Below are positions 1 through 64,000 of a stretch of 64,000 bases of DNA, piece by piece. The notes beneath the pieces are model-generated. The model saw nothing but the letters and a program-made list of their open reading frames with translations, was not told the DNA's origin and did not search any database. Source of the stretch: Gemmatimonadaceae bacterium (lineage in GTDB: Bacteria > Gemmatimonadota > Gemmatimonadetes > Gemmatimonadales > Gemmatimonadaceae); contig JAHBVT010000001.1 in NCBI GenBank assembly GCA_019637355.1, positions 2,015,192 to 2,079,191 on the forward strand, written 5' to 3'. Made by a program: the position numbers and the translations under genes. Within the stretch, counting starts at the first letter, position 1, and each line of letters begins with the position of its first letter.

Positions 1-1
1 G

Positions 2-1141
2 CGGCGCGATGCGGCCGAGCACGACGCCGACCTCGTCACGCGGCTCGACGCGCTGCGCGGCCGCGATCGTGGACGCGCCGATCCCACGCGCGCACAGCGT
101 GTGCGGCAGGAAGCGCAGGCCCTACGGCGCGCGCTGCCGCGCGAGGCGCACGACCGCGAAGAAGACCTCGCAGCGCTCGGCACGCTCGTGGCCTTGGCGT
201 ATCCCGACCGCATCGCGCAGCGCCGCCCGGGCGAGGCGCCCCGCTACCTGCTGCGCAACGGCCGTGGCGCGCGACTGGCCACAGCTCAGCCGCTTGGGAA
301 CTCGCCGTTCCTGGCCGTCGCCGACCTTGACGGCGATCCGGCGGAGAGTCGCATCTGGCTCGCCGCACCGCTCGACGAGGCCTCGTTGCTCGCCTCGACG
401 GCCGGACAAGTCAGCGCGGAGCGCCGCATCTGGTGGGACGATTCGACCGCGAGCGTCCGCGCCACGGAGCGCGAGCGGTTGGGCGCCATCGTCCTGCGCG
501 AGCGCCCGCTGCGGGACATTCCGCCCGAGGCCATCGCAGCGGCGGTACTCGACGCCGTGCGTGCGAAGGGAATTGCCGCACTGCCGTGGACCGAAGCCGA
601 CACCGCGCTGCGGACGCGCCTTGCGTTCGCGCACGCAGCGCTCGGCGCACCGTTCCCCGACGTGAGCGATGATGCACTCCTCGCGACCCTCGACGCGTGG
701 TTGCGCCCGGCCCTCGGCGAGGCGCGCCGCTGGAGCGACCTCGCGCGCATCGGGCTCGGCAAGGCCCTGCTCGCGCCATTGCCCTGGGCGCAGCGCGAAC
801 GTTTGGACCGGATCGCGCCCACGCACGTCGCGGTGCCAAGCGGCTCGCGCATCCGTGTGGATTACGGCGATCCGCTGCACCCGGTGCTGGCCGTCAAGCT
901 GCAGGAGTGCTTCGGGCTCACCGAGACGCCGCGCCTGGCGGAGGGCCGGGTGCCGCTGACGATGCACCTGCTCTCTCCAGCCGGGCGGCCGGTGCAGGTG
1001 ACGCAGGATCTCGCGAGCTTCTGGCGCAGCGGGTACTTCGAGGTGCGCAAGGACCTCAAGGGGCGCTATCCGCGGCACCCCTGGCCGGACGATCCCTTGG
1101 CGGCGCCGCCGACGCGGCGGGTGAAGCCGCGCGGCAGCTAG
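2..1141 (+). CDS. hrpB: ATP-dependent helicase HrpB, C-terminal part (5' end outside window)
   Basis: The reading frame is open from the left edge, so only the last ~380 residues are present. They match the C-terminal half of HrpB, a DEAH/DExH-box helicase of unclear cellular role. Visible family features are the stretch GNSPFLAVADLDGD, the LDAWLRPAL segment, and the closing block with VDYGDPLHPVLAVKLQE, GLTETPRLAEGRVPL, HLLSPAGRPVQVTQDL and SFWRSGYFEVRKDLKGRYPRHPWPDDP, which is highly characteristic of HrpB. The helicase motifs (Walker A, DEAH) would lie upstream of the window. The product ends in a short basic tail. Identification is secure; the true start cannot be seen. Confidence 0.93.
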   Translation, partial: RRDAAEHDADLVTRLDALRGRDRGRADPTRAQRVRQEAQALRRALPREAHDREEDLAALGTLVALAYPDRIAQRRPGEAPRYLLRNGRGARLATAQPLGNSPFLAVADLDGDPAESRIWLAAPLDEASLLASTAGQVSAERRIWWDDSTASVRATERERLGAIVLRERPLRDIPPEAIAAAVLDAVRAKGIAALPWTEADTALRTRLAFAHAALGAPFPDVSDDALLATLDAWLRPALGEARRWSDLARIGLGKALLAPLPWAQRERLDRIAPTHVAVPSGSRIRVDYGDPLHPVLAVKLQECFGLTETPRLAEGRVPLTMHLLSPAGRPVQVTQDLASFWRSGYFEVRKDLKGRYPRHPWPDDPLAAPPTRRVKPRGS

Positions 1142-1171
1142 CGCCGCGGAGCGGCAAGCACGGCCAGTGAG

Positions 1172-1726
1172 CTAGCGCACCCAGCTCGGCCGCGTGATGC
1201 GGTCCCAGCGGGCCTCACCGTGCGAATACCCGAACCAGGCCGTGTCGCCTGCCGTCCCGACGGGATAGGCGCGCACGAGCTGGTTGGCGCCGCCGAAGCC
1301 GAAGCGATCCTGTCCGGCGTAGCCCTCGAGCTGCTCGTCCGCCAGCGACGCAAGGGGAAAGCGCTCGATGCCCGACGTCCCCTCGGCGTACGCGAAGAGC
1401 GTGCCGCGTCGCTCGGCGTCGGCGCCGTGCGTCGCGACGAAGAACTCGCCGCGTCCGTCTCCGTCCACGTCGGCCGTCCCGATGAAGCCGACTGTCCCGA
1501 CGCGCGTCTCGACCAAGGTGCGTAGCGAGTCATCGCCGCGGGTGAACACGATCACGAACGACCCCGATTCGCAGGACTCTCCGGCCGGGATCAGCACCTC
1601 GGCCACGAGATCGCGATACGAGAGCACGCGCGTGCCGAAGCAGGATGTGTCGGCGACCGCGGGCGCGCGATCGGACCCGCAGGCGGAGAGGGCAACGGCG
1701 GCGAGAACCAGCAGCAAGCGGCGCAT
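1172..1726 (-). CDS. predicted lipoprotein with FG-GAP-like DGDGRGEFFV motif
   Basis: A 184-residue secreted protein. The N-terminus has a basic start, a hydrophobic core and a lipobox LSACG, so Cys16 is probably lipidated and the protein anchored to a membrane. Around residues 88-96 the motif VDGDGRGEFFV resembles the calcium-binding loop of FG-GAP/VCBS beta-propeller repeats, but only one copy is present, so a full propeller is not possible. The ATG start is supported by a strong Shine-Dalgarno GGAGGAG at 1736-1742. It is divergent from tamA. Function unknown. Confidence 0.75.
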   Translation of the reverse strand: MRRLLLVLAAVALSACGSDRAPAVADTSCFGTRVLSYRDLVAEVLIPAGESCESGSFVIVFTRGDDSLRTLVETRVGTVGFIGTADVDGDGRGEFFVATHGADAERRGTLFAYAEGTSGIERFPLASLADEQLEGYAGQDRFGFGGANQLVRAYPVGTAGDTAWFGYSHGEARWDRITRPSWVR

Positions 1727-1770
1727 CAGCGGAAACTCCTCCGATCGGAATGGCTTGGGACGGGTACCAG

Positions 1771-1780
1771 AATATAGAAT
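1771..1780. promoter_or_regulatory. overlapping divergent -10 elements between lipoprotein gene and tamA
   Basis: An AT-rich patch in otherwise GC-rich DNA reads AATATAGAAT. On the plus strand it supplies TAGAAT (1775-1780) toward tamA. On the minus strand it supplies TATATT (1776-1771) toward the lipoprotein gene. The two -10 hexamers overlap, so the two transcripts probably compete for one polymerase site. No convincing -35 is visible. Inference from sequence only. Confidence 0.4.
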
Positions 1781-1833
1781 TGCTTGTCGCTCGGCGCGTC
1801 CGCTGGCGGCATTTTCGCCACCCTGACCGCTCG

Positions 1834-4041
1834 ATGCCCCTCGCGACCTTCCGCGCCGCCCTCATCCTCCTGATCGCCGCCGTGCCCCTCGCGGCGCAGG
1901 ATGCGGGGTGCACGCGATTCCGCCCGCGGGTCGAGAAGATGCAATTCGACGGTAACCGGTCAATCCGGTCCTTCGACCTGCAGCAGATCCTCTACACCGA
2001 GCGCGCCGGGAGGCTGCGTCGCTGGTTCGGGTGGAACGTCGGTCCGACGGCCTGCCTGGATACGCTCGAGCTGCGTCGCGACGAACGACGCATCGCCGCG
2101 TGGTACGCGATGCGCGGCTATCCGGGCACCGTCGCCAGCGTGACGGTCGAGAAGCCCAGCGCGCGAGTGGCGCACGTGCGGTTCGCCGTGCGCGAGGCGC
2201 CACCGGTGAAGATCGACTCCCTGCACCTTGTCGGCATCCCGCGCGGGTTGGTGGACCAGGGCCGACTGGTGCAGGACCTGCGCGGTGCGCCCGTCGATGA
2301 CTCCGTGCTCGTGGCGACGATGGACTCGGTGCAGCAGATCCTCCGGGCCGAGGGCTATGCGCGCGCCCGTCCGCCCACCAAGCAGGTGGTCGTCGACAGC
2401 GTGGCGCGGCGCGCGCGCGTGACGCTCAGCTTCACGCCCGGCCAGTTGGTGCGGGTGGGGGCGATCGAGGTGGCGATGACCGCCGCCGATTCCGCCAAGC
2501 CCGCCCTGCGCGAGGACGAGGTCCGCACGCTGCTGCGCTTCAAGCCCGGCGACGCCTACAGCTCGCGCGCCGTCGGCTCCAGCCAGCAGTTGCTGTACTC
2601 GTACGACCTGTACCGCACCGTGGCGATCGACACGCTACCGCTGCTCGCGCGCGGCGATACGCTCCCCGTGCGCGTACGGTTGGTTGAGGGGCGCCACAAT
2701 TCGTTGCGCTTCGGCGGCGGTTGGGGCACCATCGACTGCTTCCGCACCCAGGCGCGCTACGTCGAGCAGAACTTCCTCGGCCGTGGCCATCGGCTGCAGC
2801 TCGACGGGCGCCTCTCCAAGCTGGGTGTCGGCGCGCCGGTGGACGGGTTCTCCGGCGCCTGCGCCCCCGCCGTCCGCAGCGACACGTTCAGCCTGCGACT
2901 CAACTACTATGTGGGCGCGACGGTCTCGTTGCGTGGGGTCATCGGCGACCGCTGGCACCCGGTGGGCACGCTGTACAGCGAGCGCCGCACGGAGTTCCAG
3001 AGCTACGTGCGCGAGACCACCGTCGGCGCGCTCGGCTCGTTCGACAGGCCGATTGTCCCGCGGGTGAACACCACGTTCACGTATCGCTTCGACGCCGGCC
3101 GCACGACCTCGGACGCCGCCGTCTCCTGCGCCACCTTCGGCCTCTGCCGCTTCAACGACCGCTTCCTGCTCAACTCGCCCAGCGTGCTGCACGCGGCCGG
3201 GATGACCTGGTCGCGCTCGGCGCCAGCCATCGCGTCCTTCGCCGCCAACGACGAGCGATGGGCGATCGAGTCGCGCATCGGCACGGTGAACGTCGGGCGG
3301 CCGGGCACACGGGTGAACTTCAACCGCACGCAGCTCGAGTACGCGCTGTACCGCCCGCTGACGCGCACCATCGTCGGGGCGGCGCGGCTTTCGGCCGGCT
3401 TCATCGCCACCCGCCGCGACCTCGAGGCCTTCGTGCCCCCGCAGGAGCGCTTCTACTCCGGTGGCCAGAACTCGGTGCGCGGCTACAACCAGGGCCAGCT
3501 TGGCCCCGCCGTGTACATCGTGCGCGCCCCCACCGACACCGTCGTCGTCAACGGGGAGCAGGTCGGCATCGCGAACGCCGCGCGCGGTTTCGATCGCGTG
3601 GCGCCCGCCGGCGGCACGGCCACGGCCCTGCTCAACCTCGAGCTGCGTTCCCGCGTCGGCTGGCCCAGCGACCTCTTGCGTTGGGTGATCTTCCTCGACG
3701 CCGGCCGCGTGTGGAACAACTCCGGCAACTACGCCGTGACCGGCCTGCGCGCGACGCCGGGAGCCGGCGTGCGGCTGGTCACGCCGCTGGGGCCCTTCCG
3801 GGTGGACATCGGCTACAACCCGCACCAATGGGAGCCGGGTCCGGCGTTCTTCCTGCAGCGGGCCACCGGCACGCTGCTCGGCCGCGCCATCTGCGTCTCG
3901 CCGGGCTCGCAGGAGCCGCTCGACGACACGGCGGCCGGCGCCCTCGGCCCGGTCAACTGCCCCAACACCTTCCGGCCCAACCGCCCGAGCGGATTGCTGC
4001 CGCGGCTGGTGTTCCACTTCAGCATCGGGGAGGCGTTCTAG
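1834..4041 (+). CDS. tamA: TamA/BamA-family outer-membrane assembly protein
   Basis: A 735-residue Omp85 protein. A signal peptide (about residues 1-22, ending AAVPLAAQ) is followed by about three POTRA-like domains (roughly 33-280) and a C-terminal 16-strand barrel domain (Bac_surface_Ag). The barrel holds the lid-lock motif VRGY in NSVRGYNQGQ, and the final residue is Phe, typical of BAM substrates. The frame is open further upstream, but this ATG directly precedes the signal peptide. It is followed without a gap by the tamB gene (TAG then GTG), so the pair is almost certainly co-translated and forms the TAM complex that spans the periplasm and helps assemble outer-membrane proteins or move lipids. 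The BamA paralogue is an alternative, but the TamB neighbour favours TamA. Confidence 0.88.
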   Translation: MPLATFRAALILLIAAVPLAAQDAGCTRFRPRVEKMQFDGNRSIRSFDLQQILYTERAGRLRRWFGWNVGPTACLDTLELRRDERRIAAWYAMRGYPGTVASVTVEKPSARVAHVRFAVREAPPVKIDSLHLVGIPRGLVDQGRLVQDLRGAPVDDSVLVATMDSVQQILRAEGYARARPPTKQVVVDSVARRARVTLSFTPGQLVRVGAIEVAMTAADSAKPALREDEVRTLLRFKPGDAYSSRAVGSSQQLLYSYDLYRTVAIDTLPLLARGDTLPVRVRLVEGRHNSLRFGGGWGTIDCFRTQARYVEQNFLGRGHRLQLDGRLSKLGVGAPVDGFSGACAPAVRSDTFSLRLNYYVGATVSLRGVIGDRWHPVGTLYSERRTEFQSYVRETTVGALGSFDRPIVPRVNTTFTYRFDAGRTTSDAAVSCATFGLCRFNDRFLLNSPSVLHAAGMTWSRSAPAIASFAANDERWAIESRIGTVNVGRPGTRVNFNRTQLEYALYRPLTRTIVGAARLSAGFIATRRDLEAFVPPQERFYSGGQNSVRGYNQGQLGPAVYIVRAPTDTVVVNGEQVGIANAARGFDRVAPAGGTATALLNLELRSRVGWPSDLLRWVIFLDAGRVWNNSGNYAVTGLRATPGAGVRLVTPLGPFRVDIGYNPHQWEPGPAFFLQRATGTLLGRAICVSPGSQEPLDDTAAGALGPVNCPNTFRPNRPSGLLPRLVFHFSIGEAF

Positions 4042-7000
4042 GTGCGGCGGCAGACCAAGCGCGTCCTCTTCACGGCCCTCGGGATGATGCTGCTGTTCGG
4101 CGTCATCGTCTGGGCCGGCGCGACGGTGCTGCTCAGCACCGAGCGGGGGCGCGCGTGGACGGAGGCTCGCGTCCTCGCCGCCCTGCGTGGGAGCGTCGCG
4201 CAAGGCAGCAGCGTCGAACTTGCCGGCCTGCGCGTCGTGCCGCTCGGCACGGCCGGGTTCGACGCGCTGGTCCTCCGCGATTCCACCGGCAAGGCGATCA
4301 TCAGCCTGCGGGGGCTACAGCTGGGCTTCGGCCTGCGCGAGTTGCTCGACCGCGAACTGCACATCACGCGCCTGACGCTGGACCGCCTCGACGCCGACGT
4401 CACGATGGATTCGGCCGGCGTGCTGGATCTCGAACGGATGATGATCGCCGCCGACATCGGCAGCTCGGCGTCGGATCGTCCCGGACGCCCGTGGCGGGTG
4501 CGCATCGACACGCTGACGCTGCGCGACGGGGCGGTCGCGCTGACCCGTCCGGACTCGCTACCGACGCTGCCGCCGCGCCGCGATGTCGTGCACGACCTCT
4601 CGGTCGCCCTCGGCGACTCGCGCATCGAGACCGACGGCCCCGTCGCGACCATCGCGCTGGCCAGCGTCCGCGCTCGCCTCGACGAGCCCGCCCTGCCCGT
4701 CGGCCTCACCGGCGGAACCATCGCGATGAACGGACGTGCGGCGTCGCTCAGCTTTCCCGTGCTGACGCTCGGCGCGTCGCGGGCGGCCGTGAACGGACGC
4801 GTGGACTGGAGCGACCCTGAGCGCGATCCGCGCTTGGCACTCGCCGTGCGAGCCGACGCCGTGGCGCTCGCGGAGCTGGGCTGGGTCGATCCGCTGGTCC
4901 CCCGCAGTGGCAGCGCGCGCGCCGCGCTGCGACTGGAGAACGGCGCGCGCGATGGCGAGTTCCGTGCCGTCATCGACCGCTTCACGGTGGAATCGAGCGG
5001 TTCGCGCATCGAGGGACGGCTCGTCGCCGACGTCGGCGAGGCGATGGCGCTGCGCAACCTCGACGTCACGGTGGACCCGCTCGACTTCACGCTGCTCCGC
5101 GAGCTCTTCGGCGACTCGTCGCCACCGCCGCCGTGGGACGGCGTGCTGCGAGGCCGCGTGCGCGGGCCCGGGGGGCCGCTGTCGGCGCTGGTGCTCGCCG
5201 AGAGCGAGTTCGAGTTCGAGGATCGGCGCATCGGCGGGGCCCGCTCGCGCTTTCGCATCGCTGGCACGATCGATCTCGAGGCCGCGGAAACCGTCCTGAA
5301 CCCGCTGCAGGTGCGCATCGACTCGCTCGACGTGCGCAGCGCCGGCGGCGTGACCGACATCGCCGACGCCCTCACCGGCTACCTCAGCGGCAGTGTGACG
5401 CTCGACGGGCCGCTTGACGACGTCCGCTTCCGCGACCTCGACCTCGTGCACATCGATGGCAGCCGCCCGCGCACGCACGTGCGCGGCAACGGTCGCATTG
5501 CCGAGGACACGACGCGCACCTGGCTCGAGGCACGGCTCGCGCTCGACACCATCGCCCTCGCCTCCTACGGCGTGGCCGTCGCCGACGAGCCGATGCGGGG
5601 GACGGTGCACGGCACGCTGGACGTTTCCGTGACCGGCGACTCGGTGACGCTGGACCTCGCCCTCTCCGGCGAGGGCGCCGACCTGCACTTCATCGGCGCA
5701 ACCTCGATGGACACCGCGCGGCTCGTCGCCAAGGGACAGCTCGGTGTGTGGAACCTCGATGCGTCGCGCTTCCTGCCCACGCGCGAGCTGCCGGAGCACA
5801 AGGTCACCGGCCGCTTCGACCTCGGGCTCGACGGCGGCTGGGACGAACCCAGCGGCCCGGTGGCGTTCTCCCTCGACACCAGCTCGCGCGTCATCGGCCT
5901 GCCGCTGCGCGAAGGGACCGGCGCGCTCGTGCTCGAGCCCGGCGGCGTGCGGGTGGACACGCTGCGCGTGGCGACGGACTTCGGTCGCATCAACGGCAAG
6001 GGACGCCTCGCCCGTGACCCGAGCGTGCGCGACACGTTGCGCTTTGCTGCCGTGCTGGATTCGGTGGCCGCGCTCGCTCCGCTACTCGGCGATTCACTCG
6101 CCGCGGCCTGGGCGGACTCGCTCGGCGGCACGCTCAGGGTCGAGGGGATCGCGGTCGGCTCGCTCGACACCCTCGACGTTCGCGCCACGCTCGACGGCGA
6201 CTCCCTGCACGCCGGAAGCTTCGTCCTGCGTCAGATGACGGGTGAGCTGCTGCTCGACGGCCTCCCCCACGCCACGCGTGGCCTCGCCACATTCGACGTC
6301 GTCGACGGCCGCGCCGGCGGGGCGATCCTGCATCGGCTCTCCGCCGAGGCCACGGTGCGGGACCCCACCTGGGTAGATGCCTCGTTCCGGTTCGTCGCCC
6401 AAGACACGTTGATCGGATCCGGCCGCGCCGACATCCATCTGATGGGCGACTCGCTGGAGATGCGCGTGGACTCGCTCTCGGCGCGCAGCCGCGAGGCCGA
6501 CTGGCAACTCGCGCGCCCGAGCCGCATCGTCCGGCGCCCGGACCGGCTGGTCGTGGATTCACTCCTGCTCCTGAGCCGCGATGGCGCCCGCTTCGCCCTG
6601 ACGATGCGGGTCGACTCCGCTGGCCCGTTGGATCTCCGGACGCAGGCCCTGCGTGTCCCGCTCAGCCACGCACGGTTCACCGGGCTGATGCCGCCGCGCG
6701 TGGACGGCCTGCTCACGCTCGACGCCACGGTCGCGGGCAGCTTCGCCGCGCCGCGCCTCCAGATGACTGCGCGCCTTGACTCCACCCGCGTGGACGACCG
6801 CGAGGCGCCGGAACTCACCCTGCGCGCGGCCTACGACACGGCCTGGGTGAACCTCACGCTCGACGGCCGGGTCTTCCAGCGCGATGCGTTTTCGGTGACG
6901 GCCGAGTTGCCGCTGGACCTCGCCCTCGAGGCGCGGGCGATGTCAGAACGCTTCGTCGAGAAGCCGCTGTACTTGCGCCTCACCGCCCACGGAACGCCGC

Positions 7001-8376
7001 TGGCCGGGTTCGAGGCATTCTCGGAGGGCATCCGCGAACTCACCGGCGGGCTCGATGCCGATGTGCAGGTCACGGGCACGTGGCGCGAGCTCGAACCGCG
7101 CGGCATCCTGATGCTGCGCGAAGGCGCGTTCGTCGTGCCGGCGCTCGGCACCGGCTTCCGCGATCTCCTGATGGACGTGTCGTTCTCGCCGGATTCGATC
7201 CTCATCCAGCGGGCTCGGCTGGCCGATGAACGGTCCCTGAACGACACCGCCTCGCTCGAGGGCGCCATCGTGCGCGAACGGCGCGGCTGGAGTACCGACC
7301 TCACCACCGTCGCAAGGAATCTCCGCGTCATCGACGACCCTCGCGTGGCCGAAGCCGACGTCTCGTGGCAACTCTGGCTCCGCGGTCCGCTCGACACCCT
7401 CGTGCTCGGCGGCGACGTCACCGTGCCCTCGGCGAACCTCTTCATCGGGCGCCAACGCCGGCGTGCGCTGCAACTGGAAGAGGACCTCGTGCAGCAGGAC
7501 GTGGCCTCGCAGTACGCCCCGCGACTGGCCGGCGTGCGCCTGCGGCTCGGCAACGAGGTCCGCCTCCGCTCCCCGGAAGCCAACGTGCAGCTCACCGGCG
7601 AGGTCGCGGCCGCCGGCACCCTCGACGAACCCGACGTGCGAGGGGAGATCTTCGCGTCGCGCGGCACCTTCCGGCTCGACTTAGGCCTGCTGCAGCGCAC
7701 CTTCCAGGTGGATAGCGGTCTCGTGCGGCTCAACGGCCCGCTGAGCATCCCGCCGACGCTCGACATCCACACGTCGTACACCGTGCGCCAAGCCGAGCGC
7801 GAGGACGTCAAGATCGGCGCGCGGCTCAGCGGCTCGGTCGAGTCCCCGCGGCTCACGCTGTCGTCCGGCGACCTCGGGACCACGGCCAGCGAGACGGAGA
7901 TCATCTCCTACCTGCTCTTCGGCGCGCCCAGCTTCGCGCTCGACGGGCAGAGCGCGTCGGCGGTGCGGCTCGCGACGGCGGCGCTGGTGCCCTCGCTGGG
8001 CGGTGCGGCCGAGCGTGCGCTGGGCGCGCGGCTACCCTTCCTCAGCGAGTTGCAGGTGGTGACCGTAGCCGGCGATTCGCCGCGCGACTTCACGATGAAC
8101 TCATTCGAAGGCCTGCTCAACTCGTTCGCGCTCACGGCCGGGACGCAGGTCGGCACCGACTCGTACCTGCGGATGTCCGGCGGCGTCTGCCGTGGCGAGA
8201 ACCGGGCGGCACAATCGCTGCCTGCCTGGTTCGGCATCACCGGCGAGTATCGCCCGCGCGAACGGCTCTCGGCCGAAGTCTCGCTGACGCCGGGCTCCGC
8301 ACCCTGCAACCGTATCGGGACGTTCGCGCAGATCTACCAGCTCGGTCTCGACCTGTACCGAGATTGGCGCTGGTAG
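4042..8376 (+). CDS. tamB: TamB-like translocation and assembly module protein (DUF490/AsmA-like)
   Basis: A 1444-residue protein that starts with GTG directly after the tamA stop. One N-terminal transmembrane anchor (about residues 8-30) precedes a very long region of beta-rich repeats full of short DTLR/DSL-type strands, consistent with the beta-taco tube seen in TamB and other AsmA-like proteins. The last ~340 residues carry the conserved TamB domain, with IPPTLDIHTSYTV and TASETEIISYLLFG. TamB is anchored in the inner membrane, spans the periplasm and contacts TamA. It is implicated in outer-membrane protein insertion and phospholipid transport. Length fits the family. Adjacency to tamA makes the assignment robust. 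Confidence 0.9.
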   Translation: MRRQTKRVLFTALGMMLLFGVIVWAGATVLLSTERGRAWTEARVLAALRGSVAQGSSVELAGLRVVPLGTAGFDALVLRDSTGKAIISLRGLQLGFGLRELLDRELHITRLTLDRLDADVTMDSAGVLDLERMMIAADIGSSASDRPGRPWRVRIDTLTLRDGAVALTRPDSLPTLPPRRDVVHDLSVALGDSRIETDGPVATIALASVRARLDEPALPVGLTGGTIAMNGRAASLSFPVLTLGASRAAVNGRVDWSDPERDPRLALAVRADAVALAELGWVDPLVPRSGSARAALRLENGARDGEFRAVIDRFTVESSGSRIEGRLVADVGEAMALRNLDVTVDPLDFTLLRELFGDSSPPPPWDGVLRGRVRGPGGPLSALVLAESEFEFEDRRIGGARSRFRIAGTIDLEAAETVLNPLQVRIDSLDVRSAGGVTDIADALTGYLSGSVTLDGPLDDVRFRDLDLVHIDGSRPRTHVRGNGRIAEDTTRTWLEARLALDTIALASYGVAVADEPMRGTVHGTLDVSVTGDSVTLDLALSGEGADLHFIGATSMDTARLVAKGQLGVWNLDASRFLPTRELPEHKVTGRFDLGLDGGWDEPSGPVAFSLDTSSRVIGLPLREGTGALVLEPGGVRVDTLRVATDFGRINGKGRLARDPSVRDTLRFAAVLDSVAALAPLLGDSLAAAWADSLGGTLRVEGIAVGSLDTLDVRATLDGDSLHAGSFVLRQMTGELLLDGLPHATRGLATFDVVDGRAGGAILHRLSAEATVRDPTWVDASFRFVAQDTLIGSGRADIHLMGDSLEMRVDSLSARSREADWQLARPSRIVRRPDRLVVDSLLLLSRDGARFALTMRVDSAGPLDLRTQALRVPLSHARFTGLMPPRVDGLLTLDATVAGSFAAPRLQMTARLDSTRVDDREAPELTLRAAYDTAWVNLTLDGRVFQRDAFSVTAELPLDLALEARAMSERFVEKPLYLRLTAHGTPLAGFEAFSEGIRELTGGLDADVQVTGTWRELEPRGILMLREGAFVVPALGTGFRDLLMDVSFSPDSILIQRARLADERSLNDTASLEGAIVRERRGWSTDLTTVARNLRVIDDPRVAEADVSWQLWLRGPLDTLVLGGDVTVPSANLFIGRQRRRALQLEEDLVQQDVASQYAPRLAGVRLRLGNEVRLRSPEANVQLTGEVAAAGTLDEPDVRGEIFASRGTFRLDLGLLQRTFQVDSGLVRLNGPLSIPPTLDIHTSYTVRQAEREDVKIGARLSGSVESPRLTLSSGDLGTTASETEIISYLLFGAPSFALDGQSASAVRLATAALVPSLGGAAERALGARLPFLSELQVVTVAGDSPRDFTMNSFEGLLNSFALTAGTQVGTDSYLRMSGGVCRGENRAAQSLPAWFGITGEYRPRERLSAEVSLTPGSAPCNRIGTFAQIYQLGLDLYRDWRW

Positions 8377-8448
8377 GGCCACGGCCCGCGTTCCCTTGTT
8401 AGGTTTGGGGAACCCTTCACCACAGCCCACCGGCTCATCCACCAGCCT

Positions 8449-9174
8449 ATGTCTCGCGTCACGCTCACCGCCGCCTTCGTCGCCCTGCTGCTCGCCGCCC
8501 CGCTCACGGCCCAGGATCCCGCGCCAGTCGTCACCAAGATCACCGCCGACTTCGGCTACGTGCAGGTCAGCGGCAACACCTCGGTGACCACCACGAGCGT
8601 CGGCCAGAAGCTCACGCAGTCGCGCGGAAAGCTCTCGTTTGAGCAGCTCGTGAACTTCGTGTACGGTGAGCAGAACGGCGTACCAAACACCAACTTCCTG
8701 AAAGCCGGCGTTCGTGCCGACTACCGGCTCGCGGGCCTGTTCTCAGCCTTCGCCAGCGTGGCCTTCGACCGGAACACTTTCGCCGGCATCGAGCGCCGCT
8801 TCGAGGAAAACCTCGGCTTGGCCTGGCGCGCCGTCGGTACCGAGCGCGACACACTCCGCATCGAGGCCGGTTTCTCGGTCACGCAGCAGGTCTCGACGGA
8901 CGGCACCGAGAGCGACTTCCCCGCGGGCCGCGCCGCGCTGGCCTACCGGCACTACTTCACGCCGCGCTCGTATTTCATCCAGACCGCCGAGGGCATCCCG
9001 AACTTCAAGACGCCGGAAGACTGGCGCGTGAACGCCGAGTCCTCACTCATCGCGCCGATCTCGGCGCGCATCGGCCTCAAGGTCTCCTACGTGGTGCGCT
9101 TCGACAATCTGCCTGAGCCGACGTTCCAGAAGACCGACAAGATCTTCACCACCGGTCTGCAGATCTCGTTCTAA
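8449..9174 (+). CDS. DUF481 family outer-membrane protein
   Basis: A 241-residue protein with a signal peptide (about 1-21, ending PLTAQ) followed by DUF481, a salt-stress-induced outer-membrane beta-barrel of about 8-10 strands. Alternating hydrophobic strands run to the end, and the last residue is Phe (LQISF), the usual C-terminal insertion signal. It follows tamB by 72 bases in the same direction. An upstream TTAGGTT (8399-8405) may be its own -10, so it may not depend on the tam transcript. It is a plausible client of the BAM/TAM machinery encoded just upstream. No substrate can be deduced. Confidence 0.82.
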   Translation: MSRVTLTAAFVALLLAAPLTAQDPAPVVTKITADFGYVQVSGNTSVTTTSVGQKLTQSRGKLSFEQLVNFVYGEQNGVPNTNFLKAGVRADYRLAGLFSAFASVAFDRNTFAGIERRFEENLGLAWRAVGTERDTLRIEAGFSVTQQVSTDGTESDFPAGRAALAYRHYFTPRSYFIQTAEGIPNFKTPEDWRVNAESSLIAPISARIGLKVSYVVRFDNLPEPTFQKTDKIFTTGLQISF

Positions 9175-9341
9175 AGTTCGGCGTGCCCACCCACGGCGCG
9201 CGCGTGGCCGCGATGGGAGGGATCAGCCCGCGGGCCGGCCGGCTGACCGCCGAGTAGATGTTGCACCCGTAACCCTGCGGGGCATCTCCCTACGCGGGCC
9301 GCGGAGTTTTCCGCATTGCCGGCGCGTTGCGGCGGCGCAAT

Positions 9342-9364
9342 GTTCGGTCAACGCCTGACCGAAC
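9342..9364. promoter_or_regulatory. perfect 9-bp inverted repeat in front of hemN
   Basis: Arms GTTCGGTCA (9342-9350) and TGACCGAAC (9356-9364) are exact reverse complements around a 5-base spacer. The repeat ends only four bases before the hemN ATG and occupies the place where a Shine-Dalgarno would be. It looks like a dimeric repressor or activator operator, or an RNA hairpin that blocks initiation. It does not match the FNR consensus TTGAT-N4-ATCAA. The regulator is unknown. Confidence 0.55.
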
Positions 9365-9368
9365 CCTT

Positions 9369-10712
9369 ATGCTTGCCATCGCCGAGCCTCTCATCCACCG
9401 CTACGACGTCTCCGGCCCGCGGTACACGAGCTACCCGCCGGTACCTGCGTGGGAGCCGGACTTCGCGGTGGCGCGCTGGGCTGAGGTCCTCCAAGACGTA
9501 CCCGCCGCCGATTCCTTCGCCCTCTACGCGCACTTCCCCTTCTGCGCCAAGCGCTGCCTGTACTGCGGCTGCAACGCCATCGCCTCGTCCCGCGCCGCCA
9601 AGATCGACACCTACCTCGACGACTTCGCACACGAGTTGGCCCTGCTGACCGATGCACTCGGCTGGGGACGGCCGCTGCGGCAGATGCACTGGGGCGGCGG
9701 CACACCGAACCTCCTCAGCGCCGCGCAGACCGAACGCGCGTGGCGACTGCTCACCGATGCCTTCGCGTTCGCTCCAGATGCCGAGCTCTCCGTCGAGGCG
9801 GACCCGCGTGTGGTGGCACCGGGCCAGTTGGCACATTACCGCGACCTCGGCTTCTCGCGCATCAGTTTCGGGGTGCAGGATCTCGACGCCGAGGTGCAGC
9901 ACGCAATCGGGCGCATCCAGCCACTGCCGTTGGTGCAGGACGTGGTCGCGCAGTCCCGTGACGCCGGATTCAACGAGATCAACCTCGACCTCATCTATGG
10001 CCTGCCGCGGCAGACGATGCGCAGCGTGGATGCGACGCTGGACGCCGTGCTGGCGCTCGACCCGGATCGCCTGGCGACCTTTGCCTACGCGCACCTGCCG
10101 GCGCAGCGCCCGCACCAGCGGGCCATCGCCGTGGATGCGCTGCCCGGCACGTTGGAGCGCGTCACGCTCTTCCGCCACATCGTGCAGCGCCTGACTGCCG
10201 CCGGATACACTTGGATCGGCTTCGATCACTTCGCGCGGCACGACGACCCGCTCGCGATCGCACAGCGCGAAGGGCGCCTGCACCGGAACTTTATGGGCTA
10301 CACCACCGACCCCGGCCCGCATTTGCTCGGCGTGGGAATGAGTTCGATCTCGGAGGTCAACGGGACCTTCGCGCAGAACGCGGCGACACTCACGCCCTGG
10401 AGCGATGCCGTCCGCGCCGGCTCGCTGCCGGTCGTCCGGGGCCACACGCTCACCGACGACGACCGCACCCGCGGCGGCATCATCAAGCAGCTGCTCTGCA
10501 ACCTCGAGCTGCCCTACGCGATGGTGCCGACGGCACTGATGGCTGCGCTCGCCGCCGTGAAGGCCACCGCCGCCGACGGCTTCGTCACGCTCGAGCCCGA
10601 CCGCCTCGTCGTCACCGATCTCGGCCGCTACTTCCTGCGCAACCTCTGCCTGCCCTTCGACGCCTATCTGCCGAAGCGCGCGAGCGACCGGGTGTTCAGC
10701 CGGACGCTGTGA
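9369..10712 (+). CDS. hemN: oxygen-independent coproporphyrinogen III oxidase (HemN)
   Basis: A 447-residue radical SAM enzyme that decarboxylates coproporphyrinogen III to protoporphyrinogen IX without oxygen, in haem biosynthesis in the cytoplasm. The N-terminal block YDVSGPRYTSYP is diagnostic of true HemN rather than HemW. The 4Fe-4S ligands are in CAKRCLYCGC (CxxxCxxC, about residues 62-71). The SAM-binding WGGGTPN follows, and the HemN C-terminal domain ends in PKRASDRVF. This ATG was chosen because it directly precedes the conserved N-terminus; in-frame starts further up would extend into the operator. No Shine-Dalgarno is visible, so initiation may be leaderless or hairpin-controlled. 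Confidence 0.93.
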   Translation: MLAIAEPLIHRYDVSGPRYTSYPPVPAWEPDFAVARWAEVLQDVPAADSFALYAHFPFCAKRCLYCGCNAIASSRAAKIDTYLDDFAHELALLTDALGWGRPLRQMHWGGGTPNLLSAAQTERAWRLLTDAFAFAPDAELSVEADPRVVAPGQLAHYRDLGFSRISFGVQDLDAEVQHAIGRIQPLPLVQDVVAQSRDAGFNEINLDLIYGLPRQTMRSVDATLDAVLALDPDRLATFAYAHLPAQRPHQRAIAVDALPGTLERVTLFRHIVQRLTAAGYTWIGFDHFARHDDPLAIAQREGRLHRNFMGYTTDPGPHLLGVGMSSISEVNGTFAQNAATLTPWSDAVRAGSLPVVRGHTLTDDDRTRGGIIKQLLCNLELPYAMVPTALMAALAAVKATAADGFVTLEPDRLVVTDLGRYFLRNLCLPFDAYLPKRASDRVFSRTL

Positions 10713-10719
10713 ACGACGC

Positions 10720-13122
10720 TCAGGGCCAAGGGAGCGGCAAGACGGTGTAGCGCGTGCGCTTCGTCGGGTCGTCCTCGCCGTCGAAGAAGGCCTCGATCTC
10801 CCGCACCGCCGCCTCCCGCAGCGCCTGCTCCGCGACCGACGGCACCGCCGCCTGTCCCTCGAGCCGCTTGCGCAGCGCGTCGAGATGGAATGCCACCACC
10901 TGCCGCACGTCTGCCGCCGCCCTGGCATCGCCCGCGCGGTCGAGCATCGTGTTCAGGACCACGCGGCGCACGGCGCGCTGCAAGGCCGCCTGCGACGGCG
11001 TCTGCGGCAGCGGCGCATACCAGGTGCGGTCGAGAATCGTCTGCATCAGTTGGTCGAGGTTCATCTGCTGCGGATCGCGCGCGAAGAACAGCGACACGCG
11101 ATTCATCCGCTCACGCTCCATCAGGCCCTCGATCACCTCGGTGGCGAGCCCGCCCGCGAGGGCAACCTGGTCCACCGCCGTGCCGGCGCGCGGGAGCCAG
11201 TCGTAGCCCGCGTCCCCGCCCGGCGGCACCGGCGGAATCAGGGCCAGCACGCGCTCCGGCACCTCCAACTGCGCCGGCTGCAGCGCGTCCAGCGCCAGCG
11301 TCAACGCCCGTCGCTGGTCGCCCACGCCAATGACCGTGGTCGGCGCCTGGCCGTCACCGCGCATCGCGTAGCGGAAGTCCATTCCGCCCACGTATTTCAC
11401 GAGGCCCTCGAGGGAGTAGCGATGGTGCAAGTACACGTGCAGGAAGCGCATCGAGAGCAGGTACATCGGTTCGCCCGGCTGGATGGCGCGCTCGTCGAAG
11501 GCCTGCATCGCCACGCGCCGCACCGCCGCCGTGCGGTCGACCGCCTCGAACATCGTCGCGCCTTCCACCCAGCGCGTCGCGTCGGGAATCGACCCATCGG
11601 CGCCCGCGTGCTGGTCGCCGACGAAGCGCACGTTGCGGCGGATGCCCTCTTCGACGATCCGCGCCAGGCCCGCCGACTCGGCCTGCGCGTTCGGGTACCA
11701 GGTGTAGCCGTAGCGGATGGCCAGCGAGTCCCAGCCGCCGGCCATCGGCGCATAGGCCTGCGAGAGATCGATCGTGTTGTTCGCGCCCACGCTGATGAGC
11801 GGGAACGGATAGTCCATCACCGAGGAGCGGCCCTGCGCCGCCGCGATGAAGTTATGCGAGAGGCCCAGCGTGTGGCCGATCTCGTGCGCCGTGTGTTGGC
11901 GACGCCGTGCCATCGCGAGCGCCTCGGCCGACACACCCAGCCCGCGCGTGCCCGCCGCCGGCACCAAGCCCGCCCAGATGTTGTAGTCCACCAGCGAGCG
12001 GTACGAATCCATCCGCACCACCGTGCGCACGATCTCGCCGGTCCGCGGGTCGGAGAACGACGGTCCCACCGACGGGCCCGGCGCGTTGCGATGCACCCAG
12101 TACAGCAGGTTGTAGCGCGCGTCCATCGGGTCGGCGCCGGCAGGCAGGTCGCGCACCTGGAACGCGTTCTTGAAGCCCGCCGCCTCGAACACCGTGTTCC
12201 ACCACATCCCACCCTCGCGGAAGGCCGTCTTATACGGCTCCGGGATTCCTGGGTCGAGGTAGTACACGATCGGCGTCACCGGCTCGGTGAGCACGCCGCG
12301 CTGGTACGCGGCAGGATCCCTCGGCACGAGGCGCCAGCGGTTGATGACGCTGCCGCGGTAGGTGCCGTCGAGCCCCTGCGAGAAGTCGAGGAATGACTGG
12401 CCGAAGAAGCCACTGCGCGAGTCACCGCGGCGCGGCGCGAAGCCCTGGGGATCCGGCAAAGCGACGATCGAATGGTGCAGCTCAAACACCGGCGCGCTGC
12501 CGTCGGCGGACCAGCGCCGCAGCGCCGGCCCCGCGTTGTCCACGTTAAAGGTGAGCACGGCGTGGATTTCGGCGTTGCGCGGGAAAGCCTTCGTGCGGCC
12601 TTCGTCGAACCAGCTGCGCTGCGCGTCCACGCGCGCCGTGCCCTGTTGGCTACGGCGGATGGCGTCGCCGACCCCGTAGGTATCGGAGAGGAAGAACCCG
12701 GTCGCATCCACCACAACTCGTCCATCGGCCTCGGACTCGATCGGGAACGACGCCAGCACCGAGCGCGGGAAGGCTTCCGCTGCCGCCCGCTGCCCGGCTG
12801 CGTCAGCCGCCGGGGCGCGCGAGACCTGGTTGTCCTTCAGCATCAGCACGCGTCGACCGCGCCGCTCGAAGCGGATGATCGACGTACCACCCGTCTGCCC
12901 GCGATCCAGTCCCAGCGCCCCCACCCCGATGCCCGTCGCCAGCACCACCTGGTGCATCAGGTCCTTGTCGAGCTGCGCCACCGGAATCTCCAGCAGCAGC
13001 TTGTTGCGGTCCGCGTCCACGCGAACGCCCACCAGCGGGGCCTGCGCCGCCAGCAGCGTGGAGGACAGCGCCACGAGCACCGCGGCACGCAGGAAGGGAA
13101 GGACACGCACGGCAGATCGCAT
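10720..13122 (-). CDS. secreted zinc-dependent metalloprotease (DUF5117/DUF4953 type)
   Basis: An 800-residue protein with a signal peptide (about 1-25, ending TLLAAQ). A DUF5117-like N-terminal region is followed by the catalytic motif HEIGHTLGLSH at residues 413-423, the HExxHxxGxxH zinc-binding signature of metzincins. A downstream SSVMDYPFP supplies the Met-turn expected for the clan. A long C-terminal DUF4953-like region follows. The protein is probably exported to the periplasm or outer surface, where it would degrade peptides. It is convergent with hemN, with a gap of 7 bases. The family is common in Bacteroidota and Gemmatimonadota. No specific substrate is known to me. Confidence 0.87.
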   Translation of the reverse strand: MRSAVRVLPFLRAAVLVALSSTLLAAQAPLVGVRVDADRNKLLLEIPVAQLDKDLMHQVVLATGIGVGALGLDRGQTGGTSIIRFERRGRRVLMLKDNQVSRAPAADAAGQRAAAEAFPRSVLASFPIESEADGRVVVDATGFFLSDTYGVGDAIRRSQQGTARVDAQRSWFDEGRTKAFPRNAEIHAVLTFNVDNAGPALRRWSADGSAPVFELHHSIVALPDPQGFAPRRGDSRSGFFGQSFLDFSQGLDGTYRGSVINRWRLVPRDPAAYQRGVLTEPVTPIVYYLDPGIPEPYKTAFREGGMWWNTVFEAAGFKNAFQVRDLPAGADPMDARYNLLYWVHRNAPGPSVGPSFSDPRTGEIVRTVVRMDSYRSLVDYNIWAGLVPAAGTRGLGVSAEALAMARRRQHTAHEIGHTLGLSHNFIAAAQGRSSVMDYPFPLISVGANNTIDLSQAYAPMAGGWDSLAIRYGYTWYPNAQAESAGLARIVEEGIRRNVRFVGDQHAGADGSIPDATRWVEGATMFEAVDRTAAVRRVAMQAFDERAIQPGEPMYLLSMRFLHVYLHHRYSLEGLVKYVGGMDFRYAMRGDGQAPTTVIGVGDQRRALTLALDALQPAQLEVPERVLALIPPVPPGGDAGYDWLPRAGTAVDQVALAGGLATEVIEGLMERERMNRVSLFFARDPQQMNLDQLMQTILDRTWYAPLPQTPSQAALQRAVRRVVLNTMLDRAGDARAAADVRQVVAFHLDALRKRLEGQAAVPSVAEQALREAAVREIEAFFDGEDDPTKRTRYTVLPLPWP

Positions 13123-13153
13123 TGTCTGGTCTGGGGTGTGAGGTGCGCTGATT

Positions 13154-14638
13154 CTAGTGTCCGCCGCCCGCCGACGCCATCGACAGGTCGATCCCCGCGA
13201 CGGTCACGAGGATGTTGCGGCGCGGGGCGTCCGCGATGAACGACGCGATCACTTCCTTCACGTCGTGGTCGATGTACTCGCCCGTCCCGTCGATGATGAC
13301 CTTCTCACCCTCCGGCACCTGGTCCAACATCGTCACGATGGATGGCTTGGACAGGAACGTCCCGTCGCGACGGAAGCGCAGCACGAGCTGCCCGCCCGGC
13401 GCGCGCTCCTGCACCACCGCGCCGCGCGAGTTCTGAAACAGCACGAACATCACGCCGACGATGATGCCGACGATCACGCCCTTGAGCAGGTCGAGGGCCA
13501 GCACCGCCGCGATGGTCAGGGCGAAGGGCAGGAACTGCGTCCAGCCCAGCTTCACCTGCGTCGAGAACAGCGCCGGCTTGCAGAGGTTGAGCCCCACCTG
13601 GATCAGCACGGCCGCCAGCGCTGCGAGGGGAATCTTGGTAAGCAGCGGGCCGGCGAACACCACCGCCAGCACGAGCAGCACGCCGTGCAGCAGGGCCGAG
13701 AGCCGCTCGCGGCCGCCGGCCGCCACATTCGCGCCCGAGCGCACGATTACCGCCGTGACGGGCAAGCCCCCGAAGAAGCCCGACGCCGCGTTGGCCGCGC
13801 CCTGGGCCAGTAGCTCCCGGTCCGGCGGACTCGTGCGGCGCAACGGATCGAGGCGATCGACGGCCTGCAGCGAGAGCAAGGTCTCGATGCCGCCCACCAC
13901 CGCCACCGTGAATGCCGCGACCCACACCCCCGGCATCGTCAGGCCGGCAAAGTCGGGGCGCGGCAACGCTTCATACAGCGCGACGACACCGCCCAGCGGG
14001 ACGTCCACCATCTGCAGCGGAGACAGTCCAAGCGTCGGGTTGCCGGCGAAGACCACGCCCAGCACGCTCGTGAGCACGACGACGATCAGCGCCGGCGATA
14101 GGAAGGCAATCTTGCCCATCGGCGTCTTCTTCCAGCCGTACAGGATGACCAGCGACAGCGCCGTGAGCAGCGTGGCACCCACGTGAAACTGCCCCGCGAT
14201 GTCGAACAGCCCGCCGGTCGCACCGAAGGCGGCCGGCAACTGCTTCCAGATGATGGTAATCCCGATGGCCGCAAGCATCCCCTTGATCACCGATGACGGC
14301 ACCAGTGCCGCGTAGCGACCGGTCTTCAGCACGCCCAGCGCGATTTGGATGACCCCCGACAGCAGCACCGCGGTGAGGAAGAGCTCCAAGGAGCCCAGCG
14401 CCGCGATCTCGGCGATGACGATGGCCGTGAGGCCCGCCGCAGGTCCGGTCACGGACAGGGCCGAGCGGCTGATCCACGGCACCACGAGGCCACCGATGGC
14501 ACCGGCCACCAGGCCAGAGACGGGCGGCACCCCGCTGGCTACCGCGATGCCAAGACACAGCGGCAGCGCCACGAGGAAGACGACGATGCCAGCGACGATG
14601 TCCTGGCGCGGATACTTGAACATTGTGGATGTGGGCAT
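13154..14638 (-). CDS. SulP family anion transporter with C-terminal STAS-like domain
   Basis: A 494-residue integral membrane protein with 12-14 predicted helices. The N-terminal SulP signature PRQDIVAGIVVFLVALPLCLGIA is followed by SGLVAGAIGG and SVTGPAAG, typical of the transport core. The last ~90 residues look like a STAS domain (GEKVIIDGTGEYIDHDVKEVI). SulP proteins move sulfate, bicarbonate or other anions, usually with Na+ or H+. Bacteroidota-type SulP proteins with this N-terminus are often annotated as sulfate permeases, but several relatives carry bicarbonate, so the substrate is left open. The ATG lies 6 bases after a TAAATT -10 box, suggesting leaderless transcription. Confidence 0.88.
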   Translation of the reverse strand: MPTSTMFKYPRQDIVAGIVVFLVALPLCLGIAVASGVPPVSGLVAGAIGGLVVPWISRSALSVTGPAAGLTAIVIAEIAALGSLELFLTAVLLSGVIQIALGVLKTGRYAALVPSSVIKGMLAAIGITIIWKQLPAAFGATGGLFDIAGQFHVGATLLTALSLVILYGWKKTPMGKIAFLSPALIVVVLTSVLGVVFAGNPTLGLSPLQMVDVPLGGVVALYEALPRPDFAGLTMPGVWVAAFTVAVVGGIETLLSLQAVDRLDPLRRTSPPDRELLAQGAANAASGFFGGLPVTAVIVRSGANVAAGGRERLSALLHGVLLVLAVVFAGPLLTKIPLAALAAVLIQVGLNLCKPALFSTQVKLGWTQFLPFALTIAAVLALDLLKGVIVGIIVGVMFVLFQNSRGAVVQERAPGGQLVLRFRRDGTFLSKPSIVTMLDQVPEGEKVIIDGTGEYIDHDVKEVIASFIADAPRRNILVTVAGIDLSMASAGGGH

Positions 14639-14644
14639 ACCAAG

Positions 14645-14650
14645 AATTTA
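14645..14650 (-). promoter_or_regulatory. -10 box TAAATT, leaderless promoter of sulP gene
   Basis: The minus strand reads TAAATT, six bases, then the ATG of the SulP gene. This spacing puts the transcription start at or next to the start codon, and no Shine-Dalgarno is present. The same arrangement recurs at other genes in this window. Confidence 0.5.
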
Positions 14651-14697
14651 CGCGAGTGCACGGGCGGGCGTTCGATTTTCTGCCGTGACCATTCGAG

Positions 14698-14736
14698 ACA
14701 CGAAGGCCCCGGCGCGTCGCGCGCCGAGGCCCGTGT
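14698..14736 (-). terminator. strong GC-rich hairpin terminator downstream of the coiled-coil membrane protein gene
   Basis: Nested arms ACAC, GGCC and CGGCGCG pair with CGCGCCG, GGCC and GTGT around a 3-base loop, with only small bulges. It begins 41 bases after the stop of the 14778-15440 gene, reading on the minus strand, and is followed by a modest T-rich TTCGTGTCTC. Probably an intrinsic terminator. Confidence 0.55.
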
Positions 14737-14777
14737 GCATCACGACATCCTATTTAAGTGCGCCAGTGGCATCGCGT

Positions 14778-15440
14778 TCAGCGATTGCCCTCGACAGGCC
14801 GTGGAAGCACCGAGGGATCGACCGCCGCCCGATGCGCCAGCAACTGCGTCACGAAGCGCTGCCCCTCGCCAATGCGCTCGACCTCGATGGCGGTCGTCTC
14901 GACGGCGCGGTCGATTGAGTCCAATCGGGTCGTCAGCTCCGGCGAGAGCGAAACGGTAACCGCGTGCTTCTTCCACAGCCGCCTCGCGTACGCGATCGTC
15001 AAGGGCAAGACCACCACGAACACCAGCGTCAGTCCCACCGCCAGGAACGCCTCGACCTCCGAAGCATCGCGCTCCGCCTGCGTGCGGGCCCGCGCCCCAG
15101 GCACGGCGGCGGCCTGTGCCTCGCGTAGCTGCGCGTCCGCCAACTGCTGCTGCAAATCGAGCACTTGGATGTCGACGACCTTGAGGCGCCCTTCGATGCC
15201 CTCGCGACTCACCCCGGAGACGCCGGGCTCGCGCAGTTGCTGCGCAAGTTCGTTGCGCTTGTTCTCCGCAGAGCGGAGCTGCTCGCGGATCGTATTCCGG
15301 TGGAGTTGCGCCGCATCGTACATCTCGCGCGCCGTGTAGGGCCCGCCCGCTGCGGGCGCCTGGGTGACTGCGGTTGGCGAGGTCGGACTGCCACTGGGGG
15401 CTTGAGGCGCGGCCGGGGTCGCGGGGGTCTGCTGGGTCAC
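14778..15440 (-). CDS. hypothetical coiled-coil membrane protein
   Basis: A 220-residue protein with a GTG start. The first ~35 residues are a Pro/Ala/Gln-rich disordered tail. Residues ~36-125 are heptad-rich and charged (RSAENKRNELAQQLRE, VLDLQQQLADAQLREAQ), consistent with a coiled coil. One transmembrane helix follows (about 133-153, FLAVGLTLVFVVVLPLTIAYA). The C-terminal ~65 residues are charged, with SLSPELTTRLDSIDRAVETTAIEVERI suggesting another helix bundle. No enzymatic motif is visible. It precedes a terminator hairpin and lies downstream of the kinase gene in the same direction, with a 69-base gap. It may scaffold or sense at the membrane, but function is unknown. Confidence 0.7.
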   Translation of the reverse strand: MTQQTPATPAAPQAPSGSPTSPTAVTQAPAAGGPYTAREMYDAAQLHRNTIREQLRSAENKRNELAQQLREPGVSGVSREGIEGRLKVVDIQVLDLQQQLADAQLREAQAAAVPGARARTQAERDASEVEAFLAVGLTLVFVVVLPLTIAYARRLWKKHAVTVSLSPELTTRLDSIDRAVETTAIEVERIGEGQRFVTQLLAHRAAVDPSVLPRPVEGNR

Positions 15441-15509
15441 GGGTCGGTGGGTGAGGGGTCCGCAGCTAGGCGAGCCTACGGCGCACCCTCCGCCGAGGAT
15501 TCGCCCCGC

Positions 15510-17759
15510 TCAAATCTGGCGCTCCAACTCGGTGGCTTCCGTCGCTCGACCAGTGCGTCGCAGCAGCCCCGCCAAAGCCTTGGTGCTCTCCACGATGTTC
15601 GCGTCCCCGGCCGGAAGGGCGGCGCGGCGGATCGCCAGGGCACGCCGATACGCGGCCTCGGCCGCCCGGTGGTCGCCGCGCCCTTCGAGCACGCCTCCCA
15701 GGGCGTGCAGCGTCACGGCAATCGACGGGTTCCCGGCCGCCAGTCGCTTCTCCTTGATCGCCAGCGCGCGCCGCAGCAGCGGCTCGGCGAGGTCGAGCCG
15801 ACCGAGCTTCCACTGGGTCTCGCCGATGTTGTTGAGGATCAGCGCCATATTGGGATGCTCCGCGTCCAACGTGCGCTCGTAGATGCCGAGCGTGCGCTCG
15901 TAGTGGCGCAGGGCGTCCGGGTAGCGCCCCAGCGAGAAGTACAGCGTACCGAGGTTGCTCAGCACGCTCGCCAGTTCGGGATGGTCGGGTCCGAGCGTCG
16001 CCTCGCGCACCTCAAGGCTGCGGCGCAACATCGGCTCTGCCTCGGCCAGCCGGCCCTGCGCCCAATACACGATGCCCAGTCCCATCAGGTCGCGCGCGAG
16101 GCGGCGATCGTCGGGGTCCAGCAGCGCGTCGTCGATGCGGACGACGCGGAGGAAGAGTGACTCCGCCTCGACGAGCCGCCCCTGCCGCCACTTCACCAGC
16201 GCCAGCGCGCCCAGCACTCGGGCGGCCTCGAGGCTGTTGGCACCGTGGTCACGCTCTCGGACGGCGAGTGCGCGAACGAAGTGCGAATCGGCGGCCGCGA
16301 ACTGCCCGAGGGCGCGCGTCGCCTGCCCCAAGGCGTAGTACGTGTCGGCGAGTTCGCTGGCCCCGGGCGCAAGGATGGCCTCGCGCGCCTCGCGCGCGGC
16401 CTGCAATTGCTCAATCGCCTCGGGAAACAACCCGAGCGTGAGGTATGCCGAGCCGATGGTCTGCAGGATGCGGCCGCGCTGCTCCGGCTGTCGCGCGAGC
16501 TCGGCACGCGCGCGCGTCGCACCGCGGGCCAGCAGTTCGCGGGCCGTGACGTCGCGGGCCGGCGCTGCGCCGCCCAGTTGCTCGGGATCGAACTCGGCGA
16601 AGAGTCCCACGACGAAATCCGTCACCGACTGCGCCGCTGCCGCTTCGGTGGCCGCCACCTGCTCGGCCCTCGTCGCGCGCACCAGCCCCACCGTGGCGAG
16701 CACCGCGCTCACGGTGAGCGCGGTGATCACGAGGGCCGCCGTCGCCACACCGACACGGTGCCGCCGCACGAACTTGCGCACGCGGTAGCGGGCCGAAGGT
16801 GGCCGCGCGCCCACAGGTTCGTCCGCACGCGCCCGCTGCAGGTCCAGCATCAGGGCATTCGCCGTCGGATACCGCCGCGCGCGCTCCGGCTCGAGCGCGC
16901 GCAGCACGATCCAGTCTAGGTCGCCCTGCAGTTCTCGCGCGAGGCGCTCGACGTCGGTGCGGCGCAGGTGCGCGATGGTGTTGCGCTCGTACTCGAGACT
17001 GCGCAGGCGCGCGCTGGGCAGAGGCACCTGCCACTCGCGCGAGGCCAGCCGCACGAGGAAGGCGTGGTAGCCCATCACCTCCGGCTCCATCGGAAGCTTG
17101 CCGACGAGCAGTTCGAAGAGGATGACCCCGAGCGCGTAGATGTCCGAGCGCGTGTCCACGTCGAGGCCGGCGCCCTCGGCCTGCTCCGGGCTCATATACG
17201 CGGCGGTGCCCAGGGCCACGCCCGCGTGCGTGATCAGCGTGTTCTCCGTCAGCCGGCGTCCCACGGCCTTGGCGATGCCGAAGTCGATGATCTTCGGCCG
17301 AGGCTGGCCGTCCTCCTCAACGACGAGGATGTTGCTCGGCTTGAGATCGCGGTGGATGACGCCCTTCTGGTGCGCGTGCTGCACCGCGAGGCAGACCTGG
17401 ATGAACAAGTCGATGCGCGCGTTCAGCGGGAGTCGGTGTGCGTCGCAATAGGTCGTGAGCGGCAGGCCGCGCACGAGTTCCATCACCACGTACGGCAGGC
17501 CCTGCTCGGTCTCGCCGGCGTGCAGCACCTTGGCGATGCCGGCGTGGTCCATCATCGCCAGCGCCTGGCGCTCGGCATCGAAGCGGGCGATGACCTCGCG
17601 GGTCGCGAAACCCGCGCGGATCACCTTCAGCGCGACGCGGCGCTTGACGGGGCCAGTCTCGTCCGCCTCGTACACGACCCCCATCCCACCCTCGCCGAGC
17701 AGGCCGAGGATGCGATAGGGGCCGATGCGCTCCGGAATGTCGGGCGTGGCGTCCGTCAA
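15510..17759 (-). CDS. transmembrane Hanks-type Ser/Thr protein kinase with TPR repeats
   Basis: A 749-residue protein. The kinase domain (about 12-275) has the glycine loop GEGGMG, the VALK lysine (about residue 45), HRDLKPSN and DFGIAKA, and GTAAYMSPEQ in the activation segment, so it should be active. A juxtamembrane region and one transmembrane helix (TAALVITALTVSAVLATVGLV) follow. About 380 residues of TPR_12-type repeats, with recurrent LGPDHPELASVLSNLG-like units, would then lie outside the cytoplasm. The start is set as a TTG whose bases overlap the TGA of the upstream gene (ATTGA), which implies translational coupling; further in-frame codons upstream lie inside that gene. It probably phosphorylates regulators in response to periplasmic signals bound by the TPRs. 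Confidence 0.9.
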   Translation of the reverse strand: MTDATPDIPERIGPYRILGLLGEGGMGVVYEADETGPVKRRVALKVIRAGFATREVIARFDAERQALAMMDHAGIAKVLHAGETEQGLPYVVMELVRGLPLTTYCDAHRLPLNARIDLFIQVCLAVQHAHQKGVIHRDLKPSNILVVEEDGQPRPKIIDFGIAKAVGRRLTENTLITHAGVALGTAAYMSPEQAEGAGLDVDTRSDIYALGVILFELLVGKLPMEPEVMGYHAFLVRLASREWQVPLPSARLRSLEYERNTIAHLRRTDVERLARELQGDLDWIVLRALEPERARRYPTANALMLDLQRARADEPVGARPPSARYRVRKFVRRHRVGVATAALVITALTVSAVLATVGLVRATRAEQVAATEAAAAQSVTDFVVGLFAEFDPEQLGGAAPARDVTARELLARGATRARAELARQPEQRGRILQTIGSAYLTLGLFPEAIEQLQAAREAREAILAPGASELADTYYALGQATRALGQFAAADSHFVRALAVRERDHGANSLEAARVLGALALVKWRQGRLVEAESLFLRVVRIDDALLDPDDRRLARDLMGLGIVYWAQGRLAEAEPMLRRSLEVREATLGPDHPELASVLSNLGTLYFSLGRYPDALRHYERTLGIYERTLDAEHPNMALILNNIGETQWKLGRLDLAEPLLRRALAIKEKRLAAGNPSIAVTLHALGGVLEGRGDHRAAEAAYRRALAIRRAALPAGDANIVESTKALAGLLRRTGRATEATELERQI

Positions 17760-18196
17760 TCGAGATCGATGATGATGTCGGGATCGATCACTTCGCGCCG
17801 CTGCGAGCCGCCGGGGCCCGGGCACATCGCGTAGATGTTGTAGCGGTGCTCCCCGCGGGCATTCGGGCGCATCCCGCGCGCCTGGGCGGGGCGCTCGCGG
17901 TTGCCCCTCATATTGCCGCCCGTCCACGGCCAGCGGTACAGCGGGCCGCCGCGCTTGGGCACGATATCGATCTCACTGACGTCCGACGCGGGGTCAAGCG
18001 CCCAGTCGATGTCGTCGCCGTGCTTCACACGCGTCACCCACGGCGTGACGGAGCGCGTTCCGGCGCACTGGAACAGCACGGTGACCGTCACCGTCGCGCG
18101 CAGTGCGTCCGGTGCCTGTCGTGGGACCGGACGAAGTCCGGCGAGGGCGACGATGACGAGGACGGGCAGGAGGATGGCGACAGCGAAGCGACGCAC
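17756..18196 (-). CDS. small secreted or anchored protein coupled to the TPR kinase
   Basis: A 146-residue protein with a GTG start and an N-terminal hydrophobic segment (about 5-22, VAILLPVLVIVALAGL), either a signal peptide or an anchor. The rest is beta-rich with two cysteines, and Trp-rich pieces WVTRVKHGDDIDWAL and LYRWPWTG. The pattern vaguely recalls cupredoxin-like folds, but the copper ligands are not obvious. Its stop codon overlaps the start of the kinase gene, so the two products are made together, and it could be an extracytoplasmic partner of the kinase TPR domain. That role is inference. A CRP-like palindrome lies 45-60 bases upstream. Confidence 0.62.
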   Translation of the reverse strand: MRRFAVAILLPVLVIVALAGLRPVPRQAPDALRATVTVTVLFQCAGTRSVTPWVTRVKHGDDIDWALDPASDVSEIDIVPKRGGPLYRWPWTGGNMRGNRERPAQARGMRPNARGEHRYNIYAMCPGPGGSQRREVIDPDIIIDLD

Positions 18197-18240
18197 GGGA
18201 CCTTCCGGATGAGGGTGCTAGACGATGCGGGCCAGCCGCC

Positions 18241-18256
18241 TGTGACGCAAGTCACA
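18241..18256. promoter_or_regulatory. CRP/FNR-type operator TGTGA-N6-TCACA
   Basis: The sequence TGTGACGCAAGTCACA is a perfect palindrome with the half-sites of the CRP consensus. It lies between the divergent kinase operon (start 18196) and the DUF4399 gene (start 18345). A possible -10 TATACC is at 18269-18274 on the plus strand, and a weaker TAGCAC is on the minus strand at 18222-18217. It could therefore serve either side. The cognate CRP-family protein is not in the window. Confidence 0.6.
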
Positions 18257-18344
18257 CCGGCGCGAACGTATACCTTTGGAAGAGCGTTACGCCCATAGGC
18301 CGCCGATGTGCGCGCCCGTTGCCCAGACTCCTCCCCACCCCGCT

Positions 18345-18779
18345 ATGTCACGTCCTGTCCGCCTGTTGCTGCTCCTGACCGCCGTGGCGCTGTCCGCCCG
18401 CAGCGCGGTCGCCCAAACGGCTGCACCCGCAGCGGCCCAGCCGACCCCCGAGATCTACTTCCGGGCCCCGGCCGACGGCGCTACCGTGCCACGCACCTTC
18501 CCGGTGCTCTTCGGCCTGCGGAACTACGGCGTGGCCCCCGCCACCGTGAACTTCCCGCGCACCGGACACTTCCACATCCTCATCAACGTCGAGCCGCCGG
18601 CTACCGGCGAAGTCATCCCGGGCGACTCCCTGCATCGCCACTACGGGCTTGGCCAGATCGAGACCGAGCTCACGCTGGCGCCGGGCAGCTACACGCTGCG
18701 GCTCGTGCTCGCCGACCACGAGCATCGGGTGATCGGCCCGGCACTCAACTCGCGACCGATCCGCATCACCGTGCGCTGA
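18345..18779 (+). CDS. DUF4399 domain secreted protein
   Basis: A 144-residue protein with a signal peptide (about 1-23, ending SAVAQ), a short Ala/Gln linker and a single DUF4399 domain. The typical sequence is present: YFRAPADGATVPRTFPVLFGLRNYGVAPA, then GHFHILIN and a C-terminal TLRLVLADHEH. The domain is a small Ig-like beta-sandwich found in periplasmic proteins of unknown role; histidines in GHFHILI and DHEH could bind metal. The start was chosen at the ATG directly before the signal peptide. It is followed 7 bases later by the DUF2177 gene, probably in one transcript. Confidence 0.8.
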   Translation: MSRPVRLLLLLTAVALSARSAVAQTAAPAAAQPTPEIYFRAPADGATVPRTFPVLFGLRNYGVAPATVNFPRTGHFHILINVEPPATGEVIPGDSLHRHYGLGQIETELTLAPGSYTLRLVLADHEHRVIGPALNSRPIRITVR

Positions 18780-18786
18780 GCCCGCA

Positions 18787-19191
18787 ATGGCCTTCTACCT
18801 GAAGCTCTATGCGGCCTGCATCGGCGCGTTCTTCGCGCTCGACATCGCCTGGCTGGGCTTCGTGGCGCGCGGGTTCTACCAGCGGCAGATGGGGCACCTG
18901 TTAGCCGAGCAGACGAAGTGGGGCGCGGCCATCGCGTTCTATCTCATCTATGTGGCGGCGATCGTCCTGCTCTGCGTGCTACCGGGAATCGAGAAGCAGA
19001 GCCTCGGCCGAGCCGCCGCGCTCGGCGCGGTGTTCGGCTTGGCCGCGTATGCGGCCTTCGACCTCACGTCGCTTGCGCTGCTCAAGGGCTTCCCGAGCGG
19101 CGTGGTGCCGGTGGACCTCGCCTGGGGCGTGATCCTGACGGCCAGCGTGGCCACTGCGGGGACCTGGGTGGGGCTTCGCTTCCCGGGCTGA
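18787..19191 (+). CDS. DUF2177 family membrane protein
   Basis: A 134-residue protein with four hydrophobic helices and the family motif LDIAWLGFVARGFYQRQMGHLL near the N-terminus, followed by YLIYVAAIV, then ALGAVFGLAAYAAFDLTSLALLKG and a final WGVILTASVATAGTWVGL. These patterns match DUF2177, an inner-membrane family without a known function. It sits in an operon with the DUF4399 gene (7-base gap) and ends 6 bases before the convergent paaZ stop. Confidence 0.82.
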   Translation: MAFYLKLYAACIGAFFALDIAWLGFVARGFYQRQMGHLLAEQTKWGAAIAFYLIYVAAIVLLCVLPGIEKQSLGRAAALGAVFGLAAYAAFDLTSLALLKGFPSGVVPVDLAWGVILTASVATAGTWVGLRFPG

Positions 19192-19197
19192 GGCTCC

Positions 19198-21237
19198 TCA
19201 GCCCGCCCGACGCACCAGCGTGAGGATGGAGTACAGCGCCACCGCCTCGCGCGCCTGGTTCATCACCTCCACATCCCACTCCACCACGCCCTGCGGAATC
19301 CCGCCCTCCGGAGTGTCCTTGGCGGTCTTCTGCTTCACCGTCAGGCGCACCTGGATCGTATCGCCCGGGTACACCGGCTTGGTGAAGCGCAGGTTCTCGA
19401 GTCCGTAGTTCGCGAGCACCGGCCCGAGCGACGGCTCCACGAACAGCCCCGCCGCCGCCGACACGATGAAGTATCCGTGCGCGACGCGTCCCTCGAAGAT
19501 GCCGTTCGAGCGCGCCTCCTCGTCGTTCATATGCGCGTAGAACTTGTCGCCCGAGAGCTCGGCGAACTTGACGATGTCGTCGAGCGTGATCGTGCGCGTC
19601 CCCGTAAGCAGGGTGTCGCCGATCTGCAACTCGTCGAACGTCTTCCGGAACGGATGCACCGCGTCCGTCGACTCCGTGGCACCCTTCGTCCACTCCCGTG
19701 TAATCGCCGTGAGCACGCTGGGCGAGCCCTGCACCGCCGTGCGCTGCATATAGTGCAGCACGCCGCGCGCTCCGCCCATCTCTTCGCCGCCGCCGGCGCG
19801 GCCAGGCCCGCCGTGCACGAGGTTCGGCAGCGGCGAGCCGTGGCCCGTGCTTTCCTTGGCGCTGTGCTTGTCGAGCACCAACAACCGGCCGTGGTACGGC
19901 GCGACGCCGAGCACGACCTTCTGCGCCGTCTTGGAATCGGACGTCACCAGCGAGCCGCAGAGCGAGCCGCGTCCGCGGCGCGCGAGCTCGATCGCTTCGT
20001 CGAGGTTTCGGTACGGCATCACGGTGTTCACGGGCCCGAAGGCTTCCACGTCGTGCGGCTCCGTCTTGCCCAGCGGGTCCGCGCAGTACATCAGCTCGGG
20101 CTGGTAGAAGGCACCCTTCTCCCGGTCAGCGCCCACCACCGCGAAGTCGCCGCCGCCCACCACGCGTTCCGCCGCCGCACGGATGCGCTCGGCCGCGAGT
20201 CCAACGTCCTTCACCTGTGCCTTGCTGGCCAAGGGTCCCATCCGCACGCCCTCCACGGCCGGATCGCCGACGACGGTCTTCTCCAAGCGCGCGCGAATGG
20301 CCTTGATGACGTCCTCCTCCATCCCCTCTGGCACGATCGTGCGACGCACGGCGGTGCACTTCTGCCCCGCCTTCACCGTCATCTCGCGCACGACTTCCTT
20401 GATGAAGAGGTCGAACTCCTCGGTGCCGGGCGCCGCGTCGGGCGCGAGGATCGCGCAGTTCAGCGAGTCCGCTTCCATATTGAAGCGCACGGCGTGCTCC
20501 ACCACCGCCTTCGACTCCTTGAGCATCCGGCCCGTCGCCGCCGAGCCGGTGAAGGCGATGGCATCCTGCTCCGTCACGTGATCGAGCAAGTCGCCAGCCG
20601 AGCCGCAGATAAGTTGCACCGCGCCTTCGGGCAGGATGCCCGAGGCGACCATCTCCCGGAACACCGCCTCGGTGAGGTAGCTCGTCGCGGTCGCCGGCTT
20701 CACGATCGCGGGCACGCCGGCCAGCAGCGTCGGCGCGAGCTTCTCCATCATCCCCCACACCGGGAAGTTGAAGGCGTTGATGTGCATCGCCACGCCTTCG
20801 AGCGGCACGCAGATGTGCCGGCCCACGAAGGTCCCGCCCTTCGACAGCGGCTCGGTGGGGCCCTCGACGTGGAAGGTCTCGTTGGGGAACTCGCGACGCC
20901 CGCGGCTCGAATACGCGAAGAAGGTCCCGAAGCCGCCGTCGATGTCGATCCAACTGTCGGTCTTGGTCGCGCCGGTGTACGCGCTGATCGCGTAGAACGC
21001 GTCCTTGCGCTCCATCAGGTGCTTGGCGACGGCCTTGAGCATCGCCGCGCGCTGATGGAAAGTCAGCGCCCGCAGCTTCGGACCGCCGACGCTGCGCGCG
21101 TACTCGGCCATCGCCTTGAAGTCGAGCCCACCGCTCGACGCCTCGGCCACGGGCTCTCCCGTGACGGCGTTCAGCAGCGTGGTGGACTTGCCCGTCCCCT
21201 CGACCCACTGGCCGAGCGCGTAGTTCTTGAGCTTCAT
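19198..21237 (-). CDS. paaZ: PaaZ: oxepin-CoA hydrolase / 3-oxo-5,6-dehydrosuberyl-CoA semialdehyde dehydrogenase
   Basis: A 679-residue bifunctional enzyme of the aerobic phenylacetyl-CoA pathway. Residues ~1-520 form an aldehyde dehydrogenase domain: VAMHINAFNFPVWG, IVKPATATSYLT, FTGSAATGR, and the catalytic Cys294 in KAGQKCTAVRRT. Residues ~530-679 form a MaoC-like hotdog domain that hydrolyses oxepin-CoA, with the hydratase signature DKFYAHMNDEEA. The ATG overlaps the paaY stop by four bases (ATGA). It is the last gene of the paaG-H-I-J-Y-Z operon. The two-domain form should open the ring and oxidise the aldehyde without release. The frame is open far upstream across paaY, which is a chance effect. 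Confidence 0.95.
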   Translation of the reverse strand: MKLKNYALGQWVEGTGKSTTLLNAVTGEPVAEASSGGLDFKAMAEYARSVGGPKLRALTFHQRAAMLKAVAKHLMERKDAFYAISAYTGATKTDSWIDIDGGFGTFFAYSSRGRREFPNETFHVEGPTEPLSKGGTFVGRHICVPLEGVAMHINAFNFPVWGMMEKLAPTLLAGVPAIVKPATATSYLTEAVFREMVASGILPEGAVQLICGSAGDLLDHVTEQDAIAFTGSAATGRMLKESKAVVEHAVRFNMEADSLNCAILAPDAAPGTEEFDLFIKEVVREMTVKAGQKCTAVRRTIVPEGMEEDVIKAIRARLEKTVVGDPAVEGVRMGPLASKAQVKDVGLAAERIRAAAERVVGGGDFAVVGADREKGAFYQPELMYCADPLGKTEPHDVEAFGPVNTVMPYRNLDEAIELARRGRGSLCGSLVTSDSKTAQKVVLGVAPYHGRLLVLDKHSAKESTGHGSPLPNLVHGGPGRAGGGEEMGGARGVLHYMQRTAVQGSPSVLTAITREWTKGATESTDAVHPFRKTFDELQIGDTLLTGTRTITLDDIVKFAELSGDKFYAHMNDEEARSNGIFEGRVAHGYFIVSAAAGLFVEPSLGPVLANYGLENLRFTKPVYPGDTIQVRLTVKQKTAKDTPEGGIPQGVVEWDVEVMNQAREAVALYSILTLVRRAG

Positions 21238-21836
21238 CGCGTACCCTTGGTCTGTTTCCAGGTCTTGAGCGCGTTCGATTGCGCCGGTCGGTCCGCCGGC
21301 ACCTCGCGCAGCGGCTCGACTTCCGTCCAGCTCGCGCGCATCTGCGCGGGCAGTTGCTGGTACAGCGCCGTGCCCTCGCGCTTCCACGCGAGCATCTCGT
21401 CGCTGACGTCCTTCACGATCTTGGCCGGATTGCCCACGACCACGCTCCGCGGCGGGATCTGCATCTCCGTGGGCACGAAGCACAGCGCGCCGACGATGCT
21501 GCCCGCCCCGACGAGGGCGTTGTCCATCACCACGGCGTTCATCCCGATGAGCGCATCGGCGCCGATGCGCGCCCCGTGCACCACGGCGCCGTGGCCGATG
21601 TGCGCGCCGGCTTCGAGCACCACCGTCACGCCGGGGAACATATGAATGGTGCAGTTCTCCTGGACGTTGCAGCCGTCCTCGATCACGATGCCGCCCCAGT
21701 CTCCGCGGATGGCCGCGCCCGGGCCGACGTACACGTCCTTTCCGATGATGACATTCCCCGTCACGGATGCCTTGGGATGCACGAACGCGCTCTCGTGCAC
21801 CACCGGGATGAAGCCGTCGAAGGCGTAGATGCTCAC
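21234..21836 (-). CDS. paaY: PaaY-type hexapeptide-repeat thioesterase
   Basis: A 200-residue left-handed beta-helix protein of the gamma-carbonic-anhydrase-like class. The hexapeptide repeats are clear: VTGNVIIGKDVYVGPGAAIRGDWG, then NVQENCTIH, GHGAVVHGARIGADALIGMNAVVMD and PPRSVVVGNPAKIV. The N-terminal YAFDGFIPVVHESAFVHP and the ~40-residue C-terminal tail match PaaY, which removes CoA from ring-hydroxylated thioesters that accumulate when the pathway stalls. Metal-binding histidines are present. It follows paaJ by three bases and overlaps paaZ by four, so it is translationally linked to both. Confidence 0.9.
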   Translation of the reverse strand: MSIYAFDGFIPVVHESAFVHPKASVTGNVIIGKDVYVGPGAAIRGDWGGIVIEDGCNVQENCTIHMFPGVTVVLEAGAHIGHGAVVHGARIGADALIGMNAVVMDNALVGAGSIVGALCFVPTEMQIPPRSVVVGNPAKIVKDVSDEMLAWKREGTALYQQLPAQMRASWTEVEPLREVPADRPAQSNALKTWKQTKGTR

Positions 21837-21839
21837 AGC

Positions 21840-23051
21840 TTACGCGCGCTCGAGGACGACGGCATAGCCCTGGCCCACACCGATGCACATCGTGGCCAGC
21901 GCGTAGCGGCCCTTGCGTCGTTGGAGCTCGCGCGCCGCGGTCAAGGCGAGCCGTGCGCCGCTCATCCCCAGCGGATGCCCGAGCGCGATCGCGCCGCCGT
22001 TCGGGTTCACGCGCGCATCGTCGTCGGCCACGCCAAGCTCGCGCAGGCAGGCGAGCCCCTGCGCGGCGAAGGCTTCGTTGAGCTCGATCACGTCCATCTG
22101 GTCCAGCGTGAGCCCGGCGCGCTCGAGCACGAGGCGCGTGGCCGGCACGGGGCCCATTCCCATCACGCGGGGCTCCACGCCCGCCGCCGCGCTCGCGACC
22201 ACGCGGGCCAGCGGCGTGAGCTTCTCGCGCTTCACCGCCCCGGCACTGGCCAGCAGCAGCGCCGCGGCGCCGTCATTGAGCCCAGAACTATTACCAGCCG
22301 TCACGCTGCCCTGCCCGTCCTGCCGGAACGCCGGCTTCAGCTTGGCCAGTTTCTCCATCGTGGTGTCGGGCCGGATGAACTCGTCGTGCTGCACCGGCAG
22401 CGGGTCGCCCTTCTTCTGCGGGATCAAGACGGGCACGATCTCTTCCGCCAGGCGCCCGTCCGTGCGCGCCGCCAGCGCCTTCTGCTGCGATCGCAGCGCG
22501 AAGGCGTCCTGGTCCTCGCGGCTCACGTGGTAGCGCGCCGCGACGTTCTCGGCGGTCTCGCCCATCGAGTCGGTGCCGTGCGCCTGCTTCATCAGCGGAT
22601 TCACGAAGCGCCACCCCAAGGCCGTATCGAAGAGCTGCATATCGCGGCCGAAGGGCTGGGCGCTCTTGCTGAGTACGTACGGCGCGCGTGTCATCGACTC
22701 CACGCCCCCGGCCACGTACACGTCGCCTTCGCCGGCCTTGATGGCCCGCGCCGCGCTCGCCACCGCGCTCAGGCCAGAGGCACAGAGCCGGTTCACCGTC
22801 TCGCCGGGCACCGACTGCGGCACGCCCGCCAGCAGCAGCGCCATCCGCGCCACGTTGCGGTTGTCTTCGCCGGCTTGGTTCGCGCAGCCGAGGATCACGT
22901 CGGCGATCTGCGCGGGGTCGAGCGCCGGGTGGCGCGTAAGCAAGCTGCGGATGGCGTGCGCCGCGAGGTCGTCGGGGCGGACGCTCGCGAGCGCTCCGCC
23001 AAGGCTGCCAATCGGCGTGCGGACGCCGTCGACGAGGAATGCGTCAGTCAT
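21840..23051 (-). CDS. paaJ: beta-ketoadipyl-CoA / 3-oxo-5,6-dehydrosuberyl-CoA thiolase
   Basis: A 403-residue thiolase. The nucleophilic Cys90 lies in [10 protein letters not shown], the C-terminal His in [12 protein letters not shown], and the second Cys in TMCIGVGQG. The start [11 protein letters not shown] is typical of PcaF/PaaJ. In the paa pathway it cleaves both 3-oxo-5,6-dehydrosuberyl-CoA and 3-oxoadipyl-CoA, giving acetyl-CoA and succinyl-CoA. Its ATG overlaps the paaI stop by four bases, and three bases separate it from paaY. From sequence alone a general acetyl-CoA acyltransferase is possible, but the operon context settles it. Confidence 0.92.
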
Positions 23052-23509
23052 CGATGGGGCTTCTGGGTGCGGTACACGGTGCCGCGGAAGTGTCCCACGG
23101 TCACGCCGTCCTGGTTCGTCACGGTGACGCGCGCGAATCCGACTCGGCGCGATGTCGTCTCCTGCTCGCCGACCGCCGTGAGCACGTCGCCCGGCTTCAC
23201 GGCGGCGGGATAGCTGATGCTGCAATCGAGCGCCACGGAAATCTCGCCGCTCGCATTGGTGCAGAAGGCCAGCGCGGTATCGGCGAACGAGAACACGATG
23301 CCACCGTGCGCCGTGCCGAAGCCGTTGGTCATCTCGTCGCGGACGGTCAGCTGCAGCCGGCAGAATCCCTCGTGCACCTCGAGCACCTGGATCCCCAGCC
23401 ACTGCGAGAACGCGTCCTGCGCGAACATCCGCGCGATCACGGCCTGCGCCCGGTCGCTGCCGTGCACCCCCGCGCCGGGCGCACCCATCGGCACGCGACG
23501 CTCGCTCAC
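23048..23509 (-). CDS. paaI: PaaI hotdog thioesterase
   Basis: A 153-residue single-domain 4HBT/hotdog protein. The PaaI signature NGFGTAHGGIVFSFADTALAFCTN is present, with the conserved Asn, HGG and Asp used in catalysis; SISYPAAVKPGDVLTAV follows. PaaI hydrolyses ring-hydroxylated phenylacetyl-CoAs to free trapped CoA. The GTG start overlaps the paaH stop (GTGA), and the stop overlaps the paaJ ATG. A second possible start lies seven codons downstream (MGAPG). Confidence 0.9.
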   Translation of the reverse strand: MSERRVPMGAPGAGVHGSDRAQAVIARMFAQDAFSQWLGIQVLEVHEGFCRLQLTVRDEMTNGFGTAHGGIVFSFADTALAFCTNASGEISVALDCSISYPAAVKPGDVLTAVGEQETTSRRVGFARVTVTNQDGVTVGHFRGTVYRTQKPHR

Positions 23510-24702
23510 GGCAGCAGCTTCCCGCCGCTCTTGGCGATGCGGCGCAGCAGCGGGCTCGGGCGGTAACGATCCTCGCCGTACTCCTGCTGCAACGATTCCA
23601 GCGTCGCGAGCACGGCGCCCGGTCCGAGCGCGTCACCCCAGTTCAGCAGGCCACGCGGGTAGTTCACGCCCTTGGTCATCGCGAGCTCGATGTCCTCCGG
23701 CGACGCAACGCGCAGCTGCACCGCATCCACCGCCTCGTTGATGAGCATCGCCACCACGCGGTCCCGGATCGTGCGGCCGAGCACTTCGTCTTCCGTGGGC
23801 TTCGGCGTCTCGGCGCCAGCACGATAGTCGTAGTACCCGCGCTGCGCCTTGCGCCCGAGCCAGCCGCTCTCCACGAGGCGTCGCTGCGTCAGCGAAGGCC
23901 GATAGCGGGGATCGTAGTACATCGCCTCGAACACGCTGCGCGTCACGGCATAGTTCACGTCGTTGCCGATCAGGTCCATCAACTCGAACGGGCCCATCTT
24001 GAAACCGCCGAGCGTGCGCATCGCCCAGTCGATCGTCGCGACGTCGGCGATGCCCTCCTCGAGGATCCGCAACGACTCGCCGTAGAACGGCCGAGCGATG
24101 CGGTTCACGATGAACCCGGGCGTGTCGGACGCCAGCACCGGCACCTTGCCCCAGCGCTCCACCAGCGCGCGGCTCGCGTCGAGCGCAGCGCGGTCCGTCG
24201 CCAGGGCCGGAATCACTTCCACCAGCGCCATCACCGGCGCCGGATTGAAGAAGTGGATTCCCAGCACCCGCTCGGCGTGTTGGCAGCCGCCGGCGATGGC
24301 AGCGATGCTGAGCGAGGACGTGTTCGTCGCCAGCACCGTCTCGCGCGCCACCACCGACTCGAGCGAACGGAACAGCGTCTGCTTGACGGCCAGGTCCTCG
24401 ACGATGGCCTCGAGCACCAGCCCGCAGGGCGCAAACGCCTCGAGGTCGCTGGGGGCCACGCCGCTCACGTACGTGATGCGTCCCAGCACGGCGTCCGCTT
24501 CCTGCCGCGTGCGGCGACCCTTCTCCACGTCGCGCGCCATCGCCTTGGCGTGGCCGTCCTTCGCCTTGGCCACCGCCGTCGCCGAGGCGTCGGCGAGCAG
24601 CGTGCGGTGCCCCTGCGCGGCGGCCACCTGCGCGATGCCGGCGCCCATCGTGCCCGCGCCGATGACTCCGACCGCGACGTCCGCCCCGAGCGTGGCTGCC
24701 AT
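23506..24702 (-). CDS. paaH: 3-hydroxyacyl-CoA dehydrogenase PaaH
   Basis: A 398-residue NAD-dependent dehydrogenase. The N-terminal Rossmann motif GVIGAGTMGAGIAQVAA binds NAD. ATNTSSLSIAAIA and GIHFFNPAPVM mark the catalytic region. The middle domain has NRIARPFYGESLRILEEG and FKMGPFELMDLIGND, and a second 3HCDH_C-like domain ends the protein, so it has the two C-terminal domains typical of PaaH. It oxidises 3-hydroxyadipyl-CoA to 3-oxoadipyl-CoA. It starts two bases after the paaG stop and overlaps paaI by four bases. Confidence 0.92.
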   Translation of the reverse strand: MAATLGADVAVGVIGAGTMGAGIAQVAAAQGHRTLLADASATAVAKAKDGHAKAMARDVEKGRRTRQEADAVLGRITYVSGVAPSDLEAFAPCGLVLEAIVEDLAVKQTLFRSLESVVARETVLATNTSSLSIAAIAGGCQHAERVLGIHFFNPAPVMALVEVIPALATDRAALDASRALVERWGKVPVLASDTPGFIVNRIARPFYGESLRILEEGIADVATIDWAMRTLGGFKMGPFELMDLIGNDVNYAVTRSVFEAMYYDPRYRPSLTQRRLVESGWLGRKAQRGYYDYRAGAETPKPTEDEVLGRTIRDRVVAMLINEAVDAVQLRVASPEDIELAMTKGVNYPRGLLNWGDALGPGAVLATLESLQQEYGEDRYRPSPLLRRIAKSGGKLLP

Positions 24703-24704
24703 CG

Positions 24705-25490
24705 TCACTTGCCCTGGTAGGTCGGGGCGCGCTTGGCGAGGAAGGCGCGCACGCCTTCCTCGTAGTCCGCCGTGCGACCGGCCTCCTGCATACAGCGCGC
24801 TTCCATCTCGAGCTGTTCGTCGAGTCCGTTGGCCCACGAGGCGTTCATCGCGCGCTTCGTGAGCCCGAAGCCGCGGGTCGCTTGCGTCGCGAGCGACGCT
24901 GCGAGCGCGCGTGTCGTCTCCATCAGCTCGGCGCCCGGCACCACGTCCCAGATGAGCCCCCACTCCTTGGCCTGCGCCGCCGTCACCTTGCCCGCGAGGA
25001 AGAACATCCCCGTCGCCCGCTGCGGCCCGACGAGCCGCGGCACAAAGAAGGTGCCCGAAGTGTCCGGGATGAGCCCGAGCTTGGCGAAGCTTTCGACGAA
25101 GCTGGCCTCGCTGGCGGCGATCGTGAGGTCGCAGGCGAAGGCGAGGTTGGCTCCCGCGCCCGCCGCGATGCCGTTCACGGCGCAGACCACCGGCTTCTCG
25201 AGTCCGCGGATGGCGCGGATGATCGGGTTGTAGCTCGCCCGTACGATCTCTGAGATGTCGGGCATCGGCCCGTCGCCCTCAGGCAGCGCCTCCTGCAAGT
25301 CCTGGCCTGCGCAGAAGCCGCGGCCAGCGCCGGTGAGCAGCACGGCACGCACGCCCGGATCGTTCGCGGCGCGCGCCAGCTCCACCTGCAGCGCCTGCGC
25401 CATCGCGCGGTCGAAGCTGTTGAGGACCTCGGGGCGGTTGAGGGTGAGTTCCAGGACCCCGTCCTTCAGTTCGCTCAGGATGCTCGGCAT
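24705..25490 (-). CDS. paaG: 1,2-epoxyphenylacetyl-CoA isomerase PaaG
   Basis: A 261-residue crotonase. The pieces TLNRPEVLNSFD, LLTGAGRGFCAGQDL, VCAVNGIAAGAGANLAFACDLTIAA, FAKLGLIPDTSGTFFVPR, and the ending YEEGVRAFLAKRAPTYQGK follow the characterised PaaG closely. The Asp in LIPD corresponds to the catalytic acid of PaaG, and the first crotonase Glu position is Asn, as in that isomerase. It converts ring-epoxyphenylacetyl-CoA to oxepin-CoA. It is the first gene of the operon. Its ATG lies seven bases after a TAGATT -10 box inside a 14-bp sequence shared with the divergent gene. Confidence 0.92.
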   Translation of the reverse strand: MPSILSELKDGVLELTLNRPEVLNSFDRAMAQALQVELARAANDPGVRAVLLTGAGRGFCAGQDLQEALPEGDGPMPDISEIVRASYNPIIRAIRGLEKPVVCAVNGIAAGAGANLAFACDLTIAASEASFVESFAKLGLIPDTSGTFFVPRLVGPQRATGMFFLAGKVTAAQAKEWGLIWDVVPGAELMETTRALAASLATQATRGFGLTKRAMNASWANGLDEQLEMEARCMQEAGRTADYEEGVRAFLAKRAPTYQGK

Positions 25491-25496
25491 AGCCCC

Positions 25497-25604
25497 AAAT
25501 CTACTGCCTGTGCACGGCGCCGACACGGCATCGACACCGCGGGCCGGAGCCGCGCCAAGCGCGTGCGCGCGACTGCCTGCCGCCTCGTCTCAGGCAGTAG
25601 ATTT
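25497..25604. promoter_or_regulatory. divergent promoter pair with identical 14-bp elements
   Basis: AAATCTACTGCCTG (25497-25510) and CAGGCAGTAGATTT (25591-25604) are exact reverse complements. Read in each gene's own direction, both paaG and the E1 gene therefore have CAGGCAGTAGATTT, then six bases, then ATG. The element contains the -10 hexamer TAGATT seven bases before each start, plus a CAGGCAG box. A third partial copy, ACTGCCTG at 25572-25579, makes a local inverted repeat with the E1-side copy. This suggests a shared regulator acting on both promoters. Confidence 0.6.
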
Positions 25605-25610
25605 CGTACG

Positions 25611-27713
25611 ATGCCTCCGAAGACGAAGACGCCCACCGGGCCTGCCCTCGACTGGCGCAAGATCGCCTACCACGTCCTCTGTTCGCGCGCCCTCGATGAC
25701 GCCGAGGAGCAGACGAACCGCAATCGCGCGACCGTCCCGAAGGACCACGTCGTCCTCTACCAGTTCTCGGCCCGCGGCCACGATCTCGCGCAGGTCATCC
25801 TCGGCCAACTGCTCACCGGCAAGCGCGACGCGGCCGGCGCGTACTATCGCAGCCGCCCCTTGCTTCTCTCCCTTGGCCTGTCGCTAGAGGACGCGTTTGG
25901 CTCGCCGCTTGGACGCGCCGGTGGGTTCTCCGACGGCCGTGACATCGGCGTCGTCTGCAACTTCCCGCGCGAGGAAGGCTGCATCGTCCTGCCGATGGCC
26001 GGCGATGTCGGCTCGCAGTACACACCTGCGGCGGGCTGGGCACAGGGCATCACGTACCACCGCGACATCCTCAAGGACTATCGCTTCAACGGGTCGATCG
26101 GCGTGGCCCTGGGCGGCGACGCCTCCGTGGCGACGAGCGGCTTCTGGGCTGCGCTCACGATGGCGACGACGCTGAAGCTCCCGATGCTGTTCTACATCGA
26201 GGACAACAACCTCGGCATTTCCGTGAGCGGCGATTTCCAGACCCCGGGCGCGAACATCGCCGAGAACCTCGGGTCGTTCAAGAACCTGCTCATCCGCAAT
26301 GGCGACGGCACCGACCCCGCCGAGACGGCGCGGCTGCTGCACGAGGTCGTGCACCACGTCCGCAGCGGCGAGGGGCCGGCGCTCATCCGCCTGACGGTGC
26401 CGCGCCTCTCGTCGCACTCCGGCCCCGACAATCAGAAGGGCTACCGGACGGACGCCGAAATCGCCGCCGACCAGAAGCGCGACCCGTTGCCCAAGCTCCG
26501 CAGCTTTCTCGTGCCGCAGGTGATGAGCGCCGCGGAGTGGAGCCAGCTCGAGACGGAAGTCGCGCGCGACGTCGAACGCGCCCTCAGCGCCGCGCGCGCG
26601 CGAGCGAAGCCAAACCCCGCTACCATCGCCGAGCACCGCTACGCCGACGACCGCGACGATGCGCACGAGGCCTTCGGCGGCCTCCGCCGTACCGAACGCC
26701 GCAAGCTCGGCGGCAGCGACGTTGCCCAGGACGAAGGCGAGTTGCTGCGCTTCGCCGAGGCCCTGCGCCGCACGCTGCGCCACGAACTCGCCGCGAACAA
26801 GAAGGTCGTGGTCTTCGGCGAGGACGTAGGCAAGAAGGGCGGCGTGCATCTCGTGACCGAGGGACTGCAGAAGCAGTTCGGCAAGGACCGCGTGTTCGAT
26901 ACCTCACTCAGCGAGGAAGGCATCATCGGTCGCGCCGCGGGCTTGGCGATCAGCGGCCTGATGCCCGTCGCCGAGATCCAGTTCCGCAAGTACGCCGACC
27001 CCGCGACCGAGCAGCTCAACAATGCCGGCACGCTGCGTTGGCGCACCGCCAACCGCTTCGCGTCGCCGATGGTCGTGCGGATGCCTGGCGGCTTCGGCAA
27101 GGATGTCGGCGACCCCTGGCACTCGCTGTCGGATGAAGTGCGCTTCGCGCACGCCTACGGCTGGCAGGTCGCGATGCCATCCAACGCCGCCGACGCTGTG
27201 GGTCTGCTGCGCGCCGCAATGCGCAGCCCCAACCCAACGATCTTCTTCGAACACCGCGCCCTCCTGATGACCGGCGACGGCGCCGCCCGCTACCCCGGCG
27301 ACGACTACGTGCTGCCGTTCGGCAAGGCCCGCGTCGTGCAGGAGGGCAAGGCGCTCACGCTGGTCAGTTGGGGCGCGATGGTCCATCGCATCGCCGATGC
27401 CATCGCGCCGATGGGCGAGGCCGTCGAGTTCCTCGACCTGCGCACCATCGCTCCCTGGGACCGCGACGCCGTGCTCGCCAGCGTGCGCAAGACCGGCCGC
27501 TGCTTGATCGTGCACGAAGACAACATCACCGCCGGCTTCGGCGCGGAGATTGCCGCGACGGTGACGCAGGAGGCGTTCTGGTACCTCGACGCCCCGGTCG
27601 AGCGCCTCGCCCCCCAAGACATCCCGATGCCCTACCACCCGGACCTGCTGGCGGCGGTGCTCCCGGGGGAAGCGGCGATCGTGTCGGCTGTGGAGCGGAT
27701 GCTACGCATCTAA
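25611..27713 (+). CDS. 2-oxoacid (branched-chain) dehydrogenase E1, fused alpha-beta subunits
   Basis: A 700-residue protein carrying both E1 subunits in one chain. The alpha part (about 1-370) has the thiamine diphosphate motif from GGDASVAT to EDNN (GDG-x-NN type) and the unusual NFPREEGCIVLPMAGDVG block. The beta part (about 385-700) has VVVFGEDVGKKGG, DTSLSEEGIIGRAAGLA, EIQFRKYADPATEQLNN and LRTIAPWDRDAVLASV. Such fusions decarboxylate branched-chain or related 2-oxoacids and pass the acyl group to a lipoyl E2. No E2 or E3 gene is in the window. It is divergent from paaG and shares its promoter element, so it may be co-regulated with phenylacetate use. Substrate is uncertain. Confidence 0.88.
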   Translation: MPPKTKTPTGPALDWRKIAYHVLCSRALDDAEEQTNRNRATVPKDHVVLYQFSARGHDLAQVILGQLLTGKRDAAGAYYRSRPLLLSLGLSLEDAFGSPLGRAGGFSDGRDIGVVCNFPREEGCIVLPMAGDVGSQYTPAAGWAQGITYHRDILKDYRFNGSIGVALGGDASVATSGFWAALTMATTLKLPMLFYIEDNNLGISVSGDFQTPGANIAENLGSFKNLLIRNGDGTDPAETARLLHEVVHHVRSGEGPALIRLTVPRLSSHSGPDNQKGYRTDAEIAADQKRDPLPKLRSFLVPQVMSAAEWSQLETEVARDVERALSAARARAKPNPATIAEHRYADDRDDAHEAFGGLRRTERRKLGGSDVAQDEGELLRFAEALRRTLRHELAANKKVVVFGEDVGKKGGVHLVTEGLQKQFGKDRVFDTSLSEEGIIGRAAGLAISGLMPVAEIQFRKYADPATEQLNNAGTLRWRTANRFASPMVVRMPGGFGKDVGDPWHSLSDEVRFAHAYGWQVAMPSNAADAVGLLRAAMRSPNPTIFFEHRALLMTGDGAARYPGDDYVLPFGKARVVQEGKALTLVSWGAMVHRIADAIAPMGEAVEFLDLRTIAPWDRDAVLASVRKTGRCLIVHEDNITAGFGAEIAATVTQEAFWYLDAPVERLAPQDIPMPYHPDLLAAVLPGEAAIVSAVERMLRI

Positions 27714-27755
27714 GACGGGAGACTTGAGACGGGAGACTTGAGACGGGAGACTGAA
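27714..27755 (+). repeat. three tandem 14-bp repeats GACGGGAGACTTGA
   Basis: Three head-to-tail copies begin at the base after the E1 stop codon: two exact copies and a third ending GAA instead of TGA. The DNA that follows contains several inverted TCTCCC units, which can pair with the GGGAGA of the repeats. The first copy's TGA makes an additional stop. Purpose unknown; possibly a slipped-strand or mobile remnant. Confidence 0.75.
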
Positions 27756-27952
27756 GATTGCTCACTGCAGAGACCATCTCCCCTCTCCCAACCATCTCCC
27801 ATCTCCCGTCTCCCAGCCGTCACCCCCCTCCCCATCTCCCCTCTCCCACCCCGAAGGGCCGCTTGCCCCACCCCAAGCATCCCGATAGCTTCTCCACTCT
27901 TCCCTCACCCGAGCCCTCGCCCGTGATTCACACCCCTTCCTTCGCCGCCGTC
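27756..27952 (+). other. non-coding pyrimidine-rich stretch between E1 and MATE leader
   Basis: Roughly 200 bases dominated by C and T on the plus strand, with recurring ATCTCCC and CTCTCCCA units and no plausible gene on either strand. The inverse relation to the GGGAGA repeats just upstream means the two blocks could fold back on each other. I see no promoter, RNA gene or conserved element here. Confidence 0.6.
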
Positions 27953-28098
27953 CGGGTTCGCCCGGTGACGACCTCCGTCGTCACGGCCGTGCGACACTGC
28001 GAAGCAGGGCACCTCGGGTAGCCGCGCCACTCCGGCCGCGCCTCGCGGACACCACGCCCCACCTGCTTCGCTGCGCAGATGGGGCGTTCTCATTTTCT
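27953..28098 (+). promoter_or_regulatory. structured leader with terminator/antiterminator geometry upstream of MATE gene
   Basis: In order: a CCGGG-TTCG-CCCGG hairpin (27953-27966), a GTGACGAC-CTCC-GTCGTCAC hairpin (27966-27985), a segment GCGAAGCAGG (28000-28009), and a terminator hairpin ACGCCCCACCTGC...GCAGATGGGGCGT (28055-28088) followed by TCTCATTTTCT. The segment at 28000-28009 is an exact complement of CCTGCTTCGC (28063-28072), which contains the 5' arm end and loop of the terminator. Pairing there would break the terminator, as in an attenuator or riboswitch. No known riboswitch class was recognised. Positions may be off by one. Confidence 0.5.
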
Positions 28099-28117
28099 GA
28101 CTCCGTGAGCTTCCTGT

Positions 28118-29521
28118 ATGCATTCCGCAACTGATTCCCCCTCGCTCTGGCGCGACATCCGCGATGCGATCCGTGGCGCCGAGCACGACTATACCGAAGG
28201 CGCCATCGGGCGCGCGATCTTCCTCCTCGCCGTCCCGATGGTCATCGAGATGTCGATGGAGAGCATCTTCGCCGTCGTCGACGTGTTCTTCGTCGGACGG
28301 CTCGGACCGGCGGCGGTCGCGACCGTCGGACTCACCGAGTCCCTGATGGTCATCCTCTACACCGTGGCGATGGGCCTGAGCATCGGCGCCACCGCGACGG
28401 TGGCGCGACGCGTCGGCGAGAAGGACGCCGACGGCGCCGCGCGCGCCACCGTGCAGGCGTTGCTGCTCGGCCTCGCGCTCTCCTCCGTGCTCGGCATCCT
28501 CGGCGCCGTCTTCGCGCCCGAACTCCTGGCGCTGATGGGCGCCGACGCCGACGTGCTCGCGGTGGGCACGGGCTACGCGCGCGTCTCGCTCGGCTGCAAC
28601 GGGGCGGTGTTCCTGCTCTTCCTCGTGAACGCCGCGTTCCGTGGCGCCGGCGATCCGGCCATCGCGATGCGCGTGCTGGTGCTCGGCAACGCCATCAACA
28701 TCGCCCTCGACCCGCTGCTCATCTTCGGCGTCGGCTTCTTCCCCGAGCTCGGGCTCGTCGGGGCCGCCTGGGCGACGGTCATCGGCCGCCTCATCGGCTT
28801 TCTCTGGGCGCTGTGGCACCTGAGCGTCGGCGACGGCAACCTCCACGTGCATCGCCGGCACGTCGTGGTCGAGCCGTCCACGATGTACAACATTGCCACG
28901 CTCTCGGGCTGGGGCACCTTCCAAGTGGCGCTGAGCTCGATGAGCTGGATCGCGCTCGTGCGCATCACCGCGATGTTCGGGGCGACGGCGATGGCAGGCT
29001 ACACCATCGCCATCCGCATCCTGCTCTTTGCGCTGATGCCGGCCTACGGCGTCGGCGCCGCCGCGGCGACGATGGTCGGACAGGCCCTCGGCGCCGACAA
29101 GCCGGACCGCGCCGAGCGCTCGGTGTGGACGGCGGCCCGGATCAACGTGGTCGTGCTCACGCTGACTGGCATCGCCTTCCTGATCTTCGCGCCCGGCATT
29201 GTCTCGCTCTTCACCGAAGCCGAGGACGTGCGGGCCGTGGGAACCTACGGCCTCCGCGCGATGTCGCTCGGCTTCCCGCTCTACGCGCTGGGAATGATCC
29301 TCGAGCAGTCATTCAACGGCGCCGGCGATACGAAGACGCCGAGCTGGATCAACTTCTTCGTGTTCTGGGTGCTACAGCTGCCGCTGGCGTGGTGGATGGC
29401 GCAGCGCACCGGCCTCGAGTGGCGTGGTGTGTTCATCGCCGTGCCGGTAGCATACTCGGCGCTTGCCGTGGTCAGCGCCCTGCTGTTCCGGCAGGGACGT
29501 TGGAAGACGAAGGTGGTGTAA
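28118..29521 (+). CDS. MATE family efflux transporter
   Basis: A 467-residue membrane protein with 12 predicted helices in two MatE halves. The first half starts at IGRAIFLLAVPMVIEMSMESIFAVVDVFFVGRLG, with GLSIGATATVARRVGEKD; the second has AMAGYTIAIRILLFALMPAYGVGAAAATMVGQALGA. MATE pumps export organic cations, drugs or metabolites using Na+ or H+. Its place between the two paa blocks could mean export of toxic pathway intermediates, but that is inference. A structured leader precedes the gene. The stop lies 20 bases from the convergent paaD stop. Confidence 0.9.
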   Translation: MHSATDSPSLWRDIRDAIRGAEHDYTEGAIGRAIFLLAVPMVIEMSMESIFAVVDVFFVGRLGPAAVATVGLTESLMVILYTVAMGLSIGATATVARRVGEKDADGAARATVQALLLGLALSSVLGILGAVFAPELLALMGADADVLAVGTGYARVSLGCNGAVFLLFLVNAAFRGAGDPAIAMRVLVLGNAINIALDPLLIFGVGFFPELGLVGAAWATVIGRLIGFLWALWHLSVGDGNLHVHRRHVVVEPSTMYNIATLSGWGTFQVALSSMSWIALVRITAMFGATAMAGYTIAIRILLFALMPAYGVGAAAATMVGQALGADKPDRAERSVWTAARINVVVLTLTGIAFLIFAPGIVSLFTEAEDVRAVGTYGLRAMSLGFPLYALGMILEQSFNGAGDTKTPSWINFFVFWVLQLPLAWWMAQRTGLEWRGVFIAVPVAYSALAVVSALLFRQGRWKTKVV

Positions 29522-29541
29522 GGCGGGCCGGGCGCTCGCGA

Positions 29542-30039
29542 CTATAGCGCCTTGAACTCGTCGAAAGGCTGCCGACAGTCGTTGCAGACGTGGATCGCCT
29601 TACAGGCGGTAGAGCCGAACTCACTCTTGCGGGTCGTGTTGGATGACCCGCACCACGGACAGGGTACCGGGGGCGTGGCGCGCACCAGCGTGACCAGGCC
29701 CCCGTCGCCTGCCGGTCCCGGCGGCGCGATGCCGTACCGGCGCAGCTTCTCACGCGCCTCGGCGCCGATCCAATCCGTCGTCCACGCCGGGGACAGCACG
29801 GTCGTGACGTGCACGGACGGCGCGCCGGCCGCCTCGAGCGCCGCGCGGATGTCCTTCTCGATCTCGAACATCGCCGGGCAGCCGCTGTAGGTCGGGGTGA
29901 TCGTCACCTCGACGCTGCCGTCCTCGCGCTGCGCCGCGTCGCGCACGATGCCGAGTTCCACGACCGAGATCACCGGCACCTCTGGATCGGGCACCGTCCC
30001 GAGGATGTCGTAGAGCTGGTCGCGGCTGAAGGTCACCAC
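29542..30039 (-). CDS. paaD: PaaD: phenylacetyl-CoA epoxidase maturation protein
   Basis: A 165-residue protein. An N-terminal DUF59/MIP18 domain (about 5-95) contains VPDPEVPVISVVELGIVRD and TYSGCPAMFEIE, including the conserved Cys. The C-terminal zinc ribbon has CPWCGSSNT and HVCNDCRQPFDEF, the four-Cys arrangement seen in PaaD. It is thought to help assemble the metal centres of the PaaABCE epoxidase. The GTG start overlaps the end of paaC by seven bases. It is the last gene of the paaA-B-C-D set. Confidence 0.92.
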   Translation of the reverse strand: MVTFSRDQLYDILGTVPDPEVPVISVVELGIVRDAAQREDGSVEVTITPTYSGCPAMFEIEKDIRAALEAAGAPSVHVTTVLSPAWTTDWIGAEAREKLRRYGIAPPGPAGDGGLVTLVRATPPVPCPWCGSSNTTRKSEFGSTACKAIHVCNDCRQPFDEFKAL

Positions 30040-30875
30040 GTGGCGCCGGGGTGCGCGCGCGCGACGCTCTGCATCATCGCCAACAGGTGCCCGATGTGCT
30101 CGGTATGCCGGCCGCGGCGCCCGCCCAACTGCATCGGCGCGTCGGCGGGCTTCGTCAGCGTCGCACGCGTGAGCACGTCGTCCACCATCGTGTCCCAGCG
30201 CGACTTGATGCCGGCGACGTCCACGCGCACACCCTCCGCCGCTACAGCCTCGTCCACCGCATCAGGGGTGAAGAGCTCACCCGTGTACTTCCAGAGCCGG
30301 TCCAGCGACGCCTGGATGCGCCGGTGGCTCTCTTCCGTACCGTCACCGAGGCGCAGCACCCATTCACTCGAGTGGCGCAGGTGATACTTGGACTCCTTGA
30401 GTGCCTTGGCGGCGATGGCCGCAAGCCCGGTGTGCCCGCAGCGGCTGAGTTCGTCGAGCAGCAACACGCTGTATGCGTCGAACAGGAACTGCCGCAGCAT
30501 CGTGTCGCCGAAATCGCCGCGTGGCAGCTCGACGAGCAGGCAATTGCGAAACTGCGTGCCGTCGCGGAAGTAGGCGAGGGCGTCCTCGCTGCGGCCCTTC
30601 CCCTCGACCTCGCCAGCCAGCTTGAGCAACTGCGCCGCCTGCCCGATGAGATCCAGCGCGATGTTGGCCGTCGCGATGTCTTCCTCGAGGATGGGGCCGT
30701 GCCCCGTCCACTCGGACATTCGGTGCCCGAGGATTAGGCGGTCGTCGCCGAGCCGGAGCAGGTACTCGACCATCGGCGCCGCGAACGCCGGACCGCGCGC
30801 GCCGGCCACCTTGACCGTCCCGGCTGTCGCCTCTCCGGCGGCAATGCCACCCGCGTCTCCCTCGTGATTGGCCAT
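30033..30875 (-). CDS. paaC: PaaC: structural subunit of phenylacetyl-CoA 1,2-epoxidase
   Basis: A 280-residue ferritin-like helical protein. The first ~30 residues are a low-complexity Ala/Gly-rich extension. The core starts at EYLLRLGDDRLILGHRMSEWTGHGPILEEDIA and continues with NIALDLIGQA, FRNCLLVELPRGDFGDTMLRQFLFDAY, ESKYHLRHSSEWVLRLGDGTEESHRR and MQLGGRRGRHTEHIGHLLAMMQ, all PaaC hallmarks. PaaC is catalytically inactive and scaffolds PaaA. The start codon shares one base with the paaB stop (TGATG). Confidence 0.93.
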   Translation of the reverse strand: MANHEGDAGGIAAGEATAGTVKVAGARGPAFAAPMVEYLLRLGDDRLILGHRMSEWTGHGPILEEDIATANIALDLIGQAAQLLKLAGEVEGKGRSEDALAYFRDGTQFRNCLLVELPRGDFGDTMLRQFLFDAYSVLLLDELSRCGHTGLAAIAAKALKESKYHLRHSSEWVLRLGDGTEESHRRIQASLDRLWKYTGELFTPDAVDEAVAAEGVRVDVAGIKSRWDTMVDDVLTRATLTKPADAPMQLGGRRGRHTEHIGHLLAMMQSVARAHPGATW

Positions 30876-31165
30876 CAAAAGACGCGCACGCCTTGCGGCA
30901 CCTTGTAGAACTGCGGGTGCCGGTAGGCCTTCTCGTTGCCGGGCTCGAAGAAGGGCCCCGCGTCCGACGGCGCCGACGCCACGATCGCCGCCGACGGCAC
31001 CACCCACAGGTTCACCGCCTCGCCGCGGCGCGTGTACACGTCGCGGGCATTCTGCAGCGCGTGCTCCGCGTCTGTCGCGTGCAGGGAGCCGGCGTGCTCG
31101 AATGGCTCCCCCTGGTTCCCTTGGGTGAACACTTCCCACAATGGCCAGGATTGTTCGTTGCTCAT
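30875..31165 (-). CDS. paaB: PaaB: phenylacetyl-CoA epoxidase subunit
   Basis: A 96-residue protein with the whole PaaB pattern: WPLWEVFTQGNQGEPFEHAGSLHA, AEHALQNARDVYTRRGE, VNLWVVPSAAI. PaaB bridges PaaAC heterodimers in the epoxidase. It is separated from paaA by 219 bases that hold a MITE-like element, which is unusual because paaAB are normally tightly packed. A 13-base palindrome, GATCGG-T-CCGATC (31167-31179), abuts the start codon and could be a regulatory site or part of a new promoter. Confidence 0.93.
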   Translation of the reverse strand: MSNEQSWPLWEVFTQGNQGEPFEHAGSLHATDAEHALQNARDVYTRRGEAVNLWVVPSAAIVASAPSDAGPFFEPGNEKAYRHPQFYKVPQGVRVF

Positions 31166-31201
31166 AGATCGGTCCGATCAGAAAGTGTATGACAACGGCC
31201 T

Positions 31202-31367
31202 TTCACCACAGAGGACACAGAGCACTGCAAGGACAGAATCCTCTGTTTGGGGCAACGCTCGAACGGTTCGGCTCGCGCCAACTAGATGGGCAGTAGAAGT
31301 TGCAGCAGAGGTTGCAGTTGTCATTGCAGCTGCCGTTCTCTGTGCCCTCTGTGTCCTCTGTGGTGAA
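31202..31367. mobile_element. MITE-like element with 21-bp terminal inverted repeats between paaA and paaB
   Basis: TTCACCACAGAGGACACAGAG-type arms at 31202-31222 and 31347-31367 are exact reverse complements (21 bases). Between them lies a ~124-base core with no gene but with further CTCTGTG/CACAGAG fragments. The element is less GC-rich than its surroundings and interrupts the spacing of an operon that is compact elsewhere. Sequences built on CACAGAGGACACAGAG are, to my knowledge, scattered in many environmental bacterial genomes. No target-site duplication was obvious. Confidence 0.6.
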
Positions 31368-31384
31368 CGTCGTTGCTGTTGCCC

Positions 31385-32347
31385 CTACGCCGCCGAAGAC
31401 CTGGCCGCCCGCTTCGCCGCGTGCGCCAGCGCCGCCTCCCGTACCCAGCGTCCTTCCTCGTGTGCCTGGTTCCGCGCCGCCAGCCGCTCGGCGTTGCACG
31501 GCCCGTTGCCCTTCACCACATTCCAGAACTCCGCCCAGTCGATCTCCCCGAACTCCCAGTTCTTGGTCTCGGCGTCGTAGCGGAGATCCGGATCCGGCAG
31601 CGTCACCCCGATCGCCTGCGCCTGCGGCACCGTCAGGTTCACGAAGCGCTGCCGCAGCTCGTCGTTGGTCTTCCGCTTCACGCGCCACTTGAGCAGCTCG
31701 GCCGAGTTCGGGCTGTCCTTGTCACTCGGCCCGAACATCATCAGCGACGGCCACCAGAAGCGGTTGACGGCATCCTGCAGCATCTCGCGCTGCGCCGGCG
31801 TGCCCTTGGCCAGCGTCGCGCAGATTTCATAGCCCTGGCGCTTGTGGAAGTTCTCTTCCTTGCAGATGCGCACCATCGCCCGCGCATACGGGCCGTAGGA
31901 GGCCTTGGCCAGCACCGTCTGGTTGACGATCGCGGCCCCGTCCACGAACCAGCCGATGACGCCCATATCAGCCCAGCTCAGCGTCGGGTAGTTGAAGATG
32001 CTCGAATACTTCGCCGTGCCGTCCAGCAGTTGGTTGTAGAGGTCGTGGCGGTCGACGCCGAGCGTCTCGGTGCCGCAGTAGATGTACAGCCCGTGCCCAG
32101 CCTCGTCCTGCACCTTGGCGATCAGCGACATCTTCCGCCGCAGCGAGGGCGCGCGCGTGATCCAGTTGCCCTCCGGCAGCATCCCCACGATCTCCGAGTG
32201 CGCGTGCTGCGCCATCATCCGCGTCAGTTGCTTGCGGTAGCGCTCGGGCATCCAGTCCTTGGGCTCGATGCTCTCGCCGCCGGCGATGCGCGCCTCGAAG
32301 GCGGCAAGGAGGGCCGGATCCTCCTGCGGGGCAGTCGTCTGGGCCAT
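31385..32347 (-). CDS. paaA: PaaA: catalytic subunit of phenylacetyl-CoA 1,2-epoxidase
   Basis: A 320-residue di-iron oxygenase subunit. The iron ligands are recognisable in [28 protein letters not shown] (EAGH) and [14 protein letters not shown] (ExxFH). MKxx-like [11 protein letters not shown] and [16 protein letters not shown]-type segments also match the family. It inserts one oxygen atom into the ring of phenylacetyl-CoA. The reductase PaaE is not encoded nearby. The ATG lies six bases after TAAATT, suggesting leaderless transcription, and the gene is divergent from a crotonase gene. Confidence 0.95.
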
Positions 32348-32353
32348 ACGCGG

Positions 32354-32363
32354 AATTTAGTAT
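32354..32363. promoter_or_regulatory. overlapping divergent -10 boxes for paaA and the crotonase gene
   Basis: AATTTAGTAT provides TAAATT on the minus strand, six bases before the paaA ATG, and TAGTAT (32358-32363) on the plus strand, ten bases before the ATG at 32374. The two boxes share bases, so the two genes compete for one short promoter. No Shine-Dalgarno precedes either start. Confidence 0.5.
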
Positions 32364-32373
32364 GTTTCCCGCT

Positions 32374-33159
32374 ATGACGCCCCCCGCCCCCACCCCAGAT
32401 GTCCGCGCCGAAGGCCGTGTCCAGGTGTCCGTCACCGACGGCATCGGCACGGTCGAGTTCTTCCACCCCAAGGGCAACTCCCTCCCGGGCATCCTGCTCC
32501 GTCAGCTCGCCGACGGCATCCGCACGCTCGGCGACGACCCAGCCGCGCGGGTGATCGTGCTGCGCTCCGGCGGCGAGGGCGCCTTCTGTGCCGGTGCCTC
32601 CTTCGACGAGTTCACCGCAGTCTCCACGCCGGCGGAGGGCAAGGAGTTCTTCCTCGGCTTCAGCCGCGTCATCCTCGCGATGATCCGCGCGCCGAAGTTC
32701 GTAATCACCCGCGTCCACGGCAGAGCCGCCGGTGGCGCGATCGGCGTCATCGCCGCCAGCGACTACTCCTTCGCCACCGAGAACGCGCAGGCTAAGCTCT
32801 CCGAACTGCAAGTGGGCATCGGGCCGTTCATCGTTGGCGTCGCCATCGAGCGGAAGCTGGGCCTCGCCCCGTTTATGAATCTCGCCGTGCACGCCGACTG
32901 GCACGACGCCGCCTGGTGCGAGCGCCACGGGCTGTACTCGCAGGTGGTGGATAATGCGCACGCGCTCGATGCCGTCGTGCACAGCCACGCCCAGCGCCTC
33001 GCGGCTGCAAACCCCGAGGCGATGGCCGAGATGAAGCGCGTGTTCTGGCGCGACACCGAGCACTGGGAGGCGCTGATGGACGATCGCGCCGCGATGAGCG
33101 GACGGATGGTCCTGAGCGACTTCACCAAGGCCGCGCTGGCAGCGTTTAAGGCACGCTAA
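32374..33159 (+). CDS. enoyl-CoA hydratase/isomerase family protein linked to paa genes
   Basis: A 261-residue crotonase. It has EGAFCAGASFDEF (oxyanion hole), RVHGRAAGGAIGV, ENAQAKLSELQVGIGPF, and a conserved end SGRMVLSDFTKAALAAFK. At the position of the first catalytic Glu of classical hydratases there is no acid, while the second Glu (SEL) is kept. Proteins of this subtype, as I recall, accompany paa genes in Bacteroidota. It could take the place of PaaF, the 2,3-dehydroadipyl-CoA hydratase, which is otherwise missing here, but chemistry is unproven. An ATG four codons upstream (32362) is also in frame, but it overlaps the -10 box. Confidence 0.85.
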   Translation: MTPPAPTPDVRAEGRVQVSVTDGIGTVEFFHPKGNSLPGILLRQLADGIRTLGDDPAARVIVLRSGGEGAFCAGASFDEFTAVSTPAEGKEFFLGFSRVILAMIRAPKFVITRVHGRAAGGAIGVIAASDYSFATENAQAKLSELQVGIGPFIVGVAIERKLGLAPFMNLAVHADWHDAAWCERHGLYSQVVDNAHALDAVVHSHAQRLAAANPEAMAEMKRVFWRDTEHWEALMDDRAAMSGRMVLSDFTKAALAAFKAR

Positions 33160-33292
33160 GTTGTTGCCTGCGAACGCGCTAGCGTCATCGCAAACGTGAA
33201 GTGTTCCGCAGCGAGTCCGGTTCTTCTTGCGCCGTCAGAGAAATCCCTACATCGTCAGAACCGCATTGCATTCCCTCGGCGATGGGGGCGTC

Positions 33293-34867
33293 GTGCCACA
33301 AGGCGAGAATCGATCCATCGAGACGCACCTGCGCGCCGCCGTCGAGTCCGCGCCGAGCGGACTCGTGATGGCAGACGCCACGGGCCGCATCGTGCTCGTG
33401 AACCGCGAGATCGAGCGGATGTTCGGCTATTCGCGGGAGGAACTCCTCGGACAACCGATCGAGATGCTCGTCCCGATGCGCGCGCGCGCCGCGCATCCGG
33501 ACTTTCGCTCCTCGTTCCTACGCGACCCGCGGGTCCGCTCGATGGGGGCTGGGCGCGACCTCTTCGGCGTGCGCAAGGACGGACTCGAGGTGCCCGTTGA
33601 GATCGGGCTGACGCCCGTTCCCACGGACGACGGGTTGTTCGTGCTGGGCGCCGTCGTCGACATCACGGCGCGCAAGCGGCTGGAGGAGGAGCAGCGTCTG
33701 CTCGCGGAGCAGTTGCGCCAGTCGCAGAAGCTCGAGGCCGTGGGGACGCTGGCGGGCGGGGTCGCCCACGACTTCAATAACCTGCTCGCGGGGATCCTGG
33801 GCTTCGCCGAGCTGATCCAGTCCTCCGCGACGCCGGGCTCGACGGTCCACGAGGACTCCACCGAGATCCTGAAGATCGCCACGCGCGGCAAGAGCCTGGT
33901 CGAGCGCATCCTGGCGTTCAGCCGTCGGCAGGAAACGCGCCTGAAGCCCGTCGCGCTCGGCGACGTCGTGCGCGAGATCCAGCAATTGCTGCGCGCCACG
34001 CTCCCGGCCGACATCGAAATCGTCGTCCGAAGCGCGGCCGATTTACCGCTCATCCACGCCGACAGCACCTCCGTGCATCAGGTGGTGATGAACCTGGCCA
34101 CCAATGGCGCCCACGCGATGCCGCAGGGCGGGCGGCTGGAGCTGGTGGCTGCTCCGCTGTATGTGCGCGACAGCATCGCGCGGGCAAACCCTGGACTGCG
34201 CGAAGGCCCCTACGTGATGCTCGAGGTCCGCGATAGCGGCGCGGGAATGCGGCCTGAGACGATGCGGCGCGCCTTCGAGCCCTTCTTCACGACCAAGCCG
34301 CTGGGGGAAGGGACCGGACTGGGGCTCGCGATGGTGCACGGCATTATGCACGACCATCACGGCGCGGTGCAGTTGGAGAGCGAACTCGGCATCGGCACGG
34401 TGGTGCGCTGCCTGTTCCCGGCGGTGGACGATGCCCCGCGTGACGCCGCCAGCATCGTGGAACTGGGGCCGCCGCTCGGGCACGGCGAGCTCGTGCTCTT
34501 CGTGGACGACGAGCCGGCCCTGCTCGCGGTCGGGCGGCGCCGGCTCGAGGCCCTCGGCTATGCCGTGCGCACGGCATCGTCGCCCGCCGAGGCCATCGCG
34601 CTACTCGACGGGTCCGGCATCGAGCCGGCGTTGCTCATCACCGATTACTCGATGCCCGGGATGACTGGGCTCGAGCTCGGCGCCGAAGTCAGCCGCCTGC
34701 GGCCGCGGCTGCCGGTGCTGCTGCTCACCGGCTTCATCTCGGATATTGCGGACGAGGTCAAGCTCCGCACGAATGTGAAGCAGGTCCTGCGGAAGCCGAT
34801 TACGATCGTGGAGCTTGCGGAGGCCTGTGCGCAGATGCTCGCGGCTGACGGGCGCCAGCCAGGCTGA
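33293..34867 (+). CDS. PAS sensor histidine kinase with C-terminal receiver domain
   Basis: A 524-residue soluble hybrid kinase. A PAS domain (about 8-125) starts at HLRAAVESAPSGLVMADATGRIVLVN and includes MFGYSREELLGQ. A short coiled coil leads to the H-box GGVAHDFNNLLAGILGFAEL (His159). The ATPase part has MNLATNGAHAMP, DSGAGM and GTGLGLAMVHGI. A receiver domain (about 405-520) has DDE and ITDYSMPG with phospho-acceptor Asp451. The GTG start was chosen because of the GGGGG run five bases upstream; an in-frame TTG at 33227 would add 22 residues. No transmembrane segment or partner regulator is adjacent. The 3' end overlaps the convergent metZ gene by 68 bases. Confidence 0.88.
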   Translation: MPQGENRSIETHLRAAVESAPSGLVMADATGRIVLVNREIERMFGYSREELLGQPIEMLVPMRARAAHPDFRSSFLRDPRVRSMGAGRDLFGVRKDGLEVPVEIGLTPVPTDDGLFVLGAVVDITARKRLEEEQRLLAEQLRQSQKLEAVGTLAGGVAHDFNNLLAGILGFAELIQSSATPGSTVHEDSTEILKIATRGKSLVERILAFSRRQETRLKPVALGDVVREIQQLLRATLPADIEIVVRSAADLPLIHADSTSVHQVVMNLATNGAHAMPQGGRLELVAAPLYVRDSIARANPGLREGPYVMLEVRDSGAGMRPETMRRAFEPFFTTKPLGEGTGLGLAMVHGIMHDHHGAVQLESELGIGTVVRCLFPAVDDAPRDAASIVELGPPLGHGELVLFVDDEPALLAVGRRRLEALGYAVRTASSPAEAIALLDGSGIEPALLITDYSMPGMTGLELGAEVSRLRPRLPVLLLTGFISDIADEVKLRTNVKQVLRKPITIVELAEACAQMLAADGRQPG

Positions 34868-36026
34868 CGCCGCGCAAGGCAGTTGCGAGGTCAGCGATCA
34901 CGTCGTCCGGGTGCTCCAGCCCGACCGAGATCCGGACCAATCCAGGTGTGATCCCCACCGATTGCCGCTCCTGCTCCGTGAGCTTCGAATGTGTGGTCGA
35001 GGCCGGATGCGTGACGATGGTCCGCACGTCGCCAAGGTTCGGGGAGTGAGAGCACAGCCGGAGTCCGTCAATCAGCTGGCGCGCCTCGTCGTAGTTCGCC
35101 ACCTCGAGCGTCAGCACGCCACCCCCCCATCGCATCTGTCGTGTCGCCAACCCGAACTGCGGATGCGAGGGCAAGTGCGGGTACCGCACCCGCCGCACGG
35201 CCGGATGGGTCTCCAACCATCGCGCCAGCTGCAGCGCGTTGGCCGAATGCCGCTCCATCCGGAGGGCCAGCGTCTCCAGACTCTTGCTCAGCACCCAGGC
35301 ATTGAATGGGCTCAGCGCGGGACCGGAGTGCCGCGCGAGAAACCGTGCCTCCGCCACCAAGTGTTTCGCGCCGACCACTGCGCCGCCGAGCGTGCGCCCT
35401 TGGCCGTCGACGAACTTGGTCGCCGAATGCACGACCAGCGACGCGCCGTATTCGAGCGGACGCTGCAGCACGGGGGTCGAGAACGAGTTATCCACCACCA
35501 ACGGGATGCCGCGCGCCTGCGCCAGGGCGCCGAGCCCCGCGAGGTCGACGAGGTCGAGGCCCGGATTCGACGGCGTCTCGACGAAGATGAGCTTGGTGTT
35601 CGGCCGCAACGCTGACGTGAACACCGCTGCCTCGCCGCCGTCCACATACGTGTGACTCACGCCCCATCGCGGGAACACGCGCGTCAGCAACTGGTGCGTC
35701 GAACCGAAGAGCGCCCGCCCCGCCACGATGTGGTCGCCCGCCGACACCATCGACGCGATGGCCGTGTACACGGCGCTCATTCCGGATGCCGTCGCGATCC
35801 CGTCGTCCGCCGCCTCGAGCAACACGAGCTTCCGGACGAACTCGTCCGAGTTCGGATTGCTGTACCGGCTGTACACCGGCCCCTCGCGCTCTTCTGCGAA
35901 GAGCGCCCGCGCCTGTTCGGCGTCGTCGAACACGAAGCTCGACGTGAGGTAGAGCGGCACCGAGTGCTCGCGAGAGGCGGAGGTCGGGTGCTGCGTGCGG
36001 ATGGCGAGCGTCTCAGGGCGTGGCAT
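34800..36026 (-). CDS. metZ: O-acetyl/O-succinylhomoserine sulfhydrylase (Cys/Met metabolism PLP enzyme)
   Basis: A 408-residue PLP enzyme of the gamma-family. Key pieces are YSRYSNPNSDEF, ATASGMSAVYTAI (phosphate loop), VETPSNPGLDLVDL, VDNSFSTPVLQRPLEYGA (PLP-binding Asp), VVHSATKFVDGQGRTLGGA (Schiff-base Lys), and SVGLEHPDDVIADLATAL. Next to metX and hom it should make homocysteine from O-acetylhomoserine and sulfide. Its start overlaps hom by 14 bases. The last ~20 residues (RQPRASAHRPPQAPRS) go beyond the usual family end and lie in the part overlapping the sensor kinase gene. Confidence 0.9.
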   Translation of the reverse strand: MPRPETLAIRTQHPTSASREHSVPLYLTSSFVFDDAEQARALFAEEREGPVYSRYSNPNSDEFVRKLVLLEAADDGIATASGMSAVYTAIASMVSAGDHIVAGRALFGSTHQLLTRVFPRWGVSHTYVDGGEAAVFTSALRPNTKLIFVETPSNPGLDLVDLAGLGALAQARGIPLVVDNSFSTPVLQRPLEYGASLVVHSATKFVDGQGRTLGGAVVGAKHLVAEARFLARHSGPALSPFNAWVLSKSLETLALRMERHSANALQLARWLETHPAVRRVRYPHLPSHPQFGLATRQMRWGGGVLTLEVANYDEARQLIDGLRLCSHSPNLGDVRTIVTHPASTTHSKLTEQERQSVGITPGLVRISVGLEHPDDVIADLATALRGVSLAGARQPRASAHRPPQAPRS

Positions 36027-36993
36027 TCGAAGTTCCGTGACGGAGGATGTCGGCGAGCAGGGCGGACGCCGTGGCCGGGCCACCGGCACCGGCGCCGGCG
36101 ACCGTGAGCGTGCCCGTACTCTCGCTCTCGAGTTGAATGAGGTTCTGCTCGTCGCGCACCTGCGCGAACGGGTGGCCGCGTGGCACGACGCGCGGTGCGA
36201 CGCTGCAGTGGACGCCGTCGCCGACGCGCACGGCAGTCGCCACCAGACGGATGGCCCGACCGCGCCGTGCCGCCTCGCGCGCCTGCGCCCCGAGCTCCGC
36301 GCCGATCCCGTGCGTGCGCACCGCAATCGTCGAGGGGTCCACGCCGAAGCCGAGCCAGGCGAGCACGGCGATCTTGTCGGCCGCATCGGTGCCGTCGAGG
36401 TCACGCGTGGGGTCCGACTCGGCAAATCCGGACTGCTGTGCGGCGCGCAGGGCGTCGTTGAACGACGCGCCGCGCTCGACCCGTGACAAGATGAAGTTCG
36501 TCGTGCCGTTCAGCACGCCGCGAATCCGGTGCAGCCCTTGCCCCGCAAGCGAATCGCGAAGCAGACGCACGATGGGGACGCCGCCGCCGACGGCCGCCTC
36601 GAAGTCGAGGGCCGCGCCGGCGCTACGGTGTCGCTGCGCCAGCGCCGCCAGCGCCGGTCCCTCGACGCGCAGCAGCGCCTTGTTGGCCGTCACAAGCCGT
36701 CGGCCGCGTCGCAGGGCGCCGCGCGCCAGCGTCCCCGCCGTCGTCGTGCCTCCGATTGCCTCCACGACGACGTCGGCGGGCGTCGCGAGGAACTCGTCCG
36801 CATCGTCCGTGAGCAACGCGCGGTCCAGCCGCAGGGCACGGGGGCGACGCAGGTCACGGACCAGCACGCGCGTCAGGCCGTATGTGACGCCGGTCCGGCG
36901 CGCGATCTCCGGTCCGTGGCGGTCAAGCAAGTCCAGCAGTGCGGCGCCGACGGTTCCACAGCCGGCGAGGGCAACCGAGATGACGCGGCTCAC
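36013..36993 (-). CDS. hom: homoserine dehydrogenase (no ACT domain)
   Basis: A 326-residue enzyme that reduces aspartate semialdehyde to homoserine. The Rossmann motif VALAGCGTVGAALLDLL is at the N-terminus. VVVEAIGGTT, LVTANKALL, EAAVGGGVPIVRLL, GVLNGTTNFIL, and ESDPTRDLDGTDAADKIAVLA (catalytic region) follow. The family often carries a C-terminal ACT domain for threonine feedback; at this length it is absent, so threonine inhibition is not expected. The GTG start overlaps the metX stop by four bases (GTGA). As the middle gene of metX-hom-metZ, it is dedicated to methionine synthesis under SAM control. Confidence 0.92.
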   Translation of the reverse strand: MSRVISVALAGCGTVGAALLDLLDRHGPEIARRTGVTYGLTRVLVRDLRRPRALRLDRALLTDDADEFLATPADVVVEAIGGTTTAGTLARGALRRGRRLVTANKALLRVEGPALAALAQRHRSAGAALDFEAAVGGGVPIVRLLRDSLAGQGLHRIRGVLNGTTNFILSRVERGASFNDALRAAQQSGFAESDPTRDLDGTDAADKIAVLAWLGFGVDPSTIAVRTHGIGAELGAQAREAARRGRAIRLVATAVRVGDGVHCSVAPRVVPRGHPFAQVRDEQNLIQLESESTGTLTVAGAGAGGPATASALLADILRHGTSNATP

Positions 36994-38012
36994 GCGTGCA
37001 CCTCCGCGAGGACGTCCCGGAGCAACGCGCTCACCTGGGCGTGCTCGATCAAGAACGCATCGTGTCCGTGCGCGGAGTCGATCTCACGGTACCGCCCGCC
37101 GGCCGCGCGCACCCACGCTGCCACTTCGCTCGCGTCGCAGAAGCGATCACCGGGAATACCAATGCCGGTCAGACGCGTCCCGGACGCGCGCAGCCGTTCG
37201 CCCGCACCGCCGCGGGCGCTGCTGAGATCGTGCGTGTCCATCACGTCGAGGAGGAAGCGGTACGTCGCCGGGTCCATCCGCGCCGCCAGGCGCTGCCCGT
37301 GCGCGCTCAGCCACTCGCCCACCGCGAAACGCCCGCCCCGCGTCCGGTCGCGCCGGAAGCGCGCATCGAGCCCAGCCCCGGTCCGGTACGACAGCATCGC
37401 CACCTGCCGCGCGAGCGCCAATCCCTGCGCGCCCCCGGCGCTCAGCAACTCGCGCTGCACCTGCGACCACGCGATCGCGCCCGCGCCCAGTCGCATCGGC
37501 GCCGCGAACACCGCGGCGTGTCCGACGCGCCCCGGGAACGAGGCGACGAGCTCCAGCGCCACCATCCCGCCCAGCGATCCGCCGACGAGCAGCGCAACCT
37601 GCGCGATGCCGAGCCGCTCGAGCCACACGGCAACCGCCCGCGCCTGGTCGCGCACCGTGAGCGCCGGAAAGCGCTCCACGGTCGCCGGCCCGGAACTGCC
37701 GTAGCACGAGCCGAGCAGGTTCGGCGCGAGAATCGCCCAGCGTGTGGTATCGAGGGCGCGGCCCGGTCCGATCTGCGTCCGCCACCACTCGCCCGCGGCA
37801 TCCGCCGAACCGGTCAGGGCGTGCAGGACCACGACGGCGCTGTCGCGACGCGCACCGAGCACACCGTCGCAGTGGAACGCCATCGTCGCCCCCGTCAGCA
37901 TCGCACCGCTGTCCAGCGGAATCGGCGGCAACGCCAGCCGTTCCAGCGCACGCGGGGACGACGAGGCAGGCAGTCGCAGGTTGGCGACAGGATCAGAGGG
38001 CACGGCGGTCAT
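36990..38012 (-). CDS. metX: homoserine O-acetyltransferase
   Basis: A 340-residue alpha/beta-hydrolase-fold acyltransferase. It has VVVLHALTGSADA, the substrate block GPGRALDTTRWAILAPNLLGSCYGSSGPAT, the nucleophile elbow GGSLGGMVALE (Ser146), a late Asp region (GIPGDRFCDASEV) and the final His in DSAHGHDAFLIE. The homoserine O-acetyltransferase signature is strong; homoserine succinyltransferase activity is possible in related enzymes. The ATG is preceded by GGAG with seven-base spacing. The mRNA leader holds a SAM-II riboswitch, a small ORF and two terminators. It is the first structural gene of the operon with hom and metZ. Confidence 0.92.
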   Translation of the reverse strand: MTAVPSDPVANLRLPASSSPRALERLALPPIPLDSGAMLTGATMAFHCDGVLGARRDSAVVVLHALTGSADAAGEWWRTQIGPGRALDTTRWAILAPNLLGSCYGSSGPATVERFPALTVRDQARAVAVWLERLGIAQVALLVGGSLGGMVALELVASFPGRVGHAAVFAAPMRLGAGAIAWSQVQRELLSAGGAQGLALARQVAMLSYRTGAGLDARFRRDRTRGGRFAVGEWLSAHGQRLAARMDPATYRFLLDVMDTHDLSSARGGAGERLRASGTRLTGIGIPGDRFCDASEVAAWVRAAGGRYREIDSAHGHDAFLIEHAQVSALLRDVLAEVHA

Positions 38013-38136
38013 CGGACGCTCCACGCAAGAGGATGCCGCGGAAACGCAAAGGCCCTCTCGGACGAGAGGGCCGCAGGAAGACCGGTGGCGACGCCGGTGG
38101 AAGAGAAAATACCCACGGCGAACGCCGCGGGTACAT
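37993..38136 (-). CDS. 47-codon upstream ORF between SAM-II aptamer and metX
   Basis: The ATG directly follows the last paired base of the SAM-II aptamer. AAGGAG lies ten bases before it, so it has a usable ribosome site that the riboswitch can hide. The predicted peptide (starting MYPRRSPWVF) is Arg- and Pro-rich, has no Met after the first residue, and resembles nothing I know. Both terminator hairpins lie inside this ORF. Its TGA is 20 bases inside metX in another frame, which would allow coupled re-initiation at the metX ATG. Its role is probably the act of translation rather than the peptide. It could also be a chance ORF. Confidence 0.5.
   Translation of the reverse strand: MYPRRSPWVFSLPPASPPVFLRPSRPRGPLRFRGILLRGASDDRRAL
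38041..38072 (-). terminator. second intrinsic terminator in the metX leader
   Basis: On the minus strand GGCCCTCTC-GTCC-GAGAGGGCC forms a perfect 9-bp stem with a 4-base loop (38072-38051), followed by TTTGCGTTTC. The T-run is short, so it may be a partial terminator or pause site. It lies within the upstream ORF, 39 bases before the metX start. Confidence 0.6.
38101..38133 (-). terminator. first intrinsic terminator in the metX leader, abutting the uORF start
   Basis: On the minus strand TACCCGCGGC-GTTC-GCCGTGGGTA makes a 10-bp stem with one G-U pair (38133-38110), directly followed by TTTTCTCTT. The 5' arm begins at the base after the uORF ATG, so a ribosome initiating there would cover it and prevent folding. 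This is a typical Rho-independent terminator. Confidence 0.75.
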
Positions 38137-38190
38137 CGCGTTTTAGCTCCTTGTTTTTCGTGGCGGCAATCGCGGCAAATGACCACGGGC
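38137..38190 (-). promoter_or_regulatory. SAM-II riboswitch aptamer
   Basis: The minus-strand RNA matches the SAM-II H-type pseudoknot. P1 pairs CGUGG (38187-38183) with CCACG (38163-38159). The L1-type AUUUG follows the 5' strand and AUUGC lies in the loop. The conserved AGCUAAAA is at 38148-38141. P2 pairs loop bases CGCG (38174-38171) with CGCG (38140-38137) just before the uORF AUG. Segment lengths agree with the metX SAM-II of marine metagenome origin as I remember it. SAM binding would stabilise P2 and hide the ribosome site AAGGAG. SAM-II is known mainly in front of met genes of Proteobacteria, and here too it precedes metX. Confidence 0.85.
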
Positions 38191-38206
38191 TTCAGTTGTG
38201 TAACGT

Positions 38207-38235
38207 AGGCTAAGCGAGAACCGACGATGCGTCAA
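38207..38235 (-). promoter_or_regulatory. sigma-70-like promoter of the met operon
   Basis: On the minus strand TTGACG (38235-38230) and TAGCCT (38212-38207) are separated by exactly 17 bases. Transcription would start near 38200, about ten bases before the SAM-II aptamer, so the riboswitch sits at the extreme 5' end of the mRNA. The promoter begins just after the stop of the upstream gene. Confidence 0.6.
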
Positions 38236-38247
38236 GCCACCCGACGC

Positions 38248-39426
38248 TCACGCGTAGAGCGCCGTCACCGCCGTCTCGAAATCCTCCGTGTGCCCGCCCG
38301 CGACGATCCGCACCGTCGCCTCGTACCCCGCCACCTTCAGTCGCCGCGCCGCCTCGAGCATCGTCGCGACCTCGAAGGTCTGCCCCTCGATTACGGCGAG
38401 GTACTGCTCGACTGCAGTGAGATAGCCCATCATCCCGCCCAACTCCGTGGGCGCATACACCTTGTGCGCGGCGCGCAGCGCCGCGACGCCGCTGTGATGG
38501 TCCGGCATCACGAGGTTCTCGCTGCCGCAGATGACCTTGAGCCGCGTGTTCGCCGCGCAGCGCGCGACGGCCGCCGCGTCGAGCGTCCCGCCCGCCGCAT
38601 TCACCACCAGCGCATCCATCGCCAAGGCCAGGAACTCCTGCTTGCGCTCCGGCCCCCAGGCGCGGATGCCCATCGCCTCCAACTCCGCACGGCGCTCCTC
38701 GCGCGACTCGCAGGCGAGAATCGTCACGCCAGCGTGCGTGCGCAGCCGCCTGATGATGTGCATCCCGATGTTGCCGCACCCGATGAGCCCCACCGTCGCC
38801 GCCGACATCTCAAGACCGAACGCCCGCAGCATCCCGAGCAGGATCTGGTAGTTCCCTTCACCGGTGGGCACCGACGTATCGGCCACCACGCTGCCGGCAA
38901 AGCGGGCGTTCAGATACTCCAGCGAACCCATCGCTCCGCCGTGCATCTTGCCGTGGCCGAGGTCCTGGCCGGTGGTGATGTGGATGCCGGCGTGCCGCTC
39001 GCAGTCGTTGAGGCAGTCGGCCGCCCAGGCCAGCATCTCGGCGTCTCGGACATTGCCCACACGGGACTCGGGCGTCGGCGCGAGCACGCACTTGCCGCCG
39101 ACCACCCGCGTCAGGTCGCGCAGTGCCAAGGGCCCGCCCACACCGATCACGCGCGACCAATGTACCTTCTCCTCCATCCCCATTGCGAGCGCGATGCTCT
39201 CGCGGTCCGTCGTGAAGTTCGGTGAGGCGATGCGCTCCAGCGGGGCGATACGGAATCCCCCCAGTGACAGCTTGCCGGACTGCGGCGGCGCGTGGGTGGC
39301 GATAGACAGGGTCCAAGGCTCCGCGGGGTGCGCGTAGCGATAGACCCAGACGTTGGGATTGCGGGTGTCGGCCAGCGCAGGGACCAGCGCGGCACACTCG
39401 CTCGGGGGGAGGACGGTGCGGTTCAC
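38248..39426 (-). CDS. Glu/Leu/Phe/Val dehydrogenase-like amino-acid dehydrogenase
   Basis: A 392-residue protein with an N-terminal region (about 1-190) resembling the dimerisation domain of amino-acid dehydrogenases: PLALRDLTRVVGGKCVLAP and then ITTGQDLGHGKMHGG. A C-terminal Rossmann domain starts at VGLIGCGNIGMHIIRRL, with ACESREERRAELEAMG after the NAD-binding strand and VICGSENLVMP later. The canonical catalytic Lys context KxxxGGxKG is not evident, so the substrate is uncertain. The GTG start lies seven bases after TAGGTT, again a leaderless-type promoter. Downstream, the met promoter begins at once. Confidence 0.62.
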   Translation of the reverse strand: MNRTVLPPSECAALVPALADTRNPNVWVYRYAHPAEPWTLSIATHAPPQSGKLSLGGFRIAPLERIASPNFTTDRESIALAMGMEEKVHWSRVIGVGGPLALRDLTRVVGGKCVLAPTPESRVGNVRDAEMLAWAADCLNDCERHAGIHITTGQDLGHGKMHGGAMGSLEYLNARFAGSVVADTSVPTGEGNYQILLGMLRAFGLEMSAATVGLIGCGNIGMHIIRRLRTHAGVTILACESREERRAELEAMGIRAWGPERKQEFLALAMDALVVNAAGGTLDAAAVARCAANTRLKVICGSENLVMPDHHSGVAALRAAHKVYAPTELGGMMGYLTAVEQYLAVIEGQTFEVATMLEAARRLKVAGYEATVRIVAGGHTEDFETAVTALYA

Positions 39427-39433
39427 GGGCAGA

Positions 39434-39439
39434 AACCTA
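39434..39439 (-). promoter_or_regulatory. -10 box TAGGTT, leaderless promoter of the dehydrogenase gene
   Basis: The minus strand reads TAGGTT, then seven bases, then GTG. There is no Shine-Dalgarno, so the transcript probably begins at or beside the start codon. Confidence 0.4.
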
Positions 39440-39514
39440 ACGCTGCGACTGGCCGAGGCGCGGTCCGCACCGGATATTCCCTCGGTCCCTTCGACTCCCC
39501 TTGGCCCGTCCCCG

Positions 39515-40834
39515 ATGCGCACGCTCCGCACCGCCACGCTCGCGCTGATCGTCTGCGCCGCTCCGCTCTCCGCGCAAGAGGTTCCGCTCCTGGCGGCCTA
39601 TGATACGGCTTGGCACACCATTGCGCGGACGTTCTACGACACCGCGCTCGTGAATGGCCGCTGGCGCAGCGTGGCCGATTCCATCCGCGGGACCTTGGGC
39701 ACTTCGCCCACTGAAGCACAGTTGCGCCGCGCCATTCGCGCGATGATCGCGGTACCGGGCCAGTCGCACTTCGCGCTCATCACCAGCGATGCCATACCCC
39801 GCGCCAAGGGCGGTACGGCCGCAGACGGCCCACCAGGCAGCGCCGGAGTCACGGTGCGCCTTGCCGGCGACACACTGATCGTCTGGCGCGTGGACCCCGC
39901 AGGCCCCGCGGCCGGCACCGGCATCCGGCCAGGGGACGCCATCGAGCGCGTGGACGACAACACCGTGACGATGATTCGTGAACGCCTTGCTACGGCCTTC
40001 CCCGACAATCCGCGCGAAGCCAATGGCCTGCTGCTGCAGGTCTTCACCGCAGTGCTCGACGGACCCGCCGGCTCGACGGTGGATGTCGGCACCCGACGCC
40101 TCGATGGCACGGCGGCCAACCTCACGATCACGCGCCGAGCAAAGTCCGGGCGGCTGCAACAGTACGGCAACCTCCCACCGATGGTCATCCAGGCCACGCT
40201 CGACACCACGATGGTGCGGGCCGGCTCGCGCGATGTCGCCGTGCCGGTCATCGCCTTCAGCGGCTGGTTCCCGGTCATCACGGCCGACCTCGACCGCTTC
40301 GCCTTCGGCGCCCGCAGCGCCGAAGCGGTCATCATCGACCTCCGCGGCAACCTCGGCGGCGTTGTCGGCATCATCGGCGGGTTCGCTGGACACTTCTCGG
40401 ACTCGACCTGGAGCTTGGGCTCGATGCGTGGCCGAGGGGCCACACTGCGGCTCGCCGCGAACCCGCGGCGCGCCACCTCGACTGGCGAACGCGTCGACGT
40501 GATCCGGGCCCCGGTCGCGATTCTCATCGATCCGCTGACCGCGAGCTCCTCCGAGTTCTTCGCCGCCGGAATGCAGGCGCTGGGCCGCGCCCGCGTCTTC
40601 GGCGAGGCCTCGGCCGGGCAGTCCCTGCCGGCCGCGATGAAGCGCCTGCCCAACGGCGACGTCCTGATGCACGCCATCGCCGACCACGAGGACGCCCGCG
40701 GTCGCCGAATCGAAGGCATCGGGGTACAACCCGACACTCCGACGCCACTCACCCGTAGTGGGCTGGCCGCCGGACGCGACGTCGCGCTCGAGGCGGCGCG
40801 CCGCTGGCTCGCCGATACGCTGTCCCGCCGCTAG
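39515..40834 (+). CDS. S41 family (tail-specific/CtpA-like) peptidase with PDZ domain
   Basis: A 439-residue secreted protease. A signal peptide (about 1-22, ending CAAPLSAQ) precedes an N-terminal helical region. A PDZ domain follows (GVTVRLAGDTLIVWRVDPAGPAAGTGIRPGDAIERVDD), and then the S41 core with VIIDLRGNLGG, VAILIDPLTASSSEFFAAGMQALGRARVFGEASAGQS and a late GVQPDTPTP. The Ser in TASSSEF is the expected nucleophile, and the Lys/Gln partner lies in the core. It acts in the periplasm. The start was set at the ATG that begins the signal peptide; the frame is open upstream by chance. Confidence 0.88.
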   Translation: MRTLRTATLALIVCAAPLSAQEVPLLAAYDTAWHTIARTFYDTALVNGRWRSVADSIRGTLGTSPTEAQLRRAIRAMIAVPGQSHFALITSDAIPRAKGGTAADGPPGSAGVTVRLAGDTLIVWRVDPAGPAAGTGIRPGDAIERVDDNTVTMIRERLATAFPDNPREANGLLLQVFTAVLDGPAGSTVDVGTRRLDGTAANLTITRRAKSGRLQQYGNLPPMVIQATLDTTMVRAGSRDVAVPVIAFSGWFPVITADLDRFAFGARSAEAVIIDLRGNLGGVVGIIGGFAGHFSDSTWSLGSMRGRGATLRLAANPRRATSTGERVDVIRAPVAILIDPLTASSSEFFAAGMQALGRARVFGEASAGQSLPAAMKRLPNGDVLMHAIADHEDARGRRIEGIGVQPDTPTPLTRSGLAAGRDVALEAARRWLADTLSRR

Positions 40835-40874
40835 ACTCCAAAGACGCCGTACCCCACCCCGCATCGAGGTCCCG

Positions 40875-41609
40875 ATGATTCGCCACTCGCTCCGCGTTGC
40901 CGCCACGCTCGTCGCCGTCGTGACGGCAAGCGCCGGTGCCCAGTCCCCGACTGAGATCGTTGACCGCTACAACAAGGCCGTCGACCCGCAGAACCGCCTC
41001 GCCTCTGTGCAGGGAATGAAGTCGTCGATGACGATGGACATCCCCGATATGGGGATGTCGATGACGATGAACCTGGTCGCGGCCTTGCCCAACAAGGTGG
41101 TGATTGAGTCTGAGCTGCCCGGGATGGGCACGCTCAAGCAGGGCTTCGACGGCAGCACCGCCTGGGCTTCCGATCCGATGCAGGGCCCGCGCCTGCTACA
41201 GGGCCTCGAGGCGGCCTCGATGGCCGAAGGCTCGGCGTTGGCGTCAATGAAGCGCACGCCGGAGCTCTTTACCGCGATGGAAGCGGCTGGGACCGCCGGC
41301 GAGGGCGACGACGCGGCGACCTGCGTGAAGTTCACCTGGAAATCTGGCCGCGAGACCGTCGACTGCTTCTCCAACGCGTCCGGCCTGCTCGTGCTCACGC
41401 GCACCACGCAGGAATCGCCGATGGGAAGCGTCGAAGTAGAGGCGAAGCTCTCGGACTACCGCAACGTCGGCGGGTTCATGATTGCGCACCGCACCGAGTC
41501 CTCGATGATGGGAATGCGGATGGTGATGGTGACGACGTCGGTCGAGTTCGGGCCGCAGCCGGCGGCGCTGTTTGAGCTTCCGGCCGAGATCAAGGCGCTG
41601 CGGCCCTGA
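40875..41609 (+). CDS. secreted protein resembling LolA/LolB-type outer-membrane lipoprotein sorting proteins
   Basis: A 244-residue protein with a signal peptide (about 1-22, ending ASAGAQ). The mature part starts with PTEIVDRYNKAVD and then repeats Met-rich amphipathic strands (MTMDIPDMGMSMTMNLV). The layout of a half-barrel that could hold lipid (KVVIESELPGMGTLKQGFDGSTAWASDPMQGPRLL) is like LolA-related domains often called outer membrane lipoprotein-sorting protein. A GAGGT Shine-Dalgarno five bases upstream supports the start. It is likely co-transcribed with the hydrolase gene that starts nine bases after it. Exact role unknown. Confidence 0.65.
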   Translation: MIRHSLRVAATLVAVVTASAGAQSPTEIVDRYNKAVDPQNRLASVQGMKSSMTMDIPDMGMSMTMNLVAALPNKVVIESELPGMGTLKQGFDGSTAWASDPMQGPRLLQGLEAASMAEGSALASMKRTPELFTAMEAAGTAGEGDDAATCVKFTWKSGRETVDCFSNASGLLVLTRTTQESPMGSVEVEAKLSDYRNVGGFMIAHRTESSMMGMRMVMVTTSVEFGPQPAALFELPAEIKALRP

Positions 41610-41617
41610 GCTCGGCG

Positions 41618-42568
41618 GTGGCAGCACCCAAGGCACCCCGGTCACGCTGGCGCTGGATCGCCGCTGCGGCCGGGGTGCTGGCGTTGACGGCGCTCGGCAC
41701 ACGCGCCTGGCTGCTGCGCGATCCGGTCCCGTACTGGGACGCGAGGCGGGGCACGCTCGCGGCCGTTGAGCTCGGCGAGATCCGCCTCGACGGACGCACC
41801 GAGGAGCAGGATATCCGGGTGGTCGGCAGCAGCGGGCTCGGCATCGAACTGGCCATCCGGCGGCCGATGGCGCCGGATTCGGCCACGCGGCGGCCGCTGT
41901 TCCTGGTGCTCGGTGGCCACGAGCGCGGCAAGGGCGCCGCCGCCCTCATCGGCGATACGCGCGGCGCGATCTTCGCCTCGCTGCAGTATCCCTACGACGG
42001 CGACCATCAGGCCAAGGGCCTCGCCGTGGTCCTCCAGGTGCCCAAGATCCGCCGCGCGCTCTACGACACCCCCCCGGCGGTGCACCTCGCGCTCGACTAT
42101 CTGCTCTCGCGTCCCGATGTGGATCCCGCACGCGTCGAGCTGATCGGCGCGAGTTTCGGTGCGCCCTTCGCGACCATCGCCACCGCGCGCGACCCGCGTG
42201 TCACGCGCCTCTGGCTGGCGCACGGCGGCGGCGACGTCCGCGCGATGATTGACCGCGGACTCGAGAAGGAAATCGGGAATGCCATCCTGCGTGCCCCCGT
42301 CACCTCGCTGGCCAACCTGCTCGCCTCAGGCCCGCGATTCACGCCCGAGCGTTGGGTCGCCGCCGTCGCGCCCCGACCGCTGGTGATGCTCAACGCCACC
42401 GAGGACGAGAAGATCCCACGCCGCTCGGTGGAGTTGCTCTACGCCGCCGCCGGCGAGCCCAAGGAGCTCGTGTGGCTCCCGGGCGAACATATGCAGGGCA
42501 ACCGGCCCGAGGTCCTGCAGCGCCTCATCGACGCCGTGCTCGCGCGCGCCGACTTCCCCGACGCCTGA
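41618..42568 (+). CDS. membrane-anchored alpha/beta hydrolase
   Basis: A 316-residue protein with a GTG start. A short basic head precedes one transmembrane helix (about 11-31, WRWIAAAAGVLALTALGTRAW). The catalytic domain has FLVLGGHERGKG, the nucleophile elbow IGASFGAP (G-x-S-x-G type), a probable Asp in NATEDEKIP and a His in LPGEHMQG, giving a complete triad. It is likely a periplasm-facing esterase or dipeptidyl-peptidase-like hydrolase; substrate unknown. It ends one base before the convergent DUF885 stop. Confidence 0.78.
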   Translation: MAAPKAPRSRWRWIAAAAGVLALTALGTRAWLLRDPVPYWDARRGTLAAVELGEIRLDGRTEEQDIRVVGSSGLGIELAIRRPMAPDSATRRPLFLVLGGHERGKGAAALIGDTRGAIFASLQYPYDGDHQAKGLAVVLQVPKIRRALYDTPPAVHLALDYLLSRPDVDPARVELIGASFGAPFATIATARDPRVTRLWLAHGGGDVRAMIDRGLEKEIGNAILRAPVTSLANLLASGPRFTPERWVAAVAPRPLVMLNATEDEKIPRRSVELLYAAAGEPKELVWLPGEHMQGNRPEVLQRLIDAVLARADFPDA

Positions 42569-42569
42569 C

Positions 42570-44315
42570 CTACTGGTAGAAGCGCCAGCTCGGTTTCCAC
42601 TCCCGCGTAAGCGGCAGGTTGAGCATCCGCGCCCGCACCATCTCCACCGGCATCCGTCCGCCCTGCAGGATGGCGTCGTGGAACTCCTTGTTGGTCATCC
42701 GGCCGCTGGCCACGAGCTCCGTGTGCAGCGCGCGGAACTGCAGGCCGCCGAGCATATAGGCCGCCTGGTACATCGGGGAGTACGTGCCGTTGAAGGAGCG
42801 CCGCACCTCGGCCTCGGCATTGGCGCGCTCGTGGCCCACCCGGTTCACCAGGAAGTCCACCGCCTCCTGCGGCGTCATCGTGCCGAGGTGGAAGCGCAGC
42901 GAAAAGATGATCCGCGCCGCGCGATGCGAGCGCCAGAAGAGCATTCCCATCCGGTCCTGCGGCGTCGGCGCGAACTGGTTGTCCCACAGCAGCATCTCCC
43001 ACCACAGCGCCCAGCCCTCGCCCCAGAACGGCGTGCTGAAGGCCTGCCGGTGCGGGTTGTGCCGCTGCGTCATAAAGCCCTGCAGGTGGTGCCCCGGGAT
43101 CAGCTCGTGGTGCACCGTGGCGAGCGAGAAGTGCGGATTGTTGCCGCGCATCGCCATCAGCTTGTCGTCGTGCTGCATCGAGTCGGTGGGGTACGCCACC
43201 TGGATGATCTCGCCGCCGAGGAAGAACGGCGACACCAGCTGCTGGCGCGGCGGCATCATCTCCATCCGCCACACTTCGTCGGCTAGCGGCGGGACGGTGA
43301 CGAGGTCGCGGTCGGTGATGAACTTCACCGCCGAGCGCGCGAGGTCGCGGACCATCGCCGGCTGCTGCCCCGGCGGCACGAAGGCCTGCTTCACCGCTTC
43401 CAGCGCCGCGCGCCAGTCGTCGCCGTGGCCCATCTCGCGCGAGGCCCTGCGCTGCTCGGCCTCGATCCACGCGAACTCCTTCTCGGCCAGCGCCAGCAGC
43501 TCCTGCGGCGTGTACGCGATCATCTCGAACGCGAGGTCCGCGGTCACGCCTGCGGCGCCGATGGGATCACCGATGATCGGCTCTTCCTCGCCTTGCCGCT
43601 GGCCGACGATGACCTCGCGGATGGCGCGCTGATAGCCGGTGATGCCCTCCGTGACGCGCCGGAAGGGATCGGCCGTCCACCAGGAGAACTGCGGGTCGTA
43701 GCCCGCCGAGAACCGATGCCAGTTGCGCAGTTGCGTCTGCAGGTCGTTCAGGTAGTCGAGCGAGCGCAGGCCCACGATGCGCTCGGCCCGCGGGATCTGC
43801 GCGCTCTGCGGGGCCCTGGCGCGCACGGCGCGCGTCAGCGAGTCGAGTTGCTTGGCGAGGGTACTGAGCGCACGGCCAGCCACTTGGCCGTCAGGTGTCT
43901 CGAAGCGGCGCCGCGCTTCTTCGAATCCGGCGACCACCTCGCCAAAAGGCACCAGCGGACGCATCTCGGCGGCGAGCCGCTCGTCGCGACGCAACTGGTC
44001 AAGTTCCTGCCGCAAGCGGTTGTCCAGCAGGAGGTAGTCGATCTTGCCCTCCTGCGAGAGCCGGTCGAAGTCCATCCGCGTGAGCCGTGTGCGCCACTCG
44101 GTGTAGAACGCCGTGAGGCGCGCCGCACGCGCCGGTGAGTACGGCACCGTCCAGCGCCGCAGCAACGCCCCGCGGTCGGAGATGAACAGCGCGACCGTAT
44201 CACGCAGCTCGCTCTGCGCCGAGGGCGCGGGCGGTGCCAGGCGTTGCGCCTGCGCCCCGAGGGCAAATGGCAACAGGAGCGTGGCAGTGAGCGACGCAGC
44301 GGAGAGCAGGCGCAT
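42570..44315 (-). CDS. DUF885 family secreted metallopeptidase-like protein
   Basis: A 581-residue protein with a signal peptide (about 1-23, ending ALGAQAQ), then an all-helical DUF885 domain. The metal site is in TVHHELIPGHHLQGF, with a downstream GEGWALWWE Glu, as expected for the family. PYSPARAARLTAFYTEW and DFLVNRVGHERANAEAEVRRSF are further typical parts. DUF885 proteins are predicted periplasmic zinc peptidases or carboxypeptidases, but their substrates are unclear. AGGA 10 bases upstream supports the ATG. It follows the cytochrome gene by 20 bases in the same direction and may be in its transcript. Confidence 0.85.
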   Translation of the reverse strand: MRLLSAASLTATLLLPFALGAQAQRLAPPAPSAQSELRDTVALFISDRGALLRRWTVPYSPARAARLTAFYTEWRTRLTRMDFDRLSQEGKIDYLLLDNRLRQELDQLRRDERLAAEMRPLVPFGEVVAGFEEARRRFETPDGQVAGRALSTLAKQLDSLTRAVRARAPQSAQIPRAERIVGLRSLDYLNDLQTQLRNWHRFSAGYDPQFSWWTADPFRRVTEGITGYQRAIREVIVGQRQGEEEPIIGDPIGAAGVTADLAFEMIAYTPQELLALAEKEFAWIEAEQRRASREMGHGDDWRAALEAVKQAFVPPGQQPAMVRDLARSAVKFITDRDLVTVPPLADEVWRMEMMPPRQQLVSPFFLGGEIIQVAYPTDSMQHDDKLMAMRGNNPHFSLATVHHELIPGHHLQGFMTQRHNPHRQAFSTPFWGEGWALWWEMLLWDNQFAPTPQDRMGMLFWRSHRAARIIFSLRFHLGTMTPQEAVDFLVNRVGHERANAEAEVRRSFNGTYSPMYQAAYMLGGLQFRALHTELVASGRMTNKEFHDAILQGGRMPVEMVRARMLNLPLTREWKPSWRFYQ

Positions 44316-44335
44316 TACGGAATCCTGGCGGAGGG

Positions 44336-44770
44336 TCAGCGCGCGGTCTTGCCGCGCGAGATGGAGACGACGTACGCGGCGACGTCCTGCACCTGCTCGT
44401 CCGTGAGGTTCATCGGCCCGCCGCGGGGCCGCATCGCGAACGGCCGCTCCGGCACCTTGAAGGCTTCGCGGGCGATGCCCGCCGTGATGACGCGGGCGAT
44501 GTCCACCTGGCTGCCGTCCACGTGCAGCCACTGCCCCTCGATCAACGACGGGCCGTTCTGCGCACCCACGCCCTTCTGGCCGTGGCAGCGCTGGCAGCTA
44601 CCGGCGTTGAACAGCGAGTCCCCGCGGGCAATCGAGGCCAGCAGCTCCGGGCTCGGCACTCGCGCCGCCTGTGGCGCCGCCCCCGCCGCCGAGGTTGTCG
44701 CCGTGCTGCCACCGCAGGCAGCCAATAGCATCAGGAACACGGGGGACCACCGCAGAAGCGACACGCGCAT
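44336..44770 (-). CDS. c-type cytochrome lipoprotein
   Basis: A 144-residue protein. A signal sequence ends in a lipobox LLAACG, so Cys19 is probably lipidated. One haem site is present, CQRCH (CxxCH), in NAGSCQRCHGQKG, and a distal Met ligand in FAMRPRGGPMNLTDEQVQDVAAYV. This is a class I cytochrome c of the Cytochrom_C1/CBB3-like kind. It would be an electron carrier tethered to a membrane in the periplasm. Start supported by GAGG eight bases upstream. The neighbours do not reveal its redox partner. Confidence 0.88.
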   Translation of the reverse strand: MRVSLLRWSPVFLMLLAACGGSTATTSAAGAAPQAARVPSPELLASIARGDSLFNAGSCQRCHGQKGVGAQNGPSLIEGQWLHVDGSQVDIARVITAGIAREAFKVPERPFAMRPRGGPMNLTDEQVQDVAAYVVSISRGKTAR

Positions 44771-44913
44771 TGCAACCTCGGCAAGGGGAATTGAGCGAAC
44801 CTGCGCCCTCTACGCTGCACCGCCGGCGAGCGTTCGGCGAGGGGTGCCGCTAGGCCGCCGCGCTCAGGGCAGCGTCCGTTGCGCACGGCCCGCAGTCGCT
44901 GCAGGTTTGTGCG

Positions 44914-45381
44914 ATGCGACTCACCCCTCTTGCCATCGGACTGCTGCTCGGTGCGTCCGCCCTCGGCGCGCAGGGCTCCGCCACGTCGGAGCCGCCACGT
45001 TGGCTGGCCGGCTGCTGGGAGCTGCGCGTCGGGGCGCGGGTGGTCCTCGAGCAGTGGATGGCGCCCGAGGGCGGCGTGATGCTGGGGATGAGCCGCACAA
45101 GTGTCCGCGATACCGTTCGCGAATGGGAACACCTCTACCTCGGCCCGCGCGCCGGCGTACTGACGTATGTGGCGCGCCCGTCCCGACAGGCCGAGACGGC
45201 GTTCGGAGCGGTCGACGTCAACGACAGCGCCGTCGTGTTCGAGAATCCCACGCACGACTTCCCGACAAGGATCCTCTACCGGCGCCGTGGCGCGGACTCG
45301 CTCGTCGCGCGCATCGAGGGCCTGCGTAATGGGCAACTGCGCGGCATCGACTTCCCGTATCGGCGCGTCGGCTGCCCCTGA
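44914..45381 (+). CDS. DUF6265 family secreted protein
   Basis: A 155-residue protein with a signal peptide (about 1-19, ending ASALGAQ). The mature domain has the pattern WLAGCWELRVGARVVLEQWMAPEGGVMLGMSRT, then FENPTHDFPTRILYRRRGADSLVARIEG, typical of the DUF6265 family, which has a small lipocalin-like barrel. Function is unknown. It is divergent from the cytochrome gene across 143 bases in which I see no clear regulatory site. Confidence 0.8.
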   Translation: MRLTPLAIGLLLGASALGAQGSATSEPPRWLAGCWELRVGARVVLEQWMAPEGGVMLGMSRTSVRDTVREWEHLYLGPRAGVLTYVARPSRQAETAFGAVDVNDSAVVFENPTHDFPTRILYRRRGADSLVARIEGLRNGQLRGIDFPYRRVGCP

Positions 45382-45397
45382 GCGTCGGATGCCTGCG

Positions 45398-46540
45398 CTA
45401 CGGCGCGGCGCGCATCCACCAATATCCGCTCGACTGCTCATCCTCGCCGCTACGCGCGAGCAGCACACGCCCGGCGTGCACGCCCACAGGGCGGTCGTCT
45501 ACGCTCATCCGAACTCGCGCCTGCGGCCCCAACGACGCGGAATAGACAAGCCACGCGACCGAGTCCGTGCCGGCCTCAGGCGCCTCGCGCGCCCACACTT
45601 CGCCATCGGCCATCACGACGAGCTGCGTGACACCCGGATGCCGCTCGGCGGCGTGGCGCATCCGCTCCAGGATCTGGTCGCGCATCGGGCCCATTGATGG
45701 CAGGCGCCGGATCTGTGCGGCCACAGCGGCCTCGATGTCGGCCTCCGTGACCCGCCGCCCCGTCGCCCGGAAGCCGCCGCGCACCGCCAGGCGCCCCGTG
45801 GAATCGAAGAGCGCGAGTTCGGCCGTCGCGCCCGCCGCATAGACCAGCCGGCCGTCGCGCCCGAACGCGAACTGCGGCAGCGCCTCGAAGGTGCGTCCCA
45901 TCGCCACGAATTCGCCGGCGCCGTACGAGGGCAGGCGCAGGTCAAGCGCGTGCCGGCGTTGCGGAGCCCCGTCATCAGCCACCGCATAGACGAAGAGGGG
46001 GAGCGTGTCGCCCTTCGCGTTGGGGTCCTCCGCCGCGACCATCAGCAGGGCGCCGTCGACGAGACGCATCACCGGCTGGGGGGCCGGCGGAAGCTGCGTG
46101 ACGGCATTGGCGACAGGCCGGCCGTCAGGCGCAAAGCGCAGCAGGCGGCGCGTGAAGAGGTCGTACACGGAGACGTTGCCGGCGGCATCGCGGTCGATCT
46201 CCACCGGCGCGCGGTACTCCCCCGGGCCTGCCCCCTCGCGCCCGAACGCGATCGCACTGTCCCCGCCCGCTGCCACCAAGGCGACGACCGACGACCGTCC
46301 GCCGACGACGCGCACCAACGCTGCGCCGTCCGGCGTGACCACGCCGCCGCCGCTGCCGAAAGGAACCTCGCAGGCCAGCGCGCCGCGTGTGCAGAGCCGC
46401 GCGTCGGGAAGCAGCCGGCGCGTGGCGAGGAGGCCGTGTGCCGCGGCGTCACCCACGCGGTCAGTCACGTCGCCGGCAGCAGTGGAATCGCCCCCACCGC
46501 AGGCAGTGAGCAGCAGTACGAGAACGGACCAATGACGCAA
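45398..46540 (-). CDS. six-bladed beta-propeller-type lipoprotein
   Basis: A 380-residue protein with a TTG start preceded by GAGG. The signal sequence has a lipobox LLTACGGG. The body repeats blades with short strands and turns: GREGAGPGEYRAPVEIDRDAAGNVSVYDLFTRRLLRFAPDG is the classic start of 6-bladed proteins of Gemmatimonadota and Bacteroidota, followed by FAFGRDGRLVYAAGATAELALFDSTGRL. It is probably a periplasmic binding or scaffold protein. No catalytic residues are evident. It is convergent with the DUF6265 gene, with a 16-base gap. Confidence 0.72.
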   Translation of the reverse strand: MRHWSVLVLLLTACGGGDSTAAGDVTDRVGDAAAHGLLATRRLLPDARLCTRGALACEVPFGSGGGVVTPDGAALVRVVGGRSSVVALVAAGGDSAIAFGREGAGPGEYRAPVEIDRDAAGNVSVYDLFTRRLLRFAPDGRPVANAVTQLPPAPQPVMRLVDGALLMVAAEDPNAKGDTLPLFVYAVADDGAPQRRHALDLRLPSYGAGEFVAMGRTFEALPQFAFGRDGRLVYAAGATAELALFDSTGRLAVRGGFRATGRRVTEADIEAAVAAQIRRLPSMGPMRDQILERMRHAAERHPGVTQLVVMADGEVWAREAPEAGTDSVAWLVYSASLGPQARVRMSVDDRPVGVHAGRVLLARSGEDEQSSGYWWMRAAP

Positions 46541-46586
46541 CGGAAGCCTCGCGAAAGGGGCACTCCAACGTTCCCACCACGACCGA

Positions 46587-46617
46587 GGGCGCGCAAGAGA
46601 CCTCGCGCGCCCTCGAC
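46587..46617 (-). terminator. hairpin downstream of the ABC export operon
   Basis: GAGGGCGCG and CGCGCCCTC form a 9-bp stem with a 13-base loop, starting 38 bases after the ATPase stop on the minus strand. No T-run follows, so it is at best a weak or factor-dependent terminator. The same region is the upstream flank of the propeller lipoprotein gene. Confidence 0.35.
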
Positions 46618-46654
46618 CAGCTCTTCACCGACTCTTAACGCCCGTCGGAACGCC

Positions 46655-47350
46655 TCACGCCACGCTGAGTTCCGGCGCCTGCACCACCTTGCCGTCAAAC
46701 AGGTGCACCTCACGCGAGGCGTGCTGTGCGTAGCGGTGGTCGTGCGTCACCATACAGATGGTGCTGCCCTGCTGGTGCAGCTCCTGCAGCAACGCCATCA
46801 CGGCCTCGCCGTTCTTGGAGTCGAGGTTACCCGTCGGCTCGTCGGCGAGCAGGATGGCCGGGTCACCCGCCACGGCGCGCGCCACGGCCACACGCTGCTG
46901 CTGACCGCCGGAGAGTTGCGCCGGGAAGTGCTTGGCCCGGTGGCTCATCCCCACGCGCTCCAGCGCGCGGGCCACGCGGTCACGGCGCTCGCTGGCGCTC
47001 ATATCCTCGCGGTAGGTCAGCGGCAGTTCGACGTTCTCGGCCACCGTCAGGTCGCCGATCAGGTTGAAGGCCTGGAAGATGAAGCCGATCTGGCGGTTGC
47101 GGACCCGCGCGCGGTCGGCGGCAGCCAGCGTCTCCACGGCGTGGCCGGCCAGCTCGTAGCGGCCGGCGCTCGGGGCGTCGAGCAGCCCGAGGATCGAGAG
47201 CAACGTCGTCTTGCCGCAGCCCGAGGGGCCGGAGATGGCGACGTACTCGCCCTTCTGGATCTCGAAGTTGATATCGGCGAGGGCGTGCGTCTCGACCTCG
47301 TCGGTATGGAACACCTTCTGGATGCCCTGCATACGGATCAGCGTCGTCAT
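46655..47350 (-). CDS. ABC transporter ATPase, LolD/MacB-type
   Basis: A 231-residue ATPase with Walker A GPSGCGKTT, Q-loop FIFQAFNLI, signature LSGGQQQR, Walker B ILLADEPTGNLD and the switch His in MVTHDHRYA. The insert and NLD motif put it in the MacB/LolD/FtsE group. It should power the ADOP permease encoded upstream in the same operon, together with the HlyD-like adaptor. The start ATG was chosen for the AGGAAG Shine-Dalgarno before it. The gap from the adaptor gene is seven bases. Confidence 0.92.
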   Translation of the reverse strand: MTTLIRMQGIQKVFHTDEVETHALADINFEIQKGEYVAISGPSGCGKTTLLSILGLLDAPSAGRYELAGHAVETLAAADRARVRNRQIGFIFQAFNLIGDLTVAENVELPLTYREDMSASERRDRVARALERVGMSHRAKHFPAQLSGGQQQRVAVARAVAGDPAILLADEPTGNLDSKNGEAVMALLQELHQQGSTICMVTHDHRYAQHASREVHLFDGKVVQAPELSVA

Positions 47351-47357
47351 CACTTCC

Positions 47358-48602
47358 TCACTTGATGCGTACGCGATCCACATTCGCGTACTGGGTCATA
47401 TCGGACAGCACCACTCGGTCGCCGGGCTCGAGGCCCCGCAGGATCTCGATCGTATTCACGGAACTGCGGCCCAGCTCCACCGACACGCGTACGGCGTGTA
47501 CGCCGTCAGGTTCCAACTTGAAGAGGCTGACGGTCCCGCTGGCCGCGCCGAAGGCCGGACGGCCGGTATAGATGATGTTGTTCAGTTGCTGGATCTGGAT
47601 GGTGCCGTCCACGCTGAGGTCGGGCACGGCACCGGGCGGCAGCGGGTCCGTGAACTGCACGTCCACGAGCACCGAGCCCCCCACCGCCGAGGGGTCCTTG
47701 CGCGACACGCGGCCCCGCACGATGCCGTTGCGCGTGTCCACCGACGCCCCCTGGCCGATGGCCACGTCCTTGGCCTGCGACTCGGGGATGCGCAGCTGGG
47801 CCTTCAGGTCGCCGGGCTTCACCACCTTGGCCAGCGTCGTGCCTTCGGGCACCCATTGGCCCAACTGGAGGTTCAGCTCCTGCACCACGCCCGTCTCCGG
47901 TGCCCGCACCGACAGCGAGCGCAGGCGCTGCTGCTGGTTGGCGGCGATGGCGCGCAACTGCTGCACCTGGCCGCGCTGCACCGCGATCTGGCTGTCGATC
48001 GCCGCGCGCATCAGTTCGAGCCGCTGCTGCTCGACCCGCAGCCGCGTGGTCATCTCCTCGGCGGCCGCGCGACGGTTGCGCAACTCGAACTCACTGATCA
48101 GTTGACGCCGCACCAACGAGTCGGCCGCCTCCGCCTCCTGCACGGCGCTCACGTGCTGCGTGCGCGTGCTGGCGACGAGGCCTTCCTGCGTCAGGATGGC
48201 GCTGCGCAGGTTCGTCGTGAGGTTGAGCAGTTCGATCTCGGCCTGCCGCACCTGCTGCTCGGCCTGCATCGTCTGGATCTGCAGGTCGGGATTGGAGAGT
48301 TCAAGGATCATCGTCCCGAGCGTCACGTCCGCACCGGAGAGCACGTGCAGGCGCTCCACGCGGGCGGAGGCCTGCGCGGTGATCCAGCGGATCTGCTCGG
48401 GCACCAGCGAGCCGGGGCCGCGCACCTCGCGCACCACATCGCCGCGGCGCACGGAGTCGATGACCACGCCGGCCCGTGCCACGGTCGGCACGGCCGGGTC
48501 CAGCCGCGCCACGGCGATGGTGAGGAGGACCAAAGCGACCGCGCCGGCGACCATCGCCGCCTTCTTGCCAGTCCGCTTGGGGGGAGTGCGAACGATGTCC
48601 AT
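47358..48602 (-). CDS. HlyD/MacA-like periplasmic adaptor protein
   Basis: A 414-residue membrane-fusion protein. After a basic head, one inner-membrane helix (about 15-33, AAMVAGAVALVLLTIAVAR) is followed by the lipoyl half IRWITAQASARVERLHVLSGADVTLGTMILEL, a long coiled-coil hairpin (about 105-240, rich in QAEQQVRQAEIE and RLRVEQQRLELMRA) and the second lipoyl half RSLSVRAPETGVVQELNLQLGQWV. Beta-barrel and membrane-proximal parts end the protein. It would link the MacB-like transporter to an outer-membrane channel that is not encoded here. It sits three bases after the permease stop. Confidence 0.9.
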   Translation of the reverse strand: MDIVRTPPKRTGKKAAMVAGAVALVLLTIAVARLDPAVPTVARAGVVIDSVRRGDVVREVRGPGSLVPEQIRWITAQASARVERLHVLSGADVTLGTMILELSNPDLQIQTMQAEQQVRQAEIELLNLTTNLRSAILTQEGLVASTRTQHVSAVQEAEAADSLVRRQLISEFELRNRRAAAEEMTTRLRVEQQRLELMRAAIDSQIAVQRGQVQQLRAIAANQQQRLRSLSVRAPETGVVQELNLQLGQWVPEGTTLAKVVKPGDLKAQLRIPESQAKDVAIGQGASVDTRNGIVRGRVSRKDPSAVGGSVLVDVQFTDPLPPGAVPDLSVDGTIQIQQLNNIIYTGRPAFGAASGTVSLFKLEPDGVHAVRVSVELGRSSVNTIEILRGLEPGDRVVLSDMTQYANVDRVRIK

Positions 48603-48605
48603 TCG

Positions 48606-51107
<2,502 letters not shown>

Positions 51108-51130
51108 CAGGGGACCGGTTCGGGGAAACG

Positions 51131-51179
51131 ATCGGGGGACTGTCGGGTGTCAGCACTCAGACACTCCCAGTCCCCCGAT
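51131..51179. repeat. 49-bp palindromic hairpin between lipoprotein gene and permease operon
   Basis: ATCGGGGGACTG (51131-51142) and CAGTCCCCCGAT (51168-51179) are exact reverse complements. An inner GGGTGTC/GACACTC pair continues the stem around a loop with few unpaired bases. On the minus strand it lies between the lipoprotein stop (51248) and the permease start (51107) and is followed by TCGTTTCCCC. It may act as a terminator for the lipoprotein gene or be a REP-like unit. Confidence 0.55.
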
Positions 51180-51247
51180 GGTTTGGAGACACTCGGGCCT
51201 ACGGCCCCCCGTGGGGCAGGGTTTCGGCCCGGCCGGCCCCGTGCCGG

Positions 51248-52321
51248 TCAGTTCGGCGGCACGTCCATCACGGTGTACACGGGGTTCAGAACCGTGTTGT
51301 ACCAGCCGAGCGCCGACTCGAACCAGCGGAAGATGCGCTCCAGCGTCTCTTCCTCCTCTGGCGTCAGCGGCAACCCGTCCGGATTGGTCACTGTCACCTC
51401 CCCGGCGCTGTTCAGCGCAATGCGGGCAAAAGTCTTGTTGCCAACCTTGACCGCCAACTGGCCACCGGTAGTGAGGTTAATCGTGCCGCCAATTTCCACC
51501 TTCCGCAGGCCGCGCTGCAACACGCCCGTAAGCGAGTAGGTGTTGGCCCCTACGTTCACCGTGACCCGCGACGAGAGCGCTCGCGCGGCAATCACCGTGC
51601 GCCAAGTGGCGCTCGGTGTGCCCGAGAAGAGGTTGAGCCCGACGGTCAGGGTGAAGGTCGCCGCATTGGGCCCCGTGCCGGCCACCCCCTCGACGCGATA
51701 GCTCACCGCCGAACCGTTGTTGCTGAGCGTCACGGTTGCCAGGTATTCGAGCACCTTGACGCCGCCAGTGGTATACGCTGCGAGGCGCGCGGCAGGGTTC
51801 GAAGCCGTCCCCTCGCGCGTGAGGTCGACGTAGCCCCGCTCCACCAGGGGATCGGCCGGGAACCCGGTGGTCGGGTCGATCTGGTACAGGATGAACCGCA
51901 CGCCGTTGGCGGGCGCGCCGGGCAGCGCCGGATTCGAGAGCTCGTACGACGTGGTCGCGAGATTCCAGACCAGGGTCTTGCCAAGGACCGCGAGCGGAAT
52001 GGCATTCACCGGCCCACCGGACGTGAACTCCGTAGCGCTGTCCAGCTGGCGGGCGGGTGACGAGGCGCGCGGCCCCTCGGCCACGATGCTCGGCAGCACC
52101 GAAGCGAAGCCGCCGAGGTTCACGAGGGCATCATCGATCGCGACGCCAAGGTCGGCGAGCGCCAGTGTGGGCTCGGTCTCGAACGCGGCCTCGGAAAGGT
52201 CCACGTCCGTGATCATCTCCACGGGCTCCAGCGTCGTCGGGAGCGGGGTCTCCTGACCGCAGGCCACGAGCGTGAAGAGCGCGGCCGCCAACGCGGCGCG
52301 CGAACGCAGGGCAACGAACAT
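51248..52321 (-). CDS. hypothetical lipoprotein
   Basis: A 357-residue protein with a signal sequence and lipobox LVACGQE. The mature part is acidic at the front and then strongly beta-strand-like with many Thr, Asn and Ala residues (YVDLTREGTASNPAARLAAY, YLATVTLSNNGSAVSYRVEGVAG, LTVGLNLFSGTPSATWRTV). The C-terminal ~50 residues have an acidic helix TPEEEETLERIFRWFESALGWY. I recognise no family. A CRP-like palindrome with a -10 box lies upstream. Confidence 0.68.
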   Translation of the reverse strand: MFVALRSRAALAAALFTLVACGQETPLPTTLEPVEMITDVDLSEAAFETEPTLALADLGVAIDDALVNLGGFASVLPSIVAEGPRASSPARQLDSATEFTSGGPVNAIPLAVLGKTLVWNLATTSYELSNPALPGAPANGVRFILYQIDPTTGFPADPLVERGYVDLTREGTASNPAARLAAYTTGGVKVLEYLATVTLSNNGSAVSYRVEGVAGTGPNAATFTLTVGLNLFSGTPSATWRTVIAARALSSRVTVNVGANTYSLTGVLQRGLRKVEIGGTINLTTGGQLAVKVGNKTFARIALNSAGEVTVTNPDGLPLTPEEEETLERIFRWFESALGWYNTVLNPVYTVMDVPPN

Positions 52322-52377
52322 CAGTCCACCTAGGGCAGAGGGTTGTCCGCGCCCCTCAGCGGCGCGGGATCATTCGC

Positions 52378-52428
52378 ATTCTACACCGTGCACCAATGAT
52401 GCGCCTCGACCCCGTGACGGACGTCACG
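52378..52428 (-). promoter_or_regulatory. candidate CRP/FNR-activated promoter for the 52321 lipoprotein gene
   Basis: The palindrome CGTGACGGACGTCACG (52413-52428) has the same half-sites, GTGAC-N4-GTCAC, as the site at 18241. On the minus strand a -10 TAGAAT lies at 52383-52378 with no good -35, and the palindrome is centred about 50 bases upstream of the implied start. This is the geometry of an activator-dependent promoter. The palindrome also covers the stop codon of the next gene upstream. Confidence 0.45.
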
Positions 52429-52669
52429 TCTTTGGTGCAGTCGGGTCGCGTTCGACCAATACCGTGTAGTCCGTGGCGAGCACCGCGACGCTGGCCACGG
52501 CGGCCCAGAACGGCAACAGGGCCGTCGCGGCGATGCCCGCATTGAGCGGGACGTCGAAGAGCACGCGACCCTCGGGATTCCGCAGGACGATCCGGCGGAC
52601 GTTACCCTCTTTGACGAGGGCCTTGAGCTTCTCGAGCAACTTGGCGCCGCTGACCTTGAATTCTTCCAT
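52424..52669 (-). CDS. DUF4342 domain protein
   Basis: An 81-residue protein. The N-terminal helix MEEFKVSGAKLLEKLKALVKEGNVRRIVLRNPEGRVLFDVPL and the following hydrophobic AGIAATALLPFWAAVASVAVLA match the DUF4342 family, in which a small UBA-like helical unit is followed by a membrane-associated helix. The ATG was chosen for CGGAGT with five-base spacing; a GTG 27 bases upstream lacks a ribosome site. Function is unknown, possibly binding to membranes or nucleic acids. Confidence 0.75.
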   Translation of the reverse strand: MEEFKVSGAKLLEKLKALVKEGNVRRIVLRNPEGRVLFDVPLNAGIAATALLPFWAAVASVAVLATDYTVLVERDPTAPKT

Positions 52670-52720
52670 CGTGTACTCCGTTGGAGGTGCGGCCACCTAC
52701 GGCCCGCACACGCCGGGGTG

Positions 52721-53218
52721 TCAGCGCGGGCGCTGAGGCCAGTGCGCGTCGGGACGGGCAGGCCCGGCCTGGTCCACGCCGAGCCGCTGGGCATCCACTT
52801 CAGCAAAGATGAAGTTCTCGGGCGCCACGGGGGAGCCCGCAAGGCGGCGGAGCATCGCCAGCTGCCCGACGTGCGTCATCACGTCCGCGAAGGGGCCTTG
52901 GAGCAGCTGCGTGGCAGTCAGGGTGCCGAGCGAACCATCCTCGCCAAGCTCGTCGCGGACCGACTCAAGCATTTCGTGGAATCGGCGCTGTTCGGCCGCG
53001 AAGTCCACCAGCGGTTCGGGATGGACCGGGTACTCCCCGCCAACCTTGAACGTGCGCGCATAGCCGAGCACGCTGGTCATATGGCGGAGGATTTCAACCG
53101 GTGAACGCACCTGCGCGCCGGGCTGGAAGGTGGGAAACCCGGCTGGTGCGTCGCGGAGCGCTTTCTGGGTGCGGTATGCGATCGCAGCGAGGAAATGGGC
53201 GACGAGGCTTCGGCTCAC
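52721..53218 (-). CDS. DinB-like family protein
   Basis: A 165-residue four-helix-bundle protein. SLVAHFLAAIAYRTQKALRDAP, SPVEILRHMTSVLGYA and TATQLLQGPFADVMTHVGQLAMLRRLAGSPV follow the DinB/DUF664 pattern, with His residues (HFL, RHMT, THVGQ) that could bind a metal as in thiol-dependent DinB enzymes. The GTG start lies four bases after the stop of the methyltransferase gene. The frame is open upstream into that gene by chance. Activity unknown. Confidence 0.7.
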   Translation of the reverse strand: MSRSLVAHFLAAIAYRTQKALRDAPAGFPTFQPGAQVRSPVEILRHMTSVLGYARTFKVGGEYPVHPEPLVDFAAEQRRFHEMLESVRDELGEDGSLGTLTATQLLQGPFADVMTHVGQLAMLRRLAGSPVAPENFIFAEVDAQRLGVDQAGPARPDAHWPQRPR

Positions 53219-53222
53219 GGCA

Positions 53223-53909
53223 TCAACGTTGGAAACGGTCCACGAGGGCGATTTGGTAGACGGACGTCCGCGTCCAGGAGGCGAGCCGTCCCACCGGCTT
53301 GAGAAAACTACGGAACGCACGCGGTGACCAGAAGTTCACGTGGCTAGGATCCTGTCCGATACCAGCGACAATCGTGAGCGCGCAGAGCGTGCGGAATATG
53401 GGTTCGAGCGGCACGGACACCAGCAGCCACCGCGAGCTGACGCGCGTCAGCTCGTCGCGAACGCGTTCGGGATTGGGGATGTGCTCGAGCACTTGCGAGC
53501 AGAGCACGAGATCCACGCAGCGATCCGGAAGGTCGAGTGCGGAAAGATCGGCCGCCCGCCACGTCGCCTCTGGACTGCGGGCGGCGGCATACGCCACCGC
53601 TCCGTGACTGATGTCGACGCCCAGCCACACGGAAGCAGACACGCCCCGCTGCCGTAGGCCCCGGTACACGAACCCCTCGCCGCAGCCCGCATCCAGGACC
53701 CGCCGCGGGGCGAGCTGTTGCACTTGCCAGGCCACGCGGTCGAGATACCTCCCCAACACCCTTTGATAGATGCCGTTCCCGTATTCCCACTTTCGCAGGT
53801 TGTTGGATTCGTGATCGAGGATGCTGGTGGCCACGGAGAGGTCTGGTGGGTGCCAATCAAGTATCGGGGACGGTTCAACTTTGACCGGGCAGGTCCACCT
53901 CCTGCCCAC
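53223..53909 (-). CDS. class I SAM-dependent methyltransferase
   Basis: Up to 228 residues. The SAM motif RVLDAGCGEGFVYRGLRQRG is followed by LGVDISHGAVAYAA (motif II), WRAADLSALDLPDRCVDLVLCSQVLEHIPNPERV (motifs III and post), a pattern of Methyltransf_11-type enzymes. The C-terminal WSPRAFRSFLKPVGR resembles those that modify small molecules or glycans. The start is uncertain: GTG at 53909 or GTG at 53834, since no clear ribosome site precedes either. It is followed at once by the DinB-like gene. Confidence 0.75.
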   Translation of the reverse strand: MGRRWTCPVKVEPSPILDWHPPDLSVATSILDHESNNLRKWEYGNGIYQRVLGRYLDRVAWQVQQLAPRRVLDAGCGEGFVYRGLRQRGVSASVWLGVDISHGAVAYAAARSPEATWRAADLSALDLPDRCVDLVLCSQVLEHIPNPERVRDELTRVSSRWLLVSVPLEPIFRTLCALTIVAGIGQDPSHVNFWSPRAFRSFLKPVGRLASWTRTSVYQIALVDRFQR

Positions 53910-54062
53910 AATTCTGCCACGTTGCCGTAACGGGCGGCGGGGACGCTCGACCACGGGCGCGCCGACCGACAGGGAATCTTTTCCCGCTGGCAATTCGGCC
54001 CGGAACCTCGGAACTTGGGTGGGAGCACGGGTATGACCCAGCGACCGCAACCCGGAGACCTT

Positions 54063-55736
54063 ATGCGGCGCAGCACCGTGGGACTGCATCTGCTCACCGC
54101 CCTCGCCATCGCGACGCCCAGCGCTGTCGTCGCGGCCCAAGGGACGCAGGCGAGCGCGGTCGACGACCGATGGACGCGCGAGGAGTTGGAGAACCTGCTC
54201 GCCCCCATCGCGCTGTACCCGGACCCGATCCTGGCCCAGGTGCTCGTGGCGGCGACCTATCCCGATCAGGTGCTCGCCGCGCAGGCGCACGTACGGGCCT
54301 TCGGCGTGGACGAGATCGACGCGATGCCGTGGGAGATCAGCGTGAAGGCGGTGGCGCGCTACGAACCGGTCCTCAACCTGATGGCCGAGGGCGAGGACTG
54401 GATGACGGCACTCGGCCAGGCCTACGCCACGCAGCCGGTGGACGTGATGAACGCCGTGCAGTCGCTGCGGCAGATGGCCAACGCGCAAGGCAACCTGCAG
54501 ACCACGGCGCAACAGCAGGTGATCGTGGAGCGCGAGGTGATCCGCATCGAACCGGCGGAACCCCGCGTCGTCTACGTGCCCGTCTACGACCCGGCGGTGG
54601 TGTACTTCCGCCCGATCTACGTGGCGCACGCGCATCCCGCGTACTGGAGCTGGGGCCTGGGCTACCCCGTCGGCGTGTGGCTGACTTATGACTTCGACTG
54701 GTGGGGCCATCGCATCTACTATCACGGCTGGCACGTCGCGGGCCCGCGCTGGGTGGTGATGTCGCGTCCGTGGATCGTGATGAACCCCATCTATATCGCG
54801 CCGCGGCACACCGTCGTGGTGGTGAACCGCAACGTGGTGCATCGCCGCTGGAGCGCGGCGCCCGTGCGGCGCTACAGCCAGATCCACCGGAACGTGACCT
54901 TTGAACGGCACGACCGTTGGGGGGGCCGGCGTGACGTGGGCCGCGGCTGGGGCAGCGTGCCGGCGGACCGCGGGCGGGCGGTGCCGGAGCGCGACGCGCC
55001 TGGCAACCGTGGCGGTGTCGCAAATGGGGGCGGCAGGAACAATGGCGGCGGTGCGGCCAACGGCGGTGGGCGTGGCAACGGTGGCGGCAACGCGGGTGGC
55101 AACAACGGCCGTCGCGTCGGTCCGCCGAGCGACGATCAGCGCGGCGGCGGTGGGCGCCGCGTGGGACCGCGCGACGACGTGCCGAACCAGCGCGTGACGC
55201 CGCTGCCGAGCGGTGGCGCCACGCGGGTGGCGCGCAACGACGCCGCTGCCACGCCGACCCCGACCCGTGCGGCGACACCGAGCGGCCAGACCACGCGCAG
55301 CAGCAACGGCACGTGGAATCCGCGGTCCACGGGTGAGCGGGCGGCAGCCGACCGAGCGGCCACCCCACGGGCGAATGCCGCTCCCCGCGCCGCGTCGCCG
55401 CAGTCGTCGGCATCGCGCGGGAACGACGGTTCGTGGAACGCGCGTCCGGCACCGCAGGCGTCGGCACCGAGCACGCCGCGCGCCAGCACCAGCGCGCCGC
55501 GTGCCAGCACGAGTGCGCCACGCGCGAACACGCCACGGGCCTCGGCGCCGAGCTCCAGCAGCGCCCCCCGGGCCTCGGCCCCGCGGGCGAGCAGCGGTAG
55601 CGCCCCGCGGGCGGCGGCACCGCGTTCGAGCGGTGGCGGCGGCAGCGCCCCGCGCGCATCAGCCCCGCGCTCGTCCGGCGGCGGCGGGGCGGCCCGCGGA
55701 TCGAGCGGCTCCGGCGGGCGCGGCCGTCCGAACTAA
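54063..55736 (+). CDS. DUF3300 domain protein with long disordered C-terminus
   Basis: A 557-residue secreted protein. A signal peptide (about 1-26, ending SAVVAAQ) precedes DUF3300 (about 38-260), with LENLLAPIALYPDPILAQVLVAATYPDQV and AEPRVVYVPVYDPAVVY as family hallmarks and a Trp/Tyr/His-rich part after it. From residue ~300 the chain is a low-complexity tail: a Gly/Asn-rich block (GGGRNNGGGAANGGG), then many SAPRAS-type repeats to the end. The start was chosen because of GGAG seven bases before the ATG. Function unknown; the tail may bind cell-wall or nucleic-acid polymers. Two hairpin terminators follow. Confidence 0.82.
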   Translation: MRRSTVGLHLLTALAIATPSAVVAAQGTQASAVDDRWTREELENLLAPIALYPDPILAQVLVAATYPDQVLAAQAHVRAFGVDEIDAMPWEISVKAVARYEPVLNLMAEGEDWMTALGQAYATQPVDVMNAVQSLRQMANAQGNLQTTAQQQVIVEREVIRIEPAEPRVVYVPVYDPAVVYFRPIYVAHAHPAYWSWGLGYPVGVWLTYDFDWWGHRIYYHGWHVAGPRWVVMSRPWIVMNPIYIAPRHTVVVVNRNVVHRRWSAAPVRRYSQIHRNVTFERHDRWGGRRDVGRGWGSVPADRGRAVPERDAPGNRGGVANGGGRNNGGGAANGGGRGNGGGNAGGNNGRRVGPPSDDQRGGGGRRVGPRDDVPNQRVTPLPSGGATRVARNDAAATPTPTRAATPSGQTTRSSNGTWNPRSTGERAAADRAATPRANAAPRAASPQSSASRGNDGSWNARPAPQASAPSTPRASTSAPRASTSAPRANTPRASAPSSSSAPRASAPRASSGSAPRAAAPRSSGGGGSAPRASAPRSSGGGGAARGSSGSGGRGRPN

Positions 55737-55797
55737 GTCCGCGCCGGACCGGTTTTTCTGACGCGCGCTTGCCTCAGGGCGAGCGCGCGTCAGTTTT
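55737..55797 (+). terminator. tandem intrinsic terminators after the DUF3300 gene
   Basis: The first hairpin, GTCCG-CGC-CGGAC (55737-55749), is followed by CGGTTTTT. The second has arms CTGACGCGCGCT (55758-55769) and AGCGCGCGTCAG (55782-55793), with extra GCC/GGC pairs near the loop, followed by TTTT. Both read as Rho-independent terminators on the plus strand, so the DUF3300 transcript should stop here. Confidence 0.8.
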
Positions 55798-55831
55798 CGT
55801 GTGTCTCCCTCCCGCAATTCAGGAGTTCGTG

Positions 55832-56986
55832 ATGTCGTTCCGTCCATTCGTGCTCGCCGCGGCGCTGGCCGCTCCCGTCCTCGCTGGTGCCCAGACCGAG
55901 CCGCAGCGCTCGGTGCACCATACGTATCGCCTCGTCACGGTGGTCGAGGGATTGGTGAATCCCTGGTCCATCGCCTTCCTGCCGGGCGGCGATATGCTCG
56001 TGACCGAGCGCCCCGGCCGCCTGCGCATCGTGCGGGGCGGGCGTCTGCTGGCGGAACCGGTCTCGGGCCTGCCGGCGATCCGCGTGGGCAACCAGGGCGG
56101 CTTGCTTGACGTCGTCCCGCACCCGGACTTCGCGCGGAATCGCCTTGTCTACATCTCGTACGCCAAGCCGAACGCCGAGGGCAACCAGAGCACGACGGCC
56201 ATCATCCGCGCGCGCTTCGAGAACGACCGCCTCACGAACGTGACGGAGATCTTCGAGGCGCAGGCGTGGTCGGCGGGTCAGGGGCATTATGGCTCACGGC
56301 TCGCCTTCGACAAGGCTGGGTTCCTGTTCATCACCGTCGGTGATCGTCAGGTTCCGCCCACGGGCGACCTCGAGGCGCACCCCGCCCAGAGCCTGCGGAC
56401 GCACCACGGCAAGGTCATCCGCCTCCACGACGACGGCCGGGTGCCTGCGGACAACCCCTTCGTCGGCCGCGACGACGCGCTCCCACAGATCTGGAGCTAC
56501 GGACACCGCAACCAGCAGGCGCTGCTGGTGCACCCGGTCTCGGGCGACGTCTGGGCCACGGAGCACGGTCCGCAGGGCGGCGACGAGCTCAACCTGATCC
56601 AGCCGGGCAAGAACTATGGCTGGCCGGTGATTGGCTTCGGCGTGAACTACCGCACGGGTTCGGCCATCCACAGCGGCACGGTGCGCCAGGGAATGGAGCA
56701 GCCGGTGCGCGTGTGGGTGCCCAGCATCGCCACGTCGGGAATGATGGCGTATACGGGCAACGCGTTCCCAAACTGGCAGGGGCACCTGTTCGCGGGCGGC
56801 CTCGCGGGCGAGGTGCTGGTGCGGCTGCGCCTGGACGGCACGCGCGTGATGGAGGAGGAACTGCTGGTGCAGCGCCGCGGCCGCATCCGCGACGTGCGGC
56901 AGGGCCCGGACGGCTTCATCTACCTGGCGATGGAAGACCGGATGGGTGCCCCGAGCGCAATCCTGCGCCTCGAACCGGCGCGCTGA
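55832..56986 (+). CDS. PQQ-dependent aldose/sugar dehydrogenase (soluble GDH type)
   Basis: A 384-residue protein with a signal peptide (about 1-20, ending APVLAGAQ) and a six-bladed GSDH propeller. It begins VVEGLVNPWSIAFLPGGDMLVTERPGRLRIVRGG. The catalytic His and PQQ-binding region are in GNQGGLLDVVPHPDF and later QIWSYGHRNQQ and ATEHGPQGGDELNLIQPGKNYGWP. This is the Yli/Asd-like group of periplasmic sugar dehydrogenases. Start supported by AGGAG eight bases before the ATG. No PQQ synthesis gene is in the window, so the cofactor must come from elsewhere. Substrate unknown. Confidence 0.9.
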   Translation: MSFRPFVLAAALAAPVLAGAQTEPQRSVHHTYRLVTVVEGLVNPWSIAFLPGGDMLVTERPGRLRIVRGGRLLAEPVSGLPAIRVGNQGGLLDVVPHPDFARNRLVYISYAKPNAEGNQSTTAIIRARFENDRLTNVTEIFEAQAWSAGQGHYGSRLAFDKAGFLFITVGDRQVPPTGDLEAHPAQSLRTHHGKVIRLHDDGRVPADNPFVGRDDALPQIWSYGHRNQQALLVHPVSGDVWATEHGPQGGDELNLIQPGKNYGWPVIGFGVNYRTGSAIHSGTVRQGMEQPVRVWVPSIATSGMMAYTGNAFPNWQGHLFAGGLAGEVLVRLRLDGTRVMEEELLVQRRGRIRDVRQGPDGFIYLAMEDRMGAPSAILRLEPAR

Positions 56987-57015
56987 ACCACGCCGGTCCC
57001 GGGAGCCGCTGCCGC

Positions 57016-57804
57016 CTAGCTGGGCGGCAGCGGCTTTCTGTCGTCCATCGGCGCGAAGTTCGAGAGGAAGCGCAGCTCCTCCGGCGTGAGGCTGCCCATC
57101 CCCTGCGCGTTGATCTTGTCGAGGATGCGGTCCACCTCCTCGCGCGTGAGGGCGTGCACGCCCTCGAGATTGAGCTGGTCGCGGTGCAACGCCACGGCGC
57201 GCTTCACGCCGGGATCCACGGCATCGACGCGTGCCTTGAAGCGCCGCTGCGCCGTGTTGCGCTGCAGGAACCACAGGTACAGCCAGGCGCCCACGTACCC
57301 GCCGAGGTGCGCGAAGTGCGCCACGCCCCCGCCTCGCCCGCCGAACCCGGCGTAGAGCGCGAAGACCGTCGTGAGGATGACGAGGATGCGGGCCTCCACC
57401 GGGATGATGCCCCAGATGTAGATCCGCTCGCGCGGCCAGAACATCGCGAAGGCCATCATCACGCCGAACACGCCGGCCGAGGCGCCGATGACGGCGGCCC
57501 GCGGCGTGAAGATGAGCGACGCGACGGCTCCGGCGATGCCACTCAGGAAGTACAGCGTGATGAAGCGGCGCTCACCGAGGCGTGCCTCGACGCGGCCGCC
57601 GAAGAAGAAGAGGCCCAGCATATTGAACAGCAGGTGCGTGAGGCCGCCGTGCAGGAACATATATGTCACCAGCGTCCACGGCCGCGTGAGGACGGCGCGC
57701 GGCACGAACACCATCAGCTCGGCGATGTAGCCGGGCAGCACGGTGTACGAGAGCGCGAACATCGCGATGTTGGCGACCAGCAGTCGCGTCACCCAGGGGG
57801 TCAT
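57016..57804 (-). CDS. rhomboid family intramembrane serine protease
   Basis: A 262-residue membrane protein with six helices. The catalytic Ser is in VIGASAGVFGVMMAF (GxSG type), the catalytic His in VAHFAHLGGYVGAWLY, and the oxyanion-hole His/Asn in GGLTHLLFNMLGLFFFG. A cytoplasmic C-terminal extension of ~75 residues contains VHALTREEVDRILDKINAQGMGSLTPEELRFL, which is seen at the end of many rhomboids of this lineage. It cleaves membrane protein segments within the bilayer. It lies 13 bases downstream of the prolyl oligopeptidase gene and may be in one transcript. Confidence 0.92.
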   Translation of the reverse strand: MTPWVTRLLVANIAMFALSYTVLPGYIAELMVFVPRAVLTRPWTLVTYMFLHGGLTHLLFNMLGLFFFGGRVEARLGERRFITLYFLSGIAGAVASLIFTPRAAVIGASAGVFGVMMAFAMFWPRERIYIWGIIPVEARILVILTTVFALYAGFGGRGGGVAHFAHLGGYVGAWLYLWFLQRNTAQRRFKARVDAVDPGVKRAVALHRDQLNLEGVHALTREEVDRILDKINAQGMGSLTPEELRFLSNFAPMDDRKPLPPS

Positions 57805-57817
57805 CGGGCGCCCCCGC

Positions 57818-59920
57818 TCACGGCGTGTCCATCAGCTTGCGCGTGAGGTAGGTGTACTCGAGCGCGTTGCGCCGGGCGCTCTCGACGAGATTCGCGGCCG
57901 CCGAGTGGCCGCCGTCGATGTTCTCATAGTACAGGTACGGGTAGCCGAGCTCCTCGAGCCGGGCCGCCGCCTTGCGGGCGTGGCCGGGATGCACGCGGTC
58001 GTCCTTGGTGGACGTGAAGATGAACGGCTCGGGATAGTTCCGCCCCGCGGCCAGGGCCTGGTACGGTGAGTAGCGAAGGATCCACTCGCGCTGCTCAGGA
58101 ATGTCCGGATTGCCGTACTCGCCCATCCAGCTCGCGCCGGCGAGCAGCAGGTGGTAGCGCAGCATATCGAACAGCGGCACGCCGATGATCACGGCATTGA
58201 ACAACTCCGGGTGCCGCGTCATCGCGACGCCCATAAAGAGGCCGCCCTGCGACCCGCCCTGGATGCCCAGGCGCCGCGGCGAGGTGATGCGCTTGGCGAT
58301 CAGGTCCTGCGCGACGGCGATGAAGTCCTCGTGCGCCCGATCCCGGTTGGCACCGATGGCCGCCTGGTGCCACGCCGGACCGAACTCGCCGCCCCCGCGC
58401 GTGTTCGCGACGGCGTAGGCGCCGCCGCGCTCGAGCCAGAGCTTGCCCCGCACGGCGCTGTAGCCCGGCAACTGCGAGATCTGGAAGCCGCCGTAGCCGT
58501 ACAGCAGCGTGGGCAGGTTGCCGTCGCGCGGGGCGTCGGCGCGGCGCACGAGGAAGTACGGCACCTTGGTGCCATCCTTGGACGTCGCTTCGTGCTGCTC
58601 CACCACGAGGCCCGTGGCATCGAACTTGGCCGGCGCCGCCTTGACCGTCTCGGCCGTCCCGGCGGCGGCGTCCACGAGCAGCAACGTCTGCGGCGTCAGG
58701 TAGCCCGACACGTTCACGAACAGGCGGTCGCTGCGGGGCTCGGTGCTGCCGAGGCCCACGGTGACGTTCTCGGGCAGCGGCAGGCGCGTACGCGTCCATC
58801 CGTTGCCTTCACGGCGGTAGGCGTAGGCTGCACCGCGCACGTTCTCGTACAGCGCCACCACCACGCGGCTGCGTGTGATGCGGATGCCTTCCACCGACTC
58901 GCGCGGGCCCGGGCGCAGCACCAGCTCCGCACGCGCCGCGGCGGGGTCGCGTAGCAGCGTCTCGAGCTCGTAGCTGAGCACGTCGCCGGCCTTGAATCCG
59001 TTCCAGTCCTCGTTGGCCGTGAACACGAGGCGTCCCTCGACGAGGCCGTTGAGGTCGTGGCGGCCCGGGAACGGCAGCAGGCGCGTGCCGGAGGCGGTGA
59101 GATGGTAGATCTCGCTCTCCCAGAACGTGCGGCCGCGGCGGATCATCGTCGCGCGCACGACGCCATCGGCGTCGCGCAGCGTGAAGCCTGAGGCCGACAC
59201 ATCGCTCGGCTGCCCACGAAACACCTCGGCGGCGCGCTCCACCGGCTGGCCCCGTGTCACGCGCTTCACGACGTACGCATATCCCGAGCTCGTCATCTCG
59301 CCCGGCGTCCACTCGCGGGCGACGAGCAGCGTGTTGCGGTCCACCCACGCGACGCTCTGTTTGCCCTCGGGGAAGCCGAAGCCGCCGTCCACGAAGCGGC
59401 GGTCCACGGCGTCGTACTCACGGATGGTGACGGCGTCCTTGCCACCGTCGGAGAGTGAAAGCAGGCAGTAGCGATCGTCGGGCGCGAGGCAGTTCCCGCC
59501 GCGGAAGACCCAGTTCTTCCCTTCGTGCTGCGCCAGGGCGTCGACGTCGAGGATTGTCTCCCACGCGATGGATGTTCCGCGATAGCTCTCCAGCGAGCTG
59601 CGCCGCCACACGCCGCGCACGCGCTCGCGGTCCTGCCAGAAGTTGCTGATGCCGCCGCCGAAGAAGCTCGGGCCCGGGATGCGGTCCGTGGCGTTGAGGA
59701 TCTCGAGCGCGTCGGCGTTGAGTTTGGCGAAGCGTGGATCGGACTCAAGCACGCCGAGCGAGCGTACGTTGCGCTCGCGCACCCAACTGAGGGCGCGGTC
59801 GGACTCGACCTCTTCGAGCCAGAGGTAGGGATCGGCGGGCGACGGCGGCGTCGGGGCCTGGGCCGCGAGGGCCACCGGGAGGGTCAGGGCGGCCAAGGAC
59901 AGGCGATACCAGTTGCGCAT
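57818..59920 (-). CDS. prolyl oligopeptidase (S9A)
   Basis: A 700-residue protein with a signal peptide (about 1-22, ending PVALAAQ), so it is exported. The N-terminal part PYLWLEEVESDRALSWVRERN and the seven-bladed propeller (about 80-410) precede a hydrolase domain with the nucleophile in GIQGGSQGGLFMG, the Asp in FTSTKDDRVHPGHARK and the His in ENIDGGHSAA, giving the full triad. LYGYGGFQISQLPGYS is the conserved start of the catalytic domain. It cuts small peptides after Pro. The ATG before the signal peptide was used; the in-frame codons upstream code for an unlikely extension. Confidence 0.92.
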   Translation of the reverse strand: MRNWYRLSLAALTLPVALAAQAPTPPSPADPYLWLEEVESDRALSWVRERNVRSLGVLESDPRFAKLNADALEILNATDRIPGPSFFGGGISNFWQDRERVRGVWRRSSLESYRGTSIAWETILDVDALAQHEGKNWVFRGGNCLAPDDRYCLLSLSDGGKDAVTIREYDAVDRRFVDGGFGFPEGKQSVAWVDRNTLLVAREWTPGEMTSSGYAYVVKRVTRGQPVERAAEVFRGQPSDVSASGFTLRDADGVVRATMIRRGRTFWESEIYHLTASGTRLLPFPGRHDLNGLVEGRLVFTANEDWNGFKAGDVLSYELETLLRDPAAARAELVLRPGPRESVEGIRITRSRVVVALYENVRGAAYAYRREGNGWTRTRLPLPENVTVGLGSTEPRSDRLFVNVSGYLTPQTLLLVDAAAGTAETVKAAPAKFDATGLVVEQHEATSKDGTKVPYFLVRRADAPRDGNLPTLLYGYGGFQISQLPGYSAVRGKLWLERGGAYAVANTRGGGEFGPAWHQAAIGANRDRAHEDFIAVAQDLIAKRITSPRRLGIQGGSQGGLFMGVAMTRHPELFNAVIIGVPLFDMLRYHLLLAGASWMGEYGNPDIPEQREWILRYSPYQALAAGRNYPEPFIFTSTKDDRVHPGHARKAAARLEELGYPYLYYENIDGGHSAAANLVESARRNALEYTYLTRKLMDTP

Positions 59921-60025
59921 TGGACGGGCGGGCTGAGGGAGGCAGGGCTCCGCGGACCCGTGAAATCTAGTCGCGTGCGCGGGGCAGGCTGAACGTGCCA
60001 CTCCGCGGCCTGCGAGCCCGCCGCG

Positions 60026-60943
60026 TCAGGGTTGCGCTCCGCGCGGCCGCGGTCCGCCGACGATGATGGTGATGTTGTCCGTGCCGCCGGCATCGAGCGC
60101 GTCCTGCAAGAGTTGCTCGGCAGCCTGCTTGGCGCTCGTCATCGCGCCCAAGACGTCCGCGATGCGCGCATCGCTCACGTGCTTGGTGAGCCCGTCGCTG
60201 CACATCAGGTGGGTGAGGCCCCACTCCGACTCGAGGCGCGTCACCACCGGCGCGGCCTCGTCGCCGCCGATCGACGACGACAGCACGTGCGCGAGCCGCG
60301 TCTCCTGTGCCTTCTCCGGTGCGAGCACCCCCTGGTCCACGAGATCCTGCGCGACCGTCTGGTCCCGCGTGATCAGCGACAACTGGCCGTCGGCATAGCG
60401 GTAGTAGCGCGAATCGCCCACCTGCAGCAGGTAGTAGGTGGGCCAGACCCCCATAAACAAGGTCAGGGTCGTGGCCATCGGCTTGCCGCCCTGCTCCGTT
60501 GCCTTCGCACGCACCGCCTCGTGCGCCCGCATCGCCGCCGCGACCAACTCACGCTCGAACAGTTCCGTCCCGGCCTCGGCCTTGTAGTAGCAGGAGGCAG
60601 ACTCCGAGACGTAGCGCATCGCCGCGTCGAGCGCGGTGGCACTGGCCTCGTCGCCGCGCTCCAGGCCGCCGACCCCGTCGGCCACCATCCCGATGAACGC
60701 GAGGCGATCGCTGGAGGTCCGCAGTTGATCCGGCGCGAGACTCGTGGCTAGGATGCGCACTTCCTTGTGCACCGAGGCCAGCAGGAAGGCGTCCTCGTTC
60801 GTCGGACGGAGCAGCCCCTTATGGGTCAGCCCGTAGACGTCGATCTCATCGTCAGCTGGCTTGCGTGGCGCATTCGGCACGCTGGGCCTCAACGGGAAGG
60901 GGAATCCGCCCCCAAGTTGCGGGGCGGACCCCCCGCGCGCCAT
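60026..60943 (-). CDS. PP2C-type Ser/Thr protein phosphatase
   Basis: A 305-residue soluble phosphatase. Metal-binding motifs are clear: LTHKGLLRPTNEDAFLL (motif 1), IGMVADGVGGLERGDEAS (DGxGG), LLQVGDSRYYRYADGQL (GDSR), LMCSDGLTKHVSD (SDG) and GGTDNITIIVV-like GGTDNITIIVGG (DN). Such enzymes dephosphorylate substrates of Hanks-type kinases like the one at 15510-17759. ATG 60943 was taken; a second ATG at 60961 overlaps the shared promoter. A Gly/Pro-rich linker of ~35 residues precedes the domain. It is divergent from the thioesterase gene. Confidence 0.9.
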   Translation of the reverse strand: MARGGSAPQLGGGFPFPLRPSVPNAPRKPADDEIDVYGLTHKGLLRPTNEDAFLLASVHKEVRILATSLAPDQLRTSSDRLAFIGMVADGVGGLERGDEASATALDAAMRYVSESASCYYKAEAGTELFERELVAAAMRAHEAVRAKATEQGGKPMATTLTLFMGVWPTYYLLQVGDSRYYRYADGQLSLITRDQTVAQDLVDQGVLAPEKAQETRLAHVLSSSIGGDEAAPVVTRLESEWGLTHLMCSDGLTKHVSDARIADVLGAMTSAKQAAEQLLQDALDAGGTDNITIIVGGPRPRGAQP

Positions 60944-60955
60944 CCTTGGCGGCCC

Positions 60956-60961
60956 TATCAT
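60956..60961 (+). promoter_or_regulatory. -10 box TATCAT, leaderless promoter of the thioesterase gene
   Basis: TATCAT ends six bases before the ATG at 60968 with no Shine-Dalgarno. The reverse complement ATGATA faces the phosphatase gene 12 bases before its ATG, so the whole divergent control region is less than 25 bases. Confidence 0.45.
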
Positions 60962-60967
60962 TCACCG

Positions 60968-61387
60968 ATGAACGAACCCGAGCTCCGATCCGACCGCTTC
61001 GAACTGCCGCTCGCCGTCCAACCGGACGACATCGACGGCCTCGGTCACGTGAACAACGTCGTGTACCTCCGTTGGGCGCAGGACGCGGCCACCGCGCATT
61101 GGACGGCCGCGAGTACACCCGCGCAGCAGGCCGCCATCGCCTGGGTCGCCGTGCGACACGAGATCGACTACCAGCACCCTGCCCTGCCCGGCGACGCCAT
61201 CGTCGCCTCCACGTGGGTGGGCGAGGCGGACAGCGTGCGCTTCGAACGCTTTGTCGAGATCCTGCGCGCCGGCGACCGCAAACTGCTGGCGGCCGTGCGC
61301 ACGCTGTGGTGCCCAGTCAGCCGCAGCTCAGGGCGCGTGACGCGGGTGGATCCGGCGCTGCGGGCGGTGTTCTCGACGAACGGGTAG
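60968..61387 (+). CDS. acyl-CoA thioesterase, 4HBT (YbgC-like) hotdog
   Basis: A 139-residue hotdog protein. PLAVQPDDIDGLGHVNNVVYLRWAQDAATAHW contains the catalytic Asp and the HVNN motif of the 4HBT group; VAVRHEIDYQHPALPGDAIVASTWVGE is the conserved central helix-strand unit. It probably hydrolyses short or aromatic acyl-CoA in the cytoplasm. It ends three bases before the convergent vsr stop. No further context narrows the substrate. Confidence 0.85.
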   Translation: MNEPELRSDRFELPLAVQPDDIDGLGHVNNVVYLRWAQDAATAHWTAASTPAQQAAIAWVAVRHEIDYQHPALPGDAIVASTWVGEADSVRFERFVEILRAGDRKLLAAVRTLWCPVSRSSGRVTRVDPALRAVFSTNG

Positions 61388-61390
61388 CGG

Positions 61391-61804
61391 CTAGCCCAGC
61401 GCGGCCCGGCGCCGTTTGAGCGTCCGCACCAAGGTCGCGAGTGGCGACCTGCGCCTGAGTTCGCACTCCCAGATCACGTGCACGTGCCAGCCGGCAGCGC
61501 GGAGGAAGTAGCGGACGCGACGGTCCCGGGCCTGGTTGGCCTCGAATTTCCTTGCCCAGAACTGCGCGCGGGTCTTCGGCTTGGACGTCTGGCAACTATG
61601 CGCGTGCCAGAAGCAGCCGTGCACGAAGACCACGGTCTTGATGCGCGCGAGCACGATGTCGGGGCGCCCGGGGAGCTCGCGGTGGTGCAGGCGGAAGCGC
61701 AGGCCCGCGGCGTGGATGGCGCGGCGGACCTGCAGTTCGGGCTTGGTGTCCTTGCCGCGGATGGCAGACATTATGCGGCTGCGGACGGCGGAGACACGAG
61801 GCAA
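61391..61804 (-). CDS. vsr: very short patch repair endonuclease (Vsr)
   Basis: About 137 residues. RSRIMSAIRGKDTKPELQVRRAIHAAGLRFRLHH, then LPGRPDIVLARIKTVVFVHGCFWHAHSC and the C-terminal RVRYFLRAAGWHVHVIWECEL are the Vsr signature; the Asp in GRPDIV is the catalytic metal ligand and the His/Cys set binds zinc. Vsr nicks T:G mismatches from deaminated 5-methylcytosine. The start is uncertain: TTG at 61804 gives the usual length, ATG at 61771 a shorter one. No DNA cytosine methyltransferase is adjacent, so it is an orphan. It follows higA by 25 bases. Confidence 0.85.
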   Translation of the reverse strand: MPRVSAVRSRIMSAIRGKDTKPELQVRRAIHAAGLRFRLHHRELPGRPDIVLARIKTVVFVHGCFWHAHSCQTSKPKTRAQFWARKFEANQARDRRVRYFLRAAGWHVHVIWECELRRRSPLATLVRTLKRRRAALG

Positions 61805-61829
61805 AGGGCTGGACCAAACTGTCGAGAGC

Positions 61830-62123
61830 CTATCGCGGTCCGCGACTATGCTCGCTCGGCGGCAGGGCCTTCTTGCCCCTGAGCCTGTCCCGGACTCGCG
61901 CGAGGTCACAGTCGGCCTGCAGCCGAAGCCAAAATTCAGCCGATGGATGCTTGAGTACGACCTCCAACCTGACCGCAGTGTCCGGTGTGATCGGACGTCT
62001 TGCGTTGACAATTTCGCTCACAGTCAGCCGCGACACACCCATGGCTGCTGCAAGAGACGCCTGGCTAATCCCTCGCTCAGCAAGCACCTCGCGCAGGTGC
62101 GTCGACGCCGAGAACTGTTCCAA
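61830..62123 (-). CDS. higA: HigA-family antitoxin (XRE)
   Basis: A 97-residue DNA-binding protein. STHLREVLAERGISQASLAAAMGVSRLTVSEIVNARRPITPDTAVRLEVVLKHPSAEFWLRLQADCDLARV is the standard HigA helix-turn-helix plus tail. The TTG start was chosen because GGAGG lies five bases before it and it gives the usual HigA N-terminus; the frame is open upstream across higB. It should neutralise HigB and repress the pair. It is the second gene, after the toxin, the usual higBA order. Confidence 0.85.
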   Translation of the reverse strand: MEQFSASTHLREVLAERGISQASLAAAMGVSRLTVSEIVNARRPITPDTAVRLEVVLKHPSAEFWLRLQADCDLARVRDRLRGKKALPPSEHSRGPR

Positions 62124-62145
62124 CCCTTCCTCCCATGCTAGCTGT

Positions 62146-62415
62146 TCACATTCGGCACAAGCGAATCTCGCTTGCGCCGAGCTCCTCGATCCACGAGAAA
62201 GTAATCCACCACTTCCCTTCGACAGACAACCTGTAGCGCCCAGCATCCATCCCTTCGACGTACAAGCTCCGAAGTGATGTCAAGTCGCGTAGTCGATATG
62301 CTGCCGCCACAAGCCTGAGCTTGCGATGAGCTGGTGCCGCAACAGACCGCGGGACCGCCCTATGTGAATTCCCGGATGCTACTGTGCGCGAAATTGCGTC
62401 TGCAAATCGTCCCAT
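62146..62415 (-). CDS. higB: HigB/RelE-superfamily toxin
   Basis: An 89-residue protein. GRFADAISRTVASGNSHRAVP at the front corresponds to the first helix region of HigB, then HRKLRLVAAAYRLRDLTSL and YVEGMDAGRYRLSVEGKWWITFSW correspond to the GDR-x-G-x-YSIRINDQWRICFRW core. It is a probable ribosome-dependent mRNA interferase. Some normally conserved residues are altered (for example the Asn-Asp before the core Trp is EGK), so activity may be weakened. It lies 22 bases upstream of higA. The first 56 bases overlap the end of the upstream ORF. Confidence 0.72.
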   Translation of the reverse strand: MGRFADAISRTVASGNSHRAVPRSVAAPAHRKLRLVAAAYRLRDLTSLRSLYVEGMDAGRYRLSVEGKWWITFSWIEELGASEIRLCRM

Positions 62416-63214
62416 TGTAGGAGAACCCTCTTCGGTTGGTAGTTGAACTGTCGACCCTAGACTCGGGCACAAACTGTCCCACTACCTCTGGTGGAGGATT
62501 CCCAGTCAAAAGTGAGTGCACACGCCATAGCGACTGAGCGGTCACGTGACTGACCACCCGCTGGCGGGACGAACCGCGACCGGCGAACACACGTGTGAGT
62601 TGCCTTGCAATCGCGCTAGCAACCCTCGATGCGAAGCGAATCGCGACACGCTCGGTGTAGCCACCTGATTCACGCGACTCTTCGTGCGAGCGTCGCAGCT
62701 CGTTCAAGACCCTTACCCACAACCGCCGAAGCTGCGCAGAGGAGAGCCTTCGACCAGCGTCCGCGAAAGCCTGCTGAGCCCACGCAGACCGTGCCTTCCG
62801 GACGTCTGTGGACGCCGGCGGAATGTAGCGGCTCTCCGCCTGCCACTGAGGAACGACGCGCGTCTTCGTCGAGAACGACCAAATACTGTCGACAAACCTG
62901 CTGAAATTGCTCGACTGATCCAGTTGGCGGTCGACGACTGTAGCAATCGCCTCGTCGGGCGCCAGACTAGACACCGAGGCGTAGAGGCTGCGCAGTGTCG
63001 TCGCGTACCAGCCGAAGTCAGCCAGTGCTGTTACCGGCACGCTATGAACCAACGCCGCCGCGCATGGACGTGACACATCACGGACTCCTTGCTGGGCAAC
63101 TCCTCCCCGGTAGAAGAGCTCTGCGGAGGCGAGGCCACCCCACGAGCGCCGCGAAGCGTCATCTGGGACGGTCGTGAGTCGAATCAGATTTCGTTTCTGT
63201 CGAAGTGCGCGCAT
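62360..63214 (-). CDS. hypothetical protein in the low-GC patch
   Basis: A 284-residue reading frame with ATG start and no recognised family. The middle has protein-like character: ALADFGWYATTLRSLYASVSSLAPDEAI, SSAQLRRLWVRVLNELRRSHEES and YTERVAIRFASRVASAIARQLTRVF suggest amphipathic helices, with many Arg and Ser. No signal peptide or membrane segment. The last 19 codons overlap higB. Base composition is less GC-rich than typical for this genome, consistent with recent gain. It could be a real cargo gene or a chance frame; I lean slightly to real. Confidence 0.42.
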   Translation of the reverse strand: MRALRQKRNLIRLTTVPDDASRRSWGGLASAELFYRGGVAQQGVRDVSRPCAAALVHSVPVTALADFGWYATTLRSLYASVSSLAPDEAIATVVDRQLDQSSNFSRFVDSIWSFSTKTRVVPQWQAESRYIPPASTDVRKARSAWAQQAFADAGRRLSSAQLRRLWVRVLNELRRSHEESRESGGYTERVAIRFASRVASAIARQLTRVFAGRGSSRQRVVSHVTAQSLWRVHSLLTGNPPPEVVGQFVPESRVDSSTTNRRGFSYNGTICRRNFAHSSIREFT

Positions 63215-63324
63215 CGGGAAGAATCGGCGAAAGTCAGTGCAACGAGGGAAGTGTAATCCTCAGCATTACAACTGTCAACCAGTTTAACCCGGGCGACATC
63301 GAAGACGGCGGGAGGTACTCTTGA

Positions 63325-63390
63325 GAACGGCTTTCACGAGCAGGGCCCAGAGCGATCTCGCGCCCTGGGCCCTCGTAGATACAGCCGTTC
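63325..63390 (-). other. 66-base nested palindrome downstream of nrdJ
   Basis: Outer arms GAACGGCT (63325-63332) and AGCCGTTC (63383-63390) enclose a second stem in which ACGAG-c-AGGGCCCAG pairs with CTGGGCCCT-CGT around a short loop. On the minus strand it begins 24 bases after the nrdJ stop. No T-run follows, so it is an atypical terminator, a structured 3' end or the edge of the inserted low-GC patch. The remaining bases of the 63215-63414 gap hold nothing I can name. Confidence 0.5.
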
Positions 63391-63414
63391 AGGGTCACTC
63401 CCCTATTGCCTACC

Positions 63415-64000
63415 TCACCCGCACTCACTAAACCCGCACACGTGGCACTTCACGCAGCCCTCCGCAAACTCCAGCTGCGAGCCACAATCCGGGCAGGTCC
63501 CGATGAACGCGTCCCCGGTGTTCACGGCCTCGAACTGCATCTGCAGTCCGCCCGCCGCCGTCACCGGCTGGGCCTGCACCACCGGCGCGCCAGGCGCGCC
63601 CGGCGCCGCCAGCGTCTCGGCGGTCGTCAGGAGCTCCTGTTGCACGCCCTGCTTGGTACGCATCCAGTCCTCGAGCGCCAGGCCGATGGCGTCCGGCACG
63701 GACAGCACCTTGTTGGGGCCGAGGCCTACGGCGCGGTCGGAGGAGATGCCGCGCAACTGGCGGTGCACCTGCTGGATCGGGATGCCCGAGCGCAGGGCCA
63801 GCGAGATCATCCGGCCCATCGCCTCGGCGTCGGCCATCGCGCTGCCGCCGGCCTTGCCGAGATTGATGAACACCTCGAAGGGCTGGCCCTTGTCGTCCTC
63901 GGTGATGTGCACGAACATCGTGCCAAGCGGCGTCTCCTTGCGGATGGCCGTGGACTTGAGGACGTCGGGGCGCGAGCGCTTCTGCCGGCGCTGCAGGTTC
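63415..64000 (-). CDS. nrdJ: vitamin B12-dependent (class II) ribonucleotide reductase, C-terminal part
   Basis: The frame is open to the right edge, so about the last 195 residues are seen. RSRPDVLKSTAIRKETPLGTMFVHI, KGQPFEVFINLGKAGGSAMADAEAMGRMISLALRSGIP, HRQLRGISSDRAVGLGPNKVLSVPDAIGLALEDWM, and the terminal zinc ribbon GTCPDCGSQLEFAEGCVKCHVCGFSECG are typical of NrdJ. The C-terminal Cys pairs act as the redox shuttle that re-reduces the active site. NrdJ makes deoxyribonucleotides with adenosylcobalamin, independent of oxygen. The start and catalytic core are outside the window. Confidence 0.93.
   Translation of the reverse strand, partial: NLQRRQKRSRPDVLKSTAIRKETPLGTMFVHITEDDKGQPFEVFINLGKAGGSAMADAEAMGRMISLALRSGIPIQQVHRQLRGISSDRAVGLGPNKVLSVPDAIGLALEDWMRTKQGVQQELLTTAETLAAPGAPGAPVVQAQPVTAAGGLQMQFEAVNTGDAFIGTCPDCGSQLEFAEGCVKCHVCGFSECG

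Follow-up and report, generated by a model that had tools for sequence, protein, structure and literature searches.

What is a block of inverted repeats doing between two genes of one operon, and what could have brought it there? The window, by which we mean the whole stretch of 64,000 nt that was analysed, belongs to the genome of a Gemmatimonadaceae bacterium (3.15 Mb, three contigs; G000 below, with G002, G003, G007, G011, G015 and G016 as congeners). Its paaB-paaA intergenic gap is exactly 31166-31384. An inverted-repeat search returned one pair, 31202-31222 and 31347-31367, whose 21-nt arms are 100% complementary and 124 nt apart. The element that they bound, 31202-31367, is the 166-bp block with exact inverted ends that a sequence-only reading of this DNA had described, and the overlap which that reading saw among the remaining genes of the operon is also real: paaC begins before paaB has ended, and its own end is overlapped by the paaD frame. 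The motif CACAGAGGACACAGAG has three matches in the window at up to three mismatches, where 0.43 would be expected by chance on average, and all three are inside the element (Table 1).

Table 1. Features at the paaA-paaB junction, in window coordinates
Feature	Position	Strand	Basis
paaB, downstream of the element	30875..31165	-	TIGR02157, 8.5e-33
Outer end motif AACGGC (AACNGC)	31194..31199	+	Hexamer recurs in most of the 26 genome copies, 1-2 nt beyond the TIR
Left TIR TTCACCACAGAGGACACAGAG, two CACAGAG units, 9-bp period	31202..31222	+	Inverted-repeat and genome-wide pattern searches
Degenerate central hairpin TTTGGGG...CGAACGGTTCG...	31246..31284		Counterpart of the TTGGGGGTCCGCACCGA-N-TCGGTGCGGACCCCCAA stem (comparison of G000 copies)
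Right TIR, three CACAGAG units on the minus strand	31338..31367	-	Outer 21 nt perfectly complementary to the left arm
Outer end motif AACGAC (AACNGC-like), paaA side	31369..31374	-	Read from the sequence
paaA, upstream of the element	31385..32347	-	TIGR02156, 3.4e-153

The RNA of the gap folds to -92 kcal/mol (z = -5.4), so that a folded transcript across the junction is plausible. It is possible that the RNA hairpin of the element alters the PaaA:PaaB ratio, a putative effect. The sequence-only reading had offered either a hairpin or a promoter of the element's own; the former gains from the folding energy, and the latter is unsupported, as a promoter scan of 30800-32400, a weak test in this phylum, found no sigma-70-like site. 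The same scan gave one terminator-like site where 0.8 would be expected, and Rfam returned no match at E <= 1 for 31000-31600. An intergenic, strongly folding element might serve the paa operon as a conserved regulatory region, and among the 16 genomes of the genus with paaB, G000 counted, the junction is occupied in four. G000 and G015 have a full element there, and G011 and G007 a single arm; in G015, G011 and G007, too, the insert comes after the paaA stop codon. However, the junction is empty in the other 12, the four occupants differ in sequence, and the same repeat stands behind dozens of unrelated genes, so that a regulatory region of this operon is scarcely credible. The sequence-only reading had taken an element unique in its genome and present at the same site in all relatives as the sign of such a region; the empty junctions and about 26 copies in G000 contradict it on both counts.

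The genome-wide counts of these repeats come from pattern searches. The arm 21-mer, at up to three mismatches, has 25 forward and 25 reverse matches in G000 and none with a reversed-pattern control, a copy number far beyond chance. The matches resolve to 24 inverted pairs of 63-485 bp and two single arms, the pairs jointly making up 0.17% of the genome. Non-coding copies measure 63-321 bp, with TIRs of about 21 bp, and have in common the AACNGC end motifs, CACAGAG arms at a 9-bp period and a central stem of TTGGGGGTCCGCACCGA/TCGGTGCGGACCCCCAA. The term MITE-like, which the sequence-only reading had used, is apt, because the copies share ends, spacers and central hairpin and their ends also flank a larger coding element. 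One side of the central stem has 17 exact matches in G000, and 14 of them lie within 11 different elements, which indicates that the relationship among copies at non-homologous sites is not limited to their ends. A comparison of G016 with G003 at one site (D) had hinted that the arms had enclosed a native terminator, the central hairpin; we rejected this idea because the core is mostly element-borne, as the 14 of 17 half-sites show. The half-site of the hairpin, as GGGGGTCC(G/A)CGCCGA, is also present three times in G000 at a 376-bp spacing (C1:2539143, 2539519 and 2539895) with no arm found nearby, perhaps as a tandem repeat.

Many copies have a second, inner shell of CGCAGAG units. At L031, L033, L039, L046 and other loci of G000, CACAGAG lies outside, CGCAGAG inside and the core hairpin innermost, as if older dialects of the repeat were retained within newer ones. 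CACGGAG and CACGAAG shells are interlaced at L203 in G011.

At 25 of the 26 elements in G000, at least one neighbouring gene, with its stop no more than 400 bp away, reads into the element, and a stop codon precedes 20 of 50 ends at a distance of 5-7 bp. For loci outside the genus, the stop-codon count (41 of 90 ends within 15 nt) was close to that of a gene-start control (35 of 87). The placement in G000, the terminator-like central hairpins of many elements and the re-occupation of orthologous sites by different dialects would all suit host-selected 3'-end structures (mRNA stabilisers or terminators working in both directions) whose concerted evolution is due to gene conversion, with the nuclease introduced below maintaining or converting them and transposing nothing. 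Several observations speak against this explanation, which we consider unlikely, though not negligible. Most congeners have no such inverted pairs in comparison with the 24 pairs and two single arms of G000, so that copy number goes from zero to dozens within the genus, and orthologous sites are often empty. Moreover, the core hairpin of G000 is common to non-homologous sites, and the window copy is located within an operon and has a degenerate core. Inspection by eye of the 26 G000 copies and of empty and filled site pairs revealed no consistent direct repeat as a target-site duplication; the ends abut stop codons.

Seven of 20 elements examined in G011 are at sites orthologous to G000 elements. 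At seven orthologous sites compared among the congeners, each genome has its own arms and different interiors, or no element. The positions are thus shared while the occupants differ, which argues for hotspot insertion or concerted replacement and not for simple inheritance; different dialects at the same sites could reflect hotspots or concerted evolution instead of transposition. At one shared site (L261), G014 has a CACCGAG dialect. An insert of about 1.1 kb lies within a CACGAAG element at L213 (G011:C1:1139500-1142200), where G002 has a short element; the translation of the insert by eye resembles an IS630-type transposase, and the insert is probably an IS within the element.

The sequence-only reading knew of no mechanism by which such repeats spread. 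A strong candidate enzyme has now been identified inside the longest inverted pair of G000. This 485-bp element (C1:2757039-2757523), which separates lpd from a dehydrogenase E2 gene (both named by eye from the adjacent DNA), contains the only GxxExxY gene of the genome (C1:2757134-2757463, 120-aa product). It has the same TIR, AACNGC spacer and TTGGGGG/CCCCCAA borders as the short copies, with the gene replacing the core, and between its arms there is the GxxExxY frame only and no Cas1-type integrase. GxxExxY is the only protein of the repeat system found so far. The G000 protein is a full member of both TIGR04256 (137.2 bits against a cut-off of 35, E 2.9e-40) and PF13366 (135.3 bits against 22, E 1.6e-39), the GxxExxY or PDDEXK_3 family, for which we know of no assigned function. 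In GxxExxY open frames (L057-L069), the upstream part is often the translated left arm (for example FTTEGTEN, PQRHRDTEG, FTRKTRKTRK), and annotated starts may hence be too far upstream.

Alignments revealed that the GxxExxY motif and the catalytic D...ExK...QxxxY motif are conserved in the G000 protein and its relatives, and a regular expression of the catalytic motif matches 80 of 83 GxxExxY proteins. The AF2 model of a relative (pLDDT 96.9) has its best fold match in SSO0001 (Z 9.7), which we take to be a Cas4-family nuclease, followed by Holliday-junction resolvases, Cas4 and related nucleases (Hjc, Z 6.9; Cas4 Pcal_0546, Z 6.6), with Foldseek E-values that are weak. A family-profile sequence search of solved structures returned no relative (best E 0.91). 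From the modelled fold, GxxExxY is predicted to be a Cas4-like PD-(D/E)XK nuclease with a restriction-endonuclease-like fold. Such a fold, together with weak PADLOC matches to Cas4 (E 0.015), might point to a defence or toxin-like nuclease whose flanking repeats are autoregulatory or self-marking and whose dispersed copies are by-products. However, no PADLOC model matched at a meaningful score and no PHROG matched GxxExxY, and a defence or toxin role gives no reason for dozens of matching copies beside unrelated housekeeping genes. We therefore regard it as very improbable.

The association of GxxExxY with repeats is not confined to the genus. A scan of one genome per species gave 80 GxxExxY loci from many bacterial phyla and archaea, to which three viral contigs were added, making 83. 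In a pattern-free test that counted flanking inverted repeats scoring at least 13, with control windows from the same loci, such a repeat surrounded 63 of the 83 genes as opposed to 5 of 486 control windows (Fisher p ~1e-59); about a quarter of the genes had no clear flanking repeat. Most arms are iterated CRCNRAG 7-mers with an 8- or 9-bp period (CACAGAG, CACGGAG, CACGAAG, CGCAAAG and similar), and the density of two-unit repeats falls 21-fold, from 3.16 per kb at up to 400 bp from the gene to 0.15 per kb at more than 700 bp. Even far from the gene, the units match the gene-TIR unit of their own locus more often than shuffled ones do (0.30 versus 0.135; 33 loci), and none of 5000 shuffles reached as high a value. 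Three-unit patterns beyond the genus have a genome-specific spacing of 1+2, 2+2 or 1+1. The GxxExxY protein tree mixes phyla, with 39 label changes where 15 is the minimum possible, a weak result from few columns. Divergent GxxExxY proteins (L063 in G032, L069 in G019, L075 in G017, L158 and L159) are flanked by the iterated inverted repeats GACAGGATGACAGGA, ACGCGGAAA, ATCCGGAGCATC and AATGAAACGAA, which suggests that further repeat classes may exist.

Within the genus, the dialects of dispersed repeats differ between genomes. Two-unit counts for CACAGAG, CACGGAG and CACGAAG, respectively, were 50/0/0 in G000, 72/0/0 in G016, 0/33/9 in G002, 0/27/0 in G015 and 0/3/101 in G011, and in all five the dialect agrees with the TIRs at the genome's own GxxExxY gene. 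The match is imperfect in G002, G007 and G015, and the CACAGAG pattern, which demands a 9-bp period, undercounts the copies with an 8-bp period in G015 and G007. G003 has a GxxExxY gene without TIRs, in which the Q of QxxxY is replaced by R, and no dispersed copies by any pattern tried. The gene occupies one of two chromosomal sites in the congeners, L057, L058, L065 and L067 (G011, G002, G007 and G015) or L055, L059 and L071 (G000, G016 and G003). Each of the two sites looks vertically inherited, while the flanking arms vary by genome.

Across 395 Gemmatimonadota, GxxExxY is present in 21 of 27 repeat-rich genomes and in 113 of the 368 others (Fisher p = 1.7e-6, for genomes that are not phylogenetically independent). 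A loose search without a positive control did not detect it in the six remaining repeat-rich genomes (G014, G058, G196, G233, G258 and G391). Gene loss or incomplete MAGs could explain these genomes, which are the main gap in the case. The linkage of GxxExxY with the repeats is strongly supported, and we conclude that the two form a cognate pair. Since the family is flanked by similar repeats in matching dialects across bacteria and archaea, the whole looks like a widespread mobile-repeat system whose enzyme had escaped recognition.

It could be argued that the elements are ordinary MITEs, moved by a DDE or HUH/RAYT transposase encoded elsewhere, and that GxxExxY is a passenger or a frequent neighbour. 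Their anatomy is indeed of the MITE type, with TIRs, lengths of 60-320 bp, many copies and no ORF in the short ones, and one G011 element encloses the IS630-type-like insert seen by eye at L213. The 485-bp element, which has the same TIRs and subterminal sequence, would then take the place of the coding relative and is a candidate autonomous partner. Yet it holds a GxxExxY gene and no DDE transposase gene, no clear target-site duplication was seen, and the arms consist of iterated units. The IS630-like insert occurs in that one G011 element only, and the HUH/RAYT transposase (PF01797) had no match in G000, G011 or G015 and was not found in 15 of the 19 genomes tested in all. Furthermore, the association with GxxExxY persists across bacterial phyla and archaea while the dialect changes, which is unexpected of a passenger. 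Taken with the single gene between the arms in G000, this makes the passenger explanation quite unlikely. Casposons are also TIR-bounded mobile DNA of bacteria and archaea and can encode a Cas4-like nuclease. They are kilobases long, with a Cas1 integrase and usually a DNA polymerase, whereas the coding element here is a 485-bp TIR-bounded unit with a Cas4-like nuclease and no Cas1.

The nearest system in organisation is REPIN/RAYT, which fails on the defining enzyme. REPINs are short inverted-repeat doublets between genes, each class being tied to the repeats that flank a mostly single-copy gene; RAYT paralogues in one genome carry different flanking repeats, and the repeat flanking a gene can switch dialect, an 'orthoswitch' (PMC3116915, PMC3686654, PMC8266576). 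In G000, too, 24 inverted pairs are dispersed in extragenic space, nearly all the elements lie behind at least one gene, and the gene of the presumed enzyme, here GxxExxY instead of RAYT, lies between cognate repeats. REPs remain in some genomes after the loss of RAYT (PMC3686654), to which the six repeat-rich genomes without GxxExxY are a parallel. RAYTs are single-copy and apparently incapable of mobilising themselves (PMC3116915). Likewise, GxxExxY copies within one genome are mostly strongly diverged or cannot be aligned by blastn, apart from a near-identical pair at contig ends in G246, so that the coding element is not visibly jumping. The eight GxxExxY records from plasmids are diverged, and none has a near-identical counterpart that lacks the element. 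The differences from REPIN/RAYT are that the predicted Cas4-like PD-(D/E)XK nuclease is not an HUH tyrosine (Y1) transposase of PF01797, that the arms are iterated 7-mers and not GTAG-tagged palindromes, and that the elements often exceed REPINs in size and have a central hairpin inside nested arm shells. The nuclease-repeat pair probably serves mobilisation in the manner of REPIN/RAYT, with an unrelated enzyme. In the literature covered, outside which lay preprints and subscription papers, GxxExxY is mentioned by two papers only, both times in passing, no paper links GxxExxY or PF13366 to repeats, and the repeat in the present sense was not found. The link of the family to flanking cognate repeats is what is new here.

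We thus consider it likely that the element in the window, palindromic and REPIN/MITE-like, is a non-autonomous repeat, that its arms are the recognition ends of the GxxExxY system and that the nuclease mobilises it. The intact catalytic motif and the fold suggest that GxxExxY would be the catalyst, and its mobilising role we infer from arms and core shared by many copies, arms around the gene across phyla, matching dialects, and occupied and empty sites. In the proposed mechanism, the nuclease would recognise and cut at the arms cognate to it, which probably form a hairpin or cruciform. The base of a cruciform is a four-way junction, and Hjc-like folds are among the structural matches. Cutting would allow short derivatives to be copied elsewhere in the genome, for the most part directly after stop codons, or existing elements to be replaced. 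Once drift has changed the arms at the nuclease gene, the new dialect would also replace the old one in the dispersed copies. More tentatively, and with slightly less than even confidence, we propose that a widespread class of mobile DNA, undescribed so far, has GxxExxY as its only dedicated enzyme. Its TIR-nuclease-TIR units of less than 500 bp would be among the smallest possibly autonomous elements, and their palindromic derivatives would be copied behind stop codons. Nuclease and dialect would co-diversify, and older arm shells nested in younger ones would record past dialects.

Repeats of the CACAGAG, CACGGAG and CACGAAG types occur in many environmental genomes, but no engine had been assigned to them, nor had a role been assigned to GxxExxY, a nuclease family of wide distribution. 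Linking the two gives both a testable function, and natural matched and mismatched enzyme-substrate pairs are available for a specificity assay. If the proposed link is true, the odd N-terminal peptides of GxxExxY open frames would be explained as the translated left arm, and an enzyme very different from RAYT would be shown to sustain intragenomic populations of repeats.
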